Of a DNA stretch of 45,063 bases, positions 1-45,063 are shown piece by piece (position 1 is the first letter of the stretch; the number at the start of each line of letters is the position of its first letter). The notes under the pieces are model-generated. The model saw only the letters and a list, made by a program, of their open reading frames with translations, was not told the origin of the DNA and did not search any database. Made by a program: the position numbers and the translations under genes. Origin of the DNA: Flavobacteriales bacterium (GTDB lineage Bacteria > Bacteroidota > Bacteroidia > Flavobacteriales > Flavobacteriaceae); assembly GCA_027066995.1 (NCBI GenBank), contig JAMOMQ010000060.1, positions 1 to 45,063 of the forward strand. Direction: 5' to 3'.

Positions 1-245
1 ATATTAGCAACAATGGCTAATAGTTTGGTGTTGGTTTTTGACAAATCCAAAGCTTCAACCACTTGTGCAGTGTCACGCATTTGCGGAATGGCTTTGGGCG
101 ATACAAAACTGCCGAAATCTATGGTGTCAAAACCAACATGGAGCAAACTTTGAATATATCTTGTTTTAGTAGCAGTAGGAATAAAAGTTTTGATACCTTG
201 CATGGCATCGCGGGGACATTCTATGATTTTGACTGGTGACTCCAA
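1..245 (-). CDS. Hydroxymethylglutaryl-CoA lyase, N-terminal part (runs off the window)
   Basis: Reverse-strand translation reads LESPVKIIECPRDAMQGIKTFIPTATKTRYIQSLLHVGFDTIDFGSFVSPKAIPQMRDTAQVVEALD..., characteristic of HMG-CoA lyase/HMGL-like TIM barrels. Start is probably TTG at 245, preceded by TATCTTTA -7-like sequence. Confidence 0.75.
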   Translation of the reverse strand, partial: MESPVKIIECPRDAMQGIKTFIPTATKTRYIQSLLHVGFDTIDFGSFVSPKAIPQMRDTAQVVEALDLSKTNTKLLAIVAN

Positions 246-293
246 CTGTAATAATTTTGCCTTAAAGATACAAATATTTGCCGATTTGAAACA

Positions 294-407
294 TTATACC
301 AAAACAACATACAAAATTGTCCAATGTTTCGTTTCTTTTTGGCTTTCTCATCGTCGAAAATGCTCGACTGCAGCTACGGCTACTACTGTATTTTTTTCCT
401 TGACCAA
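294..407 (-). repeat. Dispersed intergenic repeat, copy 1 (about 115 bp)
   Basis: Reverse complement (tcaaggaaaaaaatacagtagtagccgtagctgcag...gccaaaaagaaacgaaacattggacaattttgtatgttgttttggtataa) aligns along its length with 19253-19364. Confidence 0.75.
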
Positions 408-413
408 ACCAAA

Positions 414-429
414 TCCCGAAGCTTCGGGA
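414..429. repeat. Perfect 16-bp palindrome TCCCGAAGCTTCGGGA
   Basis: Direct reading; near-identical palindrome at 16939-16954 and related stem at 20955-20988. Confidence 0.85.
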
Positions 430-534
430 CAAAATATTTTGGACTATTTTATAAATCGATTTGGTATTAACTTTATTCCTTTAATTTTTATTGCTTAAGT
501 TGTATCTTTGCTTGATACTAAAATTTGGCTTGAT

Positions 535-2895
535 ATGTTGCGCAACATCTTTCTTTTTTTACAATTATTTTTAATTATCAGTTTTTATTCATGTAATGAA
601 GCACCGCCGGCAAAACAAACACCCTTGTTTGACTATGTGTTGCCGCAAGCTGGTTATGTTTTAAAAATAAACAAGCCAGCAGGTTTGAAAAAAAGCAATC
701 CGTTGGTGGTCGATCTTTATTTAAACAATACCGATAAAAAATTTTTGAGTAAAACCGGCTACACTTTTCCTTTTATTATCAATATTTTGCAAAGTAACAA
801 TAAAATCAAAGGCTTTGTGTCGGTAGGACAACCTGTTAATATAGATAGTTTGTTTAACGGAAAAATAACAACTTATGATGGTTTTAAAATATATTCTGAG
901 AACTATCGAAAACAATCTTATTATGCAGTCGAGATTGACGGAATGTGTTTTATATCCAATCAAAAATTGTTACTCGAAAATTGTATTAGAGATCGTGATG
1001 CTTTTGGCCGTTTGACCCAAAACGACCGTTTTTTAAAAGGCATAAACAGTTTGGATGCCAATGCTGAAATGAATATAGTCGTTATTACGCCTAAGTTAAA
1101 AAACGACATCCTGTTTCGTTCTCCTTTAAAAATAAAATGGCAGGATTTAGATACGTGGCAATTTTTAGATATAACTGAAATAGATAAGCAAATTGCCAGC
1201 GGCATTGGCATTAGTCAAGATACCGTAAATATACTTTCATCTGTTTTTAAAGACATACAACCTGTTACCGAACATATATCCCATTTAATTCCTTTTGCTA
1301 TAGATTACAACATTATTTTGACATTTGATGATTTTGAAAGTTTTGTAGAACATTTATCGGCATACAAAGCTTATGCCCCTGAGACCCCTAAAGTCAAACA
1401 AGTATTAAAAGATTTGCAAGCTATAGCTTATTTTTCCGAAAATCAAAATAAAGCCGTAGCATTACAACTTAAAAGTCCTGAGAGCTTAACCGGAGAAGCT
1501 TCCGAATTGATTAAGGAAATGGGCAATTACAGTATTTATAAGTTTAATTATCCCGATTTAATAAACACCTATTTCGGTCAACTTTTTCCTCGGTTTAAGG
1601 CGGGTTATTATACCGTTATTGACGATATCATTTTGGTAGCCGAACATCAATCGTATTTGGAAAAAATATTAAATGATATTCATAATAAAGCGGTATTGAC
1701 CCAAAGTAAGGCTTACCAAAAATTAAAAGCAGAAATCCCTGATGCCTATCATTTAAGCGTGTTTGCCAATGCGGTGCCTATTAATCGTCAAAAATATTTA
1801 AAAGTCAGAACCTTCAAAGCCGGAGACAATATTGTATATACCAATTTGATTTTAAAAGGTCTGTCTTCGGACAACAGTCAAGGTTTAGTGCAACAAGTGT
1901 TAATGTATCCTTTGAATAACATGCCGGTGGCCAAGCCTCAATTGGGTTACAACCATAAAACCAAACAATATAATATTATTTATCAAGATGATGATAACAC
2001 CTTGACTTTAATTGATTTAAACGGTAAAAAATTATGGCAAACGCCAATTAAAGATAAAATTACCGGAGATATAAAACAAGTGGATATATTGCGCAATCGT
2101 AAGTTGCAATATACTTTTGTTACGCCGCATCACTGGTATGTCATTGACCGCTTGGGACGCAATGTTGAAGGATTCCCACAACATTTTATGCAAAAAATAA
2201 CCCGCGGTATCAGCGTGTTTGATTATGAAAAAAATCGTAAATACCGTTTTGGTATTACTCAATCGAAAAAATTCAGACTATTTGATAATAAGGCTAAAAA
2301 AGTCAAAGGCTTTAAAGTCAAAACCGGAGAGGATATTGTCGCACCACCGCAGCATTTCAGAATTGGCAATAAAGATTTTATACAGATGCAAGATGCCAAA
2401 GGAAAATTATATTTGCTTAACAGACGTGGTGTTGAACGTGTTAAAGTTTCACAGACATTTAAAACCACAAGAAATAATTGGGGGGTATATCATAACAAGT
2501 TTGTCAATGTTGATGATAATGACCGGTTGGTTGCCATTGATTTGTCGGGTAAAATCAAAAGCGGCTCATTGGATATTGGTCAAAATATTTTATCTGAAGT
2601 CAAATATAATACACTTGCGGCTGTTGCCGGTCAAAAGTTATTAATCAATAAAAAATTGATAGAATTGGATTTGGGCAATTACAGCCGGCCAAAAATATTT
2701 AAAGCCGGTAATAAAATATTGATTTTTATTGCCAATACCGATGATAACCGCATTTATGCTTATGATTCAAAAGCTAACTTATTGCCTAATTTTCCTATAA
2801 TTGGAAACGAAATTTTAGATTTTAAAGCCGGCAAAAACGGTCGTTATTTATTGGTTTATGACAGCACCCATAATTTAATTGTTTATAAGTTTTAA
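535..2895 (+). CDS. Large predicted lipoprotein with propeller-like C-terminal half, function unknown
   Basis: Long ORF; N-terminus MLRNIFLFLQLFLIISFYSCNEAPP has a hydrophobic signal plus Cys lipobox. ATG at 535 fits better than the ORF-track start at 508. Confidence 0.8.
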   Translation: MLRNIFLFLQLFLIISFYSCNEAPPAKQTPLFDYVLPQAGYVLKINKPAGLKKSNPLVVDLYLNNTDKKFLSKTGYTFPFIINILQSNNKIKGFVSVGQPVNIDSLFNGKITTYDGFKIYSENYRKQSYYAVEIDGMCFISNQKLLLENCIRDRDAFGRLTQNDRFLKGINSLDANAEMNIVVITPKLKNDILFRSPLKIKWQDLDTWQFLDITEIDKQIASGIGISQDTVNILSSVFKDIQPVTEHISHLIPFAIDYNIILTFDDFESFVEHLSAYKAYAPETPKVKQVLKDLQAIAYFSENQNKAVALQLKSPESLTGEASELIKEMGNYSIYKFNYPDLINTYFGQLFPRFKAGYYTVIDDIILVAEHQSYLEKILNDIHNKAVLTQSKAYQKLKAEIPDAYHLSVFANAVPINRQKYLKVRTFKAGDNIVYTNLILKGLSSDNSQGLVQQVLMYPLNNMPVAKPQLGYNHKTKQYNIIYQDDDNTLTLIDLNGKKLWQTPIKDKITGDIKQVDILRNRKLQYTFVTPHHWYVIDRLGRNVEGFPQHFMQKITRGISVFDYEKNRKYRFGITQSKKFRLFDNKAKKVKGFKVKTGEDIVAPPQHFRIGNKDFIQMQDAKGKLYLLNRRGVERVKVSQTFKTTRNNWGVYHNKFVNVDDNDRLVAIDLSGKIKSGSLDIGQNILSEVKYNTLAAVAGQKLLINKKLIELDLGNYSRPKIFKAGNKILIFIANTDDNRIYAYDSKANLLPNFPIIGNEILDFKAGKNGRYLLVYDSTHNLIVYKF

Positions 2896-2926
2896 CAGTC
2901 AAATAATTATTGATTTTAAGTTTCAA

Positions 2927-3355
2927 TTACTTGATATAAGTATGATAAAATCTCTTGAACTCCATTTCTATTTCATCACGAATACGTCTAAATTCGGATA
3001 AAATATAGGTGTCGGAGCCTTGCACCGTCGCCGGATCGTCAAAACCTATATGTAAACGCTTTTTGACCTCACCGGCAAAAATAGGACAAGCCTCTTTGGC
3101 ACCGTCGCAAACGGTTATCACAAAGTCAAAGGCTTCATTTACAAATTGATCAACGGATTTAGGATAATTTCGGCTTATATCCAACCCATGTTCTTGCATG
3201 ACATCAACAGCTTTGGGATGCACCTCTCCGGCTGGTTCCGTGCCGGCCGAAACCACATACAAATTGTTATCCAGTGCTTTTAAAAAAGCTTCCGCCATTT
3301 GACTGCGACACGAATTGCCCGTGCATAAAATAAGTATTTTTACCGGCTTTTTCAT
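2927..3355 (-). CDS. Arsenate reductase / low-molecular-weight tyrosine phosphatase family
   Basis: MKKPVKILILCTGNSCRSQMAEAFLKALDN: CTGNSCRSQMAE P-loop, FVITVCDGAKEACP, and GFDDPA motif typical of ArsC (thioredoxin-coupled). Confidence 0.88.
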   Translation of the reverse strand: MKKPVKILILCTGNSCRSQMAEAFLKALDNNLYVVSAGTEPAGEVHPKAVDVMQEHGLDISRNYPKSVDQFVNEAFDFVITVCDGAKEACPIFAGEVKKRLHIGFDDPATVQGSDTYILSEFRRIRDEIEMEFKRFYHTYIK

Positions 3356-3413
3356 CGTTAATTTTTATTGTGCAAGTTAAGATATTTTCACACTAACAAT
3401 CCTCATAATTTTA

Positions 3414-3421
3414 TATCTTTG
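3414..3421 (+). promoter_or_regulatory. Bacteroidetes -7 box TATCTTTG upstream of leuS
   Basis: TAnnTTTG match 25 nt before the leuS ATG. Confidence 0.6.
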
Positions 3422-3446
3422 CAACTTACAAAAAATATGTCAAAAT

Positions 3447-6266
3447 ATGAAGACCTACGATTTTAACCAAATAGACCGCAAATGGCAAAAATATTGGGCT
3501 GAAAATCAAACTTTTAAAGCCGAAAACAATTCCGACAAACCCAAATATTACGTATTGGATATGTTCCCTTATCCTTCGGGCGCCGGACTACACGTAGGTC
3601 ATCCGCTGGGCTATATCGCTTCGGATATTTACGCCCGCTACAAAAGACACAAAGGTTATAATGTTTTGCACCCAATGGGTTACGACAGTTTCGGACTGCC
3701 GGCGGAACAATACGCCATACAAACCGGACAACACCCCGCCGTAACAACGGAACAAAATATCAAACGCTACCGCGAACAAATGGATAAAATCGGTTTTTCG
3801 TTTGACTGGTCACGCGAAATCAGAACTTCTGACCCTAAATATTACAAATGGACACAGTGGATTTTCTTGCAACTTTTCAACTCATATTATGACAAAGACA
3901 AAAACCAAGCACGTCCTGTCAGTGAATTGATCAAAGTATTTGAAACCGAAGGCAATATCAATGTCCATGCGGCTTCCGATAAAGATACGCCTGTTTTTTC
4001 GGCAGCCGAATGGCAAAATTTTAGTCCGCAAAAAAAAGACGAAATTTTACACAAATACCGTATTACCTACCTGGCTGATGCCGAAGTAAACTGGTGCCCC
4101 GCCTTAGGCACGGTTTTAGCCAACGACGAAGTCGTAAACGGTGTTTCCGAGCGTGGCGGACACCCCGTTGTGCGTAAAAAAATGCGCCAATGGATGATGC
4201 GTATCACCGCCTATGCCGAACGCTTGTTACAAGACTTGGACAAACTGGACTGGCCCGAATCGCTTAAAGAAATGCAACGCAACTGGATAGGCAAATCGGT
4301 GGGTGCTTCCATTTGGTTCGATATAGACGGCACCGATAAAAAATTTGAAGTATTTACCACCCGTGCCGATACGCTTTTCGGTGCTACTTTTATGGTAATG
4401 GCACCCGAACACGAACTGGTCGATAAAATCACCACCGACGAATACCGCGACCAAGTCAAAGCCTATCAAGAAAAAGCCGCCCGAAAAAGCGAGCGCGAAC
4501 GCATGACCGACAGCAAAGAAAAAACCGGACAATTTACCGGTGCTTATGCCATCAATCCTGTTAATAATGCCAAAATTCCCATTTGGATAAGCGATTATGT
4601 ATTAGCCGGTTACGGAACCGGTGCTATTATGGCGGTGCCTGCCGGCGACCAACGTGATTATGAATTTGCCAAACAATTTGACATTCCCATTATCAACATA
4701 TTTGAAGGCAACGACATTAGCGAAAAAGCCAACGAAAACAAAGATGCCGTATTGATAAATTCGGACTTCTTAAACGGCTTGCCCGCCAAAGAAGCCATTC
4801 CTAAAATGATTAAAAAATTGGAAGAAACGGGTGTTGGCAAAGCCGAAATAAACTACCGTTTGCGCGATGCCGTATTCTCTCGCCAGCGTTATTGGGGCGA
4901 ACCCTTCCCTATTTACTACAAAAACGGTATGGCAACGGCTATTCCCGAAAAACATTTGCCCGTTGAACTGCCCGAAGTAGAAAAATATTTGCCCACCGAA
5001 GACGGACAACCACCGCTGGGTAATGCCAAAATTTGGGCTTGGGACGAAGCAAACGAAAAAATCGTATCGACGGATTTGATTGACAATGAAACCGTTTTTC
5101 CGATGGAACTCAACACCATGCCGGGTTGGGCGGGCAGCTCGTGGTATTTTAACCGCTATATGGACCCGCACAACGACCAAGCGCCTTTTGGCAAAGAAGC
5201 TATCGAATATTGGCGTAAAGTCGATTTGTATTTAGGTGGTAGTGAACATGCCACCGGACACTTGTTATACAGCCGTTTTTGGCAAAAATTCTTGTTTGAC
5301 ACCGGCTATGTCCCCGAACCCGAATACAGTGTTAAACTCATCAATCAAGGGATGATTTTGGGCAACAGCGCCTTTGTTTACCGTATCAACGGCACTAACA
5401 AATTTGTTTCTTACGAACTAAAAAACGACTATGACACCACACCCATACATGTCGATGTCAATATGGTGGACGATTACGATTATTTGGACACCGAAAAATT
5501 CAAAGCTTGGCGTCCCGATTTTGCCGATGCAGACTTTATTTTGAAAGACGGCAAATACAAAGTAGGTCGCGAAGTCGAAAAAATGTCCAAATCAAAATAC
5601 AATGTGGTCAATCCCGACGATATTGTCGAACAATACGGTGCCGATACGCTTCGTATGTATGAAATGTTTTTAGGTCCTATTGAAATAGCCAAACCATGGA
5701 ATACTGCCGGACTAAAAGGCGTGCATAATTTTTTACGCAAATTTTGGACGCTGTTTCATCAAGACGGCATATTTGACGTCTCTTTGGAAGAACCTACCGA
5801 ACAAGAATTGAAAATATTGCACAAAACCATCAAAAAGGTTACGGAAGATATTGAAAATTTTTCGTTTAATACCGCCGTCAGTCAGTTTATGATTGCCGTA
5901 AACGAATTGCAAAAACTCAAAACCAACAAACGCAAAATATTATCGCCGTTGGTGGTTTTATTATCACCTTTTGCACCGCACTTGGCAGAAGAATTGTGGG
6001 ACGAATTGGGACACGAAGGCCAAAGCATCTCGTTTGAACCCTACCCGCAATACGAAGAACGTTATCTAAAAGAAAGCACCAAAATCTATCCGGTAATGTT
6101 CAACGGCAAGATGCGGCACAAATTGGATTTGCCTGCCAATATGGGAAAAGACGAAATAGAACAAACCGTATTGGCAGACGAAAAAGTCAAAAGCCTTTTG
6201 GAAGGCAAACAATTGATTAAAGTAATTGTAGTTCCCGGAAAAATTGTAAATTTAGTGGTAAAATAA
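3447..6266 (+). CDS. leuS: Leucyl-tRNA synthetase
   Basis: [33 protein letters not shown] region, [21 protein letters not shown] motif, editing domain, 939 aa. Confidence 0.98.
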
Positions 6267-6271
6267 GCACA

Positions 6272-6580
6272 ATGCTTTTCGAATTAAAATTAAGGCGATT
6301 AACAAAAGCCATTTATAACGTCAAAAACGGTCTGTATACAAGCAATTTGCCCAATATCGGGCCGGTTAGAAACTACATTTTTTTCAAGCGTATTTTTTAT
6401 TGCACGGAAGAAAAACAAAGTATGAAGGAGATATGCTTTGCCATTGAACAATGTTTTGAAAAATACAAAAGTATTAAGGAGTATCTAATAAACAACCTTT
6501 CTTTATCACAAGATGACTTTAACCATGTCGCATTTGGGGAGTATAAAGAATGGCTAAAAAACAACAAAACAAAGTTATAA
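6272..6580 (+). CDS. Small hypothetical protein (uncertain)
   Basis: 102-aa ORF just after leuS; internal ATG at 6422 (MKEICFAIEQCFEKYKSIKEYL...) may be the true start. No recognised domain. Confidence 0.3.
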   Translation: MLFELKLRRLTKAIYNVKNGLYTSNLPNIGPVRNYIFFKRIFYCTEEKQSMKEICFAIEQCFEKYKSIKEYLINNLSLSQDDFNHVAFGEYKEWLKNNKTKL

Positions 6581-6612
6581 ATAGGACTTGCTAAAAAGCT
6601 CGGAATAGATTT
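6581..6612 (-). repeat. Partial MITE end related to the right terminus of the 6725-6966 element
   Basis: AGGACTTGCTAAAAAGCTCGGA-ATAGATTTTTT versus reverse complement of 6930-6967: AGGGCTTGCTGAAAAGCTCGGAAgtgcAATAGATTTTT. Confidence 0.6.
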
Positions 6613-6686
6613 TTTGATATCACTATTACATTTTGCTGTCAAACCGGTCATTTACAATAGTTCCTTGATTCTTTTGAGTGAACCGT

Positions 6687-6708
6687 AATACCAAATTTTT
6701 TTGGTATT
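6687..6708. terminator. Short hairpin AATACCAAA/TTTGGTATT with T-rich loop
   Basis: 9-bp perfect inverted repeat; AT-rich, so terminator assignment is tentative. Confidence 0.35.
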
Positions 6709-6724
6709 TCAAAAACATTAAGTA

Positions 6725-6966
6725 GGGCTTGCTGAAAAACGCTTAAATGTTGAATTTCAATATAATACAATCGGGTGTTCGATGAGAAATGCATGATTTT
6801 TCACATAAAAGCTTAAAATTCCTTACACTTGTAAAACGCGTAAATTTAATATTTCTGCTGCTCGTAAGCACAACATCTTTTCAACTTGTTCATTTTGAAG
6901 TATCTATATACATCTGCAATTCACAAATTAAAAATCTATTGCACTTCCGAGCTTTTCAGCAAGCCC
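6725..6966. mobile_element. MITE-like element (242 bp), 14-bp TIR GGGCTTGCTGAAAA, TSD TAAGTA
   Basis: GGGCTTGCTGAAAA at 6725-6738 and its reverse complement at 6953-6966; flanked by TAAGTA at 6719-6724 and 6967-6972. No transposase ORF inside. Confidence 0.8.
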
Positions 6967-7077
6967 TAAGTAGTTGTTTCAACATCTTCTTCTTAATCAA
7001 ATGTCTCCTTGAGTATATTCATAATTACTTTAATAAAATTATCCTATATTTGTTCAACCAAAATTTATCAAAATATA

Positions 7078-8286
7078 ATGAAAAAAGATAGTGTTGTGAT
7101 GGTAGGTTTGGGTTATATAGGCTTGCCGACCGCTGCTCTAATTGCTTCTAAGAAAATTAAAGTATCCGGCATAGATGTTAAACCTGAAGTGATTGAAACC
7201 ATAAATCAAGGACGAATACATATTGTAGAACCGGATTTAGAAGAGTTGGTAAATAAAGTTGTTAAGCAAGGCTATTTGCAAGCTACCATGGCGGTAACAC
7301 CTGCAGACACTTTTATCATCACAGTCCCCACACCTGTCAGAGATGGCAATAAACCCGACATTTCGTATGTAAAAGCAGCCACAAAATCTATCATTCCACA
7401 TTTACAAAAAGGCAATTTATTTATTATAGAATCAACCAGCCCGGTAGGAACAACGGAAAAAATGCGCGATTTGATATATCAGGAGCGCCCCGACTTAAAA
7501 GATAATTTATATATAGCCTATTGTCCGGAACGTGTTTTGCCGGGCAATATTATTTATGAGCTGGAACATAACGATAGAGCCATAGGCGGTATTGATGAGG
7601 CATCGACAAAGAAAGCCATAAGCTTTTATAAGCAATTTGTGCGAGGTAATTTGTATCCGACCAATGCCAGAACTGCTGAAATGGTTAAACTGGTTGAAAA
7701 TTCGTCACGCGATGTACAAATCGCATTTGCCAATGAATTGTCAATTATCAGTGACAAGGCAGGTATAGATGTGTGGGAACTTATTGAATTGGCCAATAAA
7801 CATCCTAGAGTCAATATTTTGCGTCCCGGAACGGGTGTGGGTGGACATTGTATTGCAGTTGATCCTTGGTTTATAGTGTCTGAATTTGGCAAAGAAGCAC
7901 GCCTTATCAGAACGGCACGCGAAATTAACAACTACAAAACCGAATGGGTGATTGAAAAAATAAAAAATACCGCTTTGCAATTTGAATTAAAAAACGGCAA
8001 AAAACCTTTGATAGCTGCCATGGGATTGGCTTTTAAACCCGATATTGACGATTTGCGTGAATCGCCGTCATTATATGTTGCCCGTAGTTTGCAAATGCAA
8101 GGCTTTGATGTGGTTGCCGTTGAACCTAATATTGATAGTTCGGAAGAATTTAAACTTTTGCCTGCAAAAGAAGCCGTGCAACAAGCTGATATCATTGCTT
8201 TTTTAGTAGGACATAAAGACTTTAAAGGACTGCAAATACCCCAAAACAAACAAGTTCTTGATTTTGTAAATGTCTCTTCCAGCTAA
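7078..8286 (+). CDS. wecC: UDP-N-acetyl-D-mannosamine dehydrogenase (WecC-type nucleotide-sugar dehydrogenase)
   Basis: MKKDSVVMVGLGYIGLPTAALIASKKIKVSGIDV Rossmann motif, ESTSPVGTTEKM, YCPERVLPGN, GTGVGGHCIAVDPWF, AMGLAFKPDIDDLRESPS. ATG at 7078 preferred; TATATTTG box upstream. Confidence 0.92.
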   Translation: MKKDSVVMVGLGYIGLPTAALIASKKIKVSGIDVKPEVIETINQGRIHIVEPDLEELVNKVVKQGYLQATMAVTPADTFIITVPTPVRDGNKPDISYVKAATKSIIPHLQKGNLFIIESTSPVGTTEKMRDLIYQERPDLKDNLYIAYCPERVLPGNIIYELEHNDRAIGGIDEASTKKAISFYKQFVRGNLYPTNARTAEMVKLVENSSRDVQIAFANELSIISDKAGIDVWELIELANKHPRVNILRPGTGVGGHCIAVDPWFIVSEFGKEARLIRTAREINNYKTEWVIEKIKNTALQFELKNGKKPLIAAMGLAFKPDIDDLRESPSLYVARSLQMQGFDVVAVEPNIDSSEEFKLLPAKEAVQQADIIAFLVGHKDFKGLQIPQNKQVLDFVNVSSS

Positions 8287-8291
8287 TTTAT

Positions 8292-9572
8292 ATGAAGCGG
8301 ATTATTGCCCATATAAAATCTTTACAAGAAAAGGGGTTTTTCTATCTGATAATCTCAAACTATTCCATACAAATAATAGTTTTTATTTCTCACATCTTGA
8401 TAGCAAAGATTATGAATCCCAAGTATGTAGGGATAATAAAAACTATAGAAACTTATATGAGCATTGGCATTGTTTTAGGTAGCGGAGGTATGATTTGGGC
8501 TATCTTAAAGGTGGTTCCGCAACAAAAATCCCGTCAAAAAGAAATATTTACTTATGCCTTTCATTACATTTTAAATTTTTCAATAGCTACCTTTCTAGTT
8601 TTTGAACTTTTAGGGTTTTTAGGTATTGTTTCTGTCGATAAAGAGCTTACATATTGGTTTAAACTATATATGTTAATGTTGATACCGGCAGTTATATTGC
8701 AATTTTTAATCAGATATTACCAAGCCTTACACCAATTTAAAAAAATAAGTTTATTGGTGTTATATTTCAAACTATTTTCTTTTGTTATCGTCATTGGCTT
8801 AACCTATATGTATCAGTTAAAAGCATATATCTATTCAATGATTATAACAACGCTAATTACTGTCATATATTTAATTTATGATTTAAAAATTCCGGTTTTT
8901 AGAAAAACCGTAACTATTTCAAAAAAATTGAAAGCGGAATTGAAACGCTTATCAAGACAGGCCTTTATTGCGCAAGTTATAGATCAAATAAAGATGAACG
9001 GTAATTATTTGCTTGCCAATTTTATTATCATGGAAAGACTTATGTTTGGGCAGTATTCTTTTGCTTTGATTATAGTGCAAGGTTTAAATATTTTAACCAG
9101 CAGTGCGCAGCAGTTTGCAACCCCTAAGCTATCTGAAAATGCCCTTGAGATAAACCGGTTTAAAAGGAGCTTAAAAATTTTTGAAAAAAAATATATCTAT
9201 ATAAGTTCTATTATTTTATTGTTAGGTCAAACCATTCTTCCTTTTTTGATACAATGGATTTTCGGTCATAAATATGATCAAGCCATTCCCTTACTCAGAA
9301 TATTACTAATCGGTTGGTGGATCAGTACTTTTTATGCTTTTAGAGGTATAGTATTTTTAAGCTTAGGAAAAATGAAATATATTGCTTACATTTCTTCGAT
9401 GGTAATTTTTATAGTTTTACCACTTGGTTATTTGTTAATGAAGCATTATGGAGTTTACGGAACAGCATATATTTTTCTAATTCAAAATATTATTACGGGC
9501 TTAATTATTTATTACATCAGCGAACAAAAAATTAAAGAAATAATAGAAAGTGAACAGCATAAAAATACATAA
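8292..9572 (+). CDS. Polysaccharide flippase, Wzx/MATE-like oligosaccharide transporter
   Basis: About 12 hydrophobic segments; YFLIISNYSIQIIVFISHILIAKIMNPKYVGIIKT resembles Wzx N-termini; position inside glycan cluster. Confidence 0.8.
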   Translation: MKRIIAHIKSLQEKGFFYLIISNYSIQIIVFISHILIAKIMNPKYVGIIKTIETYMSIGIVLGSGGMIWAILKVVPQQKSRQKEIFTYAFHYILNFSIATFLVFELLGFLGIVSVDKELTYWFKLYMLMLIPAVILQFLIRYYQALHQFKKISLLVLYFKLFSFVIVIGLTYMYQLKAYIYSMIITTLITVIYLIYDLKIPVFRKTVTISKKLKAELKRLSRQAFIAQVIDQIKMNGNYLLANFIIMERLMFGQYSFALIIVQGLNILTSSAQQFATPKLSENALEINRFKRSLKIFEKKYIYISSIILLLGQTILPFLIQWIFGHKYDQAIPLLRILLIGWWISTFYAFRGIVFLSLGKMKYIAYISSMVIFIVLPLGYLLMKHYGVYGTAYIFLIQNIITGLIIYYISEQKIKEIIESEQHKNT

Positions 9573-10770
9573 AAATTATTTTTGCCACATATCAATTTGG
9601 TTACTTTCGATCAGCTTTATCCTTTTTTATTTTACAGATAGTGCCTATAAGATTATGTATTATTTTATACCCAATGCCTTTCGCCTTGGGCCTATTGTCA
9701 AGGGTTTTTTTGAAATAATCTTTTTATTTTATGCACTACTCTATCTTACAAAAAGCAAAATTCATTTACTTTTTAGTATTATCTTATTCATACTTTTCTT
9801 TTTGACCGGTCAATATTTTTTGACTCTTTCCGGTTTACATATTCATTTTTGGGAAAACTTCAATTCACTGTTTAAATACCTCTTCCCTATTATTTTATTT
9901 TTACCTGCCAAGGATATTATAGATTGTAAAAAAGGCACAGAAAAAATATGGAAAGTCTATAAATGGGTATTAATTATTAATAGCATTTTTATTATAGTCG
10001 GTTTAATCTTTTCAATTGAATTTTTCAGAACCTACAAAGGCCCATGGCGATTTGGTTACAACGGTTTAATCTTTGCGCAAAATGAGTCGTCCTATATTTT
10101 TATATTTGCAATTACCACGCTATACTACCGAAGGTTTTATAAAAATATCAAAGAAAAACTGTTTTGGCTAATTTTAGCCAGTTCATTTTTAGTAGGCACA
10201 AAAGCCGTATATTTATATCTTGTGTTACTCTTGATTTTTCATTTCTTGCAAAGAGTTTCTTTTAAAAAGTTTATTTCCACCGTTTTATTATTAGGAATTT
10301 CGGGTTATTTAGTATTTTTCTCTCTAATAAATAAAATCATTTTAAACGCCTGGGAAGTTTTTAATTACAGTTATCAAAAATTTGGTTTGTTAGCTGCCAT
10401 TTTATCCGGAAGAAACTTTTTTATACAACAAAAACTAATTCCATTGGTATCTACCAAATGGTCTTTTATAAATTTTATTATCGGAGGGCATGATATGAAA
10501 ACCTACTATATAGAAATGGGGTTAATTGATTTATTTTTATTCTTTGGGTTATTAGGAGGTTTACTCTACTTATATATCTTTTTCAAAATGTTGAATTTTG
10601 TTCAATTTGAGTATAAATTCAAATTATTTTTCACCTTATCTTTATTGGGCATTATAGCACTTTCGGGGCATTTTTTTGAAAGTGGTATTGCCACCATTCA
10701 TTTTATATTTTTTATATTAGTAAACCAATATCAAAAAACGGGAGAAACGGATGAACATAAATATCAATAA
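9550..10770 (+). CDS. O-antigen polymerase-like (Wzy) membrane protein
   Basis: Multi-TM protein with large loop, located between flippase and ligase-like gene; 4-nt-scale overlaps with neighbours. Confidence 0.6.
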   Translation: MNSIKIHKNYFCHISIWLLSISFILFYFTDSAYKIMYYFIPNAFRLGPIVKGFFEIIFLFYALLYLTKSKIHLLFSIILFILFFLTGQYFLTLSGLHIHFWENFNSLFKYLFPIILFLPAKDIIDCKKGTEKIWKVYKWVLIINSIFIIVGLIFSIEFFRTYKGPWRFGYNGLIFAQNESSYIFIFAITTLYYRRFYKNIKEKLFWLILASSFLVGTKAVYLYLVLLLIFHFLQRVSFKKFISTVLLLGISGYLVFFSLINKIILNAWEVFNYSYQKFGLLAAILSGRNFFIQQKLIPLVSTKWSFINFIIGGHDMKTYYIEMGLIDLFLFFGLLGGLLYLYIFFKMLNFVQFEYKFKLFFTLSLLGIIALSGHFFESGIATIHFIFFILVNQYQKTGETDEHKYQ

Positions 10771-11998
10771 GAGAAATATTTTTTTAATAGCTGTATGGTT
10801 GGTCAGTATCGGGTATTTTTTTTCGTATCGTATTGCTTCATGGACCGTTATTTTATTAATGACTGCATCTTTATTTAATCTAAAAAAGAAATTAAAAACC
10901 CATCTGTTTTCATATAAAAAATTGATACCTCCCATTTTGTTTTTTATTACTTTGATTATTGGACTTACTTATACCGAGAATCTTGACAGAGGTTTAAAAA
11001 TAGTAGAACGATTTATTTCATTTTTATTGATTCCGTTAATATTTATGTTTACCAAGCCCTTAGATGAAAAAGAAAGAGAAAAGATTGAATTGGGCTACAT
11101 TTATAGCGTTTCCGCCTTTTATGTCATTTGTTTTTTAACGGCTGTTTATAGACAAATATTATTCAATTTATCTCATAAAAAAGGTATTAATTGGTATTAT
11201 TTTTACCGTTATGATTTTCTGGAGGTTTTTAATCAACATCCAACATACGTAGCCATGTTTGCATTGTTATCATTGAGTTTGTTACTATTCAAATTTGATT
11301 CTTATTTTAAAAACGCCTTTTCATATTATTTATTGATATTTATACATGTTTTTGGGATTGTTTTAACAGGCAGCCGCATGGGATATATTGTATTATTTGC
11401 ATTAGGTTTATTATATTTACACAAAGCTTATAAGAATCATAAAAAAATCTTGCCAACACTTATAAGCCTTTTGCTTATCATAGTTTTGAGTTTAAATATT
11501 CCTATCGTAAAGGAAAGGTTTTTATTTACGTTTGCTGCTAAATATAACTATAGGTATAATAGTAATTCTGCCGTCAAAAAAGGAAATCCCGAAAAACAAG
11601 GCCGTTTAACCATATGGACAGATGCTTTGGAATTGATTCAAAAAAGGCCGTGGATTGGCTGGGGCACCGGATCTGACAATGATGTGTTACAACAGATTTA
11701 TAAAGAAAAAAATCAAAAGTTTTTAATTGAAAAGGGATACAATGCGCATAATTCTTATTTACAATGGTGGCTATCCGGCGGGATTTTATTATTACTTGCT
11801 TATTTATTGTTTTTAGGAACTATTCTCACGGTTGGTTTACAACAAAAAGATTATGTTTTGTTGATGTTTTTTTTAATTATTTCAATGGTTTCTCTTACCG
11901 AAACTTTTTATAGAGTGCAAGGCATTATTTTTATCGTATTTTTTTATAGTTATTTTATAACAAAATACTATCTTAAGCCAAAATATACAACTCATTAA
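10751..11998 (+). CDS. O-antigen ligase / Wzy_C family membrane protein
   Basis: Multi-TM; GLTYTENLDRGLKIVERFISFLLIPLIF, TGSRMGYIVL, KQGRLTIWTDALELIQKRPWIGWGTGSDND, YNAHNSYLQWWLSGG typical of Wzy_C/WaaL. Confidence 0.85.
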   Translation: MNININKRNIFLIAVWLVSIGYFFSYRIASWTVILLMTASLFNLKKKLKTHLFSYKKLIPPILFFITLIIGLTYTENLDRGLKIVERFISFLLIPLIFMFTKPLDEKEREKIELGYIYSVSAFYVICFLTAVYRQILFNLSHKKGINWYYFYRYDFLEVFNQHPTYVAMFALLSLSLLLFKFDSYFKNAFSYYLLIFIHVFGIVLTGSRMGYIVLFALGLLYLHKAYKNHKKILPTLISLLLIIVLSLNIPIVKERFLFTFAAKYNYRYNSNSAVKKGNPEKQGRLTIWTDALELIQKRPWIGWGTGSDNDVLQQIYKEKNQKFLIEKGYNAHNSYLQWWLSGGILLLLAYLLFLGTILTVGLQQKDYVLLMFFLIISMVSLTETFYRVQGIIFIVFFYSYFITKYYLKPKYTTH

Positions 11999-12009
11999 AT
12001 AACAATCCA

Positions 12010-13719
12010 ATGGCGTTATACGGTTTTTTATTAAACGACAATGAAAATTTACATATTAAGCCTTCCGGCAACTCAAAACCATTCTTTGAAAAAAAAATGA
12101 ATGAAGGTGTTTTGGGCGGCAATTTTACAAGCCAAATGCCAAATGATAAATTTTTTTTTGAAAAGGATGGTATTTCTATAGCTTTTGATGGTATCAATTT
12201 AACCGAAAATATTAAAATGGCTGAGGATTTTATCAAGGCTTATCAAACCAGCGGCATCACATTTATTTCAGAATTAAAAGGCATTTTTTCAGGTTTTATC
12301 TTTGATAGTAATAACCAAAAACTCCATTTGTTTAATGATCACTTGTCAACAAAAAATATTTACTATTACCATTCTAAAAAAGGGTTTGCGTTTGCTTCAG
12401 CTTTACAGACATTGAGTCATTGTTTTAAACAAAACAAAATTACTTATAATCTCAATCACGATGCCGTATATATGATGGCGTTATATGGTTTTATTTTAGA
12501 CAATCAAACTTACATCAACGAAATCAACATTTTACCCTATGGCTCTATTTTAACTTATGATTTAAAAAATGAACAAATAAACATTACTTCTTATTTTGAT
12601 TTTGACAATACCACAAAACCCATTTCTTATGATGTTGCTATTGATATAATTGAAAAAAAGTTAACCGAATCAATAGCAAAAAATTGGGATAAAAACAGTC
12701 AATACAGCCATTCCTTTTTTACATTGCTCAGTGGCGGCATGGATGCACGTGTCAATGCGCTTATTGCCAAAGAACTTGGATATAAAAATATACATAGTTT
12801 AACCTTTGGACAATCAGACTCACAGGACATAAAATATGCCGAATTGATTGCCCAAAAAGAAGGTTTTAAACACCAAACATTTAATTTGGACGGCGGTGAT
12901 TATCTGTATAAAGATATTTATAACAATTATATCGTGCCTACCGATGGCATGATCTTTTATAACACCATTTCGCATCTAAAATATACGCTCCAAGAATTGG
13001 ATTTAAAACCATTTTCTGTTGTTCACTCGGGGCAAATCGGCGACTTGCTCTTTGGTTCATTTTCCAAATCAGGATATGATATAGTTAAAAATAAAGCAAA
13101 TATCGGATATACCGGTTTTGTCAAACCGGCTCATTTATTAAACAAAATAAAAAGTTTACCAAGGATACTAAAAAAATACCAAGAAAAAGGCTATGAGATT
13201 TATGCTTATGAAGAAAGAGTAATACATGCCACACTCTTTGGCGACAAATCAATTAGTCATTTTATTGAAACCATTTCCCCGTTCTATGATAGAGAATTGA
13301 TTGAGTTTTGCATTTCATTGCCCAAAGAATACAAAAAAAATCAAATGATTTACTTTGATTGGTTAAAAAAATACCACCCGCAAGTTTTAAACTATCCATG
13401 GGATAAAATACAAATGAAACCAAACCGGAAGTGGAAAATCAAATACGGCAAAATCTTTAAACGTTATTATAACGGCGCCAAAAAATATTTTCACTGGCAT
13501 TATGACAGCATGAACCCTTATGGGATATGGTTAGAAAAAAACAAACAAATATTATTGGAGTTAAATCGAATATTTAAAGAAGAAATGGAAAAAAAATTAT
13601 TGCCTGATGAAATCAAAAAAGATCTAAACCAAATTTATCATGATGATATTTTTGAATATCGTAACAAGTTTGCCGTTATAACAGCCCTTTTGGCTATAAA
13701 ACTTCATTTTGAAAAATAA
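12010..13719 (+). CDS. Asparagine-synthase-like protein of a glycan cluster (probably no glutaminase Cys)
   Basis: LLSGGMDARVNALIAKELGYKNIHSLTFGQSDSQDIKYAELIAQKEG is the AsnB ATP-pyrophosphatase loop; N-terminus MALYGF lacks Cys2. Confidence 0.8.
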   Translation: MALYGFLLNDNENLHIKPSGNSKPFFEKKMNEGVLGGNFTSQMPNDKFFFEKDGISIAFDGINLTENIKMAEDFIKAYQTSGITFISELKGIFSGFIFDSNNQKLHLFNDHLSTKNIYYYHSKKGFAFASALQTLSHCFKQNKITYNLNHDAVYMMALYGFILDNQTYINEINILPYGSILTYDLKNEQINITSYFDFDNTTKPISYDVAIDIIEKKLTESIAKNWDKNSQYSHSFFTLLSGGMDARVNALIAKELGYKNIHSLTFGQSDSQDIKYAELIAQKEGFKHQTFNLDGGDYLYKDIYNNYIVPTDGMIFYNTISHLKYTLQELDLKPFSVVHSGQIGDLLFGSFSKSGYDIVKNKANIGYTGFVKPAHLLNKIKSLPRILKKYQEKGYEIYAYEERVIHATLFGDKSISHFIETISPFYDRELIEFCISLPKEYKKNQMIYFDWLKKYHPQVLNYPWDKIQMKPNRKWKIKYGKIFKRYYNGAKKYFHWHYDSMNPYGIWLEKNKQILLELNRIFKEEMEKKLLPDEIKKDLNQIYHDDIFEYRNKFAVITALLAIKLHFEK

Positions 13720-13771
13720 ACTTATTTTTGTATAATAATGAATTTAATTTAGATTTTTTTCGTTTTTCATC

Positions 13772-14854
13772 ATGAAAGATAACCGGCAAACCCTATATTT
13801 GATTTCCAATATGTATCCGTCTAAGGCGAATATAAGATATGGTGTGTTTGTCAAAAATTTTAAAAATGCCGTCAATAAAAAATATAAGATAAAAAAAATT
13901 GTCTTAGCTAAAAAATACGGAAAACTTACCAAATTAGCCGGATATTTACAATTATATTTCAAAATTTTCAGGTTGTATTTTAAGGCTTCATCCCATGATC
14001 TTATTTATGTGCATGCACCTTTATTTATGGCTCCAGTATTATCCTTATTTTGTTGGAGCAACAAAAAAGTATTTTTAAATTTTCACGGCAATGATTTGCT
14101 CTTTGACAGTTTTAAAAAGAAAATTTTATCTCAATTTCAAAAATGTTTAATCAAAAAATATCCTGTAGTGGTTCCTTCTGCCCATTATGAACAAAAAGTA
14201 ATGCAACTTTATAAAAAGAATCCCGATGATATTTTAATTTATCCTTCCGGAGGCATTGACACCAAAATTTTTCATCCTAATCCACTTTTAAAATCATCGG
14301 ATTTTACAATTTCTTATGTTTCTTCATTTATACCCGAAAAAGGTTGGAATGTATTTTTAAATGCCGTAAAAATATTATTTGACCGTAAAGATATTCCCGG
14401 CTTAAAAATTTTAATGGTAGGTGACGGCCCTGATAAAACTAAAATCAAAAACCTGATTAAAGCACATTCGTTACCGGTTCAATTACATTCCGGCTTAACA
14501 CATAGTCAAATAGCCAAAATATATCAACAATCGGATATTTTTATTTTCCCCACCCGATACAAAGGAGAAAGTTTAGGTTTGGTAGGCTTGGAAGCAATGG
14601 CTTGCGGCGTGCCTGTTATAGGTAGTAAGCATCCGGCTTTACAAACTTATTTGATTGAAGGTGAAAATGGTTTTTTATTTGATACAAATAACACAGAAGA
14701 TTTATACAAAACCATTTTAAGATTTTATAATTTACCCCAACATAAAAAGGAAAAGATGACAAAAAATGCTTTTGAAACCGCTTTGCGATATGAAAATCAA
14801 AAAGTAAATAAAGAATTATTGAATTTTTTAACCGACAAAAATCCCCGCGTGTGA
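13772..14854 (+). CDS. Glycosyltransferase family 4
   Basis: ILMVGDGPDKTKIKNLIKAHSL, DIFIFPTRYKGESLGLVGLEAMACGVPVIGSKHPALQTYLIEGENGFLFD. Confidence 0.92.
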   Translation: MKDNRQTLYLISNMYPSKANIRYGVFVKNFKNAVNKKYKIKKIVLAKKYGKLTKLAGYLQLYFKIFRLYFKASSHDLIYVHAPLFMAPVLSLFCWSNKKVFLNFHGNDLLFDSFKKKILSQFQKCLIKKYPVVVPSAHYEQKVMQLYKKNPDDILIYPSGGIDTKIFHPNPLLKSSDFTISYVSSFIPEKGWNVFLNAVKILFDRKDIPGLKILMVGDGPDKTKIKNLIKAHSLPVQLHSGLTHSQIAKIYQQSDIFIFPTRYKGESLGLVGLEAMACGVPVIGSKHPALQTYLIEGENGFLFDTNNTEDLYKTILRFYNLPQHKKEKMTKNAFETALRYENQKVNKELLNFLTDKNPRV

Positions 14855-15591
14855 ATAAGACTATCACCTTTTTAAATACTACTATTCATAATTTGGACAT
14901 GGCTGAAACCTTACAACAAGTAGAGCAAGCCATTGAACAAAACCGGCAAATACATCATGTGGTGGTCAATGCCGGTAAAATGGTTGCTATGCAGTCCGAC
15001 AAACAACTATACGCAGATGTAAATAGCGCCGATTTGATTAATGCCGACGGACAAGCCATAGTATGGGCAAGTAAGTTTTTGGGCAAGCCGCTTAAAGAAC
15101 GGGTCGCCGGTATAGATTTGATGCAAAGCCTGGTAGAGTTGGCCGCTCAAAAACACTATAAAATATTCCTGTTTGGAGCCCAAGAAGATATTGTAAAAAA
15201 AGTAGTGGACAAATACACCAAAAAATATGGAAAAAAAATTATAGCCGGTTATAGAAACGGTTATTTTACAAAAGATGAAGAACCCGAGATAGCCCGTCAA
15301 ATTGCTCAAAGCGGCGCCCAAATTTTATTTGTAGCCATTAGCTCTCCCACTAAAGAAAACTTTTTAAACAACTACAAAGACACCTTAAAAAATGTCAATT
15401 TCATCATGGGAGTAGGCGGCAGTTTTGATGTCGTGGCCGGTAAAGTTAAACGAGCCCCTCTATGGATGCAAAAAGCCGGCTTAGAATGGTTTTATCGTTT
15501 GGTTCAAGAGCCAAAACGTATGTGGAAACGATATTTAATAGGAAATACTAAATTTATTTGGTATGTTATAAAAGAAAAATGGAAATCATGA
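14851..15591 (+). CDS. WecG/TagA/CpsF family glycosyltransferase
   Basis: [56 protein letters not shown]...[42 protein letters not shown]. Confidence 0.95.
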
Positions 15592-16310
15592 TAAAAAAAC
15601 TCTCCATCCTTATTCCGGCATATAACGAAGCCCAAACCATCCATTTGATTTTGGATAAAATACTGGCTGTTGATTTGATAAACAATATTCAAAAAGAACT
15701 CATCATTGTAGATGATTATTCCACCGATCAAACGGATCAAGCGGTTTTAAAATATATTGAAGATCACCCCAATGCCGACATCCGTTTTTTCAGACAAAAC
15801 AAAAATATGGGAAAAGGGGCTGCGCTGCATCGTGCCATTAAAGAAGCGACCGGCGACTATATGATAGTTCAAGATGCCGATTTGGAATACGATCCCGAAG
15901 AATACAACGACTTGCTCAAACCCATTGTAAACGGTTTTGCCGATGTGGTTTACGGGTCGCGTTTTATAGGAGGCAAACCGCACCGGATTTTATTTTACTG
16001 GCATAGTATCGGGAATAAATGGCTTACAAGCCTATCTAATATGTTTACCAATCTTAATTTGACCGATATGGAAACGTGCTATAAATTGGTCGATGCAAAT
16101 ATTTTAAAATCATTACGCCTTAAAGAAAAACGCTTTGGTTTTGAACCGGAACTCACTGCAAAATTGAGCCGTATTCCTAACATCCGTATTTATGAAGTCG
16201 GGATTTCTTATTATGGACGCACATACGAAGAGGGTAAAAAAATAAATTGGAAAGATGGGATACGAGCTATTTATGTTATCTTAAAATACGGTCTTTTTAA
16301 AACCAATTAG
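15588..16310 (+). CDS. Glycosyltransferase family 2 (DPM/dolichol-phosphate-like)
   Basis: [26 protein letters not shown]...[12 protein letters not shown]...[35 protein letters not shown] at 15588 preferred. Confidence 0.93.
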
Positions 16311-16322
16311 CCATTTATATTT

Positions 16323-16424
16323 TTATTTGGCATTATAGGAAGCTAAACGCTGTTTGACATCAACTGTCTCGCCCACATAATATTTATCTAAAACAGGACT
16401 GTATAAAATATAAAGATAATGCAT
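16323..16424 (-). pseudogene. Truncated GIY-YIG nuclease reading frame (N-terminal 33 residues)
   Basis: Reverse-strand ATG at 16424 reads MHYLYILYSPVLDKYYVGETVDVKQRLASYNAK then TAA; matches the LYILYS...YYVGET...VKxRL signature of small GIY-YIG proteins but ends after the first motif. Confidence 0.7.
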
Positions 16425-16440
16425 ACATAAAATAAAAAAA

Positions 16441-16494
16441 CAGTTTGTGGTATCTCGAAAACCCGAAACATAGGGAGAACTCCTGTTTTCGACA
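16441..16494 (-). repeat. Degenerate tRNA T-arm-like unit with embedded palindrome, copy 2
   Basis: Reverse strand GGAGTTCTCCCTATGTTTCGGGTTTTCGAGATACCACAAACTGTTTTTTT aligns with CGCAGTTCTCCCGATGCTTCGGGACTGCGAGGTTCTACAAACTATTTTTTT at 16908-16960. Confidence 0.6.
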
Positions 16495-16907
16495 TGATTT
16501 TAATATAGTTTCTATAAGTTGCTGAAAAATAGCTATTTAATATTATTTGTATATTTTTTTGGGTGACCCGATTATTTTAATTTGTATTTTATTTAACTTA
16601 TATTTTATTCAACTTTTTTGCTTGTCCAAAAAAGTAGCAAAAAAAGGACACCTTAAGAGAACCTTGCTAAATTTATAGATTTTTTCCACTAAATGCTCTG
16701 AACTTGTGCCCTACATGCCTTCGGACACTTCGAACAACAGAGCCTTTTACGTTCCAAAAATCTTAAATTTAACGCAAGAACCTCTTATGGGTATTGCTGC
16801 TTCTTACGTGATTGTCGTTAAATTTTATTTATGTTAGCTTCCTTTTTCGTATTATTACATATACAATAGTCTATACCTATATTTATTAGGTGACCTATTG
16901 TTGAATA

Positions 16908-16969
16908 CAGGAAAAAAATAGTTTGTAGAACCTCGCAGTCCCGAAGCATCGGGAGAACTGCGGACACAA
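16908..16969 (-). repeat. Duplicated tRNA-Phe T-arm segment with 16-bp palindrome in place of part of the T-loop, copy 1
   Basis: Copy GTGTCCGCAGTTC[TCCCGATGCTTCGGGA]CTGCGAGGT versus tRNA GTGTCCGCAGTTC[GATT]CTGCGAGGT. Confidence 0.8.
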
Positions 16970-16974
16970 AAACC

Positions 16975-17005
16975 AAAAAACCACAGACTAAAAAGCCTGT
17001 GGTTT
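16975..17005 (-). terminator. Rho-independent terminator after tRNA-Phe
   Basis: AAACCACAG...CTGTGGTTT stem (16978-17005) followed on the minus strand by T-run. Confidence 0.65.
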
Positions 17006-17008
17006 TTG

Positions 17009-17081
17009 TGGTACCTCGCAGAATCGAACTGCGGACACAAGGATTTTCAGTCCTTTGCTCTACCAACTGAGCTAAGGTACC
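17009..17081 (-). tRNA. tRNA-Phe (anticodon GAA), CCA not encoded
   Basis: GGTACCTTAGCTCAGTTGGTAGAGCAAAGGACTGAAAATCCTTGTGTCCGCAGTTCGATTCTGCGAGGTACCA folds as cloverleaf; 7-bp acceptor, anticodon loop CTGAAAA. Confidence 0.95.
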
Positions 17082-17214
17082 CTGTTGTTTTGAGATTGCA
17101 AATATACGAAAAAAATATTCTTATCTACAAGAAAAAATTGAAGATTTTTTTATCTATAAATATCCTAAAAGCTATCTATATGATTTTCTTATTTTTAGCC
17201 ATTCAAATATAAAA

Positions 17215-17462
17215 TAACGTGAGTTTGACATAACAAAAACTTTACAACAAAATAACTTATTGATTATAAAATTGTTAAATTGTGGACGAAAATTATTTTG
17301 GAAATAATGAGTAAAATATTATCGTTTCGGTCTAAAATCCACTAAATACACAATTTACTTCGTTAAAAAGTATTAAAATAATTCGTTATTCTAATACTTT
17401 TTAACTTGTATCTCATGCATTTATTGAATTTTATACGCGATTCTTATATCGAACTCACGTTA
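17215..17462. mobile_element. MITE-like element (about 248 bp), TIR TAACGTGAGTTYGAYATAA
   Basis: TAACGTGAGTTTGACATAA at 17215-17233 and TTATATCGAACTCACGTTA at 17444-17462; internal 14-bp perfect inverted repeat GTTAAAAAGTATTA/TAATACTTTTTAAC at 17362-17375 and 17392-17405; no ORF. Confidence 0.75.
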
Positions 17463-17527
17463 AATAAAAAATTCTTCCTACTAAATTAACAGCTTTTTTT
17501 ATTAACTTTGACAAACAACACAACCCA

Positions 17528-19105
17528 ATGAAAATTATAAAAAAATACTTACTTTTTTTATTATTATTTTGTTTTCAAACCGTATTTGCGCAACAGCCTG
17601 TTAAAAATCCGGATAGTATTTATGCCCGTCTGCTAAAACAACCCGACAGTCCGGAAAAAGTTGACCAATTGATACTTTTGAATAGAAAACTGAAGTATAC
17701 CAGACCCGATATGGTAGAAAAAGCTTTGGAAACAGCTACAAAAATCTATTATATCGATGGTATTGCCAAAGCTTATAACGCCAAAGGCTATATGGCTAAA
17801 AGGGAAAACCGGTTTTTAAAATCCGTTGAATACTATAAAAGGGCGTTGGGGTTTTTAGAAAAAAGCACAGACACACTTCTTAAAACCATTTGTTTAAACA
17901 ATCTTGGCGTCTCATTAAGAAAAATAAACGATGAAAAAGCCGCCTATAATTACTATATGATAGCATTAGACTTGGCAAAAAAGAGCCATAATGAAAAACA
18001 AGCGGCGAGAATACTAAACGGCATTGGCAATGTGTTTGTCAATACGGAAGAATATAAAAAGGCTTTGTATTATTTTAAAAAATCATTGGCCTTGGAATTG
18101 AAAAACAAAAACATAAAAGGTCAGGAATATAACTATGCCAATATAGGTGAGGTATTTATTTACACCAAACAATATGATTCGGCCGAGTATTACTTAAAAA
18201 AATCTCTGGATATTGCACGCTTGATTTACCGCCCTAATCCACCGGCTATCGAATATAATTTAATGGCTTTTTTATACAAAAACAAAGGCGATTATCTAAA
18301 AGCTATTTACTATTATGACAAAGCAATTCCCATATTCGATTCGCTTAATATTAAAAGATATTTGGCCAATTCATATATCAACAGAGGTTTGTCAAAACTT
18401 AACTTTAACAAATATCAAGAAGCTTACAAAGACATCAATAAAGGTTTAAAAATTGCCAAAGAAATCAAGTCCAAAGAAAATACATCTTTGGGATATAATG
18501 CCCTGGTGTCTTATTATGTCAAACAAAATAATTATAAAAAAGCATTAGATGCCCATATTATGGCCAAAACCTTTCATGACAGCATCGTTAATATGACTAC
18601 TAAAAACACTATTATTAGCACGCAAATATTATACGAAACCAAAGAAAAAGACGAACAAATAAAACGTTTGGCAAATGAAAAGGAATTGGAAAAAGCCGCT
18701 TCAGCCAGAAATTTTAGAATGATGATAGGTATTGCCGTATTTAGTTTCATCCTGATTATCTTTTTATACTTGTATTTTAGCCTTCGACGCAAAAACAAAG
18801 ATTTGGAATTGGAACAAAAAAATTCGGAAATACACAGTTACGTCTTAAAAATCAAAGATTTGGAACAAAAAATGAACAGCGAAGGCAATCAAAAGATAGA
18901 TATAGATGCCAAACTTAAAAAAATGGATTTGACAAAACGTGAAATTGATGTTTTAAAACATATAGCAGAAGGCCTAACAAATGATGAAATTGCCAATAAA
19001 ATGTTTATTTCAAAAAATACCGTCAAAAGTCATATTAAAAATATTTACCTCAAACTCGATGTTAAAAATCGCATTCAAGTAATAAAAAAACTTCAAGGAA
19101 ATTAA
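17528..19105 (+). CDS. TPR-repeat protein with C-terminal LuxR-type HTH (membrane-anchored regulator)
   Basis: Signal peptide, multiple TPRs, TM segment MMIGIAVFSFILIIFLYLYFSL, coiled coil, and HTH DLTKREIDVLKHIAEGLTNDEIANKMFISKNTVKSHIKNIYLKLDVKNRIQVIKKL. Confidence 0.9.
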   Translation: MKIIKKYLLFLLLFCFQTVFAQQPVKNPDSIYARLLKQPDSPEKVDQLILLNRKLKYTRPDMVEKALETATKIYYIDGIAKAYNAKGYMAKRENRFLKSVEYYKRALGFLEKSTDTLLKTICLNNLGVSLRKINDEKAAYNYYMIALDLAKKSHNEKQAARILNGIGNVFVNTEEYKKALYYFKKSLALELKNKNIKGQEYNYANIGEVFIYTKQYDSAEYYLKKSLDIARLIYRPNPPAIEYNLMAFLYKNKGDYLKAIYYYDKAIPIFDSLNIKRYLANSYINRGLSKLNFNKYQEAYKDINKGLKIAKEIKSKENTSLGYNALVSYYVKQNNYKKALDAHIMAKTFHDSIVNMTTKNTIISTQILYETKEKDEQIKRLANEKELEKAASARNFRMMIGIAVFSFILIIFLYLYFSLRRKNKDLELEQKNSEIHSYVLKIKDLEQKMNSEGNQKIDIDAKLKKMDLTKREIDVLKHIAEGLTNDEIANKMFISKNTVKSHIKNIYLKLDVKNRIQVIKKLQGN

Positions 19106-19129
19106 TTAATACCAACTACAAACATAAAA

Positions 19130-19253
19130 TAAGAACTTGTCTCAAAAGGCTTTATAGTAATAAGTAAGTTATTAAATTATTGATTTTCAAGCTTAAGATT
19201 CCTCACTTTTGTCCGGAATGTCAGCTGATTCACTCTTTTGAGACAACCTCTTA
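19130..19253 (-). mobile_element. MITE-like element, TGTCTCAAAAG terminal repeat family, copy A
   Basis: TAAGAACTTGTCTCAAAAG at left, CTTTTGAGACAACCTCTTA at right; inner sequence reverse-complement resembles the core of copy C at 31089-31222. Confidence 0.65.
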
Positions 19254-19364
19254 ATCAAGAAAAAAACGCAGTGGTAGCCGTAGCTATGAGTTCGTATTTT
19301 CGATGCAGCGTAAGCCAAAAAGAAACGAAATATCGGACTATTTTGTATGTCGTTTTGGTATTAG
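19253..19364 (+). repeat. Dispersed intergenic repeat, copy 2 (opposite orientation to 294-407)
   Basis: aatcaagaaaaaaacgcagtggtagccgtagctatgag...gtaagccaaaaagaaacgaaatatcggactattttgtatgtcgttttggtatta. Confidence 0.75.
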
Positions 19365-20656
19365 TCTTTTACGGGCACAATCTTATATTCAATTTTAGGA
19401 TGTCTGGTATCGGTATTTACCCAAACAACTAACAAATGGTCCGTGTCAATAACACCAATAACCGGATGATTATTTTGTGTTAACGGCCGGCTGATTTCAA
19501 ATTGCTTTTCGGTATAGTCAGGTTGAATACTATGTAACACTATTTTGTAATAACCTTTGCCGTTTTGTTCATAATATTCTTCATAAACAACATAAAAATT
19601 GCCATCTAAACTTACCATTTGCGGGTGCCTCCCTTCAATAGTAATTCTTTTTTTATGACCAAACAACGTATCTTTTATCTCTTTATCAGTATAATAAATA
19701 CCACTTTTGTTTTGCACCCCGGTAAACCAAATCCCTGCCAATTTTTGTCCGTTGTATGCCAATGAAGGCCCCGTATGAGGACAACCATTGACATGCCAAT
19801 TATCTTCACTCAAGCGCATGGGTTTAGTAAAATTTTTCCCATTGTCTGTAGATTTTAAATAATACATGTCCCTGATTTCCATAAAGCCATAACCGTCAAA
19901 ACCTTTTTCATCCGGCTCTATAATATTACGGTAAGCCACATGAATAACACCGTTAGAATCAACAAAAATTTCTGTTCGGCAACACTCACAAGTAGAACCT
20001 GCAATGGGTTTTTGAATAACAAAACCATTTGTATCCTTTGTTTGACCGTAAAACAAACATTTGCCTTTGTGCTCAGGATCTAATTTTCGCCTATTGTCCA
20101 GCCATGACATTCCTAATTCCCCATTTTTTAACAGAGCTATATCATAAAAACTTAGACTGGTGGCTTTAGGGTCGGCAACTACCAAATGTTCGGGAGACCA
20201 AGTCTTTCCCGAGTCTTGAGAAATGGTATAATATAATTTACCTCCGAAACGTGACCTGTCATTTTTACTTTTTTTTCGGTATACCGCATACATAATGCCT
20301 CTGGCGTTCATACCAACTTTTGCCATGCTTTCGGCATGCATTTGTAAGCCTTTTGCCGGTGTAACCGTTCTGATTTTTCCAAACTTTTGTTTTTCAAGAT
20401 TAAAAAAAACAAACTTCAACATATTTTTTTGCTTGTCATGATCATCTCTTTGGGTCCAATTTAAAATGATTTGTGTCCCCGTATTAAACAAAAAAGGCCC
20501 TTCGGCATTTAGATTTATGTCGCTAATAATTGTTGAAGCTTTCGATTGGCCGGCTTCCTGTTTTTTTTCATTTATCATATTTTCTTTCCGATCATTTTTA
20601 CAACCGGACAGACTAATCAGAAAGAAAAACAAAAATATTACATGTTTTTTTATCAT
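19361..20656 (-). CDS. Asp-box (sialidase-like fold) lipoprotein with CxCC motif
   Basis: MIKKHVIFLFFFLISLSGCKND lipobox; Asp-boxes SQDSGKTWSPE and STDNGKNFTKP; GSTCECCRTEIFVDSNG. Confidence 0.78.
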   Translation of the reverse strand: MIKKHVIFLFFFLISLSGCKNDRKENMINEKKQEAGQSKASTIISDINLNAEGPFLFNTGTQIILNWTQRDDHDKQKNMLKFVFFNLEKQKFGKIRTVTPAKGLQMHAESMAKVGMNARGIMYAVYRKKSKNDRSRFGGKLYYTISQDSGKTWSPEHLVVADPKATSLSFYDIALLKNGELGMSWLDNRRKLDPEHKGKCLFYGQTKDTNGFVIQKPIAGSTCECCRTEIFVDSNGVIHVAYRNIIEPDEKGFDGYGFMEIRDMYYLKSTDNGKNFTKPMRLSEDNWHVNGCPHTGPSLAYNGQKLAGIWFTGVQNKSGIYYTDKEIKDTLFGHKKRITIEGRHPQMVSLDGNFYVVYEEYYEQNGKGYYKIVLHSIQPDYTEKQFEISRPLTQNNHPVIGVIDTDHLLVVWVNTDTRHPKIEYKIVPVKD

Positions 20657-20866
20657 AATGTTTTATTTTTTTCCAAAGAGACCATCTCTCAAAAGAGTGC
20701 GTTATTTGTTATGCCAAACATAGTATGAAATCTCATGCTTGACAAACGGCAACTTATTGTTTCATATAATTTACGAAAAATACTTTTGATACCAAATAGA
20801 TTTATAAACTGGTTCACAATATTTTATATGTCGTTTTGGCATGAGACAGCCTCTTTGGGTTTGATT

Positions 20867-21036
20867 ATTATAACTGAACTTTCGCAAGTAATTGTTTGTT
20901 GTGATAATTAATTGATGCGTAATATAATACGATAAATTCCAAGCTTGTCATATTGAGTGTCCCGAATCGCTTCGCTCTCGGGACACTCGGATGTGACATT
21001 ACTTGATTATCAATCATGCGAAAGTTCAGTTATAAT
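20867..21036. mobile_element. MITE-like element (about 170 bp), TIR ATTATAACTGAACTTTCGCA
   Basis: ATTATAACTGAACTTTCGCA near 20867 and TGCGAAAGTTCAGTTATAAT ending 21036; internal 11-bp perfect stem GAGTGTCCCGA/TCGGGACACTC. Confidence 0.7.
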
Positions 21037-21060
21037 TTAATACAAAATATCTTTGATTTA

Positions 21061-23349
21061 CTATTTAAAATTATAAGAAAGTCCTATATTAAACGAACGT
21101 TTCTCACCCGGACGATAAGAGGTTCCCCACGCCGATTTGCTAGCCGAAGTTGCATACAGTGCATCGGTTAAATTTAAAACATTAAACCAAACTTTAAATT
21201 TGTCGAATTTTTTTCCCATTCTCAGATTAAAAATATCATATCCCTCATACTCTTGTGTATTGGCATCATCCATATAATAAGGATCTACGTGAAACCACTC
21301 CAAGCCTATGTAACTGTTTTTTAAAAAAGCAGGATGATATTTTAATTCGGAACTCATAACCAATTTTGGAGCGCCCGGCATCTCGTTACCCGAAAAATCT
21401 TTACCCTTGGGCGTATATACATCATAGGTATGCGAACTAACCGCACCGTTTAATTTTAAGGACAGTTCTTTGGTGGCAAAATACTGGAGACTAAATTCCA
21501 AACCTTGATGGGTAGTTTCAGCCACATTTTGATTGACTCTGTCGCCATTGTCCAATTTAACGGAAATAATTTCATTTTCAGCCTTTAATACATAGTAAGC
21601 TAAATCTAACACTAATTTGTTTTGAAACAAACTAATCCATGTGCCGGTTTCATAATTATCATAATACACAGGGTCTAAACCGGGGACTTTAACACCGCGA
21701 TACAATTCGCCTACTTCCGGTGGACGAAAACCTTTGCTGTAATTGGCATAAAAACTCAAATCTTTATTAACTTTATAGACGGCACCGAATTTAGGTGTAA
21801 ATGCATTAAAAGAATCTTTGGAGTCAGGCGCACCGGAATAAGCATCCGTTCCAAGATTGTTTTGATAATCATAATTAATGTTGTCATATCGTGCCGAAGC
21901 CAATAATTTAAATGACTTGCTGATTTTGTATTCGGCATTGGCATATAAACCAATATTTAATACATCTACATTATAATCGGTTTTGAGAGAATCGGTTTCT
22001 TGATAAGTATCATAAATGGCATCATCGGTTTTGTGCACCCTAATGTATTTGGCATAATAAGAATTAGGACTATAATCAACTGATACCCCTCCGGTTAAAT
22101 TGAACTTGCCTGTTTTGTAATTATCTTGTAAAATGGTTCCGACACTATAAAAAGTATTATCATTAATTTCACCATGAGCCAAATTCGGATCACCGGTATG
22201 TGCCCAAGGTTTATAGTCGTCCTTAATACGATAGTGCGGATTTTGTTCCACATCGTTATAACGGGCAAAAACCGTTGCTTTTATTTGATTGGCATCGCTT
22301 GTGTTGCTAACCAGTTGTGTGTAATAACGCAGAGCCTTGACCTTACGATAAGTAAACCTGTATTGTGAAGTATAATCTTGTCCGTAGAAATACAGACTAT
22401 CCAATCCTCCGGTCATATCTGTTTTATAGTCAATATAATTGATAGCGGTTTTAATATAAGTTTTGTCATTTAACTGATTATTCATTTTAATAAAAGCCGA
22501 AACCTTATCATAATCGGAATGTTCTCTATAACCGTCTCTACGACCACTGTAATCTATGGTTGCAATTACACCTGTTTTATTAAAACTACTCGAAGCTAAA
22601 GCTCCTATTTTTCTATACCCTACATCATTTCCCATTGCATATACATTGTAATTAGGTGTAGCCGTAGGTTCTTTGGTAATGAAATTGATAGCACCTCCAA
22701 TAGCTCCACTTCCATACATAGCAGAATAGGGACCGCGTATGATTTCAATTTTTTTGAGTGCGGAATGATTGATTTCAATCAAAGCATTGTGATTAAAAAC
22801 GCCTGTTGTTCTGATAGGAATACCATCTTCAAGATATAAGAATACACTTTTATAACTAATAGGTTGCCGAATAGACATAGAGTGCTGCTCATTGCCCAAA
22901 TCAACCATCATAACACCCGGCGCTTTATTCAAAACTTCTTCAAGTGTAATAGGTTTTGTTTCCTCAAGTTCTTTGGCGGCAATCTGTGTAATGGATATAG
23001 GAACCCCTTTACGTTGTTGCCGTTCATTACCTGCAGTAATCACCACTTTTTCCAATTGATCGGCTTTAGGTTTTAAAGCCACAACAGCAGGCATCTCCAA
23101 AGCTTTGTAAGACACCTTTTCATAGCCCATAAAACTTATATGAATCATGGCATTTTTCGGCACATTATTAAGCTCGTAATAACCGGTTATATCGGTAACA
23201 GTTCCCTTATTATTATCTACATATACATTGACACCCATCAAACCTTCCTTTGTTTGACTGTCAATGACTTTCCCTTTTAAATCAATATTTTGAGCGATAA
23301 TACTTTGAAATGTCAATAACATTCCTAAGATGATAAATATCTTTTTCAT
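21061..23349 (-). CDS. TonB-dependent receptor with N-terminal carboxypeptidase-regulatory-like domain
   Basis: NIDLKGKVIDSQTKEGLMGVNVYVDNNKGTVTDITGYYELNNVP, plug TLEEVLNKAPGVMMVD, RGPYSAMYGSGAIGGAINFITKEP, beta-barrel C-terminus SFNIGLSYNFK. Confidence 0.95.
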   Translation of the reverse strand: MKKIFIILGMLLTFQSIIAQNIDLKGKVIDSQTKEGLMGVNVYVDNNKGTVTDITGYYELNNVPKNAMIHISFMGYEKVSYKALEMPAVVALKPKADQLEKVVITAGNERQQRKGVPISITQIAAKELEETKPITLEEVLNKAPGVMMVDLGNEQHSMSIRQPISYKSVFLYLEDGIPIRTTGVFNHNALIEINHSALKKIEIIRGPYSAMYGSGAIGGAINFITKEPTATPNYNVYAMGNDVGYRKIGALASSSFNKTGVIATIDYSGRRDGYREHSDYDKVSAFIKMNNQLNDKTYIKTAINYIDYKTDMTGGLDSLYFYGQDYTSQYRFTYRKVKALRYYTQLVSNTSDANQIKATVFARYNDVEQNPHYRIKDDYKPWAHTGDPNLAHGEINDNTFYSVGTILQDNYKTGKFNLTGGVSVDYSPNSYYAKYIRVHKTDDAIYDTYQETDSLKTDYNVDVLNIGLYANAEYKISKSFKLLASARYDNINYDYQNNLGTDAYSGAPDSKDSFNAFTPKFGAVYKVNKDLSFYANYSKGFRPPEVGELYRGVKVPGLDPVYYDNYETGTWISLFQNKLVLDLAYYVLKAENEIISVKLDNGDRVNQNVAETTHQGLEFSLQYFATKELSLKLNGAVSSHTYDVYTPKGKDFSGNEMPGAPKLVMSSELKYHPAFLKNSYIGLEWFHVDPYYMDDANTQEYEGYDIFNLRMGKKFDKFKVWFNVLNLTDALYATSASKSAWGTSYRPGEKRSFNIGLSYNFK

Positions 23350-23394
23350 TTCTTTATTTTGTTTTATTTTTGTTTACTTGTCATTTTTTTGGCA

Positions 23395-23523
23395 TAAAAA
23401 ACCCTCTCTACTTAATAAAAGCAGGTTTATTGAACCCTTGGAGAGGTAAAGCAATACCGGATAATAATTTGAGCAATGAGAACACGTCCAATGCTTCTAA
23501 CTCAAAAAAAACCGGTATTGCTT
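23395..23523 (-). ncRNA. Candidate structured leader / attenuator upstream of TonB receptor
   Basis: Minus strand: 12-bp perfect stem AAGCAATACCGG/CCGGTATTGCTT (23512-23523 and 23449-23460), inner TTTGAG/CTCAAA pairing, followed by CCTCTC...GAGAGG stem (23403-23446) and TTTTTT. Confidence 0.55.
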
Positions 23524-23560
23524 ATTCCTAATTAACCAAAATCAAACTATTACTTTCTAA

Positions 23561-24322
23561 TTATTGTTGATAAGTAAAGGTTGACTTGCTGCAACCATTG
23601 ACTTCAAAATCTTTACTGGCTCCGGTAACCGGCGTACCTGCTTCAACTTTTTTGGCAGAAATAACCACAAAATATTCTGCACCGTCTTGCAAGTCGGTTA
23701 CAGGACGCATCCAACCATTGCTACCATCCAAAGTAATGGTATGTGACAAATTGGTTTTATCTATCATAGGCACTTTATACAAAGGCTTTGCGTCTGCAAT
23801 TTTTCCGGTATTAGGATCTTTTTCAACCAGTTTTACACAATAAAAGTCAGCTTGTGGCACATCATTCCAAGTAACTTCTATGGTTTGCGGATTGGCATTT
23901 TGATTATAAACGAGGTTAATACCGGGAATACTGGTATCTTCTCCTTCTAAAACATCGGTTACTGTTTTTTCATAACCATCACTGAATTTCAAAGTAAAGG
24001 TATAAGTTCCGGCCGGAGGAATAGTATTTCCGGCCATGCCCACGGCTGTAAGTTTTCCATCGCCTGCCCAAAAAGCATGCAAATCATAAACAGTTCCATC
24101 AGGACCTTTGACACTGCTGCCGTCAGCAACAACACCTTCTGCCCCTACAAAGAATATAGGCAAATATTTTTCTTGCCCCATCATCATCATTTTTTTGGTC
24201 AAAACATCGCCGTAAGCATCGTCATGAGTATTAACTATTTCATCATCATCATTACTACATGCAGTAAAATTGAATAATATTGCCATCATAAGCATGGCTG
24301 TAAATATTTTTTTTGTTTTCAT
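23561..24322 (-). CDS. Secreted lipoprotein between two TonB receptors
   Basis: MKTKKIFTAMLMMAILFNFTACSNDDDE lipobox; 253 aa; KKMMMMGQEKYLPIFFVGAEG motif; fibronectin-like later half inferred from EVTWNDVPQADFYCVKL. Confidence 0.75.
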   Translation of the reverse strand: MKTKKIFTAMLMMAILFNFTACSNDDDEIVNTHDDAYGDVLTKKMMMMGQEKYLPIFFVGAEGVVADGSSVKGPDGTVYDLHAFWAGDGKLTAVGMAGNTIPPAGTYTFTLKFSDGYEKTVTDVLEGEDTSIPGINLVYNQNANPQTIEVTWNDVPQADFYCVKLVEKDPNTGKIADAKPLYKVPMIDKTNLSHTITLDGSNGWMRPVTDLQDGAEYFVVISAKKVEAGTPVTGASKDFEVNGCSKSTFTYQQ

Positions 24323-24349
24323 ATTTTTTATTTTTTTGGATTGGTTTTT

Positions 24350-26632
24350 TTAAAATTTATATTTTACAAAGACATTAAAGCTTCTGCCCGGCTCAAAAAT
24401 CCGTCTACCGTTCAAATCGTCGGCATTGACAAAAGCAAAGTTCAAATGGTTGTAATAAGCCTCATTGGTAATGTTGGTCACTGCGCCGCCTATTGAAAGT
24501 CCCTTATAAGGTTTCCAGCCGGCACGCAAATCGACAGTGGTATGTCCCGGTGTTTCCGTTTCTAAGAAACTGGGAGCATAATCTGTTTGTGTTGCCACAA
24601 ATTCGGCTCTTACATCTGCCCAATAAGCCGGTTTTTCATATTTCACCTCAAAATGAGCGTTGGGTGGTGCCACTTGTGCCAAAGGTTCGTCCAAAGTCGT
24701 ATTGTAAGCTTTGGTAAAACTGACATCTGCTTTTATTGTCCAATAATCATTGATTAAATACTGTACATATGTATCAAAACCATACTGGTAAGCATTGACA
24801 TTACGAAATACTTTGGGGGCTTTGGGAGCACTACCACAAGCTCCTTCACTGGAAATCAAGGCAGGTGTAAGAACAGGCGTGATATAATCTTGCAAGTAAG
24901 AATAAAAAATACTACCACCTGCTTGTAAACCTTTCCATTTTTTTTGAACGGAAAGTTCTACTTGATTATTAATCTCGGGTTTCAAATTGGGATTACCGAT
25001 ATATTCACGGCTATCACGTCCTACTATAAACCGGTAAATATAGCGCTCAATCATAGATGGCGTGCGAGTCCCGCGTCCATAAGCCAGTTGCATTTGGTAA
25101 TTGTCCTTTTTGTATTTAACAGCAATATTACCACCTACGGTGATATCCGTTTTTTGACCGACTTTACCATAAATGGCAATAAATCCGGCAGCAGGATCAC
25201 GAGCTTCCGACATCACATAATCAGTGCGCAAGCCGGCTGTTAAATAATAGGTGTCAGACAATTTACGATTGGCTTCTACAAAATAACCGAAATCATTGAT
25301 ATAAGCGTCTTGCCAAACTTTCAGTTTTTTGATAGTTGGCGGATCCAAAGGTACGCCGGTTGCAGGATTGTTATTCACTATAACCGTCTTGGTACCATCT
25401 CTTTGTATGACATCCGCATCTATACCGGTATAGACCAACCATTCTTTGCGAGGCGTCAAAGCAAATTCCAATTTACCACCCATGGTATTCGATGTTACCG
25501 GAGTTCTGGCATCAATGCCGGGATAATTGGGTCGTGGCGTATCCATATCAAAACCATTAGTCATCAAGTGGTCAACATAGGAATAATAAGATTTGAATTG
25601 CACGTATTTGATTTTGTCCGATACTTTTTTAATCTTATAATCCAAACCCAACAAATAACTGTCGTCTTTGGGCGAATCCATCATTAATCCGGCATGCTTG
25701 ATATCACGTCCGAATTTTTGATGCCAATTGACCTGCAGACGTTGATCGGTTGTGGGATTATAGCCTAATTTTATTGAGTAACTATCCGTTTTAAATCCGG
25801 AAGGCACTACATAATCCGCCCCATCGGTATAGTCACCAAAATCACGATGTTCGCCATCTACACTCATATCAAACTTTTTGGTGGCATACAACAGGTCTGC
25901 GCGTAAAACCAAATTGTTACCATTGGTTTCATAACCGGATTGTAAAGTGCCGTGTAATCCGTAATTATCGGGGGTAGGCTCACGGGTTACCATATTGATA
26001 ACTCCACCGAAAACCTGACCGAAACGCACGGTAAAGGGGCCTTTGACCACTTCTATTTTTCGCACCGATTCGGGTATGACATGGGCCGTAATCGGATCCA
26101 TACGGTTGGGACAAGCATTAACCATTTTGCTACCGCCGTCATACTTAATATTTAATTCCTCATACTTAAAGGAACGCAAAGAAGGCTCCATGGCTGAAGC
26201 ACTGCGCTTTTGAATATTGAATCCGGGGATGTCCTTAAACAAATCGGCTACGTTACGCGGCTGACTGCCTTTTTTAATGTCATCAACCACAACCACAGAA
26301 TGTGTAATATCTTCCAAAGGATCGGCCTTGATAATTACTTCATCTAATTTTACAGGGCCTTTTTCCAAAAAGATTTTGACATGTCCTGAGGCGGAAACAA
26401 TGAGCGTTTTATAACCCGGGGAAGAAATAACAATTTTGGCACCGGCTGGCACTTTGATTTCAAATTCGCCATCAATGCCGGTAGTGGTTTTAATGTTGGT
26501 GTTTTGCACCATAACAACTGCACCGGCAATAGGCAGTTTATCGGTTTTGTCATATACTTCACCCGTTATACTTTTGTTTTGGCCATAAATCATGCCTGTA
26601 AACAAAAGTAACAATAAGAATATTTTTTTCAT
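24350..26632 (-). CDS. TonB-dependent receptor, copper-type (OprC/NosA-like) signature
   Basis: CarboxypepD_reg-like N-terminus, plug, MVNACPNRMDPITAHVIPESVRKIEVVKGPFTVRFG; CxxxM arrangement and HAGLMMDSPKDDSYLLGLDYK segment. Confidence 0.88.
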   Translation of the reverse strand: MKKIFLLLLLFTGMIYGQNKSITGEVYDKTDKLPIAGAVVMVQNTNIKTTTGIDGEFEIKVPAGAKIVISSPGYKTLIVSASGHVKIFLEKGPVKLDEVIIKADPLEDITHSVVVVDDIKKGSQPRNVADLFKDIPGFNIQKRSASAMEPSLRSFKYEELNIKYDGGSKMVNACPNRMDPITAHVIPESVRKIEVVKGPFTVRFGQVFGGVINMVTREPTPDNYGLHGTLQSGYETNGNNLVLRADLLYATKKFDMSVDGEHRDFGDYTDGADYVVPSGFKTDSYSIKLGYNPTTDQRLQVNWHQKFGRDIKHAGLMMDSPKDDSYLLGLDYKIKKVSDKIKYVQFKSYYSYVDHLMTNGFDMDTPRPNYPGIDARTPVTSNTMGGKLEFALTPRKEWLVYTGIDADVIQRDGTKTVIVNNNPATGVPLDPPTIKKLKVWQDAYINDFGYFVEANRKLSDTYYLTAGLRTDYVMSEARDPAAGFIAIYGKVGQKTDITVGGNIAVKYKKDNYQMQLAYGRGTRTPSMIERYIYRFIVGRDSREYIGNPNLKPEINNQVELSVQKKWKGLQAGGSIFYSYLQDYITPVLTPALISSEGACGSAPKAPKVFRNVNAYQYGFDTYVQYLINDYWTIKADVSFTKAYNTTLDEPLAQVAPPNAHFEVKYEKPAYWADVRAEFVATQTDYAPSFLETETPGHTTVDLRAGWKPYKGLSIGGAVTNITNEAYYNHLNFAFVNADDLNGRRIFEPGRSFNVFVKYKF

Positions 26633-26805
26633 TTTTTTGTCCTTTTATTTATTATTAAAATTTTGACAAAATCATCCTACAAAGGAAAAAATTGTAAATT
26701 TTACAATATATAGTCAATTCAAACAGGCAAATAGCTTATTACTTAAAATCAATTGTTTTTTAAGCGGTTACCAAAATATTGAATGACTTATGAATATTGT
26801 AAATG

Positions 26806-27222
26806 CTAAATAAATAAAATGACAGGAGGCGGTTTGATTAAAGAGGGAAGAAAACCTTTAAAAGTTTTTTGAGTCAGAAAAACATTTTGCACTTCTGCAA
26901 ATTGACAAATTTGATAATATTTTTTGTGCATTCCCAAACGGTAATAATCCGTATACTCTTTGAGTTTTAAAGTAGGAATCGTATTTTTTTTCTTACCGGG
27001 ATTATCATCTCCCAATACCTTTTTAATTTCTTTTTTCAGATGACATTTACCGTTACAATGCATTTCCGGTTTGTCTTTATTGACGCAAAGATCTTCGGAA
27101 ATATGCTTGTAATTAATCACATAATCCACCATAGGTATAGCCGGACTGACTATAACTAACAAGTATAATACTATTAATATGTATGAAACAAATTGCTTCA
27201 AAAAAATAATTTTAGTTATCAA
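26806..27222 (-). CDS. Small membrane-anchored protein with CVNKxxPxxxCNGKCHLKK motif
   Basis: N-terminal TM segment; DLCVNKDKPEMHCNGKCHLKKEIKK; proline-rich C-terminus KPPPVILFI; adjacent to TonB receptor. Confidence 0.7.
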   Translation of the reverse strand: MITKIIFLKQFVSYILIVLYLLVIVSPAIPMVDYVINYKHISEDLCVNKDKPEMHCNGKCHLKKEIKKVLGDDNPGKKKNTIPTLKLKEYTDYYRLGMHKKYYQICQFAEVQNVFLTQKTFKGFLPSLIKPPPVILFI

Positions 27223-27510
27223 TCCTAAATAGATTGATGTAGTTTAAGTTAAACAACATGATTCACTAAACTAAAGGTTTATGAATTGTTACTGTAAAAC
27301 TTTCATAATTTAAACAGCTTTGTTAAAAAGGGACTTGTAACAACATCCAAAGTTGTATTATGAGAGATATGAATCCCGTCAAAAGAATTAAAGCTAAAAT
27401 TTTTTATTGTAATGCGATTACAAATCCCCCTTAAATTGGTTGTGTAAGGATAAAGATAGCTCCTAAAAAAACACATACCTGATTTTGTTAGCTAATAACA
27501 AGTAGTATAG

Positions 27511-27921
27511 CTATGAAACTTGCGGAGGACGAAATAGTTCTTCAATATGAGAACTGGTAGGTGGTTGGATTATGAAATCTGAAATTTTTTCAAAATTTTG
27601 AGTAGGACACTCATAGACCGGAGTGTTGGGTTGATATAAAGTTTTTACAAAAACCGAAATGGAAACAACCGGTAATTTTGGCACTTGTTTTTTTTGATCT
27701 TTACAAACGCGCTTTAACAAGGCCTTGAGGTAAGCATCTTGCACCGGTGGTTTGACAGTATCTTCATTGTAACACTCACAAGCACATTGTTCTTCCAAAC
27801 CGGTTAATTCAACCGATTGGGTTTGAACCGAAAAATAGTATTGCACAAACGGCACTGCCGGCTGTAACATAGCCGTGATAAATGCCATTAACAATAATAT
27901 GGTGTATATTTTATTTTTCAA
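27511..27921 (-). CDS. Small membrane-anchored Cys-containing protein, same layout as neighbour
   Basis: N-terminal TM then CACEC...C; C-terminus TSSHIEELFRPPQVS. Confidence 0.65.
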   Translation of the reverse strand: MKNKIYTILLLMAFITAMLQPAVPFVQYYFSVQTQSVELTGLEEQCACECYNEDTVKPPVQDAYLKALLKRVCKDQKKQVPKLPVVSISVFVKTLYQPNTPVYECPTQNFEKISDFIIQPPTSSHIEELFRPPQVS

Positions 27922-27994
27922 TTCAGGTAAATTATGTTACAAAGATAATAAAAATCAAATATAATACAAATTTGTATTTTTTTATTTTGTAAAA

Positions 27995-30421
27995 CTAAAA
28001 CCAATGATTCTTAACTGTATTATAATCTACATAGTAAGTCATTTTTAGAATAAAGGTGTGCTTTAAAGCTTGCTGCAACAGATTGTCAATGTTTTCGTCG
28101 AAATCCAATTTGGCCAATTGGTCATAATTGGTTAAGGTATTTCTATAAAGCAAGGTTAAATTGCTGCCGGGGGCAAATTCCCATGAATAGCCTGCGTCCA
28201 TATTCCACACACTATAATTGATGTCTTTATTTTGATTATATGTATTGGTTAATGTCAAACTGCCATCGTTGTTTAATATATAAAAGTCATTATAATAAAC
28301 CGGTGCCCAATAATATCGCAAATTAAGATTAACCGCCGACTTGGTGTTAAAATAAAAGTTTGCTCCCAAGCTGTTTGTAAAGGTTTTTTGTTCGCGGTTG
28401 CCAAAAATAATTTGGTCATTAAATATATCAACAAAACCTTTACCGTTATTCATTTGGCTATACTTAAACAGGTATTTTATTTGAAAACGATTGCTCAGCC
28501 TTAATCTGGGAGCATAAGTTATGCTGTAAAAATTTTGCGGATCATTAAATTTGGTAAACAGAGCCACTTTTACATCAAAAGCAAATCTCTTACGGTAATC
28601 TGTCGATATAAAATACCAACCGCCACCATGAGCTTTGTCTAAATAATACCGTCCCGGGACTCTGGGTTCATAATAGTCATAAGCATCGGTGACATAAGCC
28701 AGACCAAACCCGTAACTGAAATATTTTTTATTAGTCGCAAACACATTAATCTCATAATCGTTTTGCACCTTTTGCAAATGCTCATACCGGTGATCAAAGC
28801 CGGCTTCAAAACTAATACGCAACACATTAAAATGTTTGGTAGGCTTTAGAATGCCATATCTGTAACTTATATCAAAATTAGCATAATTATTTCGCCGGTT
28901 AAAACCCATGTCATTACTGTCAAAACCGGTATCTTGAGCTCTTATTAGCGCCGAAAACCTATGCTCTTTAATTCTTTTTTTGGCTTTTAAATAATATCTA
29001 AAACCGTGATTATAGGTTTCGTTTTCATTAACCAAACTCATGGCCGTGCTAGCTATTACATTTAAAGTGTTTTGTTGTCCGTATAAATTTAATGACAAAC
29101 CGGTAACATTGGCATCTCTAAAGCTACCTTGTCTGATAACATTGGTATTGACCAAACTCGCGGAAGAATTGCCTTTGAAATTATAATCCAACACAAAAAT
29201 ATTATAATTGGCATAAGGCTCGGTAATTATTTGCCTTTCGGCACCTGTTTCGGTGTTTTTAACAGTTGCTTCGGTTTGATTGGTAATGGCGTTAAAAAAA
29301 CCGATACCCAATCCGTTTTTGCTACGCCCCGAAATTTTTAATGCATTGATTAATTTTACCTTTGCGGGATTTTCAACAATTTCTTCCTTATTTCCAAGTT
29401 CATCATATATGCTATAATATCCGGTTGGTCTCCCTCCTATTCGTCTGGAATAAAACAAATGTCCTTTGTTAAATAAATCAAAACCTTCGGTAAAAAATTG
29501 TCTTTTCTCTTTATAATATTGTTCAAATGGCCCTAAATTTAATTCCAATTCGTCGTAAGGTGTATCGCTAAAATCGGGGATAAGAGTTGCGTCCAGGGTA
29601 TAACTGTCGCTTAATCCGTATTTCAAATCCATACCAAAACCAAAGTTGGTGGTATTATCTCCCTCAAAACGTGTATGAACTACAGAAGTATAAGGATATA
29701 AGCTCAAACGCACCGGAGGTTTTAAATTTTTTAAGTGGGTTAATTTGCCTAAAAACTGAACAATATCGCCGGTTTTGGTTTTATCAATATAAGTCCAAGA
29801 ATAATCTTCTCTTAATCTGTCAATATGTCTAATAAATCCTATTGACCAGGTTTGATCGATATCATTTTGAAATCGCAAAGCCGAATAAGGAATGGACATT
29901 TCTACTACCCAACCATTGTCTGTTACAGAGGTCTTTGATTTCCAAACAGCGTTCCAAGACACATCATTACTGTCCGGCCGGTTACTGTCCATTTGCGAAC
30001 CGGATGCATATACGCGAAACAAATAACTGTTTTTAGGAGTGGAAAACGGATTGATAATAACCGAAAAAAAATCAGATTGTATAAATTGATCCCGCAAGCC
30101 GAAAATCAAAGGAATTTTGTCAGGCTCCGGATCTTTCATAACAGCCAAAACATATAGTGCGGCATCGTCATATACAACCTTTACGCGTGTATCAAAAGAT
30201 TTGGGTAAAGGATTGCCATCGCCGGGTTTAAACATATAAAATCCTGTGGCTTCATGAGCTGTTTTCCATTGTGTGTCATTAGGATTACCATCTATTTTCG
30301 GCGCTTGTTGCACGCGCACCGCCTCTATGGTTTTTATACCGGTCAACTGGGCATTTCCCCATTGAAAAAGACCTAAAAAAACAAATGGCAAATAACTCAA
30401 AAATTTCGTTGGTATATTCAT
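27995..30421 (-). CDS. CBM9-like / DUF5916-type outer-membrane associated protein
   Basis: AVRVQQAPKIDGNPNDTQWKTAHEATGFYMFKPGDG, VVYDDAALYVLAVMKDPEPDKI, FFTEGFDLFNKGHLFYSRRIGG; long beta-rich C-terminal half. Confidence 0.88.
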   Translation of the reverse strand: MNIPTKFLSYLPFVFLGLFQWGNAQLTGIKTIEAVRVQQAPKIDGNPNDTQWKTAHEATGFYMFKPGDGNPLPKSFDTRVKVVYDDAALYVLAVMKDPEPDKIPLIFGLRDQFIQSDFFSVIINPFSTPKNSYLFRVYASGSQMDSNRPDSNDVSWNAVWKSKTSVTDNGWVVEMSIPYSALRFQNDIDQTWSIGFIRHIDRLREDYSWTYIDKTKTGDIVQFLGKLTHLKNLKPPVRLSLYPYTSVVHTRFEGDNTTNFGFGMDLKYGLSDSYTLDATLIPDFSDTPYDELELNLGPFEQYYKEKRQFFTEGFDLFNKGHLFYSRRIGGRPTGYYSIYDELGNKEEIVENPAKVKLINALKISGRSKNGLGIGFFNAITNQTEATVKNTETGAERQIITEPYANYNIFVLDYNFKGNSSASLVNTNVIRQGSFRDANVTGLSLNLYGQQNTLNVIASTAMSLVNENETYNHGFRYYLKAKKRIKEHRFSALIRAQDTGFDSNDMGFNRRNNYANFDISYRYGILKPTKHFNVLRISFEAGFDHRYEHLQKVQNDYEINVFATNKKYFSYGFGLAYVTDAYDYYEPRVPGRYYLDKAHGGGWYFISTDYRKRFAFDVKVALFTKFNDPQNFYSITYAPRLRLSNRFQIKYLFKYSQMNNGKGFVDIFNDQIIFGNREQKTFTNSLGANFYFNTKSAVNLNLRYYWAPVYYNDFYILNNDGSLTLTNTYNQNKDINYSVWNMDAGYSWEFAPGSNLTLLYRNTLTNYDQLAKLDFDENIDNLLQQALKHTFILKMTYYVDYNTVKNHWF

Positions 30422-30532
30422 AGACAGTGATTACTTGTTTAACTTCTTTACAAAGATTATAAGATTCGCGATGATTTTTATTGCCTTTAAGAAAAGTTTA
30501 TGATTTTATACCAAAACAACAAACAACTATCA

Positions 30533-30964
30533 TTAAAGTTTTTTAATCATTCTAAAATGTGGAATACCCACTTCGGTAAATTCATCCGAATCAATTTCAT
30601 AACCCATTTTAAGATAAAAACCGATTGCGGTCTTGCGGGCATGCAGTTCTACCTGTTTATATGATTTGTTTCTTAATAACTCTTCTACTTTGCTTATTAT
30701 TTTTTTACCAAGACCACGACCTTGCCAAGATTGCTCTACTGCCATTTGTCTAAGCTTCACGGTATCACAACCAAGAGGCCTTGCCTGCACGCATGCAACA
30801 GGATTGCCCGCAACAATCAAACTGTATATTAATTCATTGCTATCTGTTTCCAAATCTTTTTTTTGAAACTTTAATCCTAAAGGCAAACGTAACACCCGCT
30901 CTCTTAAATCGACCACTTTATAATACAAATCCGATTGAAAATCAACCGTTTTAAACTCATACAT
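30533..30964 (-). CDS. GNAT family N-acetyltransferase
   Basis: LRQMAVEQSWQGRGLGKKIISKVEELLRNKSYKQVELHARKTAIGFYLKMGYE. Start at 30964 preferred over 31156 because TATATTTG lies just upstream and the longer ORF enters a MITE-like repeat. Confidence 0.88.
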   Translation of the reverse strand: MYEFKTVDFQSDLYYKVVDLRERVLRLPLGLKFQKKDLETDSNELIYSLIVAGNPVACVQARPLGCDTVKLRQMAVEQSWQGRGLGKKIISKVEELLRNKSYKQVELHARKTAIGFYLKMGYEIDSDEFTEVGIPHFRMIKKL

Positions 30965-31088
30965 AAGGTTTGATATTTGGAACTCAAATATAAGATTTTC
31001 TTGCTTATAAAAAGCATTTATACCCAAACAACCCGTATCAGACGCATACTTTAAAGTATGTATAAATTGCATTATAGAATATGTCAAT

Positions 31089-31222
31089 TGAGGCTGTCTC
31101 AAAAGGTGAAATTTTCTGTCATTTCGAACGAATGTGAAAAATCTTCTTCTTGACAATCAACAACTTAACAATTAACATTTTTTTGTCAATGTATTATAAA
31201 AGACTCTTTTGAGACAGCCTCA
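31089..31222 (+). mobile_element. MITE-like element, TGAGGCTGTCTCAAAAG terminal repeat family, copy C
   Basis: TGAGGCTGTCTCAAAAG at left and CTTTTGAGACAGCCTCA at right; core gtcatttcgaacgaatgtgaaaaatctt. Confidence 0.75.
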
Positions 31223-31310
31223 TGCGACATTGCTTTAACAATATAATGCTAAAGTATGCGTTGCCCTGAACACTGGCATACTTATTGAATATGCTTTTGT
31301 AAAAAATATA

Positions 31311-31318
31311 TATCTTTG
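31311..31318 (+). promoter_or_regulatory. Bacteroidetes -7 box TATCTTTG upstream of panD
   Basis: TAnnTTTG match directly before ATG at 31326. Confidence 0.55.
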
Positions 31319-31325
31319 CAAAACT

Positions 31326-31676
31326 ATGTTAGTAGAAGTTTTTAAATCAAAAATTCACCGTGTTAAAGTTACCGGCGCCGAGCTTAACTATATCGGTAGC
31401 ATTACCATTGATGCCGATTTGGTTGAAGCTGCCAATATGATTGAAGGCGAAAAAGTTCAAATTGTAAACGTTAATAATGGTGAGCGAATAGAAACTTATA
31501 TCATAAAGGGCAAACGTGGCAGTGGTGAAATCACCCTAAACGGACCGGCAGCTCGACGGGTACAAAAAGGTGATGTTATTATTATCATTACTTATACTTG
31601 GATGGAAATGGAAGAAGCTAAAAAGTTTAAACCTACCGTTATTTTTCCCGACACTAAAACCAACTTATTAAAATAA
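31326..31676 (+). CDS. panD: Aspartate 1-decarboxylase
   Basis: [75 protein letters not shown]. Confidence 0.97.
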
Positions 31677-32633
31677 TTGAAAAAGGCACTTAAAATCATA
31701 TTACCCCTTCTCATTGGTGCCGTCATATTATATTACTATTTGTCGGGGTTTACACCGGAACAATTACATGCTATCTTTCAAACCATTAAAAATGCCGATT
31801 TTAAATGGCTTCTTGTTTCACTACTATTAGGGTTGTTAAGCCATATCATCAGAGCTTACCGTTGGAATTATCTTTTGGAAACCCTCAATTATCACCCCAA
31901 GAAAATGAATTTGGTTTTGACCGTAGGTTTAAGTTACTTATTAAATTTGGCTGTCCCGCGTGCCGGTGAAGTGGGACGTGCCGCTACATTGGCCAAATAC
32001 GAAAAAGACATCCGTTTTGAAAAAGCTTTCGGCACTATTGTAGCGGAGCGCATGGCCGATATTGTTTTCTTACTTCTTTTTATGCTATTGGCACTTTTTC
32101 TTCAATTTGATCTGATTTACGAATTAATACAACCCAAATTGCCTAAAAACCCTTATATATTGGGAGGTGAGATATTGTTTATATTAGTAGTTTTTTATGC
32201 ATTGCTTCGTTGGGCAGAAAAATCTGATAATGCACTGATAAATAAAATACGCTTGTTTTTTAAGGGATTATTACAAGGAATGAACAGCATTTTAACTATG
32301 CCCCACAAATGGTGGTTTATCATACAAACCACCTTAATTTGGTTGCTCTATGTGGCCATGTTTTGGGTAGTATTATGGGCTTTTCCCGAGACAAAAGATT
32401 TAGGACTTGACGGTGTCTTGGTTGCTTTTATTGCCGGCAGCATCGCCATGGTCATATCTAATGGCGGTTTTGGTGTTTACCCTGTCTTTGTGGCAGAAGC
32501 TTTACTAATTTACGGCATTTCCAAAGAAATTGGCACTGCTTTTGGGTTGCTAATGTGGACCACTCAAACCTTATTGGTCATCTTATTCGGACTGATTTGC
32601 ATGACTCTCCTGCCTATATACAACAAAGCGTAA
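31677..32633 (+). CDS. Flippase-like / lysylphosphatidylglycerol synthase TM domain (UPF0104) protein
   Basis: TTG start directly after panD; LLSHIIRAYRWNYLLETLNY, LNLAVPRAGEVGRAATLAKYE, many TMs. Confidence 0.88.
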   Translation: MKKALKIILPLLIGAVILYYYLSGFTPEQLHAIFQTIKNADFKWLLVSLLLGLLSHIIRAYRWNYLLETLNYHPKKMNLVLTVGLSYLLNLAVPRAGEVGRAATLAKYEKDIRFEKAFGTIVAERMADIVFLLLFMLLALFLQFDLIYELIQPKLPKNPYILGGEILFILVVFYALLRWAEKSDNALINKIRLFFKGLLQGMNSILTMPHKWWFIIQTTLIWLLYVAMFWVVLWAFPETKDLGLDGVLVAFIAGSIAMVISNGGFGVYPVFVAEALLIYGISKEIGTAFGLLMWTTQTLLVILFGLICMTLLPIYNKA

Positions 32634-32752
32634 TTTATCTTAATCAAACGAAATACCTTTTTAAAGAAATCAAATGCTTAATTAGTTGATTATACGATTA
32701 TTACATTTGAAAGCCGGACTATATTTGTGCTATAATCTTAAAAATTTATAGT

Positions 32753-34282
32753 ATGAAAACAAAATTATTTTTATTATCCGGAATGATATTTTCCTTTTTT
32801 AGCCTGTTTGCTCAAATAAGTCAAACACCTGAAGAATTACGAGAAAGAATCGACCGTTTCAAAGACTTTACCAAAAGTTTGCAAAGACAACAACTGACCA
32901 ATTATGAGCGTCTGGATAGTGTTGTTACCGATGTTTATGATCAATCGACTAATAGTTTTATTCTTAATAATATGAATGTATATTTATATGATGCCGATAA
33001 TTATAATACATCTGACGACTACCGCAATTGGGATGCCACCAATAATATCATGCAGGTTTTATCAACCAATATATATGATTATAACACCAATGGTTTTATC
33101 AGCTCCATATCTTCTTTTTATATCAATTCGGGGCAAATGACCCCCAGTTATAAATTGGATTTTGTCTACAATACACAAAATCAAATTACTGAACAAATCA
33201 ATTATAATTGGGATAACACAAATAATATCTGGACTTTTGCTTCTAAAGAAACCTATGATTATACAAATGCAACCGCACTACCAACGGTTATTTCCACCTA
33301 TAATTGGGATCAGACAAATAATGTTTGGATAAATAATATGAGAGGCACCGTGGTATATGACGCCAATATGGATATGCAAAGCATGCAAACGGATATTTGG
33401 GATAGTGCCAATAATGTATGGAACAATATGACACTGACAAGTCGAACTTATGCAGCACCTCATAAATTGCAAGAAGAAATTCAACAAAACTGGGATGCAA
33501 CCAATACCGTCTGGCAAAATAATTATAAAAAAAGCTACACTTATACACCTAATGGCTCCGGAGAAGACATCTTTCATTTGTCACAATTGTGGGATTCAGG
33601 GAGTAATACCTGGGCAGATACATCTAAAAGTTTGGCCACCGTTACCGCTAACAATGAAATTACACATGTTGAATATTATTATATGGATGCCAATACCAAT
33701 AATTGGGCAGGAACCGTAAAAAGGGATTTTATTTATAACGGTGCGCAAGTTTCCGTAGAAAGGACTAACTGGGACGGAGCCAATTCGGCTTGGTTTTCGG
33801 ATGCAACCTATAAACAAATATACCAATATGATATGAATTTTGGCACAAGTGATTTAATTATACCCAATGCTTTTAATACCAATTCGGTTTACAGCAACAT
33901 TTACCCTAATACAATACCCAATTTTGATACTTTTAGAAACAAAATTTTGGACATTACCACATACAACCGTCCCACACCAACCGACACATGGTCATTAACT
34001 GCCAAACAGTTTTTTAAATATTCATCTCAAACCTCTGCTATCACACAAGCAGATATTATTGACGCTAAAGTATTTCCCAATCCGTTTACAAATCAAATCC
34101 GTTTTGAATCGGAAGCTCCTGATTTTGATGTTAAAATATCTGACATCAACGGCAAGCAACTCTATCAAAGTCGCCTCCATTTTGGAGATATAATTGATTT
34201 GTCATTCTTACCAAAAGGAATATATTTATATCATTTGCAAGCCGGCGACAAATTCAACAACGGTAAATTAATTAAGAATTGA
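32753..34282 (+). CDS. T9SS type A sorting-domain protein with repeated WDxxNNxW motifs
   Basis: Signal peptide; repeated NWDATNN/NWDNTNNIW/NWDQTNNVW/IWDSANNVW/NWDATNTVW/LWDSGSNTW; C-terminus VFPNPFTNQIRFESEAPDFDVKISDINGKQLYQSRLHFGDIIDLSFLPKGIYLYHLQAGDKFNNGKLIKN. Confidence 0.9.
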   Translation: MKTKLFLLSGMIFSFFSLFAQISQTPEELRERIDRFKDFTKSLQRQQLTNYERLDSVVTDVYDQSTNSFILNNMNVYLYDADNYNTSDDYRNWDATNNIMQVLSTNIYDYNTNGFISSISSFYINSGQMTPSYKLDFVYNTQNQITEQINYNWDNTNNIWTFASKETYDYTNATALPTVISTYNWDQTNNVWINNMRGTVVYDANMDMQSMQTDIWDSANNVWNNMTLTSRTYAAPHKLQEEIQQNWDATNTVWQNNYKKSYTYTPNGSGEDIFHLSQLWDSGSNTWADTSKSLATVTANNEITHVEYYYMDANTNNWAGTVKRDFIYNGAQVSVERTNWDGANSAWFSDATYKQIYQYDMNFGTSDLIIPNAFNTNSVYSNIYPNTIPNFDTFRNKILDITTYNRPTPTDTWSLTAKQFFKYSSQTSAITQADIIDAKVFPNPFTNQIRFESEAPDFDVKISDINGKQLYQSRLHFGDIIDLSFLPKGIYLYHLQAGDKFNNGKLIKN

Positions 34283-34305
34283 TACTTTCTGTTTGTTAAC
34301 CTGAA

Positions 34306-34344
34306 AAAGTCCTTGGCTTAAAAAATGTGCCAAGGACTTTTTTT
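34306..34344 (+). terminator. Rho-independent terminator
   Basis: AAAGTCCTTGGC...GCCAAGGACTTT followed by TTTT. Confidence 0.88.
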
Positions 34345-34420
34345 AACATATTTTTATAGCAATATCATATAAGCTAATAGATGTTTTTGTAAATTTGTAA
34401 GCAATAGAAATGTTATTAAC

Positions 34421-35212
34421 ATGAGATATAATTATAAAAAAACCGACATCGATTATAGAGACCGCGGTGAGGGTAAAACGGTTGTCTTAATTCACGGATT
34501 TTTAGAAAATCAAGATATGTGGAATGATGTGGTGCAAAATCTTAAAGAAGATCACCGTGTTATTACCTTAGACTTATTAGGCCATGGTAAAAGTGACGGT
34601 CTATGTGACATTCATACCATGGAACAGCAAGCCATGCTGGTTAAAAATTTATTAGACCGTGAAAAAATTATGAAAGCCACTGTTATAGGCCACAGTATGG
34701 GAGGGTATATCAGTTTGGCCTTTGCTGAAATGTTTCCCGAAAAACTGGCAGGACTTGGGCTTCTTAACTCACATCCTTTTGCCGATAATGATGAAAAACA
34801 AGAAGCTCGTGAACGTGCTATTAAAACCGTTAAACGCAATTATGAAGCTTATGTCAAAGCTGCCATTCCCAGTTTTTTTGCACCGGATAACCGTGAAAAA
34901 TATAAAACAATCATTGAAAAGTTAGTAGGAGAAGCTTTAAAAATGTCCCCTGACAATATCATTGCAGCCCTTAAAGGAATGAAACTGCGCAAAGACCGGT
35001 CGGAACTGTTTTGCAGTAGACAAAATTATCCCAAATTATGGATTATCGGCAAAAAAGATCCCTTGATAGATTTAGAAAAAATACGCGAATTGGCCATGCA
35101 TTGTAAAGGCACCGATTATATTGAACTTAGTGAAGGGCATATGTCTTATATAGAAAATCAAAAAGAAATGCCCTCGGTTATCAAACGGTTTTTACAACGT
35201 AATGATCTTTGA
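34421..35212 (+). CDS. Alpha/beta hydrolase
   Basis: VVLIHGFLENQDMW, VIGHSMGGYISLAFAE nucleophile elbow, LSEGHMSYIENQ. Confidence 0.93.
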   Translation: MRYNYKKTDIDYRDRGEGKTVVLIHGFLENQDMWNDVVQNLKEDHRVITLDLLGHGKSDGLCDIHTMEQQAMLVKNLLDREKIMKATVIGHSMGGYISLAFAEMFPEKLAGLGLLNSHPFADNDEKQEARERAIKTVKRNYEAYVKAAIPSFFAPDNREKYKTIIEKLVGEALKMSPDNIIAALKGMKLRKDRSELFCSRQNYPKLWIIGKKDPLIDLEKIRELAMHCKGTDYIELSEGHMSYIENQKEMPSVIKRFLQRNDL

Positions 35213-35252
35213 TAATCAATACCGATTTCAATTTAAACTTTTTTAAACATTC

Positions 35253-35285
35253 AAAAAAAAGCTGCCCTTCCGGAGCAGCTTTTTT
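35253..35285. terminator. Bidirectional terminator between convergent genes
   Basis: AAAAAAGCTGC ccttccgga GCAGCTTTTTT. Confidence 0.85.
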
Positions 35286-35303
35286 AGGTCAGCGTAGATT
35301 AAA

Positions 35304-36089
35304 TTATTTCTTTTTTAATTGTGCTTTGGCTTTTTCTTGATATTGTATGGCCGAATCACGGGCGGCTTTACTAATTTTATCCATTAATACATATATCGTA
35401 TTTAGTGAATGAACGTTAGAAGTCTGCGCAACACGTTTGGCCATCTCCCAATCGGCTTGAATAGATTTTAAAGATTTTGAAATGGCAATAGTATTTTCAC
35501 CGGAAAAGAATGTTTTGTCCAGATCTTTTTGAAAATCACGACGGCATTGATCAATTTCATGCCGAATTTGTGCATCTTTAATACCGGCCACTTCCAAACC
35601 GTATAAAAAAGCCAATTGCTGCGACAACAATTCCATATTGGTAGCAGCCTCTTGATATTTTAAAGTCTTAATTGAGTTATCTTTACCAATAGTGGTAATC
35701 AATTGGTTAGATGCTTGCAAAAAAGTTTTGAGTTTATCCAGCAATCCCTTCATTTTATTTTTGGAAGGTTTTTGCAAGGCCAAGACACGCAAATTTTTCC
35801 ATTGATGTGCCACCTTGTTAACCTGATCTTTGATTTCGGGGTGTTCCTTGGCATACATTTCCAATCTTAAAAGGCTGAACTCTCCATTAGATAAATTTTC
35901 ATCATTTTCTTTAGATACATAATTTACCTTTAAACCTCTATATAAATAGTCTTTAACGATTTTAACGGCAGAAGTACGAACATCCAGAGCGCTTTGCATG
36001 GCATCACTCACATCAAGCATTTCATCATATTGCGCCTTTGATGTGTACCCTACAAACATTAAAGCAATAAAATAGACAATTTTTTTCAT
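35304..36089 (-). CDS. Secreted all-alpha protein (third of three tandem genes)
   Basis: Signal peptide MKKIVYFIALMFVGYTSKAQ; helical; same size and layout as 36096-36872 and 36894-37676. Confidence 0.75.
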   Translation of the reverse strand: MKKIVYFIALMFVGYTSKAQYDEMLDVSDAMQSALDVRTSAVKIVKDYLYRGLKVNYVSKENDENLSNGEFSLLRLEMYAKEHPEIKDQVNKVAHQWKNLRVLALQKPSKNKMKGLLDKLKTFLQASNQLITTIGKDNSIKTLKYQEAATNMELLSQQLAFLYGLEVAGIKDAQIRHEIDQCRRDFQKDLDKTFFSGENTIAISKSLKSIQADWEMAKRVAQTSNVHSLNTIYVLMDKISKAARDSAIQYQEKAKAQLKKK

Positions 36090-36095
36090 ACAAAA

Positions 36096-36872
36096 TTATT
36101 TTATGGTTTTAATAATAATTCCCAACAACTTAAAGGCTTTTTTGGTATACGCATTATCATAGGCATGCATCATCTTGGGATTATATTTTTCTTTATGAAC
36201 CAGTTGTAAAATAGACTCTTGAGTTGTTTTTAAATCGGCTAATAAAGGTTTAATATCTTTGGCTATAGGTTTAAATTTTCCGAGTTTTTTTAAATTCTTA
36301 TGCAGTGCTCCTTTATCTATTTCAAAACGGTCAAAAGCATCGGGCAAATTTAAACCGTATTTTAATACGTAAGCAGCAGCAATTTTGTCTATGGTAGAAC
36401 CGTTGGATACAACCAAATGAGCCATATTAATACTTTTTTTGTTAGCCGAAGCCGCCGGATGTTTTTCTAAAATAACTTTATTTAATTCTTTTAAATATTT
36501 TTCCAACTTACGGGTTTTTAGTATCAACGACTTATAATTCTCTTTATCATAATCTGTTATTTTAAGCCGGTAAATATTCCACAGGTTTTGTAATTTTAAA
36601 AAATCGTCTTTTACCTTACGATCATAAGGCAAATGCAAAATAATATAGGATAGATTATCATCAAACTTGGCCAAACTGCGATCCATATCTATCATACTCT
36701 TCTTTTTAAAGGTATTGGTTTTAATAAACACAAAGTTTTTTATAAACCGGTTTGAAAGCAATTCGTTTTCATATAATTTTTGCGTAAGCACATCTAACGG
36801 ATTGTCTGATATTTGCGCCTTGCCTTGCAAACTAAAAAAAGAAAGCAATAAAAAAAGGTATAAGTGTTTCAT
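36096..36872 (-). CDS. Secreted all-alpha protein (second of three tandem genes)
   Basis: Signal peptide MKHLYLFLLLSFFSLQGKAQ; helical; resembles PilJ-type MCP N-terminal layout. Confidence 0.75.
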   Translation of the reverse strand: MKHLYLFLLLSFFSLQGKAQISDNPLDVLTQKLYENELLSNRFIKNFVFIKTNTFKKKSMIDMDRSLAKFDDNLSYIILHLPYDRKVKDDFLKLQNLWNIYRLKITDYDKENYKSLILKTRKLEKYLKELNKVILEKHPAASANKKSINMAHLVVSNGSTIDKIAAAYVLKYGLNLPDAFDRFEIDKGALHKNLKKLGKFKPIAKDIKPLLADLKTTQESILQLVHKEKYNPKMMHAYDNAYTKKAFKLLGIIIKTIK

Positions 36873-36893
36873 AAAAAAAGTTTTTTTAATAGT

Positions 36894-37676
36894 TTAAAAA
36901 TCTTTCAATAGATTTTGAATATAAGCATCTTTGATATTCTTTAATTTAAAATCAATAGCCATTACCAAACTGAATACCGTTTTCGGATTTTTAGAATTTT
37001 CATCTAACAGATTGGCTCTTAAAAAATTCCAATCAATAATAACATCGGCAAACTGTTTTCCGGCCACCGGATCATTTAAAAAGATATTACTTTTTTCTTT
37101 GATAAATTGATTGACACTGGCTATGTTTTTTTGATATTCGTGCATAAAGCTTTTACTCAATCCCAAAACATTGGCATAATAACTCAAGTTAATCTTTTGA
37201 ATGGATTTTCTTAAGTTTTGAATATCATCATAATTTTGCAGATTCTCTGACGGCAAAGTGTAAACTTCCCGCATTTTAGTCACCATGTCGGAAATTAACC
37301 GGTCAAAAGTATTGACTTCAAAAAACAGATTGGTAAATTCTTGTGGTGTCAAATTTTGTGTCAGCTTGTTGTTAAGTTTAAACCAAACTTCTTTGAGTTT
37401 GCTCAATTTATCGACAATTTGCGGATTGTCTTCATTTAAATCTATGTTACTCAAGTTTTCAGAAATCATGGCCATGGCATAATCCAATTCTTTGGCAGCT
37501 TGTTCTTTTTTGAGATTATAAATAAGATAAAGCTTGTCTTTGGCTACCATTTGGGTATAAACTTCCATGTCCTTAGCATAGTCATATAAAGCTATTTTCG
37601 GTATATCATCATCAAATTGAGCCGTTCCTGTCAAAGGAAGCAATAAACTTAAAACAATTAAATAAAATTTATTCAT
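36894..37676 (-). CDS. Secreted all-alpha protein (first of three tandem genes)
   Basis: Signal peptide MNKFYLIVLSLLLPLTGTAQ; helical; similar layout to downstream genes. Confidence 0.75.
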   Translation of the reverse strand: MNKFYLIVLSLLLPLTGTAQFDDDIPKIALYDYAKDMEVYTQMVAKDKLYLIYNLKKEQAAKELDYAMAMISENLSNIDLNEDNPQIVDKLSKLKEVWFKLNNKLTQNLTPQEFTNLFFEVNTFDRLISDMVTKMREVYTLPSENLQNYDDIQNLRKSIQKINLSYYANVLGLSKSFMHEYQKNIASVNQFIKEKSNIFLNDPVAGKQFADVIIDWNFLRANLLDENSKNPKTVFSLVMAIDFKLKNIKDAYIQNLLKDF

Positions 37677-37751
37677 GCTATTATTTGTGTTTTTATTTTT
37701 GCAAAGTTACTTATTTTTACCATATATTTATAACTCTAAAATAAATATCTC

Positions 37752-39554
37752 TTGCAATCGATACAAAAAATAACAAAGACCTTGCCAAACAGCCCCGGCG
37801 TATATCAATTTATTGACAAACAAGGTGTTATAATTTATGTCGGCAAAGCCAAAAATCTAAAAAAAAGGGTCGGTTCCTATTTTTCTAAAAACCAAACCGG
37901 CAAAACCAAAGTATTGGTTGGTAAAATCAACGACATCAAGCATATAGTCGTTGAAACGGAAACAGATGCTTTACTTTTAGAAAACACATTGATAAAAAAA
38001 CACCAACCACGTTACAATGTATTGCTAAAAGACGACAAAACCTATCCGTGGATTTGCATTAAAAAAGAGGCTTTTCCCAGGGTGTTTTTAACCCGAAATG
38101 TTATTAAAGACGGATCGGAATATTATGGGCCTTACCCTTCGGTCAAAACCGCTCGAACACTTTTGGATTTGATTCATCAACTCTACCCTATTCGCAGTTG
38201 CAAACTCAACTTAAGTCCTAAAAATATACAAAGTGGCAAATTTGAAGTTTGTCTGGATTACCATATCGGATTGTGTAAAGCGCCATGTGTCGGTTATCAA
38301 TCAGAGGATGACTATCTGAAAAGCATCAAACAAATCAGAAATATTATCAAAGGCAATTTTAAAGAAGCCCTCCGTTTTTTTGAAAGGGAAATGAAAAAAT
38401 TTGCCGAAAAACTGGAGTTTGAAAAAGCACAAGAAATTAAAGAAAAACTGGAATCTCTGGCCAATTATCAAGCCCGGTCCACCGTAGTTAATCCAAGTAT
38501 TAATAATGTAGAGGTCTATTCTATAGTTTCGGACGCCACAACAGCTTATATCAACTTTTTGCAAATAGGACATGGTGCCATTATAAGATCGCATACCATT
38601 GAAATGAAAAAGAAACTGGAAGAAACCGACAAAGAGCTCCTCGAATTGGCTATTGTAGAAATACGGCAACGTTTTGACTTAAACACCAAAGAAATATACC
38701 TGCCTTTTGAAATTGACATATTAAACGACATCAAAAAAACCATTCCCAAAATAGGCGATAAAAAACGAATATTGGAATTGTCACGCCGAAACGCCGTCTA
38801 TTACCGGTTAGAAAAACTCAAACAAATGCAACTCACCGACCCCGACAAACATGTCAACAGGTTGATGAAACAAATGCAACAAGATTTACGACTGCCCGCT
38901 GAACCTCGCCATATTGAATGTTTTGACAACTCCAACATACAAGGAACCAATCCGGTAGCAGCTTGTGTGGTTTTTAAAAACGGTAAACCGGCCAAAAAAG
39001 AATACCGGCATTTTAATATCAAAACCGTAGTAGGGCCTGATGATTTTGCCTCTATGGCCGAAGTAATTGAACGTCGCTACAAACGCCTGTTGAACGAACA
39101 AAAAGAATTGCCGCAACTCATTATTGTGGACGGCGGTAAAGGACAATTGTCTTCTGCCGTAAAAAGCTTAAAAAAATTAGGTCTGTATGGCAAAATATCC
39201 ATTATAGGCATTGCCAAACGACTCGAAGAAATATATTACCCCAACGATCCGGTGCCGCTATATCTCGATAAAAAATCCGAAACATTGCGTATTATCCAAA
39301 AAGCCCGTGACGAAGCCCATCGCTTTGGTATAACTTTTCACCGTAAAAAAAGAAGAAACAGCACCTTGCAATCCGAGTTGGAGCTAATCCCCGGCATCGG
39401 TCCCAAAACCGTGTTAGAACTTTTGAAACATTTTAAATCGGTGCAAAGAATTAAAAACACGCCCGAAAACCAATTAGCCGAAATCATAGGAAAACATAAA
39501 GCCGGTATCATCCTGAAGTGGTTCAATCCGGAAGAAAAAAGCTCTGAAAAGTAA
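37752..39554 (+). CDS. uvrC: Excinuclease ABC subunit C
   Basis: LPNSPGVYQFIDKQGVIIYVGKAKNLKKRVGSYF, ECFDNSNIQGTNPVAACVVF, LIIVDGGKGQLSSA, HhH ELELIPGIGPKTVLELLKHF; TTG start. Confidence 0.97.
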   Translation: MQSIQKITKTLPNSPGVYQFIDKQGVIIYVGKAKNLKKRVGSYFSKNQTGKTKVLVGKINDIKHIVVETETDALLLENTLIKKHQPRYNVLLKDDKTYPWICIKKEAFPRVFLTRNVIKDGSEYYGPYPSVKTARTLLDLIHQLYPIRSCKLNLSPKNIQSGKFEVCLDYHIGLCKAPCVGYQSEDDYLKSIKQIRNIIKGNFKEALRFFEREMKKFAEKLEFEKAQEIKEKLESLANYQARSTVVNPSINNVEVYSIVSDATTAYINFLQIGHGAIIRSHTIEMKKKLEETDKELLELAIVEIRQRFDLNTKEIYLPFEIDILNDIKKTIPKIGDKKRILELSRRNAVYYRLEKLKQMQLTDPDKHVNRLMKQMQQDLRLPAEPRHIECFDNSNIQGTNPVAACVVFKNGKPAKKEYRHFNIKTVVGPDDFASMAEVIERRYKRLLNEQKELPQLIIVDGGKGQLSSAVKSLKKLGLYGKISIIGIAKRLEEIYYPNDPVPLYLDKKSETLRIIQKARDEAHRFGITFHRKKRRNSTLQSELELIPGIGPKTVLELLKHFKSVQRIKNTPENQLAEIIGKHKAGIILKWFNPEEKSSEK

Positions 39555-39575
39555 ATTATTACCCGGGAATATTTG

Positions 39576-39583
39576 TATCTTTG
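39576..39583 (+). promoter_or_regulatory. Bacteroidetes -7 box TATCTTTG upstream of ferritin
   Basis: TAnnTTTG match 36 nt before ATG. Confidence 0.55.
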
Positions 39584-39618
39584 TGTCGTTACAATTTGCA
39601 AATTTTAAAATAATAATT

Positions 39619-40125
39619 ATGCTCTCAAAAAAAGTAGAAAAAGCTCTGAATGAACAAATTAACGCTGAATTTTTTTCGGCCTATTTATATCTGTCTATGT
39701 CTGCTTACCTCAACGACATCAGCCTGATTGGTTTTGCCAACTGGATGCGTGCCCAATACGAAGAGGAAAAATTTCACGCCATGAAAATGTATGATTACGT
39801 ATTGGAACGCGGCGGTAAGGTTAAACTCAAAGCTATTGAAACACCCAAACATAAGTGGAAAGATATCATAGATGTATTTGAAGATGTTTTGAATCATGAA
39901 CAACATGTTACTAAACTAATCAATGATTTGGTCAGTTTATCAATAGACGAAAAAGACCATGCTACGGTTCATTTCTTACAATGGTTTGTCGACGAACAAG
40001 TTGAGGAAGAATCAACAGTTTCTGACATGCTGGCACAATTAAAACTGGTTGGTGGCAACGGCAGCGGTTTATTTATGCTTGACAGAGAAGCCGCCCAACG
40101 CCAATTTAGCGAACCTGCACAATAA
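39619..40125 (+). CDS. Ferritin (bacterial non-heme, FtnA-type)
   Basis: MLSKKVEKALNEQINAEFFSAYLYLSMSAYLNDISLIGFANWMRAQYEEEKFHAMKMYDYVLERGG...FLQWFVDEQVEEES. Confidence 0.95.
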   Translation: MLSKKVEKALNEQINAEFFSAYLYLSMSAYLNDISLIGFANWMRAQYEEEKFHAMKMYDYVLERGGKVKLKAIETPKHKWKDIIDVFEDVLNHEQHVTKLINDLVSLSIDEKDHATVHFLQWFVDEQVEEESTVSDMLAQLKLVGGNGSGLFMLDREAAQRQFSEPAQ

Positions 40126-40131
40126 ATTTCT

Positions 40132-41160
40132 ATGCAAAAAATAATGGTTTTCCGGTTTTCGGCTATGGGCGATGTTGCCATGACGGTGCCCGTAATAAAA
40201 ACCTTGCTTGACCAACATCCCGATGTGGAAATAATCATGGTATCCCGCCCCTTTTTTCAACCGATTTTTGAAAACCTGTCGCGTGTCAAATTTTTAGGCG
40301 TAAACTTAAATAAAGATTACAAAGGCTTGTCCGGATTATTTAAACTTTTCAACTTTCTTCGTCAAGAAAAACCGGATGCCATTGCAGATTTGCACGATGT
40401 CTTACGCACCAAAGTGATTCGCAACTTGTTTAGGTTGTCCGGATATAAAATTGCTGTTATTGATAAAGGTCGAAAAGAAAAAAAAGCCTTAACACGTCCC
40501 AAAAATAAAGTGTTTAAAGCCTTAAAAACAACACATGAACGCTATGCAGATGTATTTAGAACTTTGGGGTTGACAGTTAATTTGCAAAAATTTAAACCCC
40601 TACCAATTAATATCCCTTCGTCTGTGTCATTGTTTTTGCAAAATTTTGAAGGACAAAAAATAATAGGAATTGCTCCTTTTGCCGCTCATAAAGGCAAACA
40701 ATATCCTTTGGATAAAATAACAAGTGTCATCCATTTGATTTTAAAAGAAAGTCTTGATACCAATATAGTTTTACTCGGAAGTCCGGCTGAAAAAAAGAGT
40801 CTGGACGTTTTGGAGGCCATAGACCGGAACCGCGTGGTCAATATAGCCGGTATCTTTAGCTTTAGCGAAGAATTGGCATTGATCAGCAAACTAAACGCAA
40901 TGTTCAGTATGGATTCGGGCAATGCGCATTTGGCTGCCTTATACGGAGTGCCGGTGGTCAATGTTTGGGGGGCTACACATCCGCATGCCGGATTTGCACC
41001 ATTTGGACAAAACAAAAAATGGCAACTTATAGCAGACCGGATAAAATATCCGCAATTACCGACTTCTGTTTACGGCAATAAAACCTTTGAAGGATTTGAT
41101 AATATTTGGGAAAGTATTGCTCCAGAAAAAGTGGCAAAAACCCTCTTAAATATCTTATAA
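40132..41160 (+). CDS. Glycosyltransferase family 9 (heptosyltransferase-like)
   Basis: MVFRFSAMGDVAMTVPVIKTLLDQHP, IGIAPFAAHKGKQYP, FSMDSGNAHLAALYGVPVVNVWGATHPHAGFAPFG. Confidence 0.92.
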   Translation: MQKIMVFRFSAMGDVAMTVPVIKTLLDQHPDVEIIMVSRPFFQPIFENLSRVKFLGVNLNKDYKGLSGLFKLFNFLRQEKPDAIADLHDVLRTKVIRNLFRLSGYKIAVIDKGRKEKKALTRPKNKVFKALKTTHERYADVFRTLGLTVNLQKFKPLPINIPSSVSLFLQNFEGQKIIGIAPFAAHKGKQYPLDKITSVIHLILKESLDTNIVLLGSPAEKKSLDVLEAIDRNRVVNIAGIFSFSEELALISKLNAMFSMDSGNAHLAALYGVPVVNVWGATHPHAGFAPFGQNKKWQLIADRIKYPQLPTSVYGNKTFEGFDNIWESIAPEKVAKTLLNIL

Positions 41161-41889
41161 GGTTTTCATCAAGTTCAAAAAATCTTTACGTTTGGACTTT
41201 GATAGTGGCACTGTTGTTTTATTTAAAAGTTCAACATAACCCTCGTTGATATAACCGGTAACATATTTCAAATTGATTATGTGTGATCGGTGTGCCTGAA
41301 AAAAACTTTTGTCTTTTAATATCTCTATAAATTTTCCCAAGTTATACGAACTCAAATATTCTTTATCATCTTTACAAATTATTTTGGTATATCCGTCCGA
41401 GCCTTCCAATCGAACCAAACTCTCTAATTTGACAAAAATGAAACCTTCTTGTGTCGGGATAGAAATGGTATTACTCTTCTGGGTTAATAAATCCAATAAT
41501 ATCTTATTATTTTTCTTGGCAACCTTTAATTGAATATTATTAAGAGCCTTTTTTACAGCCTCGACCAATGCCTCCTCATCAATAGGTTTTACAATATAAC
41601 CGATAGCCGAATGCCGTATGGCTTGTATGGCATAACTGTCATAAGCCGTTACAAAAATGACTTCAAACTCCGGATTATCAAATTGCGAAAGCACATCAAA
41701 ACCACTCATATTGGGCATGGCAATATCTAAAAAAACCAAATCCGGTCTTTTGGTTTTTATGGCTTCAACTGCTTTTTCGGGCTCTTGATAAGTCGCTAAA
41801 ATATCAATATCCGGAAAATTTTTAACTAACTTTTTTTCAAGCATTTTTAAAGCTTTGGCTTCATCGTCAAGGAGGATACTTGTAATCAT
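41155..41889 (-). CDS. LytTR-family response regulator
   Basis: Receiver domain LVFLDIAMPNMSGFDVL, KPIDEEALVEAV; LytTR LVRLEGSDGYTKIICKD...FFQAHRSHIINLKYVTGY. Confidence 0.95.
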   Translation of the reverse strand: MITSILLDDEAKALKMLEKKLVKNFPDIDILATYQEPEKAVEAIKTKRPDLVFLDIAMPNMSGFDVLSQFDNPEFEVIFVTAYDSYAIQAIRHSAIGYIVKPIDEEALVEAVKKALNNIQLKVAKKNNKILLDLLTQKSNTISIPTQEGFIFVKLESLVRLEGSDGYTKIICKDDKEYLSSYNLGKFIEILKDKSFFQAHRSHIINLKYVTGYINEGYVELLNKTTVPLSKSKRKDFLNLMKTL

Positions 41890-44726
41890 AATTTGGAAAT
41901 TTTTAAAGTGACTATTGTATTAAATTTTGCATCGGAAGCGGTTAAATCTTCAATTAGATATATAATTTGCCATTGCCCTGATTTATTCAAAAGTTTAATG
42001 CGATCTTGTAATATTTGTGTGGATCTGGATTGGTGTTTTTTTAAAGATTTTTCATTGATTTCTTTAGATCTCTTTACACCTACACCATCATCCATTATTT
42101 TTACTTCAAAAGTATTGGTATTCAATTTTTTAAAAAACAAGCAAATAGTGCCTTTGCCGTTTTTATGAAAAATACCGTGATTAACTGCATTTTCAACAAT
42201 GGGTTGTAACAACAAGGTAGGTATTTCAACTTGCTCTAAATCCAAATCCGGATCAATATCAAAACAATAATTAAAATCATCGCCAAAACGCATTTTTTCT
42301 AAATTTAAATAAGACTTTAACAGTGCTATTTCTTGTTTTAATTTTATGGTCTTCTTTCGAGAAAATTCAAATATCATACGAATCAATCTTGAGAAACGAA
42401 TAAGATAAGTTTCCGATTTATCAAAATTTTCATCATTGATATAATATAAAATGGCATTGAGCGAATTAAATACAAAGTGGGGATTCATTTGACTGCGCAA
42501 AGCATGCAGTTCAAACTCTGCCATTTGTTTTTCGGCCAATAATTTTTTACGTTGTTTTTGCAGTTCTTTTTTACGGGTATAATAGCCTATTAAAAATAAA
42601 CCGGCAAGTCCGGTTACAACAAATGATAATTTAGCCCAAGATTTTTGCCACCAAAGAGGTTTTATTTTAAAATGATAGGCTTTAACCAATTCTTGCCGGT
42701 AAGGATTGGTTACCTTTATTTGAAAAATGTAATCATTAGGGGCCAAATTATTAAAATTAACACTTTTGGAATGCACCTCCACCCATTTATTTTGCAAAGG
42801 TGCCAGTTTAAAGAAATACCGGTTGTGCTCTTGTCCCGAATAATCTATCAACCCGAAATTAAACACCAATTTGTTGTCTTTTACAAAAGTTACTTCACGT
42901 AAGTCATCATTTATAGGTTGCTGATTATATGCTACCGATTTGAAATATATTTTTTGTATTGGAAATATTTCTTCCTGATTTAACGGCACTGATAATACGC
43001 CACTAAAATTTGAAGTGAACAATTGCCGGTTGTAGGTTAAAACATGATTGACATGGTCGGATATCAAACCGTCTGTCTTTCTTAAAATTTTTTCAAAATG
43101 CAGACTGTCTCCCGTATAGTTATAAGCCATCACGCCGTTATGCGTAGCTAACCAAAAACGCTTACCGTCAACATGAATATGATTGACGATTAAATCTTTG
43201 GTTTCGGACATAAAAATAAATTTGTTTTTTGAATTCCAAAGGTAAGCGCCGTATCCGTCTGTGCCTATAATAACCGAAGCACCCATTTTAGCCAATGATA
43301 CTATGGGAATGTCCGGCTTTGCATCAATACTAACACAATGGACAGTGTCATTACTAATGGTAAATAAACCTACAGGTGTGCCGGCTATCAGACTATTTTT
43401 GCCTTCAATTAAAACATTAGAACCTACCACATGATATTTTTTGAGCAGCTTAAAATCTTTGTCATAAACTGACACAGCATCCATTTCGCGAACAGCATAA
43501 CCACCATGATAATTTATAGCACCCTTGCCAAAACGAGGCAAACTGTCCAGTTTATCAAATCGCCGGCTATACATCTTTTTGTTGGCCAAAACCGTAAAAT
43601 AATCGTCATCAAAATATAATAAATCGAAAAAATAATCTTGTGCTTTAAAAAAGGGATAAAACCGCTTTGAAATTGAATCAAATTTATATACACCTTCATT
43701 GACAACTCCGGCAAACAGTTGACCCTTAATTTCTTTAAGAAACTGAACGGGATGTTGTTTTAAATAGCTTTTTGAATCTAAACTGTTTTTAGGAAAAAAG
43801 TAAATGCCCTTGGCATAGGTCATTCCCCAAAAATTTCCCAATTTGTCTTTAAAAATAGTATTTAATTGCAGTTTTGAATCAAAAAGATGCTTGTCTTTTA
43901 ATTGGTAATCGGCTCCTAATCGATACCACAAATTTTGTGTAGTTATCTGCACTTCATTTGGAGTTGCAATAACTCTGACAAAATGATGCCGGAATATGTC
44001 CGGAATTTTAATGAGGTAAGATTTTAACGTATTTAAGTTAAAAATATTGACACCTTTTTCATAATTTAAAACAAGCAAACTGTCATTAATTTGACCTATT
44101 AAACTGTTATTTAATATGGGGTTTTCAAAACCGGTTACCAAGTTGCCTTGTTTATTAAAAACCGAATAATGTATTCTTTTTTTTTGTTTAGAAGCAGATT
44201 TTTCTACTGCCTTGATATAAGCTATATTTGTATGTATAACATCAAATCGTATTAAAGTAGCGGTATCATCTCCCGTTATAAAATTTTGAACCTGCCAATA
44301 GTTATTTTTAAGCCTGTAATTTTTACCATAACTTTTAAAACCTACAATATTTCCACTTTTGACATGAGGCATCGGATAAAAAAAAGCACTATCTATAGCC
44401 CTAAAACTACGAATCTTGTTGTCTAAAACATATCCCAAACGATTGGAACGGGTAAAATACCATATTTTATTATCCGGTGTAATTTCAATATCCCAAATAT
44501 CGTTACTGGGCAAGCCGTCTTTAATAGTGTAATTTTTAAAAAAGGCTCCGTCAAAACGTGAAAGACCTTTATCTGTAGCTATCCATATAAAACCTTTGTT
44601 GTCTTGCAATATTTTATAAATCCTGTTACCGGGCAATCCTTGTTCTATGGTAAAATGTTTATAAGCCTGGGCATTTAAACCCAAAGTCATTAACATCGTA
44701 AAAACATTTGCCAAAAAAAATTTCAT
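41886..44726 (-). CDS. Two-component regulator propeller sensor histidine kinase (LytS-type His kinase)
   Basis: FTIEQGLPGNRIYKILQDNKGFIWIATDKGLSRFDG propeller; Y_Y_Y region; RSQMNPHFVFNSLNAILYYIND kinase motif; 4-nt overlap with LytTR gene. ATG at 44726 preferred. Confidence 0.95.
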   Translation of the reverse strand: MKFFLANVFTMLMTLGLNAQAYKHFTIEQGLPGNRIYKILQDNKGFIWIATDKGLSRFDGAFFKNYTIKDGLPSNDIWDIEITPDNKIWYFTRSNRLGYVLDNKIRSFRAIDSAFFYPMPHVKSGNIVGFKSYGKNYRLKNNYWQVQNFITGDDTATLIRFDVIHTNIAYIKAVEKSASKQKKRIHYSVFNKQGNLVTGFENPILNNSLIGQINDSLLVLNYEKGVNIFNLNTLKSYLIKIPDIFRHHFVRVIATPNEVQITTQNLWYRLGADYQLKDKHLFDSKLQLNTIFKDKLGNFWGMTYAKGIYFFPKNSLDSKSYLKQHPVQFLKEIKGQLFAGVVNEGVYKFDSISKRFYPFFKAQDYFFDLLYFDDDYFTVLANKKMYSRRFDKLDSLPRFGKGAINYHGGYAVREMDAVSVYDKDFKLLKKYHVVGSNVLIEGKNSLIAGTPVGLFTISNDTVHCVSIDAKPDIPIVSLAKMGASVIIGTDGYGAYLWNSKNKFIFMSETKDLIVNHIHVDGKRFWLATHNGVMAYNYTGDSLHFEKILRKTDGLISDHVNHVLTYNRQLFTSNFSGVLSVPLNQEEIFPIQKIYFKSVAYNQQPINDDLREVTFVKDNKLVFNFGLIDYSGQEHNRYFFKLAPLQNKWVEVHSKSVNFNNLAPNDYIFQIKVTNPYRQELVKAYHFKIKPLWWQKSWAKLSFVVTGLAGLFLIGYYTRKKELQKQRKKLLAEKQMAEFELHALRSQMNPHFVFNSLNAILYYINDENFDKSETYLIRFSRLIRMIFEFSRKKTIKLKQEIALLKSYLNLEKMRFGDDFNYCFDIDPDLDLEQVEIPTLLLQPIVENAVNHGIFHKNGKGTICLFFKKLNTNTFEVKIMDDGVGVKRSKEINEKSLKKHQSRSTQILQDRIKLLNKSGQWQIIYLIEDLTASDAKFNTIVTLKISKL

Positions 44727-44859
44727 CAGGATAAAGATTTCAAACACAAAAATATGTAGTATTTGTTACAAATATATGGTTTTATATTATTTCTTTATGA
44801 TTTTATCATTTATAGTTTAATTAACTTTGATACTATGGTTACATCTGCACAATTATAAC

Positions 44860-44967
44860 TTAAGCTTGTTGATGTAGAACATCTAATTGCACTTGTATAT
44901 CTCCCGATATGGCATGGGTGACACCGTTAGCATCTACATAAGTGCCTGAAAAATGTATTTGACAATC
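44860..44967 (-). pseudogene. C-terminal gene fragment (uncertain)
   Basis: Reverse frame DCQIHFSGTYVDANGVTHAISGDIQVQLDVLHQQA-stop, with an in-frame stop immediately upstream and no start codon. Confidence 0.3.
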
Positions 44968-45063
44968 TCATTTTTTTAAATATTTCAAGTATTTAAAAAG
45001 TAATAGTTCAATTTTTCAAATAAATAACCTTTTATTCAAACAAGCAGATTTGATTAATTCAAA

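Follow-up and report, generated by a model that had tools for sequence, protein, structure and literature searches.

A probable copper-acquisition locus in a Flavobacteriales bacterium, with two TonB-dependent receptors, a CxCC lipoprotein and candidate copper-sensing upstream ORFs

The window, that is the whole stretch of DNA analysed (45,063 nucleotides, contig JAMOMQ010000060.1 of a Flavobacteriales bacterium), carries at 19361-27921 six conserved ORFs on the minus strand, each found at the coordinates given below; the initial annotation had placed these genes correctly but counted "seven" of them, despite its own list of six, which is the right number. Read from right to left, the genes and their relevant features are:

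27511-27921, minus strand: smallC, 136 aa, TTG start, Cys 46/48/50/73/105, exported or transmembrane N terminus, CxCxC cluster, C-terminal LFRPPQVS
26806-27222, minus strand: CxGKC ORF, 138 aa, CVNKDKPEMHCNGKC, candidate copper-responsive upstream ORF (CruR/CutF-like)
27043-27087, minus strand: C46-x9-C56-x-G-K-C60 motif of the CxGKC ORF; C46, C56, G58 and C60 invariant in 27/27
26824-26832, minus strand: PPP close to the C-terminal end of the CxGKC ORF, a putative arrest motif (family consensus F-[HRKQ]-P-P)
26633-26805, minus strand: 173-bp gap from the CxGKC ORF to the receptor gene; a hairpin lies immediately past the CxGKC stop (z -3.1)
24350-26632, minus strand: OprC/NosA-type TonB-dependent copper receptor, 760 aa (TIGR01778 270.8 bits; PDB OprC 6fok, E 4e-41)
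26099-26113, minus strand: CPNRM (C174, M178), plug, by alignment equivalent to OprC C143/M147
25562-25570, minus strand: HLM (H355, M357), barrel, conserved, by alignment equivalent to OprC H323/M325
23561-24322, minus strand: MMMM lipoprotein, 253 aa, an optional member whose N-terminal domain carries a conserved KKMxMMG
21061-23349, minus strand: TBDT2, TonB receptor of the "T2-I" type, 762 aa, plug motif M148...LGNEQH156xM158...FNH187N
22876-22884, minus strand: H156-x-M158, TBDT2 plug, invariant in 35 T2-I receptors
22786-22794, minus strand: N186-H187-N188, TBDT2 plug, by residue counting probably in the loop that bears CPNRMD in OprC, invariant in 35
19361-20656, minus strand: CxCC (CECC) Asp-box lipoprotein, 431 aa, STCECCRT, predicted sialidase-like beta-propeller
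19979-19990, minus strand: C223-x-C225-C226 motif, invariant in 81/81 CxCC proteins
19775-19786, minus strand: G291-C292-P293-H294 motif; C292 and P293 invariant in 81/81, H294 in 59/59 receptor-linked proteins

The Cys/Met motifs to which attention had been drawn are real and, since orthologues retain the same residues, more than a product of chance, except that the second TonB receptor lacks cysteine altogether, M148, H156, M158 and H187 being the conserved residues in it that could serve as ligands; raw Cys/Met counts were left out of the evidence, and conservation across orthologues and gene company were used instead. The constant core of the locus is TBDT2 together with the CECC lipoprotein, the OprC-type receptor and the MMMM lipoprotein being optional; the core trio recurs in Flavobacteriia, Sphingobacteriia, Cytophagia, Chitinophagia and Saprospiria, and 10 of the 58 CxCC loci linked to a receptor have a CPxRM OprC in the examined flank, with several different arrangements of the genes. 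In the MMMM lipoprotein, present in 6 loci of the genome contigs searched, M45, M47 and M48 are kept in 7/7; as this protein is confined to a few close lineages and gave no match among family profiles and solved structures, its co-occurrence was dropped as evidence.

By alignment with OprC, the first receptor has a complete CxxxM-HxM site (C174, M178, H355, M357), and the CPNRMD and VDHLM segments are kept in 4/4 genus-level homologues and in 25/30 Bacteroidota homologues examined; it is called here "OprC-type", and not an OprC equivalog, because its 270.8 bits fall below the TIGR01778 equivalog cut-off of 472.45 bits. Genes adjoining its homologues include nosZ/nosL and one resembling copper nitrite reductase. 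For TBDT2, the nearest relative with a solved structure is no copper receptor but the PQQ receptor PqqU; the copper-chelate receptor CrtA (9rvq) is matched by the TBDT2 profile at E 6e-33, behind PqqU/YncD, and is among the nearest solved relatives. The FNHN segment of TBDT2 would sit in the plug loop which bears CPNRMD in OprC, as suggested by counting residues from the anchors DG and GP, which the two plugs share; the count was preferred because an hhalign comparison of the receptors put the plug out of register. An independent copper marker is found near only 3 of the 23 T2-I receptors located behind a CxGKC gene; T2-I receptors are followed by PepSY in 20 cases, by CxCC in seven and by both in none, and in Sphingobacteriia CxCC is also paired with a type II receptor devoid of the M/H motif (15/58).

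CxCC homologues lie after a TonB receptor in 58 of 76 cases, 49 of which also have a CxGKC gene upstream, and the CxCC gene is found 9.5 bp past the receptor gene (family median); the CxCC lipoprotein replaces the PepSY protein of the operons of related receptors. Plasmid contexts of the family contain copper genes in 9/9, the plasmids coming from unrelated bacteria, and on Roseobacter plasmids the homologues lie within copper/mercury resistance clusters; several receptor-less homologues (L041, L045, L127-L137) are without copper neighbours. The plasmid homologues carry the annotation "sialidase family protein"; a literature search for any connection between copper and proteins named "sialidase family" or "BNR repeat" returned nothing relevant.

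In the CxGKC family (183 unique sequences) the last cysteine is separated from the C-terminal PP by 66 residues (sd 2.3), with a spacer identity of 15% and a tail of 2-4 residues after PP; in the ORF described here the distance from C60 to PP is 70 residues (family median 66). Near-fixed spacing is also a property of folded proteins (sd 1.1-1.2 in CxCC controls), so that spacing alone is not proof of an arrest peptide, folded CxCC regions holding their length equally well. CxGKC is the first gene of operons with copper genes and is followed by a long gap, its median distance from the receptor being 160 bp versus 9.5 bp within the operon. A co-directional MbnP, MbnH, SCO1, OprC, NosL or NosZ gene, with identities confirmed by Pfam/NCBIfam, lies within 6.5 kb of the CxGKC ORF in 69/114 cases against 9/104 background windows (Fisher 2e-16); among the clusters found are MbnPH-CxGKC-T2-I (L230, L297) and CxGKC-T2-I-CxCC-SCO1 (L240), and the CxGKC-like gene of one lineage adjoins CbiMNQO-like genes. 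The smallC product matches the CxGKC profile weakly (E 0.008), its Cys-to-PP distance being 81-82 residues in four genus members; it is probably a divergent paralogue of the CxGKC ORF and a candidate first upstream ORF. Hairpins behind CxGKC are mixed and inconsistent among orthologues, and a palindromic repeat element occupies the CxGKC-receptor gap in some of them. A regulatory RNA was considered and set aside: 19000-31500 contains no Rfam match, and the intergenic hairpins are inconsistent.

Taken together, we consider it probable that 19361-27921 is a copper-acquisition locus switched on under copper scarcity. Both the copper substrate and the mechanism are our inference, the copper reading being based on the company kept by the CxGKC, CxCC and receptor families. 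The copper assignment of the initial annotation is upheld by the four ligands of the OprC-like receptor, whose homologues stand beside nosZ/nosL, and the neighbourhood analysis that it had proposed points the same way, with CxGKC operons containing MbnP/MbnH, SCO1, NosL and OprC, and CxCC plasmid genes in copper clusters; its view of the small Cys proteins as accessory parts of uptake gives way to that of upstream ORFs, which is the likelier one. The host genome encodes two copper-dependent nitrous oxide reductases (NosZ), both over the curated cut-off; MbnP and SCO1 were not found in it, by a search in which the MbnP control itself matched nowhere.

A possible course of events is the following. 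A single mRNA would begin with smallC and CxGKC, exported leaders whose Cys motif may sample copper during synthesis, as anatomy and synteny suggest; at low copper the C-terminal F/K-x-PP would stall the ribosome, allowing downstream expression, and copper binding would end the stall, as for CruR in Proteobacteria. The OprC-like receptor would then import ionic copper via CxxxM-HxM, a site placed by alignment, while TBDT2 would import another form of the metal, probably chelated, like its distant relative CrtA, with M148, H156, M158 and H187 as candidate plug ligands. The lipid-anchored CxCC beta-propeller, in the PepSY slot, might strip, reduce or pass copper for TBDT2, which is the weakest step of the scheme; the imported copper would supply, for example, the host's two nitrous oxide reductases.

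The two small Cys proteins look like copper-sensing upstream ORFs of the CruR/CutF kind, more likely than parts of the uptake machinery, because of the Cys motif, the near-fixed spacing, the C-terminal F-H/R-PP and the long gap to the next gene. That they are instead working periplasmic copper chaperones or relays, i.e., structural components of uptake, is a reading we hold to be somewhat doubtful: it would account for the conserved Cys motif, the predicted export and the co-occurrence with copper genes, and it agrees with the mixed hairpins behind the ORF and with the lack of any direct sign of stalling, but conservation does not reach beyond the Cys motif and the final residues at PP, the spacer (15% identity) keeping only its length, the gene stands first with a long gap after it, and its close functional counterparts CruR and CutF do their sensing as nascent chains (PMC9426467, PMC9973294).

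It is also conceivable, if unlikely, that TBDT2 and CxCC import a non-copper substrate (a siderophore, a PQQ-like cofactor or another metal) and are mere neighbours of the copper receptor, given that PqqU/YncD and siderophore receptors are the nearest solved relatives of TBDT2, that PepSY proteins serve ferrisiderophores too and that Co/Ni-type neighbours occur in one lineage; against this, the CxGKC leader is common to OprC, MbnPH and SCO1 operons, the OprC linkage recurs in differing orders, unrelated bacteria carry CxCC in plasmid-borne copper clusters, and T2-I receptors themselves lie in the MbnPH- and SCO1-containing clusters of L230, L297 and L240. The resistance clusters of the Roseobacter plasmids might suggest that the locus defends the cell against copper, exporting it or sequestering it at the surface, instead of acquiring it; we regard this as very improbable, since TonB-dependent receptors import and those of the OprC type take up copper (PMC8610252), the cluster's own genes include neither an efflux pump nor CopA nor a multicopper oxidase, and the MbnP/SCO1/Nos company indicates the supply of cuproenzymes. 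Acquisition remains the preferred reading; its most novel form, namely a copper-sensing arrest peptide family of the Bacteroidota's own, profile-unrelated to DUF2946, combined with a CxCC beta-propeller acting as a new copper extractor or reductase in place of PepSY, is put forward as a tentative and rather doubtful proposal.

Little is known of how Gram-negatives outside the Proteobacteria acquire copper, and the Bacteroidota rank among the major reducers of nitrous oxide, a reaction whose key enzyme demands much copper. If the present reading is true, the short motif C-x9-C-x-GKC ... F[HR]PP, found in 146 of 396 genomes searched, singles out copper-starvation operons in over a third of these, proteins currently annotated as sialidases receive a copper assignment, and the sensing of metals by nascent chains can be put to the test in a phylum from which it is not yet known.

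Among known systems, OprC/NosA resemble the first receptor: its alignment with OprC spans most of the protein, the four copper ligands of CxxxM and HxM are all present, and its homologues neighbour nosZ/nosL; it differs in an extra N-terminal CarboxypepD_reg domain, in its sub-equivalog score and in the lipoprotein and second receptor that come after it at this locus. The copper-chelate receptor CrtA, whose sequence cluster has an invariant barrel His358 and which operates with the PepSY protein CrpH (PMC12914433, PMC13038864), shares with the present locus the gene order leader, receptor, third protein, and most T2-I receptors behind CxGKC likewise have PepSY next; however, CrtA has no conserved Cys or Met, whereas M148, H156, M158 and H187 are invariant in T2-I receptors, and the place of PepSY is taken here by CxCC. 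The latter has the predicted fold of sialidase-like Asp-box beta-propellers (GH33, PL24/25, lectins), but scores below the BNR_2 cut-off (27.3 vs 31.4 bits), and its invariant CxCC and GCP motifs associate it with metal loci, not with sugars.

CxGKC resembles CruR in being small, exported and first in the operon, with a Cys motif, a PP few residues before the stop, a narrowly kept spacing and a long gap, and in its common partners OprC, SCO, MbnPH and PepSY; in CruR the pattern is CXXC..45..RAPP, with RAPP at a fixed distance from the Cys motif, and the gap is 162 bp (PMC9426467). The CXXC motif is absent from the CxGKC family, which has C-x9-C-x-G-x-C (here C-x9-C-x-GKC) instead, together with F-[HRKQ]-P-P at a spacing of ~66; none of 27 CxGKC proteins matches the DUF2946 profile (PF11162), membership of which was rejected, DUF2946 has no match in the host genome and exceeds the cut-off in 2/198 Bacteroidota genomes, and CxGKC occurs in Bacteroidota, CruR mostly in Proteobacteria. 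CutF, with CxxxC plus a C-terminal PP, offers a comparable pattern, and the CxGKC family may be among the many Bacteroidota members named in its survey; CutF, however, raises the output of a copper oxidase in the presence of copper and depends on a stem-loop (PMC9973294), whereas the genes downstream of CxGKC at this locus would be importers.

The six minus-strand genes of the locus (19361-27921) lie on contig C60 of a 2.34-Mb Flavobacteriales genome, whose closest named relatives, in a genome scan with the CxCC alignment, are Flavobacteriales MAGs; all six open reading frames listed in the initial annotation were found where it had placed them, its written count of seven being one too many. 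In 5' to 3' order, and probably co-transcribed, they are:

27511-27921, minus strand, first: smallC, the 136-aa Cys ORF
26806-27222, minus strand, second: CxGKC, the 138-aa ORF with a C-x9-C-x-GKC motif
24350-26632, minus strand, third: the OprC-type receptor
23561-24322, minus strand, fourth: the 253-aa MMMM lipoprotein
21061-23349, minus strand, fifth: TBDT2, the second TonB receptor
19361-20656, minus strand, sixth: CxCC, the Asp-box lipoprotein with CECC

Immediately upstream of smallC, at 27995-30421, lies the gene of a DUF5916/CBM9-like outer membrane protein, an adjacency kept in the homologous loci L060, L063 and L068 and not in L078.

The locus very probably serves copper acquisition, as initially proposed, a reading supported by the site of the OprC-type receptor and by the copper genes accompanying CxGKC and the plasmid homologues of CxCC. 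OprC is the best solved relative of the first receptor (E 4e-41), and the top NCBIfam match is TIGR01778 (TonB-copper; 270.8 bits, under the cut-off of 472.5); CPNRM (C174, M178) and VDHLM (H355, M357) align onto C143/M147 and H323/M325 of OprC, whose complete copper site is CxxxM-HxM (PMC8610252), and, judged by these aligned residues, the first receptor has that site complete. Receptors of this type occur in 39 of 396 genomes (phylum-wide search, E<1e-60), CP[NS]RMD being found together with HxM in 25 of the 30 best matches; nosZ and nosL adjoin the receptor and its CxGKC gene in L182, nosL adjoins it, with nosZ nearby, in L178, and its neighbour in L173 is a Cu-oxidase/cytochrome c protein. 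This part of the locus is of a known kind, since an OprC homologue with the CxxxM-HxM site has already been reported in the flavobacterium Bizionia argentinensis (PMC11213822). The host genome encodes two nitrous oxide reductases above the curated cut-off, both Sec-dependent, full-length, of about 800 aa and with C-terminal extensions (G000:C176, L216:121-2532; G000:C154, L217:679-3096), enzymes that the imported copper would serve; SCO1 and MbnP were looked for in this genome and neither was found. Two further host proteins have nos_propeller matches, and the number of nitrous oxide reductase-like genes is unusual for a 2.3-Mb genome.

The gene order is kept in same-genus genomes, the OprC-type gene being missing from one of them, and in more distant genomes the set is CxGKC-TBDT2-CxCC alone. 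Scanning the CxCC alignment against 84,980 species genomes gave 80 loci; 58 of 76 full-length CxCC ORFs sit within 400 bp behind a TonB receptor (median gap 9.5 bp), and in 49 of these 58 a CxGKC gene also lies upstream (median gap to the receptor 160 bp). The receptor-linked lineages are Flavobacteriia, Sphingobacteriia, Cytophagia, Chitinophagia and Saprospiria, with one receptor-CxCC pair in a Fibrobacteres MAG; a CPxRM OprC-type gene is present in the examined flank of 10 of the 58 loci, on either side and in some cases with a CxGKC of its own. The receptor type of TBDT2, T2-I, accounts for 40 of the 58 and carries the plug motif GVxMVDLGNEQHxMSIRQ...FNHNAL, M148, H156, M158 and H187 being invariant among 35 aligned members; another type, lacking the M/H motif, occurs in 15, mainly in Sphingobacteriia. 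Counted from the shared DG and GP anchors, FNHN would fall within two positions of the CPNRMD loop of OprC. The AlphaFold2 model of TBDT2 (pLDDT 87) has PqqU/YncD as nearest structures, and profile search places among its next relatives Bordetella CrtA (9rvq), which imports chelated copper (PMC12914433); copper is the presumed substrate of TBDT2.

In the CxCC family C223, C225, C226, C292, R243, R262, D263, W287, P293, G296 and W310 are invariant (81/81), as is H294 in the receptor-linked proteins. The model (pLDDT 91.9) is an Asp-box beta-propeller resembling sialidases and PL24/25 lyases, with apparently seven blades by strand order; its conserved Cys, His, Met and Glu appear to occupy the loops joining successive blades, and hence probably one face. 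The sialidase-type profile scores under its cut-off on this lipoprotein; the plasmid homologues are annotated as sialidase, and copper genes (copper P-type ATPases, multicopper oxidases, azurin, DUF411 or CopC) were found in all nine plasmid contexts examined, the hosts being Roseobacters, Adhaeribacter and Methylomagnum, a methanotroph. Not every member of the family is linked to copper: receptor-less homologues in Spirosomaceae and some Flavobacteriia have no copper neighbours. A separate branch in another context (L041:9240-10457, L045:8889-10142) has GCPV in place of GCPH and adjoins a conserved RimO-like gene, with no copper genes alongside.

A 27-member profile (E<=1e-8) finds CxGKC in 146 of 396 Bacteroidota genomes, followed, by Pfam/NCBIfam assignment, by MbnP/MbnH, OprC, SCO1, NosL, or a T2-I receptor accompanied by PepSY or CxCC. 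A co-directional MbnP, MbnH, SCO1, OprC, NosL or NosZ gene lies no more than 6.5 kb from 69 of 114 CxGKC ORFs selected independently of OprC; for background windows the count is 9 of 104 (Fisher 2e-16, which overstates independence, the genomes being related, and is biased oppositely by three operon-own OprC genes in the background). L230 and L297 read MbnP-MbnH-outer membrane protein-CxGKC-T2-I receptor-PepSY, with two CxGKC ORFs per copper-gene run. In L237:3109-8647 a CxGKC-like ORF (CEKKTMECDGHC) and a TonB receptor stand beside CbiMNQO-like genes, which suggests a cobalt or nickel version of the leader in that family. A palindromic element, GTCATTTCGA ... TGAGAAATCT ... AGATTTCTC, recurs in the gap behind CxGKC in some relatives (L034:13576-13723; L042:3825-3970; L063:6992-7139).

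Where a T2-I receptor follows CxGKC (27 ORFs), the operon contains PepSY in 20 cases and CxCC in seven, never both and never neither; PepSY is absent from the examined flank in all 58 receptor-CxCC loci. The third gene of the Bordetella cruR-crtA operon encodes CrpH, a PepSY protein proposed to act as a copper reductase (PMC13038864), and this position, together with the exclusion, suggests that the CxCC lipoprotein may do the same job in a different way. No other step of the explanation is weaker; it is a tentative role with the balance slightly against it. The combined explanation as worded, joining copper acquisition, upstream ORFs and this role, is judged likely.

Conservation in CxGKC is confined almost wholly to the Cys motif and the end: across a set of 183 unique sequences, 66 residues (sd 2.3) separate the final Cys from the PP near the C terminus, the spacer has a pairwise identity of just 15%, and the C-terminal motif [IVL]-F-[HRKQ]-P-P is followed by 2-4 residues. 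SmallC, with a similar N terminus, CxCxC and LFRPPQVS, looks like a second, diverged copy; tandem copies also occur in L235 and L305. Assignment of the family to DUF2946, above cut-off in 2 of 198 genomes, was ruled out by profile comparison. CutF combines CxxxC with a PP at its end (PMC9973294), and leaders of this kind in Bacteroidota are not a new idea, since the lists of the CutF survey already hold many CutF-like members from the phylum (PMC9973294); no paper singling out the CxGKC family or its operons was found. Bordetella CruR is an exported first-gene product with CXXC, RAPP three residues from its end, a spacing constant to one or two residues and a 162-bp gap, in operons with OprC, SCO, MbnPH and PepSY; when its nascent chain binds copper, the stalled ribosome is released and Rho can terminate transcription (PMC9426467). 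Because the near-fixed Cys-PP spacing, the PP tail and the unconserved spacer match CruR, CxGKC is read, with a modest preference, as an upstream ORF; we infer that the small proteins would stall the ribosome, and likewise the direction of locus regulation. CxGKC resembles CruR in its first-gene position, long gap and similar operon partners, and partly in its Cys motif, terminal PP and near-fixed spacing, having C-x9-C-x-GKC for CXXC, F-[HRKQ]-P-P for RAPP and 66 residues for about 45.
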